Shown here: positions 1 through 64,000 of the stretch, piece by piece
Layout of the letters: each line of letters opens with the position of its first letter
Numbering within the stretch: the first letter of the stretch is position 1
DNA from: Bolinopsis microptera
Taxonomy: Eukaryota > Ctenophora > Tentaculata > Lobata > Bolinopsidae
Reading direction: 5' to 3'
Length of the DNA stretch: 64,000 nt
Assembly (NCBI RefSeq): GCF_026151205.1
Contig: NC_087080.1
Location: forward strand, 14,083,337 to 14,147,336
Notes under the pieces: model-generated
What the model saw: the letters and a program-made list of their open reading frames with translations, nothing else
The model's database searches: none
Told to the model about the DNA's origin: nothing
Program-made: the position numbers and the translations under genes

Positions 1-624
1 CGCCACTGAAACTAGGGGCTCTGTGGGGCTAGGGCCGGGGTGGTACACAAGCGTCAGATAGTACGTGATCTGCCAACTGGGGGAAAAAACAACCTTTAGC
101 CATCTCTCCCTCGGCCTCCGTATGCAATTTTACACATGACGATTACATCAGGATCAACTTTTCGAAGGGTCCACTATTAAGAGTGGTCAAGAGATAACCT
201 TGAAACTTTAAGGCTAAAAACAAGCTTTTTAGATGGCCTGTTTAGAAAATCCATATTAAAGCCAAATATCCGTAAATATATGGTATTCATGAGCGCTATG
301 TTTTTCAAATTGGTTTTTATAGGTTAAACCTGGTGAACAAAACACAAATACACCATGTTTGTGATTATTCTCCGAATACAAATTGATGAATTTTGTAAAT
401 CAGTTTGAAATATGTAAGGATTGGGATCCAGCATCTAATATGTTAATATATTCATGCTTTTAAAAACACTAACCACTTTAAATATGTATTTTAGTATGTG
501 ATGGTTTGATCAAAGTGTTACTAAACCCCATCAAAGTTGTGATTTTAACTGAACTGATAACTATGCAATGAGAAGGAGGGTAAGTGAAAGAAAATTATTT
601 TTGACAAATTATCTTTAAAAGCTT

Positions 625-763
625 TGTGAATACTGGTGGGGAGATATGTAAGTCAGAATTAGTAACACAAGGATTTAGCCGAACCCTGGCAGCTGATTGG
701 TCAGTTAGTCTCACATGTGTTTTAAATCATAATCAGATCTACCTCCCGACCAGTATCCATATC
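625..763. repeat. Short MITE-like element with GATACTGGT-type ends
   Basis: The left end reads TGAATACTGGTGGGGAG and the right end, reversed, reads GATATGGATACTGGTCGGGA with a TA just outside. These ends match those of the large element 36741-40388 and of the small element 13801-13920. It looks like a decayed non-autonomous member of that family. Confidence 0.5.
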
Positions 764-1135
764 TATATATTATACATAATGATCTTTTGTTTGTACACAT
801 TGTGTATGTTAAACCATAATTGGGAACGGAAATTGCTGCAGTAAATGAGGGTTTCACTGTATTTAGATTTCAAGTAAAGGGAGTCTATCTTACTATATAT
901 AAAGCGAGACGATATATATAATGGTTCCGTGCCATTTTACTGACACCACGGCATCAACTTTAACGCAACTTTCCGCAAAAACCGTAAAAGATATACAACT
1001 GAAACTTTTTTGATTGGGTCAAATGCTTTAATGGCCTTCAAATCAGCATGAAAAAATAAAAAATTGGCCAAGAAATAGGAGGTTTAGAGCCCAAAATTTG
1101 GACCTCCAAGTGGTGTCAAAAACGCGAATTAAATA

Positions 1136-1964
1136 CCTTACTCGGGAATATTATAGCGGGTTAATTTATGACTGGGAAAATTAATAACCGGGAAAAATAT
1201 GGCGGACTTTCCCAAAACCCGCCAAATTATCCCGGTCATGTATTTACCGGTGGCCGACCTTTCAAGTTTTTTTTCAGAGGTCAACAAGTTTTCAACCGAA
1301 ATTTCTGTTTTTTTTACTTGTTAAAGAAGTTATTTCAATTTACAGTTACTGATATTACTCAGAAATAGAAAAAAAGACACGTCAGATAGTATTTAAAGCA
1401 AAATAAATCTATAGCAATAATAAGTCAAATCTTCATTAAAGCGTATTCTCATTCTCATTATCGCTAATGTCCCCTCCATTATCATTATTGATATCCCCCT
1501 GCTGCTGACCGTCAAATTCGAAGTTGTATTGTTGTCTTAACAAGACTTTCCTTTTTTCCGCTAATGGGGCTACTGCTCTGAAGGTCAGCCGGAGCTTAAT
1601 TTCCTGCCCACCGCTTGGTATTGGGGAACTTCTTGGCTTTTTTTAAATTTTTTAAAAGAGAGGCTGGGCCAAGATAGCCCACGAGAGGATAGCATTGAGA
1701 TGCTCTGCCTACCTCTGGGGTGTGGCAACCTTGGGGAAGGTTGCCGGTGAGATCAGAGTGATTGGTGGAGGATGGTGTAAGATGTTATATGAGTCAAAAT
1801 GATATGAGACTTCAGGTAAAATATGATGATCACCACCCCCTTGGAACCCCATAATCTGAGTCGGCGGGTTTTTTTATGACTGGTAAAATTGTTGACCGGG
1901 AAAAATATGGCGGAATCTTCCAAAACCCACCACTTTATCCCGGTTATAATAATCCCGAGTAAGG
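1136..1964. mobile_element. TA-flanked non-autonomous DNA transposon, 829 bp
   Basis: The ends are inverted copies beginning CCTTACTCGGGA and ending TCCCGAGTAAGG, with TA directly outside both (1134-1135 and 1965-1966). Inside each end lies a direct copy of a roughly 90-bp block containing ACCGGGAAAAATATGGCGGA (about 1150-1230 and 1868-1945). TA target duplications are usual for Tc1/mariner and for some PIF/Harbinger relatives. No transposase is encoded. Confidence 0.65.
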
Positions 1965-3070
1965 TAGGTAATAATTATTTTAGTCTCTTGAGTCTTAACA
2001 CCATTTTAAGGTTATACGGGTTCCTGCTAGTAAGACTAATTGCTATCATAGTAACATACGGATTTTAAGTGTACTATTATTAGCTTATCAACATAGATAA
2101 TTAAAACAACCTTCCGTTTTCTCGTTATCTTCTGTCTGATATAAAGGGAAAATTCAGTATCTGTACCTAAATTGGGGTTAAGTTATTTTTAACAACCTAT
2201 TATTTGTAAGATTCTTACTCCAGTTTGTGCAGGTATCATTTGTGTGAAATTTACTGTTACCAGTATACTAGAGTCAAGACAGTGTAAGTGAGAGATTACA
2301 CAAAGTAGTCCCCTGACAAAGCTAAACTGTGTTTCTTTGTATCTTCTAAGAACATTGATCTTGTGAGGCCCAGCGTGAATTTTTAACATAGTAGTGTTGT
2401 GTTTAGTAGGGAGCATCACAGCTCTCGACAGACAAAGTGAAACAAGGTAAATAACTGGTTCTGCATTCATTGCTCCTTACTAAACACTACAGTGTTCAAA
2501 GAAGACTGTAGATGTCATCTTGCAGGAAAATTATTAAATCTGCAAAATCGTATTTTGCAAACCAATAATTTGATTAGTGATATCACCTATCAAAACTTCG
2601 ACGTTAAATACGTTTACGAATAACACAATACACTTAAGGTCAGTAGACTAAAATATCAAATCACTGATGTGGTTGAAGTTTGACTTTTCTAAAAGTGTAC
2701 ATTACAGTATAGTTAAATATGTTTAAAATTGAACTTCCTAGTAATCCAAGCGAAAAATGTACCTCAAGAACTTCTAAATTCTTTCCCTGTTCGATAGTTG
2801 TGCAACCTGGAATACTTTATTTTGCAGTGATTGTTTTCGCAAAGCTAGTGTGCTGGACTTGGATTATTGAGCAATGCATCGTATTTTTGTCAAGGTTCTG
2901 CTATACTTTTTTATCGCTATCATGTCGTGATGGGGCCGGGGGGATGGGACGAGTACAAACTCTGTAACTTTAATTATCTGCTGACGTGTTAATACTCATG
3001 ATTTAAATTGTATTGTTTCCCTGTAGTGTCAATTCTCTTAACATCTAACGAAACCCGTCTTCAGTTTAAT

Positions 3071-3162
3071 ATGGAGTTGAAGAACGGTATTGGTATTCTA
3101 GCAGTCCTTGCTATTGTGGGGGTTTGGTACATTTTCTACTACGGTGCATACGCTAAGGAAAG
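3071..3162 (+). CDS. Candidate alternative first exon of the CANT1-like gene (second signal anchor)
   Basis: ATG at 3071 opens 30 codons and two bases, ending at a clean donor (AAAG then GTCAGT). The peptide starts MELKNGIGILAVLAIVGVWY and is a short basic head followed by one hydrophobic segment, as in a type II signal anchor. Its phase (two leftover bases) equals that of the other first exon at 6742-6878, so either can join exon 2 at 8886 in frame. The predicted product with this start is 344 residues. It could instead start an unrelated short gene; only the phase match and the anchor-like peptide tie it to CANT1. Confidence 0.5.
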
Positions 3163-4124
3163 GTCAGTATACCAATTATCGTTATCACTTTCATTGGGTT
3201 TTTATTCTGTTGCTTTTAATATACTTTTTGAGAGTATCTACCTTGGATTTATGCACAATCGCAAGAACCCCAATACTTCAAGTTTTACCAAAAACGGCAA
3301 CATTTTCAGATTTGATAAAAAAATTTAATCAATACGTTTAGTGGATTAAATCTTGAAATTTGGGTACCTCCGTCTTTAATCGTGTGGAATGTGAAGTAGA
3401 ATGACGCGTATCTTTACAGTATGTTTGCACACAAAACTTGACTCGTTCTGACCCGTTCTGACAAGCTGACATGACGGAATAATACCACATGTTTCAATAC
3501 ATCGGTAATTTGGAGTGCAATACCTTATTGTAAAGAGAGCGTGTTCTTCTAATTATTTATTGAGGCAGCCCGGGTTTACTACTTTCTATATTTAAGTAAC
3601 CACGCCAACACTCAGTTGTAACGTGATTCACCTGTTTTTGTTTTACAATTTGTTCTATATATTTTGTATTTTGTATATTCCTCCTATCCATATTATATAA
3701 AATATGAAAACTTGATACCCACTGGGCACCAGGTCACGTCAGATACGTAAAATATGATTAGGGCTGGTTTCAGTCTTAGTCTCGTGTTATTATTATATAG
3801 TCTCTACTCCTGGTATTTCTGTAAAATAACGTCTTGAGTTTGGTCAAATTCAATATGTTATAACTGTCATTATACTGTTGGTACTTATGATCTTAGTCTT
3901 TGTTATAGATTCTTGTAATCGCAGTTAAATTGTTTAGAATTGGGTGATTGAATTCATTAGATAGTTTTATTAAGTACTTATATTAGATGCTTATTGTTTT
4001 CTGCAAACGTAGTACGTACGTGATTCTCTCCACTTTCTCGTACGTGATTCTCTCCACTTTCTCGCGTACTTTAATCGGGCACCTGTAGACTGTTAAATAT
4101 ATAGGCTTACATTTCATAAATGTT
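3163..4124. other. Non-coding stretch before the 5S gene
   Basis: No exon could be supported. A 24-bp unit with core TACGTGATTCTCTCCACTTT is present twice in tandem at about 4018-4065, just upstream of the 5S gene. A TATA-like run (TTAAATATATAGG, about 4092-4104) sits some 25 bp before the 5S start. Confidence 0.55.
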
Positions 4125-4242
4125 GGATACGGCCATACTCGGTTGAATACACCCCATCTCGTTCGATCTGGGAAGTTAAGCAACTGCAGGCCGGGTTAGT
4201 ACTTGGATGGGTGACCGCCTGGGAATTCCCGGTGCCGTATCC
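4125..4242 (+). rRNA. 5S ribosomal RNA gene
   Basis: This is the structural RNA of the large ribosomal subunit, transcribed by RNA polymerase III. The ends form a nine-base-pair helix I (GGATACGGC with GCCGTATCC), the length is 118 nt, and TTTT follows directly as terminator. The internal promoter is intact: GAAGTTAAGC corresponds to box A, and GGTTAGTACTTGGATGGGTG followed by ACCGCCTGGGAA to box C. Helix II differs from the common animal sequence on both sides (CGGTTG and CAACTG) yet still pairs with one G-U, so the change is compensated. It stands alone here rather than in a visible tandem array. Confidence 0.93.
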
Positions 4243-4246
4243 TTTT

Positions 4247-6741
4247 GCAAATCATTTTAGGAGTGATGTGATTCCTGAAACTGCTATAATTTGATTGTCG
4301 GTGATAGATCTCATAGAAAGGTGATATGAAGTCAGTAGGTACCACATGAAGGTATGTGGAGTGTTTTAACAGTGTAACCACATGTTGTGTAGTGTGTAAC
4401 CACATCACGTTGCAATTATAGTCACCTCAAGTAAAGCCGGCATCTGGTTGCTAGCCTGGCTTCTGGTTGCTAGCCTGGCTTCTGGTTGCTAGCCTGGCTT
4501 CTGGTTGCTAGCCTGGCTTCTGGTTGCTAGCCTGGCTTCTGGTTGCTAGCCTGGCTTCTGGTTGCTAGCCTGGCTTCTGGCTGCTAGCCTGGCTTCTGGT
4601 TGCTAGCCTGGCTTCTGGTTGCTAGCCTGGCTTCTGGTTGCTAGCCTGGCTTTTGGTTGCTAGCCTGGCTTCTGGCTGCTAGCCTGGCATCTGGTTGCTA
4701 GCCTGGCTTCTGGTTGCTAGCCTGGCATCTGGTTGCTAGCCTGACCCTGGCTTCTGGTTGCTAGCCTGGCTTCCACAGACACGTGACACATTCTCCAATA
4801 TTTAATGCAGTAAAACTATCAAACTACGATGAATGGGGACTAAGGACTTGCCACCCCATTTTATGTATCAAAAATTTGAGTTTCACAGAAAAGCCGGCTC
4901 TCACCAGGTTTATGTGAGAACACTGTGACAGTGTATAATGCGGCAATGTGCGGTAACTAGCTGTGTGCCTCTGTACGTGGTATTATTCTGGTGTGTAATT
5001 TTAGTGTATTCTGCAGTGTTTCTCTAGACAACAAGTACTGAGTACTCTGGGTCATTTCAGAGGTATCCTTATGAACCAGAGGATATATATATAAGTGCGG
5101 TAAGATTTTGAAAATAGTGCAATCCTATGGTTGCCTAAGATTTCTAATTTATTGTGCAGTAAGAGTGCAGAAATTTGACGAATTGTGCTGTACGGTGTTT
5201 CTCTGGGAAATTAAAGGTAAAAGTGATGCTAAATTACGTTAATAAGACAGGATTATCTGTGTTGGCAGGTGTCGTTATCGTTATTAAATTATATTAGTTT
5301 AATAATTCCTACAATGTGACTGAATCAACATTTTATTAGTGTGTTTAAAGTATGATAACTAACCCAGTCCTTCTTCAACGGGCAGTGGGCAGACTGCAGA
5401 TGGTCATTCACAATGTTATTTACAATATTCTTATCGCATTGTACTTAGCAGTGTCAGTACCGGATTACCAAATCTACCAAAAACACGGGACATGGATTTC
5501 AGAGTCTAGATTGTGAACAATTCTACAGAAGTGTGGGGAAATGTCTGACAATACTGGTAACTAGTCTAACCTCACAGTCACTATGATGTTGCCTTTTTCG
5601 CATGTTGAGCATTGATTGTATTAGCAGTGTACGGAATAGTTTAATTAACTAATGAGTGAACTGATCACTCATTGAAATAAAGACTATAAGATCAGTGTCC
5701 AAGTACACACCTTAAGAGAGATTTTTAAAATGTTTATTAATAACACGCCGCATACCATTGTTCATTTGTTCAGAGTGCTGAAATTTAAGTTATTTCAGTC
5801 ATCACAGATGACCCCACGTTTAGAATTGCTGGGGGCTGAACTTGTGAAAACAGAAAATGTCTGATCCTTCAAGTATGCTAAGGAAAGCTCGAATTGTGTC
5901 TAGAAGTAGGCACTTGAAAAGTCTAAACTAAGTTCTAAATCAATTATGATATCTTACCCGGAAGAGGTGTTGGGACTTGTTTGTTTACAGAACCCGTCCC
6001 CAACTCTATACTGAGTGTGAATACGGGTGGTACCTGCGTCCTGCAACTGTTGAGACTTGAGAACATCTGGCTTTTAAAATACTGCTTTAAATTGAACGCT
6101 TGAGCTACAAGAATTCGCATTTCGCGTTAAGTAATTTGATATAAGTGATTAATTTGTTCTGAGTGATTAATTTGCTCCAGGTCTTATCGGCTCGATTAAT
6201 TTATAGATCGACTCATTAAGTTGCAGTGTTACTGCAAGTTAATGAAATTAAAGATTAGATTATTCAGAGCCTTGTTGGATAAATAAATGTTAAGATAGAT
6301 ATTTTATATCAGAATCTTGCAGTTTCACAATTCACACCAAGGAGGGTCCGCTCACAGTATTAAAATATTTTCCTGTGTTTCCATTTTGAAGTTCACAAGA
6401 CACGACAATCTACTGCACTTTAATTGATACCTTAATTTTAACAAAACCTTATCATAGATTGGTAGATAATTAAAGCTAATTTGATTGTGATGAGATGATT
6501 GAACAGATAATTAAATGGATCGATTTTATATTCACAAATTTAGTTTCCTCGCGTTTACTTCCGATGTGAGTCACTTACCGTTTTTACAGTTTTACATGTT
6601 ATATCGACTTTTTCATATTTCCAGAGCCCCCTCCAGTTAATTATCTTGGTACTTTACTGACGTCGAGGAATTACGCCACTTTACCCCCTAGCCCATACCA
6701 TATACCCAGTGAGCGGTATTTGAGAGGTATTCAGCAGAAGT
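4247..6741. other. Non-coding stretch with minisatellite
   Basis: After the 5S gene come the 19-bp minisatellite (4437-4775) and about 1.9 kb of AT-rich sequence in which I see no exon. If the exon at 3071 is used, this is part of the first CANT1 intron. Otherwise it is upstream DNA that should contain the promoter for the 6742 start. Confidence 0.5.
4437..4775. repeat. 19-bp minisatellite, about 17 copies
   Basis: Tandem units of CTGGCTTCTGGTTGCTAGC, nearly perfect, with occasional C/T changes and one short interruption (CTGACC) near the right end. Each unit contains the palindrome GCTAGC. Confidence 0.9.
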
Positions 6742-9700
6742 ATGTCAGACCGCCAACTCTTACTCTTGCTGCTGGTATTCGCCTCCTACTACATGCTTAC
6801 CCAAGACACGCTGCTAATATACACTGTGCTCTACAGAGTACCGGATCTGTTCAACTATTTACGTGGAGTCGGAAAAATGTAAGTTATGTAACCAATGTGG
6901 TGGTTTAAAAGAACTTGCTCTCCAGCTTGGAAGTGTCTTGGTAGTGGTGATCTGTGTTTACTGTTTAGTGTTTATGGTAAACAGTACCATATTGTACGTT
7001 GTCATTGGAATGTACTTATGCGGTCTAGTAAATATTATAAGGTATACATATTACATATTATGTTTAATAATGTTAGTGCGCTATACAATGTGTGTGTTAT
7101 TTGCTTGACGTACGTTTCTATCCAGTATCAATCAGGTTCAACTGCACGAATTCAACCGCGGCTTGTTTGGTTGTTTTGTTTCGCATCTTTAACAATGGCC
7201 ATGTACATTGTACATTGTACAATGTACCATAGGCCAGGGCCAAATATCTGGCTGTTGCATCGGGTTTGACAACTCACTTGAGAATAATACTTTACAAACA
7301 TTGAAAACCTGCAATGTAGTACGCCTTACAAGGTATAATCTTCACGTGATCTCTCCAAATTTAGACGTATTATATATATTATGTAATTACCTCATTAAGT
7401 ACGGCATATTCCAGATATTTCCTAGCAGCATGAGGAGGCTTTACTGCACTCGTCAGACATGAGTTGTCTGTATGTTGTGTTGTTTGTTTGTTTGTGTGCT
7501 GAGTTTGTGTTCCTTCCCTCCCCGCCCGGACTTGTTTACCTCCTTACCTGGCTCGCTGACAGGTTAGACTTTATCATCTGCTCAGTTTATTTTATGTAAA
7601 CGTAGTAAGTGTAACTGAGGTTAACTTTGTTAGAAGTTTTTTATTATAGTTCAAGTTCATGATTCAAAACTTGTGAACTCTCGTATAAGCTTACGTTAAC
7701 CAACTAGCTGTACAGTTTGCAGACGCTCCAAATGCGTGTACAGCGCCAGTGCACTGCCGACCCACACTTATTAGTCTCACAACAGTATATTTGTAGTCAT
7801 TAACCATCTAATTGGCCTGCACAGATGATACTATTTATATTTATTAGGCTGTGTGTATAGTAGTAAGTAGTGGTGTGTATAGTAGTAGTAATGTCGGGAA
7901 GGTTATTTACACTACACCCTGTATTTAGTAGTAGTGTGTGTGCAGTGTACTCACTAAACAGTACTACTTGATAACTAGTGATGTAGCGAATAAACTGAGG
8001 AGGGGACAATGTTTTAAATTCGGAATATGGTCAGTTAAGTTGGAGTCTTAAATGGAAATATCACCCCTTCTTTCTCCCTTATCTACACATGTATGTACAA
8101 ATATCGACAAGTACAGACACTAATATTATGAGACGGCAGTTGGAATTGACAGAGAAGTATTAAAAACATCTTGAAATGATCTAAGATAAGCGAATTGTAT
8201 CCATGGTCGAGTTGGGGTCGTTGTTAATCCGTTGGTTTGGATTTTAGCCAGTTACCGACAGGGTCCCGGCCCCGATCTTGAAAAAACCTGACATTTTATA
8301 CAATATAACATATAATATTGTTACCCTCTTCTGTAAAAATCAAGTTATTTACTGCTGCAATGATAGTACTATTCTGCAATGTTGAAGAATAAATGGTAGC
8401 TAATATTGTTATCTCTATCTGCTTCCCTTATCACAGTGCTTGGTACGATGAAATGTTAGTGAGTAGATAATAGTGAAGGAATGGGGCCACCATCGGTCAT
8501 TGGCATACTGACACAAATAACTGTTCAGTAGGATCTAGAAAATTAGAATAGAACAGAACTCAGGAGGAAATAGAATTCGATTCTATAGAAATCGGTTCGC
8601 CTGGATATTGGTTTATATCTATATTTCTTATTTATTTTTTATTTCTATTATATTTATTTACTATTAACTACTTATATCTTTATTAGTATGTATTTGTATT
8701 ATTGATGTATGGAATATGAAAGCTTGGGTTTAACATTAGAACTACCAATAACGTTTTACAGAATGAAGTTTAGGCAAATGGATAAAAAGTTACCCAAAAC
8801 TCAAAAAGTAACATCATTAGTACAAGACTTTTGAAACACCCAGTGTACCTCTCTCTTCAAAATAACTGTAATTTAAATGTTTCAGTTCGCCAGATGCGTC
8901 ACATTACTCCACAAAACAGAAGACTACACATTTCGGAACTCACTTATTCGCTCTTATAGAGGACGGAGATTCACAGGTGATTAAAACTAACTAATTAACT
9001 AACTAATTAAAACAGTTTAAATCGTCAGTGGTTTTGTGCACTCAATGCAGGACTCTGATTGGGATTTTATTTTCCTAAATTTCGGGTTTTGACACTTGCC
9101 GGTAAAACAAGCTAGTCATGCTTATAATTAACTTTCAGACGAGACCGAGTGAGAAGACGTGGGGGAGCATGTACGCTATTGGGAGGTTGGAGGTAGAGGA
9201 GGACGGGAGTGCTAATATGGAGATTATAAATAATACCATTTTGGAGTACAGCCTTGCCGAGGGTTAGTGGTGTGGAATTTGAAGCTGGAATTTTGTGTTT
9301 TTGTTCATTTCTTTATTTATTTATTTCTCCAAGGAGAGATAATTTGACCATGTTACTTTGTGAAGCTGATCATGCTTCCATTAATCAGCTTTTTGATATA
9401 ATAATCCATAAACTAGTTAATTAATTAATTAATTAAATAATTAACTAATGAGTACACACCGTGCAGGTAACAGAGGTATGGAGTTGTCAGAACTACAGAA
9501 GTTTGCAGGTGAACTGTTAGCGGTAGACGACAGGTCTGGAGTAGTCTACAGTATAGAGAATGATATTGTGGTTCCTAGATACATCCTGGTGGATGGAAAT
9601 GGGCATAGCAAGAAGGTAGATAACTTTATGGAATTATTCAAATGTTTGTGTTTTTATTGATTTTTGACGGTTTGTCTCTATGATTCATGTCACAACGCTG

Positions 9701-12700
9701 CATTTTTTTTTCTCTCAGGAGACTCGTTAAATGTTTGAACTTTGACCGTTTTTCTATCATCGTGGTGATGAAAATTATCAATTATATTTTTGCAGGGGTT
9801 CAAAGGAGAGTGGATGACAGTGAAAGATCACGTGTTGTATGTTGGAGGGTTTGGTAAACCATGGACCACTCCCACGGGGGATATAGTAAACTACGACCCT
9901 ATGTGGGTCAAGGTAAGAACCATCACTTTTTATCATTATTTTATCTTGATTCCAATGTTTTTGCACTGTGATTGGTTAATCTATGTCACATGACTGGATT
10001 ACTGCTAGCTGATAGGTCGTTACCTAGGTGATATCTCCGGACGGTGTGGTGGAGCACAGGTTCTGGAAGAAAAACTACGAGGCTCTGATGAGAGCTGCTG
10101 GTATCAGTTACCCTGGTTACATCTACTATGAGGCTGGTTAGTTTAACTAACCAATTTATTTAGATTATTTAGATTGTTGTTATTGTATACTTACGTGTTG
10201 ATTGGTAGAGAGATCTGATAGATTGGTTAATTAAGGCTGTTCATTAACATTATACGTTTTAGCTTTTCTCATCGCCAACCCCGATAGCAACACGTATTAA
10301 TATGTTATTAGATAGTGCCTATAAGTTATATCAGAGCAGTAGATTCTTACATCACACTATCTATTACATCTTTACTACTAGTCCTATCCCCACTATACAG
10401 TATACATTATACACTATACATTATACACTATACATTATACACTATACATTATACACTATGTACTATACATTATACACTATACAGTATACATTTACACAAA
10501 CTAATCACTCAGTCTGCTGGTCGGCTATACACGAGAAGTGGTTCTTCCTGCCCCGTCGTGTCAGTCCTGACAAATACGACGACAAAAAGGACGAACAGCT
10601 GGGCTCCAACATCCTGCTGGTAGCTGACGAACTGTTTAAAGATATTGAGATCAGATACATTGGTCCTAAGATACCCACTCATGGGTTCAGTTCCTTCAAG
10701 TTCTTACCCTACTCTAATGACAATATAATAGGTACCATTTGTATACATTTTTCAGAGATTTTTCTGGGGCAATATTTTTAGTATTCCCGTTGAACAATTC
10801 CTTTTTCTTGTCGCAGTGAACGGGAACACTACAAATTTTGCCCTAGAAACATAACAATATAATATAATAATATATAATAATGCAACTAATAAATAATGTT
10901 CCGATCCGGATATTACATGTTTATTAAATGGAACATGGTCTAAATGTTACACTGTTTGTTATGGTACGTGACAGTGATCCTCAGATGTGGTTTGTTGGAA
11001 CTGCAATCTGATTTGGTTTATCACTGTCACTAATTGTCAAAAGAAACACGTCTATCATGGTTCTAGGTTATTCGACTTAGTAATTTATATGTTTTTTTGG
11101 CTTACGCATACAGTCGTAAAAATGTAAATGAAAGTTATATAGCGCTGTTGCTGACATAAGTCACATAAGTAGGTCGTTTTGAAAGAAATCTTTTCGGATA
11201 AACACTTTTCATATTCACTTCTTATCTCAAATTATGAAATATCATTAAAAATCGAAAAATAAGGCAATCATCAATCATGCACATTGCTAATAATTGTTAT
11301 CTATAAAAACCAATGTAAAACCATCTTGATTCTTGGTATCAGATCCAGCGACAATAATAGTCCAATTCCGCCGAATCATGTGAGAATAAATGGTAGATAA
11401 GATAGTTGACTTATTCTGTTTCCTTTATCGCTTGATAAGGAGATAACAGTGATTGGTATGATGAAACATTGTATTGAGTAACAGAATCCTCCCTCGCTGT
11501 GGAATGTTGAATATTCATCACATGACAAAGTAAACCCTTTTCTGAACAATATATTAACCCGGGTATTCGGAGAAAAGCTCACAATCGAACAGTCCTTTAC
11601 CATGATTATCACCTTATCCGTTCTGTTTCTGCTCGGAGCTCTGACAGGGGTAGAGTCGGACAAAGCCGGACAAAGACTGATGAAGGGACGTTTCAAAGGG
11701 TTAAAGTTTGGAGGGACTGCTAAGGACTACATTCTCTTCAAACCAAGGATGGAACCTCTGGAGGAATCATACACTCTGTGTGCGTGGGTGAAGAAGGGAC
11801 GGTCTGATGGAATTAAATATTTGATTATGGAACAACTAGTGATCCTCACGCGATCAACTTGTCGGTTGACGGATATTTCTACACGTTAGACACCCCTGTA
11901 GATATGAGAAGTAAGGTAACTGTCCAGGTGGGGACATGGAGACACGTCTGCTACACATGGAGTCTTACTACTAGAGCATTTAGTGTTTATGATGGTGTGC
12001 TTCTTGGATCGGCGACAACTCTCTCTGATAGAAAGATTGGATTAGACGGATACGTGGTGATAGGACAGCACTCTCGTACGTTGAACATTCTTTTGGTGGA
12101 GAGCTCTTTAAATTTAACGTATTCGACAAAGAACTAGATGCTTCTGCAGTAAAGGAGATGGCAGACGGAGGCCTTTGCTCTGAAGTTGAAGAGAAGTATG
12201 GTAGAAGTAGGTATTTGAAGTGGGAGGACCTGCTTCTTGAAGAAAAGTCAGGAAATGTTGCTGAGATCGACGTAGGCTGCACCCCGGAACTGAAGGAAGA
12301 AGGTAAAGAAGATAAAGAAGAAGATAAAGAAGAAGATAAAGAAGATAAAGAAGAAAAAGAAGAAGCCAGCATATCTGAGGACTGTGAATGTGAGAACGGA
12401 ACAACGCTGAGCCGCTGGGATCTGCTGCGAGAAGACAAATTCTTCAACAAGACTGTCACGGTGGAGTTGGTGGAGGAACTGAAAGAAACATGGGATATTC
12501 TTGGTGAGTTACTAATAATGTGGTGTCTTATTTTAATCATATCTTTATGCATGTTTATATTAGAATCTATAAATCTAGTTCAGACATATCTTGCTTTTTT
12601 TAAACTTAATTGGGTTTACGATTTGTTCATTTTCAATTCTCTAAATAAAGTTATCATATTACCAGGAGATTTTGCGGGGGCGACGGTGACCTAGCGGTTT

Positions 12701-13627
12701 ATTTCCCACTTCAAGTTCTTCCATGACGGGAAGACGTGCGACAAGAAATAAATCTTGTTTACAGTTCAACAAACTGTTTATTATTTTACATGATGTTTGA
12801 ACAATTGCTGGAATATTTTAACGATTATTACGTATCTTATATTAGATTAAAATGTCACCGTGGAGTTGGTAGAGGAACCGAAAGGGGAAACAAATCTATA
12901 AAATTCAATATTTAACCACCTTGGCCTTGGTACATATTAGATTTTGCAATAATAATATTTGCTATGTATTATAATTTGTAATTGCTCGATCTGCTGGTTT
13001 CTCTTGGAAATTGAGCGTGTTTTTATTGTACGATCTGGGTCTGCTGCAAAAATAATCATTGAATAACAAGTAACAACTTAATCTCTAATTTTTTGGAAAT
13101 TTTAGACACAATAAGCTGGTGAACAATTTGTTTGGAAATTAATTAAATGAATAAAAATTAACGATTGTTAACGATAATTGCGTATATTATATTACAAATT
13201 AAATTGTTCAGAAAGTTATCTTGATATCACAAATTTAGGAAATCGCAAATTTCGGACTTTATTTTATCTAGTTCATCATGCTTAATTATGAGCTTACATA
13301 TTCATAACGTGATCCTCAGTAATATTTATCGACTCGTGAAAATAATAACAATCAACTAGCTAGATAACTTAACCGAGAAATCCTGGACACTTCACTTGCC
13401 AGTTGCCATTTACTCGTTTGTCGTTTTGGGCTACCGGTCATTTTCAATGTATTCAATGTATAGATTTGGTATTAACCCTTGTCTTTTTTTCAGTTGCACT
13501 AAAAACTGAGGAGGTGGATGGCGCTGTTAAGACCTTCATGACTTTGTTCACAGTAGATGGTAAAACTACCTTAATGTCAGAAACTTTAATAGGAGATAAA
13601 AAGTTTGAGGGCATTGAGTTTTTGTAA
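6742..13627 (+). CDS. CANT1: Calcium-activated apyrase (soluble calcium-activated nucleotidase 1 family), eight exons
   Basis: The family hydrolyses nucleoside diphosphates, chiefly UDP and GDP, in a calcium-dependent way in the ER/Golgi lumen or outside the cell. Exons: 6742-6878, 8886-8976, 9139-9262, 9467-9615, 9796-9912, 10028-10136, 10513-10731 and 13494-13627. Every junction is GT-AG and keeps frame, giving 359 residues (human CANT1 has 401). Residues about 5-30 form a type II signal anchor. Family signatures follow in order: GMELSELQ (about 121), [45 protein letters not shown] (from about 299), IIVALKTEE and the C-terminal KFEGIEFL. These correspond well to the human protein. The start was chosen because it gives the anchor and the phase-2 donor. 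Intron 6 carries an ATACATTAT microsatellite (about 10393-10498), and the last intron (10732-13493) contains a complete second gene. No frameshift is needed. Confidence 0.93.
6879..8885. other. First CANT1 intron (short isoform)
   Basis: No gene seen. It contains a palindromic run built from GTACATTGTAC near 7203-7227. A segment at about 8382-8470 (GAATAAATGGTAG at its start) has a diverged relative at about 11384-11475 in the last intron of the same gene. Nothing else was recognised. Confidence 0.55.
10393..10498. repeat. ATACATTATACACT microsatellite in a CANT1 intron
   Basis: Runs of TATACATTATACAC-type units end about 15 bp before the acceptor of CANT1 exon 7, so they occupy the region where the branch point and pyrimidine tract would be expected. 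The acceptor itself (ATCACTCAG) is preserved. Confidence 0.8.
11602..12694 (+). CDS. Secreted pentraxin-like protein with acidic/lysine tail, nested in a CANT1 intron
   Basis: Pentraxins are extracellular calcium-dependent binding proteins of the concanavalin/LamG fold. The ATG at 11602 starts a signal peptide ([20 protein letters not shown]). Family marks follow: [34 protein letters not shown] and [19 protein letters not shown], then a short tail with tandem KEEDKEED-type repeats (about 12298-12365) and a CECENG segment. Exon 1 runs to 12503, and a 26-nt-plus-stop exon lies at 12666-12694 (ending ATVT). Two single-base losses break the frame, near 11820 (TTT should be TTTT) and near 12077 (CGTAC should be CGTTAC). 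Restoring one T at each gives an uninterrupted domain, so I read these as assembly indels; a young pseudogene remains possible. A poly(A) signal AATAAA is at 12747-12752. The gene lies on the same strand as its host, between CANT1 exons 7 and 8. Confidence 0.75.
12504..12665 (+). other. 162-bp pentraxin intron that is open in frame
   Basis: Donor G|GTGAGT and acceptor ACCAG|GA are good. The intron is exactly 54 codons, has no stop, and reads into the last exon in the correct frame. Retained, it would add a strongly hydrophobic segment (around [18 protein letters not shown]) near the C-terminus. Confidence 0.55.
12843..12897 (+). pseudogene. Decayed duplicate of a pentraxin coding segment
   Basis: The run GTCACCGTGGAGTTGGTAGA and the bases after it resemble pentraxin coding sequence at about 12453-12490 (GTCACGGTGGAGTTGGTGGA). 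It lies 150 bp beyond the pentraxin stop and is not joined to any open frame. It appears to be a remnant of a local duplication. Confidence 0.5.
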
Positions 13628-13800
13628 ATATATAAAACATTTTGTTAGTTTTATTTATAAATACAGATAAAGTTATTTAAATTTTCTGATACCGCATAAT
13701 TGAATTTGAATTTATTTTTTGGATTTTGATTGTATTGGATTTGATGGAACTTGCCGTGTTTACGTTAAATTTCAAGTCAAACTTGATAGTCTAAGTTATC

Positions 13801-13920
13801 GATCTGGATACACGTGTCTGACGCGTGACAGTGATTAACCGATCAGTTTCCAGCGTATGTAGACCAATCATAACCCAGAATCACTGTCACGAGTCAGTCA
13901 AACACACCAGTATCCAAATC
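13801..13920. repeat. 120-bp MITE with GGATAC/GTATCC ends
   Basis: The left end GATCTGGATACACGTG and the right end (reversed: GATTTGGATACTGGTG) are inverted. A second inner pair GTGACAGTGATT / AATCACTGTCAC continues the fold. TA follows the right end. The ends match those of 36741-40388. Confidence 0.6.
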
Positions 13921-14066
13921 TATAAAGAAATTTAATATTCAAGCTGAATTCTTGCCTCGAACCGAAAAAGCCATCTTTAAGCTGATTAAATTTCCTAAGG
14001 CCTCCTCCTTTTTGATAACTTCCAGCCTTTTTGATAACTTCCCTTAACCCACCGGTTCACTGAGGT

Positions 14067-14129
14067 ACATAATGGTTACCTTTATTTATTAATTAAATTC
14101 TTTTGAATAAATAAAGGTAACCATTATGT
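14067..14129. repeat. Perfect 24-bp inverted repeat (hairpin)
   Basis: Arms 14067-14090 and 14106-14129 are exact reverse complements (core GGTTACCTTTATTTATT), with a 15-base AT-rich loop. No gene is linked to it. Confidence 0.9.
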
Positions 14130-15364
14130 GTCGAGATTACTATTTTTCTCTTATAGTTTATTCCATCTGATGTCTGATTGTACCACCATGTCTGTCGTAT
14201 AATATAGTTTTTAGACGTTAGTGTTACTAATAAGCAGTTTAAAGGAAATTGAGAATTTTTTGTTGGAGAATTCTAAATTATTAGTTTTATCTTTGTTTGG
14301 ACAGCCGCTCTGACATTAGTAGCTAGTACCATTCTTGGTTACTAGTTGCTAATATGAGCGGGATATAAATACTTTGTTATTATTATTATTATTATTAAGT
14401 TATATATACGACTAAGAGTTTGAGTAACTTTTTTTGATGAGAACTCATTTAAAGAAAATTGTAACTTGCTGGTTATTAAGTTGTAAAGGTTTTTAACTAA
14501 ATGTGTGTTGTAGATATCTAATTTGATTAACCAACATTCATAAAAATGACGGAAGAGTCATCAGTTCGTCAAAATGTCAACACTAAGATTGGTCCATTTC
14601 TCTCGGTCCCAGTCGTAATGTCTTTTGTTGTACGGCGCGATGTCTTGATAACACAACAAAACAAAATCGAAGTCTAATATGTTTACTTCGTCACAAGACG
14701 GTGCGTGCGCGCCACGTGGTTCAGTTTTAAATTCAACAGCCACTATCAGATTAGGGTCAGGGAGCCCCAGCCCCCCCCCCCCCCCCCCCCCCCCCCCGTC
14801 AGGGATCGTACACACTACACACATTACACCTGCATGACGTTTGCAAGGTCTAGTATAGTTTACAGTTCATCACAATGTGGCAACCTTATTGGCATATTAC
14901 CACTAACCACTCCTTCGTAGGGAAACGTGCCCTAACCTAAGTAAAAACAAATAAAATAACTGATCTAAACAAATAATTTTGAACTTGTAAACATGATCAA
15001 TGTTGAATGTGTAATACGTTACCATCCATGTGCCATCTCAATAGTCAATACAGGTTATTAAGAACGATTTGGTATTTCAGTGAACTATTAGTTTACCCTC
15101 ATCTCTACTGCAAATTTCATACGTTTTAAGATCAACAATTCCATGTCAAGAGGAGTCCCCGCCCGAAATAACATAAATTAAACATCCTGTAAGCGTTATT
15201 ATCTAATCAGCAAAACAAATAATTTCACAACTATACCAAATGTGGTGTTAGCCGACTGGCTTTTTAAACGACTTTTCAATCGACCGATGAAGAAACACAC
15301 TCGTTTTTACAGATGTACAAGATGCACAAGACTTTGATCAAACATTTAGTCCCCTACATATCAG

Positions 15365-16786
15365 TCAGTCCCGAATGAAATGTCCCAATAGAAAGTGACA
15401 GTTAGGACACATGTGAGTAGCGTCTTTAGTTTCCTTCATGAAGAAAGGAATCAGGCAGCACCCGAATACACACCTGAGAATTTGTTTGACAGTTACCGAT
15501 ATTAGTAGCTTAGTAGTTGAAATGTTGATCATTAACATCGTTGGAACATCTGATGCAATTACGAAACACTTACAATCTACATGGTACACATTTTACTTAA
15601 TTGATTAGAAATGACTATACGTATATTGTAATGTATATGAGTATTAAAATTAAATTATAAAGCTTGTGTAGGGGTCGTTCACATATTACGTAATCAATTT
15701 TTGGACAATTTTTAAAACCCCCCCCCCCCCCCCCCCCTCCGTAATCAGTTTTACACTGTTGTATCAAAATTAAACTAGCGTAATCATTTCGAAATCCCCT
15801 CGGCTGATTACGTAATATGTGAATGACCCCTAACATCAAACAGCAAATACATCTTTCCAAATTAAAAGTGAGTCAAAAAATCATAATCAGAACAGAAAGA
15901 GAAACTCTTTCGACGTGACAGTTTATTATCACTCACCCACTAAGTGCCAGAACAGTGCAAGATAACCAAGTGGTAAAACCACTGTCGTATGTCACATATG
16001 TGTGAATGTTTCTGTGACAACGCACACAGTACACAGGTATACTTTCGCTCCCAAAATGGCAAAGGTATGGTAGTTCGAATGTTTCCCACTGAAAATAAAA
16101 TTTGTTGATTAAAACGAAACAGAAACTTAAGTTAGGGTTGTTTATTAAGAGATTGCAATTGATTGTGTTAAATTAGGGGTCAAATTGTTCGGAAAATTGT
16201 TCAATTTTGGGAAATAATTTAAGATGCGGTTATGGTTATGGTAAGGGTTGATGTTAGGTTTCAAATCTGGGCTCCAGAATCAGTATTTAGTTTGATGTTT
16301 GGTGCTTGGTGCTATAGTCGACGATTCTTATTACAACTAATAGCAGTGAGTGATGGTCGCAAAACATCATTAAAAGAATGAGCCCAATTCGTCGACGCTG
16401 GTGAATTAGTTACACCTAACGTTTCCACATTGATTTGCAGCTCGCTCTAACACCAAGCAGTTAAAATTAGTTTTAATATAGATTGCATCGAGATAGATGA
16501 TCCTAACACCATAACATTATATACTATATAGTCTAGAAACTTCAACCGTCGGAATCCAATATATATTTATGGAAACTAAGAACCAAAGTCGTCGTCAACT
16601 AATAATATTCAAGATAAGTTAAAGATATAATTCCAACAAGCTGAATATGAAATGCAGTTTAAAGAAAATTACTCAGTAATTAACCTCATATGAGGGCAGA
16701 TCAATCGTGTTCTCGGCAGGATTAGCGTAAATATCTGAATATTTAGGAGGAGGTGTTATAACCCGGCGTCTCTCGCTCGATACCAT
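15365..16786 (-). CDS. LITAF-domain protein (LITAF/CDIP1-like), three exons
   Basis: LITAF-domain proteins are small monotopic proteins of late endosome and lysosome membranes. They bind zinc through two half-sites and use PPxY/PSAP-type motifs to meet ubiquitin-ligase and ESCRT partners. Exons on the minus strand: 16786-16685, 16088-15937 and 15473-15365. All junctions are GT-AG with matching phases 0 and 2, giving 120 residues. The N-terminal part is proline-rich (TPPPKYSDIY, residues 11-20; LPSYE at the exon end). The domain follows: CVRC at 55-58, a hydrophobic stretch TTWLSCTVLALSG, then GCCLIPF, and HMCPNC at 105-110. The start is the first in-frame ATG, with a stop upstream in the same frame. 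An extra upstream exon cannot be excluded. Intron 2 contains the MITE 15671-15830. Confidence 0.85.
15671..15830. mobile_element. 160-bp MITE with poly-C core and TA target duplication
   Basis: Inverted ends start GGGGTCGTTCACATATTACG and end CGTAATATGTGAATGACCCC, with TA outside both. The centre is a C run of about 21 bases. A garbled second copy is at 24422-24595. It sits in the LITAF-like gene's second intron. Confidence 0.8.
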
Positions 16787-17159
16787 ACCGGGACTCGGGT
16801 AATAACCATGGGAACCAATAGACAGGTCAGAGTGGAGTCACGTGTGCACGGAGTTACAAGTACCTACGAAGAGGGGGTAACTGTGAGAGCTCCAAATGTA
16901 CAGCAACCACAAATGAGGACAAAGTATAAATTTATACTGTTGCACAGCTTGTATGTTAGATGTTTGCACATTTTGTTGTACATCACTTTATTTCACTGCA
17001 CTTACGTTTAATGAGATATAGTGATGTTTGCCGTGTACCTAGAGTCAACGTATATTCAAGCAAACACCTTACTATAATGCAGAGGCAACGTATAAGTGCG
17101 GCGGGTTTGGATTTGTGGTATCGCACTGTTGGCACCTGGCCTAATATATGTACCACACT
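16787..17159. other. Upstream region of the LITAF-like gene
   Basis: Should contain the LITAF-like promoter (minus strand). No clear TATA box was seen. A segment beginning CAGAGGCAACGTATAAGTGC (17081) resembles the start of a stretch at 35252, suggesting a shared repeat end. Confidence 0.4.
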
Positions 17160-17510
17160 ATCGGCCGTTATTCGGGCACTATCCGTCGCGGAGTAGAGTC
17201 CGCGGCGGAGCCGCCGGACTCCGAGCGGAGTCCGGCGGTGCTCCGCCAAAATGTATTTACACTGGACTCAAATACATTTTGGCGGACTCCGAGCGGAGCC
17301 GAGCGGACTCCGAGCGGACTTTAAAGTCCGCCGCGGACTCCGAGCGGCTCCGCGGCGGCTCGGCGGAGTGTCCGCCGCGGACTAAGCCACTAGGCGGACT
17401 CCGGTCCGCCGCGGACTCCGGCGGAGTGCTTGGCGGACTCCGGCGGACCTCTCCGGCGGACTTGAATCCGGCGGAGTCCGGCGGACTCCAACAGAGTCCA
17501 CTGACTTCCG
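17160..17510. repeat. GC-rich array of CGGACTCCG/CGGAGTCCG units
   Basis: About 350 bp of strongly GC-rich DNA in an AT-rich setting. It is built from short units such as GGCGGACTCCG and CGGAGTCCGCC in both orientations, so it can fold many ways. It includes the perfect hairpin 17243-17285. ORFs across it are by-products of the repeat. Confidence 0.85.
17243..17285. repeat. Perfect 16-bp hairpin inside the GC-rich array
   Basis: CCGCCAAAATGTATTT (17243-17258) pairs exactly with AAATACATTTTGGCGG (17270-17285) around an 11-base loop. It is an AT-rich interruption of the otherwise GC-rich array. Confidence 0.9.
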
Positions 17511-17934
17511 ACCTCCGACTTCCAACCCTCGGCTAAATTTGTCACGTGACATACAACATAGCATTTTGCAATATTGTGGTCAGATGAAAAGGTCGCTAGT
17601 GATAAACCTTAACCATTACCCTCACAATGTCAATAGTGTACAACAAGAATTTTGACAAACGGCGTATTTTCGACCGGTGTTTCGGCGTATTTAACATGTC
17701 TAATACCTGCCAATTAGATTACTCTGGTACTCTCTTCAAATAGTCAATTATAAGTACTGAACAACAACACCATACGTGCTGGACAGTACACACGTACGTG
17801 TTTATACAATATTCATATGATATCACATTCAAATAGGTCTCGGCACGATTTACTTGATCAATACATCGAATTTTTATCGATGTAACGACTTTTCCAGACC
17901 ACAGAAGGTTAAAGGTACCTCCACCGGAACTAGC

Positions 17935-18228
17935 AACTATAGCAACTATAGTAACTATAGCAACTATAGCAATTATAGCAACTATAGTAACTATAGCAAC
18001 TATAGTAACTAAAGTAACTATAGCAACTATAGCAACTATAGCAACTATATAACTATAGTATCTATAGCAAACCATATTGCAACTATAGCAACTATAGCAA
18101 CTATAGGCAACCTATAGCAACTATAGCAAATATAGCGACTATAGTAACTATAGCACCTATAGTAACTATATCAATATAGCAACTATAGCAACTATAGCAA
18201 CTATAGCAACTATAGCAACTATAGTGAC
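17935..18228. repeat. 9-bp minisatellite (CAACTATAG)n
   Basis: More than 30 units of CAACTATAG with scattered variants (GTAACTATAG, AACTATAT). The hydrophobic antisense ORF across it (IVAIVAIVTIVAIV) is a repeat artefact. Confidence 0.9.
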
Positions 18229-20639
18229 TCCACTAATTATGGCATTTTTATGAAATAATTTCGTTAGGAACACTGACCAATAGTATGTGACTTTGTCGCA
18301 CTATCAATAACGGCTGTGAACTATAATAACAGGTGACTTGACACTGAAACTACTGAGGGAGAGTGTCTCACGGCAGGATATCGTGTTATTAATAAGCTGA
18401 TATTAACTTCACTTTCTTTTCTTTCCCAGTATTAAAATCTAGTATTGCTGACCGTGCTGACGGTAGTTATTTCGATTATGTAATAAATATCCTATGAATA
18501 ACCAGTATTAGCTTTTTTATCGACGAAATTTCTCATGAATAAACCTTCTTACAATAATCACTAGTCACATCTTATGCTGTTCAATTTCCATGGCAAAAAC
18601 TGCACACCATGGATGATTATACAATAATCTATCAAATAGCTGAGAAGAAGCTTGAGGAATGCTCTTTTTCAACGCTTTTTTGGCAGTAACCCTCCTGTGC
18701 TTTTATCAACCAAACCCTTACTAACATAGTTAAAAACCTTTTTAAAATTTAACTCGGGGTCACATTTAAAACAGCCCGTGTTCAATGTTTACTAAACTCT
18801 CAACTTCATGCCCCAATTCCCTTTTTTTATGTTTCCTTGTTCTTTAAAAAAACTAAAACCATTCCTGCCCCCGAGTTTCCAAACACCCCCCACAAACCCC
18901 CCCAAAAACAATAAAGGGCAGTTTTTTCCGGCCATTCCAAAAATTGCTAATGGGGGATAGCTTTTTCAGGACCCTCCAAAACCCCCCAAAGGCGCCCGGA
19001 AACCCCAAACCCCCAACTCTAATAAAACCCCTTTCCAAACCCCGGGGAGCCCAAACAATAAAAATTTGTTTTTTTTAAACAGCCGGCCAGGGTTGCCCAA
19101 AACCCCATTTTTTTTGTTGCCCTAACTGTCCGGGAAGCATTCCCCCCAAACGCATAGGGGGGATTCCGGGAATCAGGGGGCCCCAAAAAAAAACCCCGGG
19201 AAACTTGAAAAAAATTTTATCCCTTCAAGGGCCCTTTTTCCTCAAAAAATTTTTTCTTAAAATTTGGGCAAAGCGATTTGGGGGGGGGAAAGGGAACACC
19301 CGTTTCCCAGGGAACAATCCTTATCTTTGTTATTTTCCCTCGAGCTAACTTAACAGGGCAAAAACATTTTTTAACCACAGAAACTGTTTTTTTACATATC
19401 ATACATTTTTCCCAAAATATTTTCAGCACAAAAAATTTCTTTCACCGGGGCCATTCCCTTTACCTCCCCCGGGGGGCCACCAAAAAATTTTGGGGGGGGC
19501 CCCATTTTTGGGGTACCCTTTTGTAAAAAACCCCTAAACCCCCTTGAATGGTTTTCCCAAAGGGGTTGAAACCCCAAAATTTTCCACACACTTGTCTAAA
19601 GTACAACCGGGGCTAAATTCCAAAAATTTTGGCCCAAATTTGCCCGGGGGGGTAAAATAGCCCCTTTAAGGGGGGGGGGGGGTCCATGGGGTTTTTTGCC
19701 CCTTCTGGGAACCCCTCTCTCCCAACCAGCCGCCCCCCCTTCTCCGTTTTTTGGGGTTCGTTTTTATTTTCTTGGGGTTTCCTTTTTAAGGGGGGTATAG
19801 GTAGGTCCCCTTTTTCCTTGGTTTCCAAGGGGGGGGGACCAGGTTTTTTTAAGGGGGTAGGGATTTATTTGGGGGAAAGGTCCCCCCTGGGGGGTTTGGG
19901 AATAAAAACCCCCCACCCCCCTACCCCAAAAAAAACCCCCCCCCCCCAAAAAAAAACCTGGATAAAAACCCTGAGCAGGAAAAAAAAATTCATAAAGGGA
20001 TTTCATAACCTTTATTCAAAATTTTGCCATTATTCAATATTGTAGGGGTTTTAACGAAAAAAAAAGCGGGGTTTTTAATCAGCGTGTTTTTTTTGTTTCC
20101 TTTTAAATAATGCTCATAACCACCTTTGGGGGAGCCCCAAAGGGGAGCCCCTTTTTTGGACCCCCCTTGTGTATCGGGGGGGCCATTGTGTACTGGGGGA
20201 AAAACCAAACTGCATGTTTATTTTTGGGTTTTAAATTTTTTGCCAGCTTTTTTTAGACGCTGGCTTAACGTTGAAGTGTTTGCTTTTTCCAAATAAAAAG
20301 ATTTATTTAACTTTTTAAATTTTTTTGGTTGGGGGGAAATGAAAATTTCCCAGCCGGGTGGGAACAACCAAAGGGCCCTTTTAAAACCCCCGCTAAATAA
20401 TCATTTTTATCTTTTGCCCACCGGGGCCCTACCACAGTTTTAAAACCTGCCAGACAAACTCTATCCAACCACATAAAAAATAAAAATTTTCAAAGGGCGT
20501 GTGCGCCCACAACCCGGGGTGTATAAAAAGCCCGGGCCACTGTTGCCCAACCCCAAACCCCCAACCTAACACTTTATTTTAAAAATTAAAAAAACCCTTT
20601 CTAACAAATTTCTTTTTCTTCCCCAAAAAACACAATAAG

Positions 20640-21330
20640 CGGGAGCCGTATCCAAAGCGGGTTTTAAAGAAGAGGTTAAAAGCTGACGTTTTTATAGCTG
20701 CCCGTTAAAAAGCGACTTTAGTGTTCAGATTAAAACGGGGCCGTTTTTATAGCTAAAGGAAATTTTGGCTGAGGGGTTTATATACCGGACGTTTATTATG
20801 CGGCCGTTTTTTAATAGTTTGATTTTATTAAGCCGGACGTTATTGGGGGCTGACGTTTTTATATACTGATTTTTTATAGCGGGGTTATTGGGGCGGACGT
20901 TTATAGCGGACGTTATTATAGCTGAGGGTTATTTGGGCTAAACTTTATTTTTAAGCTGACTTAAAAAGCTACTTTTAATTTTTAGTTTAAAGTTATTTTA
21001 CGTTTTTAAATAGCGGACGTTATTATGCTGACGTTATTAAAAAGCGGGAAGTTTTATTAAAGTTTGACTTTAATTAAAACCTTATATAGTTTACTTTTAT
21101 TAAAAGCTAAAATTAAATTAAATTTTTTATTAAAAAGCTGCCCTTATTATTGTGGGCTGGACGTTTTTTTATTGGTTTTACGTTAATTGGGGAAAATAAA
21201 CCCTTGAGGTTTTTTATGGGGCGGACTTTATTAAAAGGCTGGGGGGTATTAATACTGAGTTTATTTTTAAAAAGCTGCGTTTTTATAAGCTGAGTTATTA
21301 AAAAAGCTAAACGTTTTTTTAAACAATTTT
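20640..21330. repeat. Garbled short tandem repeat, unit near AGCGGACGTTATTAT
   Basis: Words such as GCGGACGTTATTAT, GCTGACGTTATTA and TTTATAGCTGA recur at roughly 15-base steps, blurred by the poor sequence quality. Unit and copy number cannot be stated firmly. Confidence 0.6.
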
Positions 21331-22979
21331 TTTTTGTTTGGCGTTATTGTTTTGGGCCGGGTTAATTGTTCCCCCCCGTTTTTTTCCCCTTGGGGGTTTT
21401 CCTTTGTCCCCCGAGCCCCTGCCCAAATCTTTTTAACCCAGATCATTTCCTCTCGGGCCCAAAAAAATTTCCCCAAAATCCAAGATTTCCTCGCAGATTA
21501 TCTGAAATTTCCCTCTTCCCCAATCGGAATACTCCTAAATCCAAAAGAAAATTTAGGGCAAAAAGCATTCTTTGGGAAAATATGCAAATTAGGTTTCGTC
21601 CCGGAATGGGGTTTTCAGGAAGGTATTGTCCATAGTCCCGGGCACCAAAAAAAATTTTGGTTAGACTAACACAATGTGGAAAACCTTCAAAAGAGAAAAT
21701 TCAAACTGTTTTAAATCAAATTAAAGATATGAAGAAAACCCCTTTAAATTATACTGAAAGGGGGGTACCCTTATATTTAAAGGGCCCCTTTTAAGGGGCC
21801 CTAATTAAAACTCTTTATAATGCTTAGGTGTATCTTTTTGAAAGTTGGGAGACTCCCAATGTATAGTATTTAATTAAAAACATTGAAGGGGAAATTTTTT
21901 CCAAGATTGTTTTTTTTGGGGGACGCTTTAATTTCGCTGCAAAACGGATATTTTTGGGGGAGCACGGGGGGTTAACACTACTTTTTTTCATAACTTTTTT
22001 AATTTTAAATTTTAAATTCCCCCTTGCTGAAATAACAGTGATTTAAAAAAACCTGAAAAAGAGAAAAAGGTTTTGGGCAGAAATAATTATCAAAACCCTC
22101 GGCTCATAATTCTGCTTAAATTTCTTTCCAAATATTTCCTAACCCCTGACAACAACCCCGAAAGTACTTCATTATCATTTTCCCCAGTGTACTATACCTC
22201 CTTTTTTCCCAAATTATAATAAAAAAGAAATTTAAACCTTTAAGAAAAGACCCAAAAGTACTTTTCCCCTTAAATCCAAACCTTTGCCCGGGTACATCAC
22301 AAGAAATTATTCACTACTATAAAATAAAACTCGCACAAACTGAGAAAACCTTAAAATTAAATCGCCCCACCCGCCCGAAAATTGCTTTTTTCATGCCGGA
22401 TAAAATCTCCCTGAAAGTTTAAAACGGGAGAAAAACAGTAAACAATGCAATCACGTTGAAACCTTTGGGGTCTCCTTTGTCTGTCAGTTAAGTTATTATC
22501 CTCCCGGGAAAAAACCACAACCCAAAAAAAAACCCCCTCAAATTATAAAATTAAAATATTACCTAAAAAATTTAACTGCCCCCACCAGCGAGGTAGAAAA
22601 CCCAAAAGGGCGGGCCTTTATCTTTTTCACATAAACTCCCGGGATCCCGCAGTCGCGTAACTGTTGCCCCCCGGTACATCAGGTTTATTTTTTTTTCAAA
22701 ATTTTTTGGGCGGGCCTTTTGGGTTGGGGTGGGGCCGGGCACGGGGGGGGGATTTGGAAAAAACATTCAACCCCGGGGAACTTTTTCATTTAACAAAAAA
22801 CCCTTTTTTTTTTGGAAAGGGAAATTTTTGGGTTTCATTCGGCTCGTGGTGCGAGAGCGGTTTTTTTTTTTTGGATTGGGTATTGTCACACCAGGGGGGT
22901 TTCCCAGTGGTGTTTTTAAAATTTTTTGGGGAAAATTTCAGAAACTCTGGATTTTTCTTTTCTTAGGGGGCGCCCATTT

Positions 22980-23740
22980 GCTTATAAAACAAGGGGTTTT
23001 GCATAAAAATAAACCATATTGACACGGGGGGCAAGTTGAGTCTGTACGGAACCTAGATTTCAGATCCTTTTTTAAAACTTGCCGAAACGCAAGGTCATCC
23101 ACTATTTTAAAACCCGGGCGGGGCACTAACTCCCTCTACAACTCCAGGACAAATGTTTCATAAATCCCTACCAATTCAAAAAAATATATCCTTGTGTTTG
23201 AAACGCCGTTAGAACTGCCCCTTTTTCCCCTTCAAATCCCCACACCCTCTCGAGTTTCGAAATTTTCCAGGAACTCTCTTAAAAATTTACTAGACCCCGG
23301 TGATTTAAACCCAAGAGGCTTGCATATAATAAAACAAATTGGGACACGGGTGCAGATTTTGAGTCTGTAGGGAAAACCTATAGTTTCAGTTTCCTTTTTA
23401 AAAAATTTTCCCGTCCCGAAAGGGTCACCAATACTTTAGCCCGGAGGCACAAAAAACTCCCCCCTAAAACTCCATGACAAATTTTTTCATATAACAAACC
23501 CAAGTTAAACAAGAAATATCCGGGGTTTTTGAAAAAGGCTGGGTTAGAACTGCTCCTTTCCCTTCAGTTTTCCCCACTTTCCCGGGATTTTTCGTAGCGG
23601 GCCAGAAAAACTCTCTTAAAAAAATTCCCTAGACTGGGTGATTAAAAATCAAGAGGTTTTGAATATAATGAACATTTTGGACACGGGTGCAGAGTTGAGT
23701 CTTTTAGGGGGAACCTAGTAGTTTCATTTTTAATTCACCC
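22980..23740. repeat. Garbled long tandem repeat, period about 325 bp
   Basis: The phrase GACACGGGTGCAG...TTGAGTCT recurs at about 23022, 23342 and 23679, with similar text between occurrences (for example AACTCTCTTAAAAA and CTAGAC). A little over two copies are present. Confidence 0.6.
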
Positions 23741-24421
23741 TGAATTTAAAAAAAAAAAAATTCGCTGAAACTGATTTTTTCTTCAGAACTCAACTTTTTT
23801 GTTTTTTCCCTTTTATTCTACAATTTATCCTCAATGGGTTCAAACACACAAAAACGTAAACCAAAAAAGGGGAATTGAAATTTTTTTGGGGGTTAAGACA
23901 AAGCATGCAAAAATGTTACTTTTAGTAACACATTTTGGGAAAACAACCCCCGCAAAAAAGTAGTTTTTTGGGGGGGTGGTTTTTTATATTTTTAACCTTT
24001 TTAGTTAGTTATTTTATTACACCCGGGGTTTAAAATTTGGTTTTCGATAAAAACAGTATCTTTGAAAACAATTCCCGGGTTGGGGGTTTCGGAAAATTTC
24101 CCTTTTGGGGGTTCCCCTTCCTGTTTAAATAAATTGCAAATTTTGCTACGTATCCAAAACCCCTGTCAAATATAACGATTTTAAAATTTTTTTTTAAATC
24201 CCAAGCTTCCTTTCAGGGGATACCCCTTTTAAACCTGGCAACCCCCCCGCTCATAAAGCTTCCCAAGCTCACAAACAAGTGTCAGCAAGGATAAAGAAGA
24301 TATTCAGGCATTTCTGCACGGGAGCCAATCACAGTTTACCATAAATTAAATTTTGTTTAACATCCTTATAGGTTAATTTATTTACGTTTTCAAACATTTT
24401 CAATTTCATTTCCTTGAATAA

Positions 24422-24595
24422 GGGGTCGTTCACATATTAGGGTAATCACGATGGGGGGGGGGGGGTTTTTCCCCGAAGGGAATTACCCCGGGTTTGTAAT
24501 TTTGACACAATAGCTATGTGGAAAACTGTTTACGGGGGGGGGGGGGGGGAAAAAATTTTCCCCAAAAAGGTGATTACGTAATAGGTAACGCCCCC
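24422..24595. mobile_element. Garbled second copy of the poly-C/G MITE
   Basis: Starts GGGGTCGTTCACATATTA and ends TAACGCCCCC next to TA, with G runs in the core. It is the same family as 15671-15830 but carries the run-lengthening errors of this block. Confidence 0.7.
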
Positions 24596-26799
24596 TAAAT
24601 TTTTTCGGGCCCCCGGGAACACCCAAAAATATTAAATTTTGAAATTTTTCTTTTTTTTTTAGTTTTAAAAAACCGGGGCCCTAAAACTTTCGTCCTCATG
24701 TAAAGGTGGGCTGTTTTAAACCCCATTTTATAATAACATTCTTGAAAAATTTCCAAAAATCGCCATCGAATTTAAAAATTTTAAGCACCCCAATAATGAT
24801 TTTGGGGATTTGAGTTGTAATTGTACCCCATAGCATAACAGGGGGCCCTTTGGGGAAACTTTTTTAAAAACCCTTTAACTTTTTAAAAAGTAACGCAGGG
24901 TGGTATTTTGGGACACAAATCATTTTGTTAAAGCAAAGGGCGGAGGGGAAATCAAATTTATGCACCTAATAAACCCCTAATAGCACCCCCGGTAGTCAAA
25001 ACCCCAGCAAACCCCAAAACCATTTTGCATTTGGCAACGCTTTTTAAATTTTTCCCAAGGGAAACGTTAAAAAAGTACAAAAAAAAACCCAATAATTTGA
25101 AAAATTAAAGGAAAATGGCGGAGGGCGAAACAAATAAACCATAACTTTCTCCACTAGTCAGAGAGCGCTGTTTTCCAACAAGTAAAGAAAAAAAGAGACC
25201 CATCAAGGAGAGCTCGGAAAGGAACGGGAAAAAATTGGGACCAAGGTTGCTCGATTGGGGGGGCGGGGGGTGATCCCCCTTCGTGCCCCGACCAGGGAAA
25301 GGGGTAGTCCCCGGAGACCCCAAGAAAGGGGGGGAAAACAAAAATACCTATCAAGGAAAATATGGCACCTAGAGAGCCCGGTTCAAAATAAACTTTCTGG
25401 ATCGGGGGGGTTTCAACACACACGCCTTTTGTGGGGTTTTTTTTTAAATTCGGGGTTTTTGGTAATGGAAATTTTTTTTAAAGCATATTTTTGATCAGTT
25501 TTAATTGTAAATCGAATAAAATTTGGGGACTCGTACCTATTTTTTCCCAATAAAAATTGTACTACTTTTGGGAAGTAATAACAGTTTTAAGAGCAACACG
25601 AAGCTGACGATCTTGCGAAAAAGACAAAAAAATTTCCCGGGATTATTTTAATTAGCCCTGTTTGGGAAATTTAAGAAAACCACAGCTTTTCACACTGCCC
25701 AGGTTTGAATTTCCCAGGGATCAAAGTTATTTCCCAAAACCAAATTTCCTAAATTCCCCTTAATTTTGGGGAATCGGGGGGAAAGCTGGCCCCCGGGCCC
25801 CGGGACAGGGTTCGGCACGAAATTTAAACTAAATTGAATGATTTTACATCTTAGTTCCACTTTTTATATTAAATCAAAAAAGAGGGGAAAAAAGAAGTTT
25901 TCCGTTTATGAAAATTGTAAGGGAACCTTTAAACGATTAATTTGGGGTCAACGAAACCTGTACTCTTGTTTGCCCGGATCAATACGAATTTTTTGGATGA
26001 AAGGGGTTGGGATGCCCTTTGTTTTTCAGAAAAGTATTGTAAAAAAAAAAAATAAACCCGGGTTTTTTTGTGGTAATTTTCCCAAAACTTATTGCGGTTT
26101 TTTTATATTTTTAAAACCTACATATTTAAAAATTTGGAAGGGCACCACTCAAAAACCAGCAAAAGTTTCCCACACAGGGTTCCACAGAAATTTAGTTTAT
26201 GTGGGACATTTAGAATTTCTGAATAAAAATTTTTTAAACCCAGCACAAAGTAAAAAAAACCCTTTTTAAAAACTTCTTTCAAGAGGATCCTCCCCCCAAA
26301 AATCACCCTTTTGTTCGTGCGGGCTATTTTTAAAAATATAGATCAAGAAATAAGTAATTTTCATATCAAGATCAGCTTTAATCATGGCCCTGCAGGGGGT
26401 CGATATTTTTGGTTTGGGAAAACCAAAATTTAAGCGTTTAAAACTTTAAACGAAATAAATATTTTTTTTTAATGCTTAAAATTAAATTAGGTGGGTAGAA
26501 AGCCAGAAATTGTTTGGGCGAAAAATTTTTAAATTACTCGGGAATGAGAAAAAGAAAAACCCAAGGAAAAAAATTTTTTGGATTTACACATTTTTAATTA
26601 AACGAAACGGTTACCCTTTGGTCCCCAAAAATTAAATTTAAAAGTTATAGGTACGGGTGCAAATAATCATAAAAACAAAAGATTTGTTTCTTTAAATGAG
26701 AAATCCATCGATCCTGCAAAATTTGGGTTTGTTTTGGGGGGATTATTAAACTTTTTTGGGTTTCCCTAGGGGTGACTGAAATCCCGGGAAATGGGGCCC

Positions 26800-26905
26800 C
26801 GTAGGGTTCCCGGGAAAGGTGGCCTATGGGGGCCGGGTATGGTGGCCAAATGGGGGGCCGAAATGGGGGCCCCGTATGGGGGCCGTATGGGGGGCCGGGT
26901 TTTAT
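26800..26905. repeat. GC-rich short repeat (GGGGCCGTATGG-like)
   Basis: Units close to CCGTATGGGGG recur about eight times. Their exact form is lost in the poor-quality block. Confidence 0.45.
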
Positions 26906-28659
26906 GATCAAAATACCTCCCATAATGAGTATTTTTTCATTGTTAAAAATGAAAGGTTTTTTTTCCCACATCAAAAAACTTTTCATATAAAAAAAAAATG
27001 TGCCTACTAAGTTTTCAGGGGTTTTTTAAAATTTAATATCCCTACATTGTATGAATAAAATTTTCTGGCGACGGAAAAAGCTTTTTTTGGGCGTTAGGGA
27101 GAGGGGAATAGATAAATGTATATTATATATTGAATCCAGAATGTACAGTTTTTAAAAGATATATTAAATATCGACCCCTATAATGCACGTTTTAACTAGT
27201 TAGCTATATACCTAAATATAGTTTTATAACTAGTTAGGGGTTCAATTTTTACGGGCATTCACTTTTGAACGACTTCCCTGGGTTTTGTATTATTTTTAGG
27301 GTTATTTATTTAATAAACCCAAATTTATTGGGGTTTTATAAAGGGCCCCTTTATTTAAATTTTATCTAGTTTTCAAAAAACGCCGTGTTTTTTTTACCTA
27401 CACAAGAAACATTTCCCCCCCGTGTTTTGAAAATTCCATTTTTTTTTTTTCGTACTCTTATTTTTGCATTAAAACCCCAAAACCTTACCCAAAAATAAGA
27501 CATTTGGGTTTGTTGCACTTTCTGCCCTTTAAAGTTAAATCAGTTCGATTTTTGATAGTAACATTTTGTCCACTTTGACAAACGTTAAATATATTTACAG
27601 TTTTAAAAAAAACTTAAAATCTCAGCGCATTTCTTTTAAAAATTTTTAGTAATATTTAAAATTACTTAAGCTACCGGGCACTGCCCACCTTTCACAATTT
27701 TCCCCAAGCGTATGAGACACCAGCAACATAAAAATTACATTTTTTGTGGTCAACCCAAAAAGGGCTCCAGAATCACGACGTGGGTGCATGAGAAACTGTA
27801 AATATCCCTCAATATTAGAATACGGTATCCCGCACCCCCAAACCAAAGGGAAACCCAAACATCAAAATTTTAAAAGATTTAAAAACGGGACCTAAATGGG
27901 CGCGGCAAAATCTTTAAAAAAATGCTTTTCCCCTTTTCCCCCAAAATAACACTCCCCCTATATCTCGCAGCCTTTAAATCCCCCCCGGTTTTTTATTCCC
28001 CCTCCCCAAAAATACACAATATCTAATTAAACCCCTCCGTGTTAAAACCCGACCAGTCACTATCCTTTCCCCCTCCCACTGATTAATATGATTGACAGGG
28101 CTGATGGTTATTTTGCACGATTTCCCTTTGGGAAACCATAAATCACAGGGTTTTAGGAAAAGAAAAGATGAAAAGTGTTCCCACATATATCCACCAATCA
28201 AAAATACCCAAAGTTTGCACAATGGGGACATTAGCACCCCTCTGGGTTTTATTATTTGCAATAGGGCTAGTGAAAAACCGCCCCCCATATCGGGTTGGCC
28301 TGGCAGGGGGGTTGGCAATAGGGGGTTAATAAACCTGCAGGCTCTTTTCAAAGGGGGTTTTTTCCAGTACAGGGACTTTTCCCTTTGTCTATATGCTCGG
28401 GGTCCCTTACACACTTAAACTGTTTACCGGGCGAATCGCATTTTTTTGGCGGAAAGGGCCGGATAAAGGGGGGGGGAATTTTCCGAAATAAAATGGGCTT
28501 TGGGAAACCCCGCCCCATAAAGTGAACCGGGCCCTCTTTTAAACAATAAGCAAATTTGGGAAATTTTTTCGATCGGAAACTCGTTTGACAAATTTCGTTT
28601 TTTACATTTTGATTGGGGTTTTAAATTTTACCTCTTTAACGGGGTACTAAATTTTCCCT

Positions 28660-29480
28660 TTCTATTTACCCGTATGGGGGTGCGGTAAAATGCGCCTTGC
28701 ATTAAACCCCTAGTTGGGGGGTAAAATGCCCTTGCATTTAAACCCCTATGGGGTGCGGTAAAATGCGCCTTGGCCTATTTACCCGTTTGTTCCCTAAAAT
28801 GCCCTTGGGTAATTTTCCCGTTGTGTGGGGGTAGAATGCCCTCTAAAATTTTCCCTATTTTGCGGGGAAAAGCCCCTTTTTCTTAATTTACCCGTATGGG
28901 CGGTAAAATGCGCCTTGCTTTTTTACCCGTATTGTGCTTTAAAAAGCGCCTTGGGTATTGACCCTATGTGGGGTAAAATGCGCCCTTTCTATTACCCGTA
29001 TGTGTTGCGGGGAAAAGGGGCCTTGCTTTAACCCCCTATGTGTGCGGTAAAATTGGGGCCTTTTTCCAAATTTTCCCGTAAGGGGTAAAGGTTTAAAATT
29101 TCCCCTTGCAATTTAAACCCCTATGTGTGCGGTAGAATTGGCCCTTTCATTTTTCCCCCTTTTGTGTGCGGTAAAATGCGCCCTTGGGTATTTACCCGGA
29201 AAGTTTGCGGGTTTAAAAAGCCCTGCTATTTACCCCCTATGTGTGCGGTAAAAAGCGCCCCTTTCAATTTTTCCCCTATTGTGTGCGGTAAAATGCGCCT
29301 TGCTATTTTACCCCTAGGGGTTTTTGGGGAAAATGCGCCTTGCAATTTTCCCTATGGTGCGGTAAAAAGCCCTTGCTATTTAAACCCAAGTTGCGGTAAA
29401 ATTCGCCTTGCAATTTTTCCCTTGTGTTTCGTTAAAATGCGCCTTTTTCTATTTTCCCGTATGTGTGCGAAAAATGCGCC
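28660..29480. repeat. Garbled tandem repeat, unit about 36-37 bp, roughly 20 copies
   Basis: The recurring consensus is close to GTGTGCGGTAAAATGCGCCT followed by TGCTATTTACCCCTAT. Each unit is distorted differently, as expected if a uniform satellite were read with a high error rate. Confidence 0.75.
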
Positions 29481-31712
29481 TGGTTTTTTTATGTAAGGGG
29501 TTTGTCGTTATGAAGGAGAATTGGCGGTAGAGGGAAAACCCCCCTTTTATTTTTTCCATCACCTTTGATCGCTCCTGGACGACCCGAAGGGGGTGGATAA
29601 ATGTCGCTGAGGTCAGCCGACGTTTTGAAACCGGGCCATTTTCCATTGATAATAACACGTACGGGGCCCCGGGGTTTAAAACAACAACGGTAAAAAGCGG
29701 AAAATTTTGAGCTGCTCAGTCCCTTTTTCAACCAAAAACATGTTCCCAAGGAAACTTAAAACCCTCCGATGTAGCTTTGGGAGCAAAGTTAGAAAGGGTC
29801 ATTTTTTAATTAAACCATCCCTTTCGCTAACTACTGCCAAGTTCTGCTTGGGATTTTTCCCAGGGTTGATTTGTTACTTATCAGAAAAAAGAGAGAGAGA
29901 GACTTCCCGGGCTTTTTAAAGGGGGTACCTAACATCAAAAAAAATTTCCATTTTTTAAAAGTTTTTTACTTGTGGCTACGAAAGGGTTTTAAAAGGGACC
30001 TTTACTCGACCATTCGGGGTAACCCCTAGTTTTACACTCCTCAGGGTTAACCTTTTTTTGTGGGCACATTAAATCACTTTTTCCCCAGAGTAAAAACAAA
30101 AAACCCTACTTTTAATTGGCAGGGTTTTTGGATAAACTTTAAAACGTTTCAATTTTTTTAGTTTTTTATGGATAGACATTTGACTTTAAAAAAAACCAAA
30201 ATTTAAAAGAAACAATTAGGGAATGGGTAACACCCTGCCCCACTCTGTTAAACCCCAAAACACGGGCCCTGCCGACTTTGTTTTCCCGTCCCCCGGGGCC
30301 CCCCCATTCCCTTCTGTAAAAACACCCCACCAAGGGACTTTAAGGTAAGGGCCACTGGTTAACCGTCCCAAAAATCCCCCATTTTAAATTTTACCCCCAA
30401 AAACCCCCCCGATTCTTTCTCTCTCCACAAGGGCTTCCCCAAGGGCCCCATCCCCCTTATTTTAAAATACTTCTCGCACTCTTCGCCAGGGAACCGGATC
30501 CCGGGCCCAATAGCCGACTAGAAGCCAACCCAAAGCCAACCATTTCCCCCCTTAGCAAACCCCCCGGCCTTGTGGTATTCTGGGCCCGGCCATATGGTTT
30601 TAAATAATTTCCCTTTTCTCCCGTACCGTGTGGTGTGGGAATGGTGGTTTCTTTTAAATCTGTTTTACACGTTAGATTTTTATTGGGGCGACTGGGCCTG
30701 ATCTCTGGGGTGACTGCCAAAAACTGCTTTCGAAAGATAGGTTTAGGGTGGGTTAGGGGTTTCAGCTACGCCAAAAGGTAAAACAAACTTGGGATATTTC
30801 TTGGGGAAATTTTTGTAAAAAAAACCCGGGTTTTTGGGTGTTGTAATTTTCAGCTCCGCTGGGGAAAGATTTTAGAAGTAAATTGGGGGATTTCAAGGAA
30901 GGGGCCCTGGCGGTGTTTGGGGTTTGGGAATTTTGGGAGGGTTTAAAAAACTTTTGGGGATTTGAAAGGTTTCTACTTTTTAATCTTCCACAAAAATGCA
31001 AAACACAAAGAAAAAATTTAAAGTTGTTTTTGATCATCTAAGGCTTTTAAATTTATTTCCCCCCGAAAAATATTTTATTATTCCACAAAGCGAAACGGCC
31101 CAAAATAACTTTACGGGGGGATGGGGGCCGGTGGTGTGAGTGCTAAAATCACGGCAAAAAAAATCAAGGAAAAAATTACAATGAAATTTGCATTTTCATC
31201 TTGAAAACAAGCAAAAAAATTTATGCCCTTTATAAAAAAATATTTTAAAAAATTGGGATTATCAAAATTAGTCCCAAAATCACTCCAAAGGGTATATTTC
31301 TCTCTTTTGGGGAAAAAACCCCCATGGTTTGGTAGGTGTTTTCTAAGAAACACCCGTTTTTTCTCTATAAGAAACAGGGAAGAAATTTATAGGGACACAG
31401 TAGGGAAAAGAAATAAAGGGACACTGTTTCTTTTAAATCTGAAATTTTTCAGGTGTTTTACCCTTTTAGAAAACCCTTTTTCTTCCCTTTTTGTACCCTT
31501 TTAACCCGGGGTTTTTCAAAAACAACAAATTTTTAAAATTGTACTTTGGAACAGAGGAGTCCGGGGGGGGTCCCCATTTTTTTTAGTATTAAAATTTTAA
31601 AAGTCTGCCCACCCGGGGGGGGGACGGGAAATTAAAAAGCTAAAATCTAATTTAACATGGTTTGAATTGGGGCGGGAAAATTGGGAATAAAAGTATTTTT
31701 TGAATATTGGGA

Positions 31713-32504
31713 CAGGGGGGGCCAAAAGTTCCCGTGGGCATCCCTTGGGTTAATAGCCGGGGCCTTGAGTGCCCAAATTTAAAAAATTCTTTTTTGGGGA
31801 AAGACTTACTTAAAAATCACCGGGGGCGAGGAATTTGGGCAAATCGAAAAAAATTTGAGTTCATTTGTTTCAAATGAAGGTTTATTTTTTTTTCATTTAT
31901 TTGATAGTTTGGATAGTCGGGCTCAAGCAAATTTTTTTTAATCGTGGGTTTTGGGCCCTTCAAAATTTAATTTTTTCCCCGAAAAAATTTGAACTTTAAC
32001 TTTTTCAGTTTAAAACCCAGATAAAGAAGCTAACGAGTTTAAATTTATTTCGTTTGGGCAGGGGGGAATGGTTTAAACCCCAAACACGTTGGGAAAAGGT
32101 AAACCACCCGTTAAAAAATTATGGGAATTGTTTTTAAAGGGGTTGTGTCACGGTGTCCACATAATTTACCCATCAATTTTGTTTTAAAGAGAACAGAAAA
32201 GCTTTATAACCTTTGGGCCCTTTCTAACCGTTTTTCCTCATGTTTTCCCAAAACATGTGCAATAAATTTTTAAATTTGGCCTTCCGCATGTTTCAAAGAA
32301 AAAAATATGGGTGTTTTAATAATTGAATGGGGGGGTCTAAAAAATTTGGGAAAATTTTAAATCTTTGGCCCACGGAAAACCTCAACCCCGTAATTCCCGT
32401 AAGGGCCCTCTGCAAAGCAACAGCTCCCCAAATATAAAACACGGCCCGGGGCTATTTAAGGGGCCCAAAGTATGCCCACCTGGCTTTTTCCGGGGCCCCC
32501 CCTG
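31713..32504. mobile_element. Garbled copy of the mariner-like MITE seen at 50268
   Basis: Begins CAGGGGGGGCCAAAAGTTCC and ends CCGGGGCCCCCCCTG. Inner landmarks keep the order of the clean copy (GAGTGCCCAA, TTTATTTGATAGTTT, ATTATGGGAATTGTT, GTGTCACGGTGTC, CTCATGTTTTC, CTCTGCAAAGCAA). It is 792 bp against 767 bp in the clean copy. Confidence 0.8.
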
Positions 32505-34230
32505 TACTATTTAAAAAAAATTTTAAAAAAAAAGAACAGGGGAACCCGGGAAAACCGGGAAATTTTTCACTTTAAAACCTTTGCATTGATTCCCGGCCCG
32601 GGAACCAAAAGTAATCTATTTATTTGCATATTCGGTTTTTTGCCGCTGGAAATTGATTTTAATCCATACCGTGTCGGGGTTTAAAAATTGGGTTTCGCCC
32701 CCCTCACAGTATTCAAAAACGAAAATTTAAGGGGGAAACTAGTCAGGGGGTTTTCCCAGTTTCAGGGGTTTTTTTTTTTTGTCAAACAAATTTTTAGGTA
32801 AAACCCATTTAAACCCAAAATATACATTCAATTAAAAATTAGTTTTTCATCGTGCTGGCAAGGGGGCGGGCCGGGTTTTTTGGGTTTTCCTTTACCCTTA
32901 TACAGTATTAATTTTAGGGGTCCCTTTTTCCCGTTTATGCAGTCGAATTAATGTTTATTTTTCGGGCCCATTGAAAGGGTTTTTGAAGAGCTTAAAAAAG
33001 GGGTTGATTAAAACTTTCATACAATTTCTCGGTGTAAATTTAAAGTTTTTCCCCATCAAGCCCATGTGAGGGTTTTTTTTCAAAATATATATTGTTTGGA
33101 GGGGTACATCCTAAAGTTTTTATCAATATCAAACCCAAAAATGCTATTAAAAATGCAGGGGGGGCAAAAAATCTTTGGTTTGTTCAAGAAAAAAGAGCAG
33201 ACCGTGGGATTTTCCCTTTTTGAAAAATTTAGAAAAGGGAAATTTTTTGCAACGGTGACTGAGAACCCTTTTTCCCCTTTTACCTAGCACTGAAAAAACC
33301 AAAAAAAGTCCCGATCACTAATGAGGACCCATAAAATCTCAAAAGAAAAATGGTCCCGTAGTTTTTGCCAATTTCCCCGAGAGGGGAACATTTGAATGCG
33401 GGGGCGTGGGTAAATTTTTACTCTGACTTAATAATGCCGTTTTCCCCCCACTTTCAGTTGTTTTTTTTTCCCCAATTCCCTCAAGCATTGGGGGAAATTT
33501 AATTGCAAAATAATAAAAAAGTGCAATTCCAGAATGACATAGACCCGGCCCTTTCCCAAATTTTCCTTGCAATAAATTGGGGGAAATTTTTGTTGGGGTA
33601 GAAAAATTAAAAAAACGCTACGAAAGGGATATCTTTGCCAAAACCCCGAAATGGGTTTCTTTTGACTTTTAAACAATAAACCTATCCCGTTTAGGTTTGG
33701 GGGGGAAGGTGGCACGAAAATTAGGTATAGGGTTTTTAGTAACCTTTGAAAATATAGGGCATAAACGTGATGCATTTAAAACCCCTTAAACGGTCATTCT
33801 ATTAACACAGTTTTCAAATTTTTTTTAATTACTACAAATTATTCAATTAAATCCCCTGGGAAAATTTCTTAAATTGGTTTGCAAAAACCCCCCCCCCCCC
33901 CCCCCCCCCCCCATGTTTTCAAAAGATTAACGACAGGGGGAGGGGATTGAAAAACACACGTGCCCGGGAAAATAATACCCCTTTAGTGGGGGCGCAAGTT
34001 GGGAGATCTTATCTTTAAACGTGATCATCAAAAATTTCCCCCTGGGATTTTGCAAAATACGAAATCACGGTAAAGTTGGGGCCCTTGGGGAGACCTTGAG
34101 TTCCAATTCCATTACTCTTCAAACCGGGGGGGGCCCCAGAAAGATATTGGGGAATTCTCTTAAAATCGGGGAAATTTGGGGCAACCCTTTATTCCTTTTT
34201 GGGTCGGGGAAAAGGGGGGAGGCACAATTT

Positions 34231-36740
34231 ATGTTAATTATTTATTTCAAGTTCGGTTCGCTTTGAATTTACATGTCTAGTCAGTCAACTTTAGGCGGTC
34301 AGAAATCAGAATTAACATGATTTTAAACCGCCATAACTAGAGTACGTGCATCTTTGTCGTCCTTAGATAATTTTAATTATTCCGCTGCCTGTCCGCTTTT
34401 CTAAGTGATATTTAACTTTAAGTATAAGAATTCGCTTTGTACATTTTTAGACTTGCTAGGTATTTAGGTTTATTAAAGTGAAACACATACCATGGAGCCT
34501 ACGTAGTTCGTTCTTATCACCACTCACACTGCCTGAAATTAAGTTATTTCAGTGAAGTACGAGACCTTCAGAGCATGAATTGACTCGTAAATAAAACATT
34601 CATAATTTAAGAAACATAACTTAATACGACACATAATTGAGCTGCAAACCTTATAGTCCAACCCCAAACCTGTCTCTAAATCTACATTTTAATCTAAGGA
34701 AACTGACATACTGTGGTGGTAATATGTTGTCACTCAGGGTAACATTGTTCTTTAAGAGGTTAATATCTGCTCTGAAACTTCTGAGACTTCTGAGAGCAGT
34801 GTCACCGGCAGACCGGGCAAATTCGTAAATTGCCATAAGGGAAACTAATTCTTATACTTTGATATTCTTACCTATCGAACTACACCGCTCTATACTTCAC
34901 TTAATTAAAATTTATCTAAAGCGACAATTAATTAATGCAATAAGCTGCCTGTCCTTAACCTTGATAATGATATATCTACCCAGCGACTTAAAGCATCCCA
35001 AACTCGTCAATCTGGCTGTGACAATTAGCATTTAGCACAGTGATAATCCCTAAAGAGAGGTCTGTCTAGTGTTTAGTTAGCACTGAAGGTAAACGTGAGC
35101 TCCTCCCTCCCTGTTTAGTTACCCTCCATTTCTCTACTTTTACTCCTGCTTAGTTACTCTCCATTTCTCTACTTTTACTCCTGCTTTGTTAGAAATACAT
35201 GTTCTCTAGATAGAAGAGAATTGTAGATTATTTAGTATTTATATTTAGGAGCAGAGGCAACATATAACTGCGGTAATATTTTGCAAATAGTGGGATTCCG
35301 CCCCTGCCTCAAAGTTTTTATGTGCGGCACATTTGGAGACAAAAAACGCCACAATTAAGCTAAATAATTCGCCAAATTTGCAGCCTTGAGGTACTCTCAG
35401 GTTGAATTATTCAACAGCGTAGTGTATAAAGTGTTGCCTTTCACGATTGTTGAGTTTAACATAACAAATAACTTGCAAGGTTAATGTCTTACACATTGAT
35501 TACTGCGGATGTTGAACTGGGAACATATGACTGAGGCAGTGTATTCAGTATTGTATCTTTCAACATTTCAACATTATATTCCAATACAGAGTGTGTATAA
35601 AGTGTATCATGAATAAAGTGACTCGACTTCAATTCAATGAGGATCACGATCCAGGATTCACCTTCTTTTCTTTTCATTCTATATCAATTAGCTATACTTA
35701 TAGTATTGAAAGTTGCTACATTGTCAACTTGCCATCTGATAATGTGTATTCCTTATTTTTTAAATTAATCTTTCCGGTGTTTTTGATGTTACGTCATGAA
35801 AAACGTTTGACCCTAACCATGGTTATGGGCATTTCGATCATATCTCATTGTTGGTGTACACAGCAGTACCAAGTGCACAAATCTGATAGAACGAATAACG
35901 GCCGATCGCGATGGTGCGATAAAGTGCGGTATTAAGCCATAATGCAAATCCACATATACCGCCTCTGTAAAAAACACTATACGAGACAAAGTGTGGAGAA
36001 GTAGAAGAGTAACTTTCATAAGGTATTGGTCACAAGGTGAACGGCTAACTACGCTTAAGCTGTAACTAGCTTACCACATTACACTAAAGCAATAAAAATA
36101 ACTATACAGTATCCGTGTCTAACTGGGTTTTTAACTACATCTGATCTGAACTGACTGTCGTAAGAGTTTGTTATATAGCTGCAACTATTCGTATTATTGA
36201 AGTCTTAGCTGGAATTAGGTGGTCAACACCGGGCTCGTAATGTAAGATAATGATGTTTCTTCGAGAAATATTGTGCGAAACAAACGATTTATTTCAAACC
36301 ATCTAAATATAAAGATATAAAACTTATTAAATGTTACAATTGAGTGCTTCATAAGTCTAAGGTCAAAACATCGCTGTAACTAAGGCCAGTATTGTCTTTG
36401 TCATATTATACTAGGTCATGGGTACAGATCAAATATATTGCTTAGGAATAAAATTGTACAGTATTTACTGTTGTCTGTAGTCTACTCTTTCGTCTCTTAA
36501 GGTGCGTCCTTCACATATTTTCATGGAAAATGAATGGAAAACTAATTCAATGACAGCTGCAGATCTTCACCTAGCATTAGCAATAGGCAGCATTATTTAT
36601 GCTAAAGCGCCAATTACCATTTCTTGCAGTTGCACCGCCCTTGTGATCACAGTTTGTATGAAGATTGAAGTACATAACGTGCTCTTGCTCATATGTGACA
36701 TTATCGATAGATTAATTTGGCAGTAAACATATGGATAATA
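34231..36740. other. Intergenic, no gene recognised
   Basis: Sequence quality is normal again. A 41-bp direct duplication (CTCCATTTCTCTACTTTTAC core) lies at about 35127-35195. CAGAGGCAACATATAACTGC at 35252 and the reversed end CAGAGGCGGTATATGTGG at 35967 could mark a 716-bp hAT-like element, but no target duplication was found. A 61-codon minus-strand frame at 34651-34836 has a protein-like composition but no recognised domain or splice partner. Confidence 0.4.
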
Positions 36741-38472
36741 GATGTGGATACTGGTGGGGAGGTGAAACACATTTGTTTACTTTAATAGTAAGCACATGTT
36801 CAGCGGGTTGAGGAGGTGAAACACATTTGTTTACATTTTTAGGGTAAGCACATGTTCAGCGGGTTGAAGAGATGATACACATTTTGTATTATAGAAGGCT
36901 TGTAACACTTGTAACGCTTTCTTGTTACCCCCCTTTGAAGGCCCCGAATTATTTTATGAACGGAAGCTCAAAAATAACCGAGAAATCGACCTTCTTATTA
37001 ACTCATTTTTATGACTGTTTCTGACCTAAAATTGCACGAAAAATCGATTTAGCTAGGTTTCAGAACCTATAAACACTTCCTTATCCCTCAAAATCGATGT
37101 TTTATAGTTGATACGAGCAACAAGCAACATATGTTTTGATCCTTCGGTTCTACTCATGACCTAGGCAGTTAAAATGAACCCGACAGATCGAGGCAATCCT
37201 CACATTAACAGATCTAACTGGTACTAACACAATTTTCAGATATAAATGTTCTTTGCGATACGTTTATTGCAGCTTTGCAACTTGAGTGAAGACCAGAGTA
37301 CGAAAACACACAGCAGGTAAGCAACTCACTTTAGGTGACTGTTCCTCACGAGCATTCTGATCCTGCAACATATGAACAGCTAGGGAGATCGTCTCCTTAA
37401 TAAATCGGACAGGTACTATCACAATTTCCAGAGCACAGCATGATAACAAAGTCAAAAGAAACACAACGAAGGTAGGTTACCAACACCACAATATAACAAT
37501 TATACTAACAACTGAATTAAATTTATTCTGACGACGGGCAGCCCTGATGTGCTCGTTCATCCTCAACGAGCGACCACTTGTAATAGAGGTGTTATGTCAT
37601 GTGACACCGATCCGTCCAATCACAAACAGGACGAGTCAGCAGATCGATATCGTGTGTTTACTTTCCTTATCTTTATTTGACCCTCTGTTCACATTGTTAT
37701 CTCTACCACATCTCGGCTCGGCAAGGTCCGCGTGCAATATCTGCACCGCGGTAAACACGCCATGATTACGTCATGAACTTGAAATAGTGTGATTGTTGTA
37801 CTTATATAACCGTGCCCATTGCCCACGTACAATACAAACTGTTGGGGGAGGGGGGGGGGTTTAACCCATATAATACCAACAACTCTAAACTTTCGAATTT
37901 TTTGATGAAATTTTGTTTCCGAAGCACTGAGGTACCAACTCCGACGGTGCAATAATTATTTTGAAAAAATTCATATTTTTTATAGCTTTTTCGACCCGTA
38001 CTTTTAAAAAGTTCATTGTTGGAGCTTGCGTTTTTGGAACATTGCATCGTACTTTTAAAAGTACATCATATATTTGAATGATGTACTTTTAAAAGCACGG
38101 GTTTAATAAATAATGTACTTTTAAAAGTATGGGTTTAATGAATAGTGTACTTCTGTAGGTACGATAGGTAATTAAACAGAAACTCAGGGTCAGATAATAA
38201 AACTAAAAGCCCTTGTCAGAATGGCTGAATAAAATTTAAACAATACCATACAAAATTTAAGTGGTACATTAAACAAATCATGATAGTGGGAACAGCTATA
38301 CTTATAAACTACTATCATAATTCCATTTACCAATTTACTAGAATTTTACAAAAATTGTCAGGTTTTGTGCTTATCACTCTAACTGATGATAAGGCTTAAA
38401 ATAAAGCACACAAAGTGCAACGTCACATACTTCGCACTTAGCCAGACGCTTTTCACAACTTAAAGAATACCT

Positions 38473-38792
38473 AAAATGGTGAGAATGAGAAGAGAGTAGC
38501 AGAAGCTGAGAGAGTTCTAGAGGAGCATAAGAGAGTAGCAGAGGTGGAGAGAGTTCTAGAGGAGCAGAAGAGAGTAGCAGAAGCTAAGCGTATTCTAGAG
38601 GAACAGAAGAGAGTAGCAGAAGCTGAGCGTATTCTAGAGGAACAGAAGAGAGTAGCAGAGGCTGAGACAATTCTAGAGGAACAGAAGAGAGTAGCAGAGG
38701 CTGAAACAATTCTAGAGGAGCAGAACAACTCAGCTGAGGAAATGCATAGACTACAAGGAAAGGAATCTTATGTTGGAACAGCAGATTGCTGA
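38473..38792 (+). CDS. Open frame of six 13-residue coiled-coil repeats inside the transposon
   Basis: A 39-bp unit repeats about six times and translates as RVLEEQKRVAEAE with small changes, then ends NNSAEEMHRLQGKESYVG before a stop. The composition (E, K, R, A, with V/L spacing) predicts a long charged helix. No ATG opens the frame before the repeats, so it is likely an internal exon or a relic of a transposon-encoded protein. Function unknown. Confidence 0.45.
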
Positions 38793-38834
38793 TGGCACAC
38801 AATCATGTCAGTATTTAATAATAAACATACAGTA

Positions 38835-39029
38835 GCAGCCAGCAGAAAAGTCAGCATCGCCCGCATCCACGTGGAACGCTCAATTGGCTATCTGAAGCGG
38901 TACAAGATTTAGGGAAACAAAGTTGTGGCGAAGATGTTGCCTTATCTGAGCGACATCGCATTCGTGTGTGCCCAACTTGTTAATTTGAACCCTGTTTTTT
39001 TGAGGGAAGTGGACAGTGATTTTTTTTAA
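38835..39029 (+). pseudogene. C-terminal fragment of a DDE_Tnp_4-type transposase, one internal stop
   Basis: The frame reads VSIARIHVERSIGYLKRYKI, a stop, then MLPYLSDIAFVCAQLVNLNP. The RIHVER...LKR and FVCAxLVNLxP signatures are typical of the C-terminal end of DDE superfamily transposases in Harbinger/ISL2EU-like elements. The rest of the catalytic domain is missing, so this copy is dead. Confidence 0.7.
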
Positions 39030-40388
39030 ATTACCAGGTCTGCTTAAATAACTAAAAAATTATGTTAATATTCTGTTCATGACTGGACGATAAGTTCCTA
39101 CAATCCCCCCCCCCCCCCCCAACAGTTTGTATTGTACGTGGGCAATGGGCACGGTTATATAAGTACAACAATCACACTATTTCAAGTTCATGACGTAATC
39201 ATGGCGTGTTTACCGCGGTGCAGATATTGCACGTGGACCTTGCCGAGCTGAGATGTGGTAGAGATAACAATGTGAACAGAGGGTCAAATAAAGATAAGGA
39301 AAGTAAACCCACGATATCGATCTGCTGACTCGTCCTGTTTGTGATTGGACGGATCGGTGTCACATGACATAACACCTCTATTACAAGTGGTCGCTCGTTG
39401 AGGATGAACGAGCACATCAGGGCTGCCCGTCGTCAGAATAAATTTAATTCAGTTGTTAGTATAATTGTTATATTGTATTGTGGTGTTGGTAACCTACCTT
39501 CGTTGTGTTTCTTTTGACTTTGTTATGCTCTGGAAATTGTGAAAATTACGCTCTGGAAATTGTGATAGTACCTGCTCTGGAAATTGCGATAGTACCTGTT
39601 CGATTTGTTAAGGATACGATCTCCCTGTTCATATGTTTGTTATATATGGTATTAATTTATTATGTAACTTATTTATGTATATTATTCCTTAGTCTCGTAT
39701 GACCATAGTTGGTACTACAATAAGTGGGTTTCACTTCTAAGTTACCGTATACTAAATTGTTACAGGATCAGAATGTTCGTGAGGAACAGTCACCAAAAGT
39801 GAGTTGCTTACCTGCTGTGTGTTTTCGTACTCTGGTCTTCACTCAAGTTGCAAAGCTGCAATAAACGTATCGCAAAGAACATTTATATCTGAAAATTGTG
39901 TTAGTACCAGTTAGATCAGTTAAGGTGAGGATTGCCTCGATCTGTCGGGTTCAGCTTAACTGCCTAGGTCATGAGTAGAACCGAAGGATCAAAACATATG
40001 TTGCTTGTTGCTCGTATCAACTATAAAACATCAATTTTGAGGGATAAGGAAGTGTTTATAGGTTCTGAAGCCTAGCTAAATCGATTTTTCGTGCAATTTT
40101 AGGTCAGAAACAGTCATCAAAATGAGTTAATAAGAAGGTCGATTTCTCGGTTATTTTTGAGCTTTCGTTCAGAAAATAATTCGGGGCCTTCAAAGGGGGG
40201 TAACAAGAAAGCGTTACAAGTGTTACAAGCCTTCTATAATACAAAATGTGTATCATCTCTTCAACCCGCTGAACATGTGCTTACCCTAAAAATGTAAACA
40301 AATGTGTTTCACCTCCTCAACCCGCTGAACATGTGCTTACTATTAAAGTAAACAAATGTGTTTCACCTCCCCACCAGTATCCACATCT

Positions 40389-42569
40389 ATAGATGGCACT
40401 TTTTAAATATCTTTTCGATCCACCTATTGACCAAGATTTAATGATTTTTACTTCTCTGGTAGTTCTGTTGTTGAACATAATCCGTATAAATTAACAAATG
40501 GTGAGATCACCCAATCCTATAGAATTAGAACAACATAAAAGGAGATGAAGTGAGAATTATTTTTAAATAAGGAACACTGGCCCATTTGATCAACCTTATG
40601 TGCTAGCTCAAAGCTGGAATTGGAGTTACATACATACATACATACGTGATTTGGGTTCCACAGCTTTGTAGTCGATCGGAACAATCTTACCTAAATCCCA
40701 ACTCCAACCCTAACCCTAGCCATAACCCCGAAGCTAAACACAACCCTAACCACAACCCTAATAACCTTAACCCAAGTTAAGCCTTAAATTTGGATTTAGG
40801 ATTGGTATGTTTATGGTCCTCTATGAATCTTCATTTCTGAAGTGTAAGAGAAGTGTATGAGATTTGTTGCTAGTGATAAACTTTAGGTACCCTAGTGTGT
40901 GTCACTGTCTCTGCAGTGGAGCGACTTCTTTGTTGGGATCAACGCCGGCTGTTGATTTTAATTTAAAACTCTGCTGTGTCTTTGATCTGGCCCATAGTGC
41001 TTCTTAGTGTACAAAGGGCTTGCATCTTGATTTCGTATGTACTAGATGAAAGGAATTCGGTCGGAAGAATTTGAATAATAATGGTTCATTACAGCCTATC
41101 TAGTATAGGGCTCACTGTGTTCACTGTTCATGCTCAAGTATTTTGAACAATCGGCGGAGCGCACCCAAGCAAATAACTTAATCTGATTAACAATAGCTAA
41201 GTGAGATAGCTTCTGGACTTATTCCGGATTGCATAACTTAATAACTTAATAACTTAATAACTTATGCATTATTAATATTAGTGTCCCCGTATAATATAAC
41301 TCTTAAAGTTAAATGTTACTTTCATGTCCGCAGAATCATAACTAATTCTCTAAATCCCGCCAGACTCCATCGATCTTTCTACATCTTTCTTAAGATTATT
41401 CATAACATTAAATCTTAATTGCAATAACCAAGGCAAAAACTCTTATGTAAATTGGAACCAGCTTACCCTCCTTACCTCAGCGAGTCCTCCTCCCCAAATT
41501 ATCAGCACTCGGCGACTCTAAGTATTCTGGAAGTTGCGCTCCCTCGTCCAGAGATTTGGGACAATTATCATGTCATAATGCCTTAACAGAGTTAAGCGCT
41601 GTTAGACTTACTGTGCAGTGTGCACTAAACGAACATAGATTTATTAAGTTAACCGTTTTAAGTTTCACGCGTACCCATCTAGCGGCACGTTCCAATATGT
41701 TTAGTTAATATTTTCCTCCTAAACAGTTTAGGAGGAAAATGTTAACTTAACTGGCCCGTTTCAATAAGTTAGTTAATATTTTCCTCCTAAACTGGCCCGT
41801 TTCAATAAGATTTAGTTTAATTAACATTTTCCACTTACCTAGCGTGTTTAGTTAACAGTTTCCACCTCTTGGCTCATAAACACCCACGTAACAGTAAACT
41901 TTTCCAACCTAATATCAATCAGAAGATTAAAATTGTTGTGACACTCTCCTATTTGTGCTGGTGGCAGCACACACAAACCTGTGCAATTTGCAAAAATACG
42001 GCATTTAATCGTTATTTTTAATCTGAAACGATCTGCAAGGGCCAACTGCCAAGATCTGACATTCAATAGACCATTGATTCCTGATTAACCTCACCACTAC
42101 CTCGATTCGTTCGGCTCCCTGGATGTCCGCTGTAAGATTTAGATAGAATTAGAAACGCACAGGAAAACTGTCCGAAAATTCAGCTAATCGACATATTACA
42201 AAACGCATTTGAGGCCAAGTAAAACCGCTAATACATGTCCACAATCCACATGTTTCCTGTAACACATTATATTACCAGTCTTTTATACTTCTAATACACA
42301 TTACACGATTTCTGGCCACGTAAACGGAAATTAATACCTTCCTCTCTGTCTTTCTCGCTATAGAGACAGTCGAAACGTGACTTGTCTCAGTTAAGGCAAT
42401 CCTTGCTGTTCATTTGATCGCTTATTAAGCTTTAGTTATCAGTTAATTAACGAATACAGCAAGATTATTCTTAATTAGCTATAGCGATCAACCTCGAGGA
42501 ATTATCAGATGTTTTGATACTCAGTCTCTATTTTTCTCTGCTTAGTTTAGAAACTAGAAATTGACCGTG
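40389..42569. other. Intergenic upstream of the KLHL gene
   Basis: No exon recognised. Contains telomere-like degenerate CCCTAA runs (about 40690-40760), a TAACTTAATAACTTAA repeat (about 41226-41265) and an almost loop-less palindrome (41704-41746). The nearby phrase CCTAAACTGGCCCGTTTCAA recurs, indicating local duplication. Confidence 0.5.
41704..41746. repeat. Near-perfect 21-bp palindrome
   Basis: GTTAATATTTTCCTCCTAAAC is followed, after a single A, by its reverse complement with one mismatch. It could form a cruciform. No linked gene was seen. Confidence 0.85.
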
Positions 42570-42634
42570 ATGGAGATGAACAGTGTTGGAAGTGCACAGC
42601 CAACCCTCCGCACTTTGGTTTCATACTCTGGCAG
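42570..42634 (+). CDS. Candidate KLHL first exon 1a
   Basis: ATG, 21 codons (MEMNSVGSAQPTLRTLVSYS, then G) and two bases, ending at GGCAG|GTACTA. The phase fits the acceptor ACCGCAG at 44427, giving continuous reading into the BTB domain. It is a plain polar N-terminal extension of the kind seen before BTB domains. Confidence 0.5.
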
Positions 42635-45600
42635 GTACTAAACTTGGGGTGCCCTTTTAGTTTTAATGGAAGGGGGCGACCATTTTAAAATATGGTCGCC
42701 CCTACAAGTTCACTTTGATCCATTATTCGTTAGATCATTTTTATGGAAATGTAATGAGTTAGCATGAGTTTTCGTGTGAGATTTTAAAGTAATTAAACAT
42801 TAGCGCGGCAAATTATCGTTAAAACGCGTGCTAAATGCTAATAACCCCACCCCATAGTCCACGACCATCACTTGGTGTTTCGCATGTAAATTACACAAAC
42901 CTATGAGTGCAACCCATTGTCCGGGGCCAGATTTGTCTCTTTTGAGCAGCTAGCTCTAGGTATGTTACCCCAGTCCTGGGTAAAATAGATCATGTGCCCT
43001 CTCCCCCCTTCGTGTTCCCTCTCCTCCCTCCGCATGTCACTCTTTACTGTGCACAGCTGATTCTGGAGCAGCTAATGATCCATAAACGAGAAAGTCGATT
43101 ATTCTTTTCTTGAATCTTGAGCTCTGTACCAATTTTGTTATAAGAATTTGTAAGTGATGGCGAAGCGAAGCAGCTATCGCTCGAAAAGGAATGTTGAGAG
43201 GTGCGTGTGTAATCTATCACGTGTTAAATCATTCTACATTCAGAACGTTAAGATTCTTTATATACTAATAGTGGTTGAAATACAGTAGAATCGACGTATT
43301 TTTGGACAAAATGATTTCCCGACGAAATAAATGTTTCGTTAACATGAAATGCCCGTAGAAATAATTTGGTCTATCTTCTCCTTAGAGTTACAATTTTGGG
43401 ATATTATTGCCTTCAATTTAAGGCGATGGCTTTGCTGGAAGGCAATGACTTGGCTGTAGGGCTATCCGTCAGAATAACATACAAAACAAGTTAAAGTTAA
43501 TCACGTGACATTGGGCGTAGAGTGATTAACCATCATTCTCTACCATAATATGTCTACTATCCAGGCAATGTCTTGAAACGCAACATGTTCTTCTCTAATA
43601 GCAATTTTATTTGTTGCATAATTTGACTTGTACAATAAAGTGATTACTGATAACTGTTTTCCTATTCCAACAACAAGTTAGTTTCTCAGTTCGTCGGGTA
43701 GTTTTTCAGTTCAATATGTGATCGCAAAATAGGGACGGCATTCGACACAATCACTGATTTATCAACACTCAACATTTCAAGAACCAATCCGTGGACCAAG
43801 ACTTCATTACCAAAGAACATCATAATCAAAATAAATCGCGATTGCGACAATTCATTAAACACGTTGGATCATTATAAAGTTATAACATTATGTTGAGGTT
43901 TTGATTGGAGTATGGAAAGATAGATCATTTTGATATTAAATTATCAAGTATAATAACGTTTCGGACGACCGGCAAGATAAATATTAATCGATAAGCAATA
44001 AGCATGTTATACTTATAGCTCGGCTGTTTTGCTATTTCGTTTCAGATGCACACCTTAATAATCCAAAATAAAATTCCAAGCTTTTTAAAATTAAAGCAAC
44101 TTTTTTCTGAAACGTTTTACTACACGGGCCATTAAGTTTATAATTCGTGGATTTTGTTCCAATTTTCGCTACTTCACTCTAAGGCTCAAGCATTTCACAT
44201 CGCATCAATCTTGAGTACGTGTTACGTTAACTAGCAGGAACCCGTCTAACTCGAGTTTTATTAATTGTGCGTGCTTTATTAATTGAAATCGAAGCGAACG
44301 AAAGTTCAAGTAAGGAGAAACTTCAACTTCAAGTAAAGTGAAACTCCAAGTAAAGCGAAACTCCGAGTAAAGTGAAACTCCGAGTAAAGCATGAAAATAA
44401 CAATATTTTCACACCAAATCACCGCAGTACGACCAGTGTGACGGAGATAAAACACGACATGTACGCCGAGCACCTCCTCAACAATCTCCACGGAGACAGG
44501 TCCATGGAGACCTGTGACGTCATCATTAAGACCAAGGAGAACACGAGTATATTCGCTCACTCCGCAATACTCCGTCCTACTAACATTTACTTTAGGAAAA
44601 ACCTCGACTTTAGGTCAGTGGAACTGTTTTATCTTCTAGATTTTTATCTGTTTTAAGACTGCGACAAATAGGCCTCTTTCTTGTGCTTAAAAACAAAAAC
44701 TTCCTCCATAATTTAATGTGTTATAAGACAAAACAATCAGGGGCGTGCCCAGGGGGGCGATGGAGGCGGTCGCCGCCCCCTTTTTGAAATGTTGACCTAT
44801 AATTTTTTGTCGAAAATTGCTTTTTATAGCAAAAAAATATTTTTATAAAAAATTTTATAAAAATTTTCACAAAAAAAATTAAACGTCATCAAACACAAGT
44901 ATTACTTTTTAAACATATCTACTAATTTCGAACTAATTGAATAAGGCCGTTACACATGCCTTGTGCATACATTTTCCATGGGATTGCTGCCCTAATTCTA
45001 GGTAGCCACTCCTTCATGGTTTGGTGGGGATCGATGAGGCTCGTGACCCATGAGGCTCGAGATCCAATGAATCCAAAGAAATGGAAACACATTAAGAAAC
45101 AGTTCAAGCTTAAAAGAGTCAAGAGATTAGTCATTAGTGATTAGAGAGAGGCAGATTAATATGGGAGCTAAAGTATCTACTTTGATCTAGTATCTTCATG
45201 TACAATGTTAGATGCCTGATGATATCCACTTGGCATCTAGGCTGATAAAGTTCAGAAATTTCTAATGACCAAGTGTGTATCAACTGCTTTGAACCTTCTG
45301 TAATGATATCCTTAATCCTATTGGCTTAGCATATAATTCTATAATTCAGTCAAAAAATTTTCCGGGGGCTGCGCCCCCGGGCCCCTGCCGCCGCTCGCTT
45401 TCCTCGCGGCGGTAGCCTCGGAGCCTACCCCTTTCAACAATCCTGTGCACGCCCCTGAAAAAATCTTGGGCCCATTTGCCAGTTGTATCCTATATATTGC
45501 TATTATATTCCTAATCGCCATTAGGAACATTGATAAACTTTCTCATTTTCGATTTGCGACAAATGACCTCTGAATCACTTAACATATTGAGCTTGCAGAC

Positions 45601-48600
45601 ACCTTTGACACTTGACAGCCATAGTACATACTACAGACAATTACAATCACACAATAAACCATCTAGTCCAGTCATTTACGGACATTTTTGGGTTAGTACC
45701 TGCAAATTTTCAGATACCCACGAAACTTTGCACAGACCTTCCCAAAGGTATGATAAAACGATTTTCGGTTGGAGACATTTTTTTTACTTTGGGCAAAACC
45801 CAGGAGGGCCACGCCCATCTGACCCAATAACGTAACTGACCCCTTGCTTCTGAAGGTCGTAGAGACTTCAAAATAGGCTTAAACGAAGCCGCATATGCAT
45901 GTTTATATAAGAGTTATTGATCAACACATTGCCTAAAATCCTTACTTTTCGAGAAATTCGCCAAAAACCATTTTGGGCGTGGCGCTGAGCCGATTTTACT
46001 AACTTTTGATAGGATTGTGATAGAGTCTTTGGATAGAGTGCAAAAGAACCGCAATTGGCATATTTATATATGACTTACGAAGAAACATATGCCTTAAAGT
46101 GCTTACTTTTTCAGTTATTGGCGAAAAACTGATTTTCGGTTCCAGAAATCATGCAAAAATATGGGTATGTGGTACATTGGGCTATGAAGGCCTTAGAGAT
46201 TTTTGAATGAGTGCAAATTGTGCAGAATGGCCATGTTTATATACAACTTATGAAGCAACATGCACCCTTAAATGCTTACTTTTCGAGTTATTTGGGGGAA
46301 AAACAGAGAAAATTTGCACAAAATAGAGCAAAATTGGTTATATCAGCCATTTTTGCCTCCCGTTCTATGTTAATAACTCGAAAAGTAAGCATTTTAGGGT
46401 GCATGTTGCTTCATAAGTTGTATATAAACATGGCCATTCTGCACAATGTGCACTTATTCAAAAATCTCTAAGGCCTTCATAGCCCAATTTACCACATACC
46501 CATATTTTTGCATGATTTCTGGAACCGAAAATCAGTTTTTCGCCAATAACTGAAAAAGTAAGCACTTTAAGGCATATGTTTCTTCGTAAGTCATATATAA
46601 ATATGCCAATTGCAGTTCTTTTGCACTCTATCCAAAGACTCTATCACAATCCTATCAAAAGTTAGTAAAATCGGCTCAGCGCCACGCCCAAAATGGTTTT
46701 TGGCGAATTTCTCGAAAAGTAAGGATTTTAGGCAATGTGTTGATCAATAACTCTTATATAAACATGCATATGCGGCTTCGTTTAAGCCTATTTTGAAGTC
46801 TCTACGACCTTCAGAAGCAAGGGGTCAGTTACGTTATTGGGTCAATATGGGCGTGGCCCTCCTGGGTTTTGCCCAAAATAAAAAAAATGTCTCCAACCGA
46901 AAATCGTTTATTCATACCTTTGGGAAGGTCTGTGCAAAGTTTCGTGGGTATCTGAAAATTTGCAGGCACATGTCCATAAATGACTGGACTAATCTGCATT
47001 TTGCATTATGCTATAATATGTAGGATCGATGCGACGTATAATTACAAATGGTAATTACAAAATGATAATTACAAAATGATAATTACAAAATGGTAATTAC
47101 TGACTAAAACAGTGCTGCTTATAAAGTTCTTCTACAATCATGCTACTAAGCAAGTTGGAAATCGATTACGACATTTGTATTAGACAACAGATTGGACAAG
47201 TGCTCATTGTGCTCTTTGATACCTGAGAAAATGTGGCAACTTAGCCGACCTGTGTTTAATATTCATTATTAATATGCATATTTAGGGATATGCTGGAAAG
47301 AATCTAGAGTTGTAGGTTTATAACCTACCAGGACGCGCGCCGAGTTGGACTCGTCGACGGTCCTAATATATGGAACAAATATTTTACGAGTATCACCCGT
47401 TAAATCTAGAGCTGTCTCAAAATCGTTTCGCAAGTACTATTAGGAGGTCTTAATAACAATTTAACCATGTCACATAATCCAGCTGAACAACTGAACTACA
47501 ACTTAAAGTCTTAACTTAATCTTCCCCCCAGATTGTGCAAAGCTGGTCGGTACACTATTGACCTATCTCACCTCTCAGCTACTGCACTCCAGGACATCAT
47601 TGACTATCTGTACACTGGTAAGTAGACTAGACATCCAGATAAGGGGGGGTATTTTAGTTGCAGACTGAAGAAAACTCAAATGTGCACCATCTTTGATCCT
47701 CCCACATTTCATCTCAAGAAGTTTCACCCCCAAATAGTCGCCGGAAACGTAACTTAGTAACTCACTCTATAACCCTACTACCATGACAGTGACCCCCTGG
47801 TATAGCACCCTGGTATAGCACCTTGGTATAGCACCCTGGTATAGCACCTTGGTACAGATATACAGCCCCTGCAAGTCAGATCGCACATCTCAAATCATTT
47901 TATGTTACGGAGTTTCATATTAACAAGAAGCGATGTAACAAAGTCAATATATTGTATGTGGCCGTGGGGTGGCAAGTCCTCATTCATCGCAGCCCGCTAG
48001 TTTAACTGCCTCTCAATATCATGGGTCCAGGAACAAAAGCAGGCCCAATTAAGCTCGTCAGCAGCTCAGGTTGTTCATTGGCCTTTGTATTCTCCGATAC
48101 TGCATCTTTAACATGTAACTGTTGAGACATGCTCACAGCTTTATAACCGTACCCCGAACAAGCACTCCGGCACAAGGCCCAATATGCACAAGCTCAATAT
48201 GTTGATTAATTTAATCTGAACCGCGCTGGAGAACACGTGGTTTATCTGACCAATCGTAAAATCAGTCCCATTTTTAGTGCACCAGTTGTTCCTGTGTTCT
48301 GGTTCGGCTTGAACACCCCTTGTAACTAAGAATTAATCATCAAGCTTTCGTATCGGTAAAACGCTCTGCTTGATCATATTAGTAGCTCTTAACATGTCTT
48401 TCTGTCGAATGGGGGCTTCACACTCAGGACAATATAAAGTTTGTGTGACATTTCGCAGAGTATCGAAAATATCGGAAACATTTTCGTCCTTTCGAACTCA
48501 AAATCTAATTTTGTTGTTGAAAATGGTAACATTTCGCAAAATTTATGACATTTTAATTGTGTTTTTTGATGTTGGTTGCGAAACATGGCCCACAGTAATT

Positions 48601-51600
48601 ATCCCCCATCTCTACCTCGCGGGCAATTCATCAGACTCTCAGCACGATATGTTGCATGTTCATCAGACTCTCAGCACGATATGTTGCATGTTCATCAGAC
48701 TCTCAGCACGATATGTTGCATGTTCATCAGACTCTCAGTACGATATGTTGCATGTTCATCAGACTCTCAGCACGATATGTTGCATGTTCATCAGACTCTC
48801 AGCACGATATGTTGCATGTTCATCAGACTCTCAGCACGATATGTTGCATGTTCATCAGACTCTCAGCACGATATGTTGCATGTTCATCAGACTCTCAGCA
48901 CGATATGTTGCATGTTCATTGCCGGCTTTTCGTAACATTCAATATGGTTAAGGGGTTAATTAAATGCGTGGATGGTTTTTATTGTGACGGTTCACTAGTC
49001 CCGATAATATTTTCCTTCGAGTAGTTATCTTAATCGTTACGCGAACAACTACCTAAAGATGTCACACTTCACAGGCTGGCACATTTTACGGCTTCTACAG
49101 TCGATAAACCTAATGTACAGCTGTATAGATTTAATATTATGCTTTTCTATTTAAACTTTTAGGAGAATAACCAAACGCAATTTTAAATTATACAATAACT
49201 CTATTCTAGGACAGTTTAACATTGTGAACAAGAAGTTTCTGTCCATGGTACTTACTCTCAAGGAGCTGGAAATGGAAGAAATCATAGACCAGGTAGGGAA
49301 TTACAATATCCTCATTATAATATCCACATTAGTTTTATGATTCTTTGTTCCCATTATTTAAATTCTCAATCTTTCCATTTTTAATCTTTCTCGAATGTTC
49401 CGGAATATTCTCGATGATCTGCCATCAAGACGGTGGTAATCGCACTCGGAAATTGTTGAATTATAAACATGTTGAATGTGGTGGATCTAAGAAAGCATGA
49501 TTAAGTCTGTACGTTATGGCCTCTCCTACCCACTTTTTCTCGGAGCTTATGGCCTGCTCAAGCATGTAGGTTGAATGTCGTACTCCCGGTTTATGACCTG
49601 ATCAAGCATGTAGGTTGAATATCGTACTCCCGGTTTATGACCTGGTCGTATTCACCAACCGTAATGGGTGTTACTTTTCTCCCAGTTCCTGAGTAACTAA
49701 CTATGTAAAGGATGGGCCATATTATACACAATGACCAGAGTAGCAGGAATTCAGGAATTGGAGGTGTGACAAACAGTTGCTAACTTTAGTACATGTGCTA
49801 ACTTTAGCACACTTGTAATGGAGCTCGAGATTACGTTATTTCTGGCTAAACCAGTAGATTAGATTTGATATCTATGTATTTAGACAGATTGGTAGAGGAT
49901 GTTTAAATATATTGTTAAGTTGCTGACGCAGATGGCAGAAATAAAATGAATATTATACAGAATTCAATATATTTAGTGCATTTCCTAAATCCAATAATTC
50001 ATGATTAACTTAAAGCATTATTCTATCACAGTATTTTTACGCCTCCAGTTTTAAAAACATTTCCGTTATTCATATTGACAATTTTAATAAGTTAGTGCTG
50101 ATAATGATATAATGATTGATGGGTAGATACTATCAGACATTCCAGACCACAGGATCATTTAAAGGGAATACCCAAGGATGAGAACCGCTAGTATAGTATA
50201 GGTTCCTAAGGATGACCGGTTATTATGTTAAAATGATGTCTATATATAGACATACTCTATATATATACAGGGTGGGCCAAAAGTCAGTACCCATACGTTG
50301 GCCTTTATAGCTCAGTCACTGAGTGCCCAATTTAAATACTTCCTTCTGGTATGACTTAGTACCACCACTGGTTCGAGGAATTTGTCAACTCGAAAAATAT
50401 TTGCGTTCATTTTCATCAAATGGAGGTTCATTTTCACATTTATTTGATAGTTTTGATAGTCGGATCAAGCTAAATGTTATTGAATTGTGTTTGGCCATTC
50501 GAATTACGTTTGTCCTGAAAGAATTAGAACTGTAGCTTCTCAGATGACCGAGATATGAAGCATAACGAGTTTATTCATTACGTGTGATCAGGTGATTGGT
50601 TTACCTAATCACGTGATCAGGTGACCCCGTTAACTACCCCGTTAAACATTATGGGAATTGTTAAGGGTGCCCAATTAAGGTGTCGTGTCACGGTGTCACA
50701 TAATCACCCAGTCAATTTTGTTAACGAGATACAGAAAATGCTTGATAACTTCGTCATTTCTAATCCGTTTTGCCTCATGTTTTCAGATCATATGCAACAT
50801 TTGATAATCTACCGTCTCTGGAAAAATCAGGCGTTCAGCATGTTCAGAGAAAACAATATAGGTGTTTTAATATTGAATGGGCGTGGTCTAAAATATTCGA
50901 ATTTTCAAATTTTGACGACGGAATCCTCGAACCAGTAAGTACAGTGTGCCATCTGCAAAGCAAAAGCTCTCAAATATAAAACATGGAGGAGCTATTAAGG
51001 CCAACGTATGGGTACTGACTTTTGGCCCACCCTGTATATAGAGTCATTAGTGGCTTCGCTTGATACTGACGCTAACACCGTTTTTGAGAGTATATTGTTT
51101 ATTGAATGTGCGTATCTGTGCTCACTTTAGGACATGTTGGGTGGGCTTATTCTCTGTACAGATGTTGTTGACAGTGGGCATGGGTCATAACTTTGCCTTT
51201 CGTGCCAGATATTATACTGCAGCCTTATTTTAAAGTTAATTGTTGTACTATCTGATGAAAGTTTTAAGTTAAATCACCATTATCTCCGAAATAACAGAAT
51301 ATTCTGGACCTTTTAAAACTTCACCAACTTCAATTTCGTGCTACCTGGATATAAGCTCACGAACACAAATGTGTTAGCAACATGAAAATTGGAGACTGTC
51401 ATGATCAAATACACACAACACGTGATATCCTCCGTGATCATCCTGCAGATATCACACCATATAACTCCAACAACGTGACACACACCATATTATGTAACAG
51501 AAACTTTATGATTTCTTTTTCTCAACGTCAACACGTTGACTGTAACTCCCCAAACGGGTGGTATACTTCAACCTGGTCTATGTTTCATTATCTAGAGCTG

Positions 51601-54600
51601 CTTATATGTTTGTTTCGTTTACTAGTGCACCTACTACCGGAATACCCTTGTTGTGAGTTGTAGCTTACCGATCATTCGAGAATATTCGAGAACATTCGAG
51701 AGAGTTTGACGGTGGATCATTCGAGAATATTCGAGAACATTCGAGAGAGTTTGTCGGTGGATCACGTGAAAGTTGAAGATGAGTAGCTGTTTTTGTTTTC
51801 GTAACACAGTGAACAGTGTTAACTCTCGTTTGGTCTCCGAACAGTGTATGGAGAAGCTGAAGACGTCTCTGAGTGATAAGAATGTGTTTGATATCCTGGA
51901 ACAGTCCACTGGGGATATCGGTATGCTTTCTTTTTATTCCTTTTTTTTCTGTGTTTCAGTTCGGAATTTTTATTTAGTAATTCATTTAGTAAATTTGTTC
52001 AGAAAATTTATTTAGAAAATGTATTTAGAACATGCTTTTAGTAAATTTGGATTTATATGTCTTTGGTGGTCTTGAAAAATACTGAGCATTTACGATGTTA
52101 CCAACCAAGGGCTTCTTTCAAGGATGGCGGGAAAATTTTCTCTTTGAAACTAAAACGCTCTGTAAAATTAGAGGACCTCTTTAAATGTTGAAATTTTGCC
52201 TTCAAAAGGAGATTTTAACAGATTTTAACAGGCTGGATCCGTTTTAAATTGTATTATGTCTCCTAACTGTTAGAGCAGAGCAAGTTTATATTATTCTAGA
52301 AGAAGAATACTCTCAAATTGAGGGTCTCAATCCTCTATATAATGTTTTCTTTAATTGAACAAAAGAATTTTCAAAGAGCTGCATTTGTCCTACAAAGGAG
52401 TCCACCATTTAACACACTATTTAACCATACTATTATGCCTTCCCAAATGCACGGTAACTCAATATAACGGGTATAAAACATGCTGTTAGTCGACTGGATC
52501 TGATTCTAACGACTAAAACCTACCTCAGGGGTACTGAACTCAGTGGCTATGACCTACATAGAGGACAACTTCAAGACACTTTACAAAAACGACAGGATCT
52601 TAAGGTTGAACTGGGAGAGTTTCCACAAGATACTGTCCAGTGACCGTCTCAACGTTGAGAATGAGGATAAGGTAATTAGAATTTTTTTAATTTTCTGTAT
52701 CGAGTTTTAAATTTTACCTGATCAGCTTCTAGTTTTAGTGTCCTTGTATAATGGTAGCTGATATCATTGTCGTTTCTCGTCTCACAACATGCTTGTAGCT
52801 CCTCCTACTCGGTGTCCACTGAAATTTGTATTTTGTTTGGATTATGGTTTTAAAGGTTGTGTGGTATTATTATCTCTATTATTTAACGGCACTTATTTAC
52901 TACACGGCACTTACTATACGGCACTCACTATACGGAACGTACTTACTATACTTAGCTCACCATCTTTCCCAATCTATTGCCGATCAAATAATCCCCAATC
53001 CATCAGTATTCACAGTAACCCCACCAATAACTGTGTGCTAGTGACCCCACCCCAGCAACTCTTAACGGTATATAACCCCATGTCTCGCCAGGTCTATCAG
53101 TTAGCATTAGCGTGGGTAGCTAAGGTATATAACCCCATGTCTCGCCAGGTCTATCAGTTAGCATTAGCGTGGGTAGCTAAGGTATATAACCCCATGTCTC
53201 GCCAGGTCTACCAGTTAGCATTAGCGTGGGTAGCTAAGGTATATAACCCCATGTCTCGCCAGGTCTATCAGTTAGCATTAGCGTGGGTAGCTAAGGTATA
53301 TAACCCCATGTCTCGCCAGGTCTATCAGTTAGCATTAGCGTGGGTAGCTAAGGATGACATTGGAAGAAAACCTCACGTTACCGAGATCTGCTCAAAAATA
53401 CGGATCCCCTTCATGACAGACTACGGACTACAGGTTCGCTCTTCTAACCTGCAGTTACTTTTTCATTTTTTAGATATCATTGAGCATATAATAATAAGCA
53501 GTGATACAACGTATCTCGGGATGATCCGTAGAGTCTCGACTAGTTTCGGCTTACCGCCATCAACAGGATCGATGAATCATCTCAAATTATTTGTTATTAT
53601 ATAGTAGTGTTGAAAGTATTAAAACTTACTTTTTCATAACTTTCTAGTAGTTCAAGTTACTTTTGGTCACTTTTTATTTACTCTTGAAACCTGATTTGTT
53701 TTAAGTTATTTTTGTTAGCTGAACAGTACATTTTTACTGTTTTGAAGTGTTAAGTTTCTAATATATGGTTGAGTTACTCTCAACCCCCTTATAGTCCCTA
53801 GTGTGGTTTGAAGCCTCATAACTTTAATGGCTAGTGTAACTTTCATTAGTGATTAGAACACAAAATTCGTTGTGAGTACAGCACATTCTTCATTTATTAC
53901 GAGCTGCATAGCATGGTGTTTGTAATAGTAAATAATATTCGCATATTGCGTGTGCAAAGAGTCGTTAGCAATTATCATTCCACCAGTTATTAATTGTAAT
54001 TATACCATATGGACACGTTCATTGAAGTTTGAGGATATTGGTAAATATTAGTGACCCTACTGAATGGCACGATGATGTAAAATGTGTCACACTATGAAAC
54101 TATATAAACCCTCTAACCCTAAGATAATCGTTTCATCCTCTAGATAAAGTTTGTCGCATAACGATATCTTTATCAGACGATAAGATATCGCTAAAATGCG
54201 GCCGGCAGTGAGTTGTAAACTTTGTCACACTATAAAAACGTGACGGAGTTTATATGGACCCCTTGTTGCCGTGTTTGACAAAATTTTCGAATTTCCAATT
54301 CATAGAATGGCTGTATATGACTATTATCTACATATTTAGCGACTTTTTTTCTTAAATGGTAGCACCATGTAAACTCCGTCACACATTTAAGAAATTTATA
54401 TGAGGGATGTTTATGACATCCTGACAAGAAATGCCGAATAGTCTAACATTATTTTGTGAGCTGAATGTGTTTGGAATTGTTCACATATTTCATTGTTATA
54501 GGCAAATACAAATACAGAAGGCAGAAATAGGTAAATTTAGTCACATAAATTTGTATGATATCTCAACATGTGTGAAATTGAGTAAATATTAGTATACCAA

Positions 54601-57600
54601 CTTAAACACCCTATATTACGTACTATGGATCAATTAACAATATTTCAACCATACGCCGGTCATATAAATTATTATATGGCAGTGATATGTTAACATTGGA
54701 TAAATTTCAACACCTAAACAGGGTAAAAATTTGTAAATTTCGTCACAAAAAAAATGTTATAACTTTATTTGCTCCGTGTTGGCAAAATAACTAATTTATC
54801 GACATATTGATGGTGATAAAGTAACAGTATATAATACTAATTGAGGTATGATTCTTCAAAATAGGGGCAAGAAATGTAAATTTCGTCACATCAGCCATTG
54901 CATTAGTTAGATATATTTTCTTTCATATCAAATGCCCTTATTATAGTCGGAATGGATTTATACAGGAAATATAGAAACCCATGCCCATTTTTCATCACAT
55001 TGAAATTATACTGTTGGGGCAGGAAAAGTAAATTTCGTCACATTTCGGTAAATTAGTGATATCAAACTCAGCATTGTTAAACTTGGGTTCTGATTTTCTG
55101 AAAAATAACCTACCAATAATTCCTGGAAGAATATCGAATTCTAATCGGGGTATGGTTCTTCAAAATAGGGTCAAGAAATGTAAATTTTGACACATACGTC
55201 ATTGTAAAATTTAGATATACACTTTCTTTCACATCAACAGTCCTAATTATAGTTTGAAATGATTAATTCAGAGATAAGGAAATATAGAAACCCATGCCCA
55301 TCTTTCATCACATTGAAATTATACTATTGGGGCAGGAAAAGTGAATTTCGTCACATTTCGGTAACTTAGTAAAATTAAACTCAGAATTGTTAAACTCGAG
55401 TTCTGATTTGCTGAATAATAACCTACTGATAATTCCTGGAAGAATATTGAATTCTAATCGAGGCATGTTTCTTCAAAATAGGGTCAAGAAATGTAAATTT
55501 CGTCACATCAGCCATTGCATTAGATAGATTTTCTTTCATATCAACTGCCCTTATTATTATTGTGACAATTTTTACATCAACTGCCCTTAACTTGAATCAG
55601 CTCTATCCGTGCATCGTCCTTATTATATACAGTTTTCCCGCCTTCCAATACAAACCAAAATCAGATATAAATGATTTCGGCAATTCACCCAAAATTTTAA
55701 ATTCCATATAATGTGACAGAATTTACATCATTTCCCAATAAGTGCATGTATTTGCTAACTTTTCAAAACAACATATTTTAGGGCTATGATTGGTAAAAAA
55801 AACCATCAAATAATGAGTTGAAAGGGTTTTGAGGACACCTCACAGTAGAAAAGAGGTATCGTATTCTGAGTGTGACAAAGTTTACGAAATATTGCCTTAA
55901 AACCGTTCGATACCTGCCCTTTAGCCAAATGTTGTATCATAATTGTTAGAATGACCTAATCTACTATATTATTTTAAACAAAAAATGCTAATTGGGCAGC
56001 TATGGTTAACACAGTCACAAAAATGTGACATTTTTTACATTATAGTGCCTAAAAACAATAAATTGTATTTCTGAGCCGTGTATATGGAAGTATGGTTCAC
56101 GTGGCTAATGTCCAGAACTTCTGAACACGCTATTTTTTGGTTTACCAATATCCTTAAACTTCAACATGAACGTGTCCATTTACGATTTCGTATCATTTTG
56201 TGACGATGTTTACATCAACTGCCCTATACTTCAATCAACTGTATCCGTGTATCGTCCTCATATAGAGTTTTCCCGCCTTCCAAACCAAAATCAGATATAA
56301 ATGATTTCGGAAATTCACCCAGAATTTCAAATTCCATATAATGTGACAGAATTTACATCATTTCCCGATAGCCAAGCGCATGTATTTGTTAACTTTTCAA
56401 AACAACATATTTTAGGGCTATGATTGGCAGAAGAACTATCAAATAATGAGTTGAAAGGGTTTTGAGGACACCTCACAGTAGAAAATAGGTCTCGTATTCT
56501 GAGTGTGACAAAGTTTACGAAATGTTGCCTTAAAGCCGTTCGATCACTGCCCTTTAGGCCTACATTGTATCATAATTGTTAGATTGACCTAATCTACTAT
56601 ATTTAAGACCAAAAAATGCTAATTGGGCAGCTATGGTAAACAATGTCACAAAAATGTGACATTTTTTACATAATAGTGCCTTAAAGCAATACATTTTATT
56701 TTTGAGCAGTGCATATGGGAGTATGGGTCACGTGGCTAATGTTCAGAACTTATGAACACGCTAGATTAATATATGTTAAAATTAAACCACTATCGTCAAA
56801 AACGCTTTTTTAGAAATTTACCAATTTCCTCAAACTTCAATGAACGTGTCCATATAATAGCGGTGATGTGTTAAACAACGTGTCATTAACCGGAAATCCT
56901 GGATAATGTACGGGGGATGATTTGTGAGTGGGGGATTGTTACAAAAACCGTGTAAAAAAAACATTTTCTCCTTGCAGAACATGGTGTGTAACAAGAACAT
57001 CCTGACGAGTAACGAGGAGTTTTACAATAATATAGAGACGTTGCTAGGCAACCCTGCAGCGTTGCAGGTCCCCTTTTATCAGAGGGTCAATGATAAGATG
57101 GGGAAAATATTCGTGTTTGGGGGGTATCTGAACAGATCCCACATTACTACCACTATGGAGGTTTACAACAGGTATATAGCAAGTACACTTAGGTATATAG
57201 CCAGTACATTTAGGTACTATAGCAAGATATGGTCTGAGTAGTAGTACTCACTTCTAATATTTAAATATCCATCATTATCATTAGTCCCCTGACTATTAGT
57301 CGCACTTCCACATTTTATAGCTTACTTTTACAACAACAGTTTAAATACAAAATAAAACCAAATTGCTGGTAACCATAGTAACTAGTAACCATATTGCTGG
57401 TAACACAAAACATGAACCTGTTCTCATTGTCCAGGCGTACAGGAGCATGGGAAACAATAGAGGAGATGAACATGACAAGTACACCACCCAGTATCTACTC
57501 GGCAACCATGACTTCTGTTGCTGTTGATAATAAGATCTACATCGCAGGTATATTGTTACTTCATGGAGTTACATTATAATGTTACGTTACTTCATGGAGT

Positions 57601-60600
57601 TACATTATGATTTTATAATGTTACGTTACTTCATGGAGAGTTACATTATAATGTTACGTTATAACGCCTATCGTAGTGATAACGTGGAGACAGTATTTTT
57701 TGCGGTACCATGACATTGTCATGGCAACAGTTAAACATTGTTATGGTTACTATAAGTATGACAATGGTGGGAGAGTTCCAACCCTATTTTACCCATTATC
57801 CATATCTACATTTTAGTTTACGTTTTTCTCACAAAATGACCATATTTGGGATTAAATCCTTATCTTAAAACCTACCTACAGTAAAACTTTGTCACGACAA
57901 CAATATAACCGTGACACACTATCCCAGGGGGACAAAGTGACAGCGGCACGAGGTTGGATACCACCTTTGTATTTGACGGTATTCTCTCCATCTGGGCCAG
58001 TCTTCAGGAGATGCCGACTGTAAGAGTGAAGAGCGCTGCTGCTCGCTTTGGCAACTTCTTGTACGTCAGTGGGGGACAGAAGGATAGGCATACCATGAAC
58101 GAAGTTATCAGGTAATGTGAAGTGCGATGTATATCATGTATATGCTGTATTAATGTAATGTATTCTGAGGGATGCGGCGGTGACTTATCTTGAATAACTT
58201 TAACAACAACTTGGTAGACGCAATTACTGGTCGTGTTTAATTCTCCTCAGACGCTATACATAATTAAGCGTCTGACGGAACTTAAGACGAAAAGTTTGTG
58301 TAATTAACGCTTACATCAAATTTACCTCCACCAATGACTACAACATTGACTAATTTGTGATTTCTAGGAATAATGTTTGGTCATTGCATCCTTGATCCCC
58401 CCCTTTTGAGCACGCGGAATAGGGTGAGGTTGTGAAGTTGGTCAAGTGCTAATAAAAGTGCTGACACGCCAACCTCTAATAATCGTTAATACCTTGACAG
58501 GGCTCTATCGTTCCATGTTAAAAATCAAGCAGCTACTGTGTACTGGTAGTAATATGTAGTTTATGACCAAAACTGTGTTAAAATCAGAATTACTGTTGAA
58601 AGCTGAACGACCGTTTCAAGTCACAACGTATCACGTGATCTATAGTAGTATAGTGTATAGTGTATAGTGTGTAGTGTATAGTGTATGGAGTTGAGTCCAT
58701 TACTTTAAACTTACCCTTGGCACTAAACCACTAAACCATATATTCCAGTTTAAACCTCCCATTCCCCCATGCACGAATAAAACGCCAAGATCCAACCCCC
58801 CCCCCCCCCCCCCCCATGTTAAACAACTTACAGCAGTGCAGGAACCTGCCCCCCCCCCCCTCCCCCCACATGTTAAACAATTTACAGCAGTGCAGGAACC
58901 TGGCCAGCAGACTCAAAATGCAGACAGCTGACAGACAAAGTCCTCCTTATAATCATAAAGCCTGTCTGTTTCACGTTCATAGACTATCTCTAAGTAATAT
59001 TACCTAACCACAATCCAGCTGCAAATAACATCCCCCACACTCAGGTTGAACATACACCGGGATTTGTGGGAGACAGTGAACCCCATGATCCACGCTCGAC
59101 ACAGCCACGGAATGGTAACAGCCGGACAGAAGATATTCGCGGTCGGAGGGGACAGTGGAACAGGACCGGTAGCAACTGCAGAGGTGTTTGATAAGGGTAC
59201 GGGGCAGTGGAGCGAGATTGCTAGTATGAGCAATGCCAGGTAGGGATAGTACTGAGTGCAAACCAAAGGACTATGGATCCAATTTTCCAACATTTTCTTA
59301 ATCTGTTGGTAAGAACTACGGTTTGAGACCTCTTGTACCGAATTAATTTCTAAATTCCAATCGGTTAACACGCCTAAATCTCCTACCCTCAGGTTTGGAT
59401 GTCAGCTGGTGGCGATCAAGTCTCAAGTGTACGTGACCGGCGGGTGGAACGGCCGGAGAGCACTGCACGAGTGTGAGAAGTATAACGAGGAGAACGATAG
59501 TTGGGGTTACATCAGTCCTATGGCTACGAGGAGATACGGTCACATGGCTGTCTCCTTCGGTAGCAAAATATATGTTCTCGGCGGTCAACAGGTAACGTTC
59601 AAACTAACCTACAGTAAGACTTTATTACTGACTAACGTATTAATTCCGTGATTAGTGTACACCAATATCCCTTATATATTTAATTATTTAGCAATCAATG
59701 ACTGATTCCATTGCACGATCGAGTCCGAGAGAATTAATATACATATTAGCTGCATGGTATTGTGATTGATTTGAATATATTGTTATTTCCTCCAAGCTTG
59801 ATAACTAAAATTAAAATGAAAAACTTCGAACAACGTGAATGATTTATAAACATAAAGAACTTTGAAGCAAATGCTATCCTCTAACCTTTGAATGTTGTTC
59901 ATCACGTCAAATGCGAGGTGGCGATATTGTTGTTCATCTTGGTTCCGTAACTGTTAGAAGAGTCACCAAACACCAATATAAGAATTCAGAAACCGTCAAA
60001 CCCGCGAGATAAATTGGTTTTATCAGGCTGACGATGTGAATTAATACACTAACAATAAAAACCATTTTATGTCGCAATTTCAACACAAAGCACAATAACT
60101 TTACTAAAATTTTTAATTGAGAGCAAATATAAAATTTAGGGGAAGACAAGAAATACTTTAAATGAATATGAACTAAATAAGACTAAGAGCCTCTTGAAAT
60201 CCCTGTCTAAACTGAAACACAATTCCGCCTAGTCTGGTCCGTGGACTGCCATAACAGGGGCAGGGGCAAGGAAAATGAGTACCCACCAAGGTCCAGGCAT
60301 GGGCAAACCTCTGAATGTAAGTATATGTACCAGCGTTTTAAACTGAACTGGACTACTGGTCCTTCTTCAACTACGAGCCAGTGCCTGAAAAACTTGGAGT
60401 GAAACTTTAAACTTGTTGTCTTGAATCATGGATTATATTCTTAAACATGTACATTGTTAAAACTCTTTTATGATTATTTTACGGGTTTGATGGCAGATAT
60501 GCTGTATTGATTCGTTAAGCAATCATCATACTGCAGTAGACCAAATCTTTGTTTCAGTGAACTAATCATCGAACAACATCAATACAAATACAAATACAAT

Positions 60601-61056
60601 ATACATTAATACATTATACACTGTGTATAATGTACTTCACAATTCTTCACAACACACGAACCTACCTTTCTAAAACATTGAAGCACTTATTAAGCACATT
60701 TAGTACTGAGTTCTTGCATTTAAGTTTGAGAAATTGGAACGCTTTGAGCTGCCAGGCAATTGTTTATTGTTTCGTCTTTGCCAAACAAACCTATTACGAT
60801 AATTACAAAACTTCTGCAAATCATATGGATATTGTGCTATTTCTGGTATAAAGAGTGCTGACATTACATTTCTGGTATAAAGAGTGCTGACATTAAATTC
60901 CTGGTATGGCTAAATGCTGACATTAATGTATCGCAGGTGCAACATGAGGACGCTATCGCAAGTGTGGAGTACTACGACGCTGTAGAGAACGTCTGGACAA
61001 GAGCACCAGATATGGGCAATGCCCGGGCGTGGGCGGCTGTAGGAGCCGTCATGTGA
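42570..61056 (+). CDS. Kelch-like (BTB-BACK-Kelch) protein, about 13 exons
   Basis: KLHL proteins are usually substrate adaptors for CUL3 ubiquitin ligases: BTB binds CUL3 and dimerises, Kelch binds substrate. Exons: 42570-42634 (or 43157-43200), 44428-44613, 47532-47617, 49210-49292, 51845-51920, 52529-52672, 53320-53433 (may begin as early as 53092), 56978-57171, 57435-57547, 57928-58111, 59045-59239, 59393-59591 and 60937-61056. Phases match throughout, giving about 585 residues. BTB (about 33-135) shows CDVIIKTKENTSIFAHSAIL and ALQDIIDYLYTG. BACK shows VYQLALAWVAK and KIRIPFMTDYGLQ. Kelch blades carry GKIFVFGG, NKIYIAGG, QKIFAVGG, SQVYVTGGWN and SKIYVLGG, each followed by Y/F and W positions. 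Exon 52529-52672 has one extra T (four at 52620-52623 where three keep frame), probably an assembly error. Without exon 1a, translation could start at the ATG at 44459. A possible poly(A) signal is at 61483-61488. Confidence 0.88.
42673..42702. repeat. 11-bp-stem hairpin
   Basis: GGGGCGACCAT and ATGGTCGCCCC are exact reverse complements around eight AT bases. It lies 40 bp after KLHL exon 1a. Confidence 0.85.
43157..43200 (+). CDS. Candidate KLHL alternative first exon 1b
   Basis: ATG, 14 codons (MAKRSSYRSKRNVE) and two bases, ending GAGAG|GTGCGT. It has the same phase as exon 1a, so it can also join the BTB exon. The peptide is very basic, unlike 1a. It is short, so chance is a real alternative. 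Confidence 0.4.
44738..45457. mobile_element. 720-bp hAT-like non-autonomous element
   Basis: The left end CAGGGGCGTGCCCAGG and the reversed right end CAGGGGCGTGCACAGG are near-perfect inverted ends of a type common in hAT relatives. GC-rich subterminal parts include a GGGGGC/GCCCCC hairpin near 45363-45380. The flanking 8 bp (AAAACAAT and AAAAAATC) are only partly alike, so the target duplication is unproven. Confidence 0.6.
45664..46991. mobile_element. 1.33-kb fold-back element with about 620-bp arms
   Basis: Arms 45664-46292 and 46373-46991 are inverted copies with few differences, around an 80-bp centre. Within each arm the phrase CTTACTTTT(T)CGAG recurs about every 160-175 bp (45941, 46102, 46275 on the left; mirrored on the right). 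No coding capacity was seen. Confidence 0.85.
47618..49209. other. Third KLHL intron with two minisatellites
   Basis: A 13-bp unit (CTGGTATAGCACC) repeats five times at about 47797-47860. The 32-bp array 48629-48916 follows. The long plus-strand ORFs here are produced by the array. Confidence 0.6.
48629..48916. repeat. 32-bp minisatellite, nine near-identical copies
   Basis: Units start CATCAGACTCTCAGCACGAT and continue ATGTTGCATGTT, back to back without spacers. Only one base varies, in the fourth copy (CAGTACG). Because 32 is not a multiple of three, the open reading passes through all frames in turn. Confidence 0.92.
49293..51844. other. Fourth KLHL intron
   Basis: Contains a two-copy 44-bp repeat (GTACTCCCGGTTTATGACCT core, about 49575-49645), the clean mariner-like MITE 50268-51034, and a two-copy repeat of about 48 bp built from ATTCGAGAA words (about 51670-51765) shortly before the next exon. 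Confidence 0.6.
50268..51034. mobile_element. Mariner-like MITE, clean copy, 767 bp
   Basis: Inverted ends of about 38 bp begin CAGGGTGGGCCAAAAGTCAG and mirror exactly at the right end. TA lies outside both (50266-50267 and 51035-51036). CAGGGTG...CCAAAAGT ends and TA duplication are typical of mariner/IS630-type elements. The internal frames carry no transposase, so it is non-autonomous. Confidence 0.9.
51921..52528. other. Fifth KLHL intron
   Basis: AT-rich, nothing recognised apart from good splice sites at both ends. Confidence 0.55.
52673..53067. other. Sixth KLHL intron up to the duplicated splice site
   Basis: Contains short repeats of ACGGCACTTACTATAC type (about 52885-52955). It ends where the 57-bp tandem array begins. 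The plus-strand ORF of 271 codons starting at 52789 merges this intron with the exon and is not a separate gene. Confidence 0.6.
53068..53352 (+). repeat. 57-bp x5 tandem duplication of a splice acceptor plus the first 11 BACK codons
   Basis: Each unit is 24 bp of intron end (GTATATAACCCC, then ATGTCTCGCCAG) and 33 bp of exon encoding VYQLALAWVAK. The five copies are identical except T to C at 53211. The unit is 19 codons and stays open, so acceptors after 53091, 53148, 53205, 53262 or 53319 all give in-frame products with 5 to 1 copies of the helix. AAG|GTATAT at each unit end also looks like a donor, but the 24-bp interval is far below a usable intron length. Confidence 0.93.
53434..56977. 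other. Seventh KLHL intron, mostly one symmetric element
   Basis: About 570 bp of plain AT-rich DNA, then the two-fold symmetric element 54007-56855, then about 120 bp before exon 56978. No coding potential was recognised. Confidence 0.7.
54007..56855. mobile_element. 2.85-kb symmetric non-coding element with a phased 15-bp motif
   Basis: Inverted ends of about 40 bp start ATATGGACACGTTCATTGAA. The motif GTAAATTTCGTCACA or close variants occurs in that orientation through the left half (among others 54215, 54369, 54531, 54733, 54876, 55028, 55180, 55341, 55493). It occurs as its reverse complement through the right half (55561, 55712, 55871, 56024, 56199, 56342, 56504, 56655). Spacing is mostly 143-175 bp. 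The right 640 bp, including a copy of the terminal sequence near 56150-56180, is duplicated in tandem. No ORF of note. It resembles a transposon with subterminal transposase-binding repeats, but its class is unknown. Confidence 0.85.
57548..57927. other. KLHL intron with TTACTTCATGGAGTTACATTA repeats
   Basis: A unit around GTTACTTCATGGAGTTACAT occurs three times at about 57557-57645. The rest is unremarkable. Confidence 0.6.
58112..59044. other. KLHL intron with C runs and a direct duplication
   Basis: Two C runs (58796-58815 and 58850-58866) each lie beside a copy of a roughly 40-bp phrase (TACAGCAGTGCAGGAACCTG). There is a TATAGTGTATAGTG run at about 58647-58685. Confidence 0.65.
59592..60936. 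other. Last KLHL intron
   Basis: No element or gene recognised. A 27-bp phrase (ATTTCTGGTATAAAGAGTGC) is duplicated just before the final acceptor (about 60838-60900). Confidence 0.55.
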
Positions 61057-61579
61057 GATGTGGTGTTCGGTGGAAGAGGAGTGGGTCACCAGTAGGGCCC
61101 GGAAATGGCACTTCATCAGTTGAAAGACCAGGCGCTTTTTCGTTGACATTCGAGAGAGAAATCACCAAAATTGCGCATTTGAATTCTTTGTTCTTCAACT
61201 TCTTGTCTTTACGTTCAATTTTTGAGATTTTGATGCAAAGAACTCTCGAAGAATACAGAGTTGTCTATCTTACTCTTCATGATCAGAACTGATAAAATTG
61301 AGATTTTCTTACCGTTTTATTTTGTGTTACTTATATTTATATTTTATTAATTGTGTATCTGAGCTATCGGATGGAATTCTGGCAAGCTGTTTAAAATAAT
61401 ACTTTGTGTTGAAATTGTTTTAGATCTTCTGATTGCACTTTCTGAAAACAACTTTTAATTGTCAAAGACATATCTAATTGTTAATAAAACCTAATAACTG
61501 AACTGCACAATCTTAAATTACACCAGAAAAGTGAGAACTATTACGATCTAAAATTACTTTCGACTTACCGATAAAAGAT
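61057..61579. other. KLHL 3' region and spacer to the tRNA
   Basis: AATAAA at 61483-61488 is the best candidate poly(A) signal for KLHL, which would give a 3' UTR of about 430 nt. A T run read from the minus strand (complement near 61570-61575) terminates the tRNA. Confidence 0.45.
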
Positions 61580-61661
61580 CGACGAGGATGGGATTCGAAC
61601 CCACGCGGGCATTGCCCAATGGATTAGCAGTCCATCGCCTTAACCACTCGGCCACCTCGTC
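61580..61661 (-). tRNA. tRNA-Ser (anticodon GCT)
   Basis: Read on the minus strand the gene begins GACGAGGTGGCCGAGTGGTT (box A) and carries the anticodon loop CTGCTAA, a long variable arm (type II tRNA), box B GGTTCGAATCC and the acceptor strand CCTCGTC plus discriminator G. The acceptor stem pairs perfectly over 7 bp, and the sequence is very close to animal cytosolic tRNA-Ser(GCT). There is no intron. TTTT follows within a few bases. Confidence 0.96.
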
Positions 61662-62744
61662 CCTGCGACGGATATAGATGCAATGATCAATGAACAAAAG
61701 TTGCTGCCATAATTTAAAAAGCAATTCTTGAAAAGTATTGGCAAATTCAGACGTCCCTACAATTGAAATTTTAGTAGAATCGTCTGCGGTGTTCTATGAA
61801 GTTAATTTTATTCTGAGCCATACCTACGCCCCCCTTAAACTGGACGCCTAGTAAATCGTAATTTCTACACGCATTCTATGGGGAAGTACGTGCGCGTCGA
61901 AAATTTCAGTGATAAAATGATGTAGAGGATGAACTACCCGACGAATAACTCATTGGGCGTTCGCGCGTTCCATATCTCAATGTACCATTCTGTCTCACTT
62001 ACGGAACTTTGTACAAAACTGTTCCAAATTACAAGGCCGTAAATCAGTCGTTCTAACAACAACTATTTTTTATAAGTTTCTTTCAGATCCTAATTTCCTT
62101 CATAATTTTCGAATATTAAGAAAAGTTTAAGACTGACACAATTTGTGCAAGTTTGGGTAACTTTATATGTGCTAAATTAGAAATATCACTTCTATCACAA
62201 GAAATAACTCTAAAGCGATGGTGGGCCACTGAACACAGACAATCATCTCCAGATCCTAATATTTGACTTTCTTCTAACTTCCCAGATAGTAAAATGAATA
62301 TATAACTGACAATATGTGCAAGTTTGAACGATTTTCTAAGTGCAAAATTTGACATATCACTTTAAATTTAATTTAGAGATATTTTCTTTTGTATTTTCAA
62401 TTTATATTAGATATGTTTTTAGATATCTCAAATTTGGAACATTGAAATTCACCCAAACTCGCATATAATGCATCGGTATTACCCATCTGTATTACAATCT
62501 GGGAAGTTTGAAGAAAAATCGCATGGTTATGATCTTGAAAATTCGCTGGTTTGGAGATATTTTCTTGTGTTTGAAGTTATATCTCGAATTCTTCACCTAG
62601 AAATTTGCCCAAACCTGCACAAATTACAAGTCTTAAATAGGAAGTTTCCATAAAATCCTATGGTAGAATTTTGAGATAATCGACTTTCGTCATAGAAACA
62701 AGTAAAACACCATTTTTTTTCAATAAATAAAAACTGAAATGAAT
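61662..62744. other. Spacer between tRNA-Ser and RPS23
   Basis: Contains the symmetric element 62125-62638. The remaining sequence, including the RPS23 3' UTR next to 62744, shows nothing else I can name. Confidence 0.5.
62125..62638. repeat. 0.5-kb symmetric element with phased GTGCAAGTTTG motif
   Basis: The left end GTTTAAGACTGACACAATTT mirrors the reversed right end ATTTAAGACTTGTAATTTG. The motif CAATTTGTGCAAGTTTGGG occurs at 62139 and 62310 in one orientation and, reversed, at about 62449 and 62606, i.e. spacings of about 170 and 155 bp. The design parallels 54007-56855 on a smaller scale. Confidence 0.6.
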
Positions 62745-63953
<1,209 letters not shown>

Positions 63954-64000
63954 GGCTACAAATAAGGTTAGGTTTAAAACACGTGATCATACAACAACTC

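Follow-up and report, generated by a model that had tools for sequence, protein, structure and literature searches.

Introduction

NAGNAG tandem acceptors are several in-frame acceptors in a row, 3 nt apart. Tandem units that carry splice sites can reportedly also yield alternative introns, as is said of the human introns from tandem arrays treated by Zhuo et al. in PNAS in 2007. De Grassi and Ciccarelli (2009; PMC2812944) describe variable internal tandem repeats at exon-intron boundaries in recently duplicated human genes that lie in segmental duplications. These boundary repeats can alter splicing, and 32 of the 40 coding modifications in Table 2 of that article are in frame; in human paralogs, they are said to create novel introns, and RNA data support this (PMC2812944). 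For Drosophila, Lehmann et al. (2010; PMC2891723) describe intron gain by tandem duplication of an AG/GY proto-splice site.

During the analysis of a window of 64,000 nucleotides (the whole stretch of DNA that was analyzed), an array of 57-bp units was recognized at the 3' end of an intron in a BTB-BACK-Kelch gene. The array belongs to a known kind, the variable minisatellites at exon-intron boundaries, and here whole acceptors are copied. It is a row of in-frame acceptors as in NAGNAG, but the spacing is 57 nt instead of 3 and a branch-like motif accompanies each acceptor, and it is not a NAGNAG site. Introns of the type attributed to Zhuo et al. could be made here as well, from AAG/GTATAT and CGCCAG in each unit (a slash marks the splice junction). 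The difference is that this array lies on the 3' end of an old intron, and acceptor choice would be possible without a new intron.

The likeness to the human genes in PMC2812944 is that the repeat crosses an exon-intron boundary, and that the copy number of a minisatellite varies between near-identical gene copies. Novel introns are described there; here, as read from the DNA, each unit duplicates an acceptor that already existed, together with its branch-like motif. The cases in PMC2891723 share the origin of splice sites by tandem duplication, with a multiple-of-three size that permits retention or removal. Those cases lie within coding sequence and the youngest are judged to be 5-10 million years old, whereas a near-identical multi-copy array lies over the junction here. 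A narrow literature search, covering titles and the starts of abstracts, found no array of identical, complete acceptors like this one.

Results

Structure of the array and its host gene

The modelled gene (Table 1) matches the Pfam profiles BTB, BACK, and Kelch_1 in this order, all above the cut-offs, as expected for the KLHL-type gene proposed in an earlier sequence-only reading of this DNA. The BTB match covers positions 53-109 of the 110 positions in the profile, which is the C-terminal part, the start of BTB lying outside the gene model. Kelch_1 is matched in five stretches. The sizes of the modelled exons are 76-199 nt.

At 53068-53352 on the plus strand, five 57-bp units are arranged head to tail with one substitution overall, and each unit is composed of 24 nt of intron end and 33 nt of exon start. 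TRF called 53067-53353 with the period 57, 5.0 copies, and 99% match, in agreement with the unit alignment. Four of the five units are identical, and unit 3 differs by T>C at 53211, which changes TAT to TAC and is synonymous if translated. Read in the frame of the preceding exon, every unit is VYNPMSRQ-VYQLALAWVAK and is free of stops. Five such units cannot be a product of chance. Minisatellites are taken as nearly identical units of 10-100 bp arranged head to tail, and both this array (5 x 57 bp) and the array in a second copy of the locus (7 x 57 bp), each with one substitution, are of this kind.

The sequence-only reading had recognized the five units of 24 + 33 nt, the single substitution, the phase 0 exon end, and the open unit of 19 codons, all of which were found again here. 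The unit size and the reading frame also agree with its claim that every acceptor would give an in-frame mRNA. It had placed the end of the preceding exon at 52672; the exon and its phase stand, and the end is 52671. The five acceptors had been called identical, and CTCGCCAG/GTCTA is indeed present at all of them, but they are not fully equivalent because acceptor 1 has an additional branch-like TAAC upstream. The donor-like unit junctions and the second locus with seven units, both described below, are additions to that reading.

Table 1. Features of the gene, the array, and the flanking exons, in window coordinates. Each acceptor ends at the second position given.
Feature	Position	Strand	Remarks
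BTB-BACK-Kelch gene, modelled part	47532-61056	+	11 exons, 501 aa before stop; 5' end outside the model
Preceding exon, first part of BACK	52529-52671	+	ends in phase 0
Acceptor 1	53068-53091	+	TATAAC, branch A 16 nt before the last G, CTCGCCAG; extra TTAAC at 26 nt, immediately before the unit
Acceptor 2	53125-53148	+	preceded by donor-like AAG/GTATAT at 53124/53125
Acceptor 3	53182-53205	+	preceded by donor-like AAG/GTATAT; unit with the sole substitution (53211)
Acceptor 4	53239-53262	+	preceded by donor-like AAG/GTATAT
Acceptor 5 (last)	53296-53319	+	yields the canonical BACK domain
Array exon from the last acceptor	53320-53433	+	114 nt; 342 nt if from acceptor 1
Following exon	56978-57171	+	equal length in both locus copies
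Donor repeat, 21 bp x 2.7	57170-57226	+	contains further copies of the following exon's donor; AG/GTA at 57171, 57192, and 57213

The one-unit form gives a Pfam BACK match in a single stretch with 71.2 bits, and in the five-unit form the match is broken into two stretches with 69.8 bits in total. The junction was aligned without gaps in the three chains whose alignments were viewed, two of KBTBD2 and one of gigaxonin. Judged by this homology, the splice junction lies where it had been placed from the sequence. The exon from the first acceptor (114 aa) was also modelled with AlphaFold2 from the single sequence, and each unit was drawn as one helix. Because the mean pLDDT is 50.1 and the pTM is 0.26, this model supports no structural conclusion.

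Paralogs and the state of the intron

The genome searched has 264.65 Mb, of which 13 chromosome-size contigs (C1-C13, 15-26 Mb) together hold 258.07 Mb, or 97.5%; C14 and C15 are 198 kb and 168 kb long. A genome-wide search with Pfam BACK gave 46 matches. Two of them are the two copies of this gene, and four of the 44 others likewise end at the profile positions 63-67. Four of the six paralog regions retrieved were viewed, and acceptors were used from two of them. The KLHL-type paralog at C3:13217599-13218167 has an intron at the same place and in the same phase (ESK/VYEGVMTWI) with a single acceptor, as can be seen directly. In the paralog at C8:14930002, the intron lies a few codons further on. 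The donor side alone was recognized in the region C6:8453409, and no clear equivalent acceptor was seen in the region C3:10208274. From the comparison of these genes, we infer that the single-acceptor state is probably ancestral.

A second copy of the locus with seven units

A second copy of the locus was found 133 kb downstream on the same contig (C9), and its array has seven units. The only substitution in the second array is GTA>GTG in unit 6, synonymous if translated. Around the array, the two copies are 99.65% identical (3 differences in 862 positions). Near-identical copies carry different unit numbers, whether they are alleles or paralogs. The sequence-only reading had suggested that the copy number may differ between alleles; the variation itself, 5 versus 7 units, is now seen directly, and the copies that carry it are either alleles or paralogs. 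It had also taken the near-perfect identity of the units as a sign of very recent expansion, which is plausible but not proved, the local divergence between the copies being very low as well.

The two copies are part of a large duplication. From 17.6 to 70.7 kb in window coordinates, the matches to C9:14237499-14286669 are colinear, with gaps and large insertions in one copy only. The exceptions are one missing kilobase and one off-order row, which is an interspersed element. The gene at 62.7-64.0 kb, which from the reading of its translation we take to be RPS23, is duplicated with 96% identity. The stretch past the first copy (14158 kb) matches 14303 kb with 98%, and the stretch at 14217 kb matches 14323 kb with 88%, over 1.2 of 3.0 kb, the remainder being repetitive. 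Duplicated stretches are offset by 106 to 145 kb. A head-to-tail arrangement is possible, in which the first copy would run from about 14101 to 14237 kb, in a reading for which 14163337-14203999 and everything past 14290499 were outside the sequence taken for comparison. A distant paralog as the origin of the second locus was ruled out by the colinear matches from 17.6 to 70.7 kb and beyond.

Similar pairs on the same contig are present on C11 (293 kb apart, 99.7% over 3.9 kb) and C12 (137.5 kb apart, 95-98%); both were picked as equal-offset pairs, not randomly. The probable source of the sequence is the Bolinopsis microptera assembly, for which PMC10232365 describes continuous long reads, gap filling, and haplotig purging. 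Because the assembly was built in this way, leftover haplotypes joined end to end are plausible. The two copies are probably two alleles, that is, haplotypes joined by the assembler, while a true tandem duplication is a rather unlikely alternative.

The same long reads and gap filling, together with the identity of only 76-82% between 19-33 kb of the window and its duplicate, could be cited for an assembly error as the source of the array. This is extremely improbable, since the array is present in two separately placed copies that each have a different private substitution, and the identity between the copies around the array is 99.65%.

Several other features were observed along the two copies. 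The segment 19100-33200 shows 76-82% identity to its colinear duplicate, compared with 92-98% in the neighboring blocks, and one copy of it may be unpolished raw-read sequence. A 2.8-kb insertion with 40-nt terminal inverted repeats (54007-56855), in the intron that follows the array exon, is absent from the second copy and looks like a recent DNA transposon. The element at 50262-51040 is 0.78 kb long and has terminal inverted repeats of 52 nt (98% complementary); the second copy is without it at the same place, and a further copy with 88% identity was found at C9:14252642-14253371. A large, near-perfect palindrome that would form a long hairpin lies at 45683-46982; its arms are 473 nt (99% complementary) and 136 nt (93%). 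Within the second copy, C9:14287499-14290499 includes a repeat part with about two dozen other full-length matches of 96-100% (37 of 697 candidates scored) and a segment in tandem at about 1.24 kb; this repeat is a very young element. Between the KLHL-type gene and the next gene, tRNA-Ser (GCT) is encoded at 61580-61661 on the minus strand. At C8:3037368-3037806, three blocks of 62700-63960, the gene presumed to be RPS23, adjoin without intervening sequence (81-83%), which looks like a processed copy.

Constraint on the gene

The 11 modelled exons show 12 differences in 1,506 nt between the copies, and all are synonymous. The pS is 0.038 (12/319.7 synonymous sites) and the pN is 0 (0/1186.3 other sites). 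The exon alignments are gapless, and AG and GT are retained at every modelled junction in both copies. Judged from these intact exons, the gene is constrained while the array shifts from 5 to 7 units. Unit 3 of the first array (53211) and unit 6 of the second each carry one substitution, and both changes are synonymous if translated, for which the chance is 0.05 with all changes considered and 0.11 with transitions. This weakly favors translation of the inner units.

Splice signals and the choice of acceptor

Outside the array, the gene has 10 modelled acceptors, and 7 of them have the motif TAAC 11-24 nt before the intron end. The corresponding values are 8.7% (0.087) for intron positions and 42 of 537 for the other AGs in the introns (binomial P 3.5e-6, Fisher P 3.0e-6); the range was set after viewing the data, and the array's own intron is counted among the background positions. 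In the two paralogs used (C3:13217599 and C8:14930002), whose acceptors are outside the count of 10, no TAAC lies within 40 nt of the acceptor. TAAC is likely the branch motif of this gene, and the paralog pair gives no extension past it. All five array acceptors have TATAAC at 16 nt, and their pyrimidine content is 0.69, the range in the gene being 0.50-0.75. Over the last 40 nt of the intron, acceptors 2-5 show no difference from one another, and acceptor 1 departs from them only farther upstream. Scanning would favor acceptor 1, and exon length would favor the last acceptor (114 nt versus 342 or 456 nt).

If acceptor 1 were used, the array would be a coding VNTR with all units in every mRNA, and BACK would contain an insert of 76 aa (five units) or 114 aa (seven units), set by the allele and not by splicing. 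Acceptor 1 comes first and has two branch-like TAACs, all 12 units of both copies are open, and both substitutions are synonymous. This reading is nevertheless doubtful. The insert would fall within a constrained domain (0 amino-acid differences in 11 exons) and splits the BACK profile match in two, and the exon would be 342 or 456 nt long, compared with the 76-199 nt of the modelled exons. Conversely, exon definition from the donor at 53433 could lead to use of the last acceptor alone, with the other units intronic and the array silent. The 114-nt exon then fits the sizes of the other exons and the canonical BACK domain is produced. This outcome is unlikely, as the last acceptor has no local mark: the final 40 nt of the intron read the same at acceptors 2-4, and acceptor 1 carries an additional TAAC.

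The four inner unit junctions create donor-like AAG/GTATAT sites and each unit includes CGCCAG, while two real donors of the gene are CAG/GTATAT. Removal of units from AAG/GTATAT to a later acceptor (24, 81, 138, or 195 nt) would result in the same set of mRNAs as acceptor choice. The 21-bp repeat at the donor of the following exon is in frame as well, and its count is the same in the second copy. RNA folding of 53020-53433 was weaker than in all 100 shuffles (z +2.63), and no folded switch was seen.

Comparison with chance and with other arrays

The chance that a unit is in frame and open is about 0.2, the product of 1/3 (multiple of three) and 0.59 (stop-free 24-mer). After overlapping TRF rows were merged, 16 arrays were obtained within 47532-61057. 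Two of the 16 cross an exon-intron boundary, which is not above the 2.4 expected by random placement (P 0.73), and targeting of repeats to splice sites was rejected on this result. Among the 18 arrays paired between the copies, 10 differ in copy number and 8 are equal; the pairing was done by eye, rows lacking a counterpart, mostly from segments found in one copy only, were left out, and unit length is unequal in a few pairs. The varying arrays include those of 32 bp (9.2 versus 3.2 copies), 17 bp (3.8 versus 9.8), and 31 bp (not called versus 10.6). Because 10 of 18 arrays vary and boundary crossing is at chance level, the 57-bp array is best seen as one of many unstable minisatellites, which lies on a splice site by chance.

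The array had been proposed from the sequence to be a ready-made length switch. As a regulated device, acceptors would be chosen by tissue or stage, and the helix count would alter the function of the adaptor. Every outcome being in frame agrees with such a switch, but an in-frame and open unit has the chance of about 0.2 given above, and boundary crossing is likewise at chance level. The copy number shifts in a gene whose other modelled parts are conserved, and the folding analysis gave no sign of a structural switch. With more than half of the paired arrays varying in the same manner, the proposal is not sustained; a length switch as a regulated device is unlikely, and only a slim probability is assigned to it.

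Discussion

The explanation preferred here, with confidence about evenly balanced, is a boundary-spanning VNTR tolerated through degenerate splicing, in which the one-unit mRNA would be under selection and the longer isoforms would be by-products. We infer that a tandem duplication across the ancestral intron/exon junction copied 24 nt of intron end along with 33 nt of exon. Each unit thereby holds a whole 3' splice site (the branch-like TATAAC, a pyrimidine-rich stretch, and CAG) and the start of the exon. Slippage or unequal exchange would then shift the unit number, as in the other minisatellites of the locus, resulting in 5 and 7 units. Regardless of the copy number, the one-unit mRNA would encode the canonical BACK domain, and this mRNA would be the product under selection. 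Expansion of the array may be tolerated because any acceptor, or removal of whole units, would give an in-frame mRNA, and because splicing to one unit would restore BACK.

Four points stand against the tolerated minisatellite. A scanning spliceosome would prefer acceptor 1, with its extra TTAAC 26 nt upstream and no AG between. Both substitutions inside the arrays are synonymous, which weakly suggests that the inner units are translated. The loss of Pfam score in the five-unit form is small. The branch motif TAAC is missing near the acceptors of both paralogs compared.

It is also possible, although tentative, that a ladder of in-frame mRNAs is produced, in which BACK would vary by helix-linker units of 19 residues and the range would be set by the allele. 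If this is true, the array would act as an inherited and mutable dial that sets protein length through splicing, and the 21-bp in-frame donor repeat of the same gene would supply a second ladder.

The competing acceptors differ almost only by position, and the locus is therefore a natural test case of 3' splice-site choice, with two array lengths on offer within one assembly. Isoform counts for this one gene would gauge the effect of position, that is, of the first AG and of exon length, on 3' splice-site choice in an animal. The array also suggests why a repeat that copies an entire splice site and the start of an exon can persist in a constrained gene.
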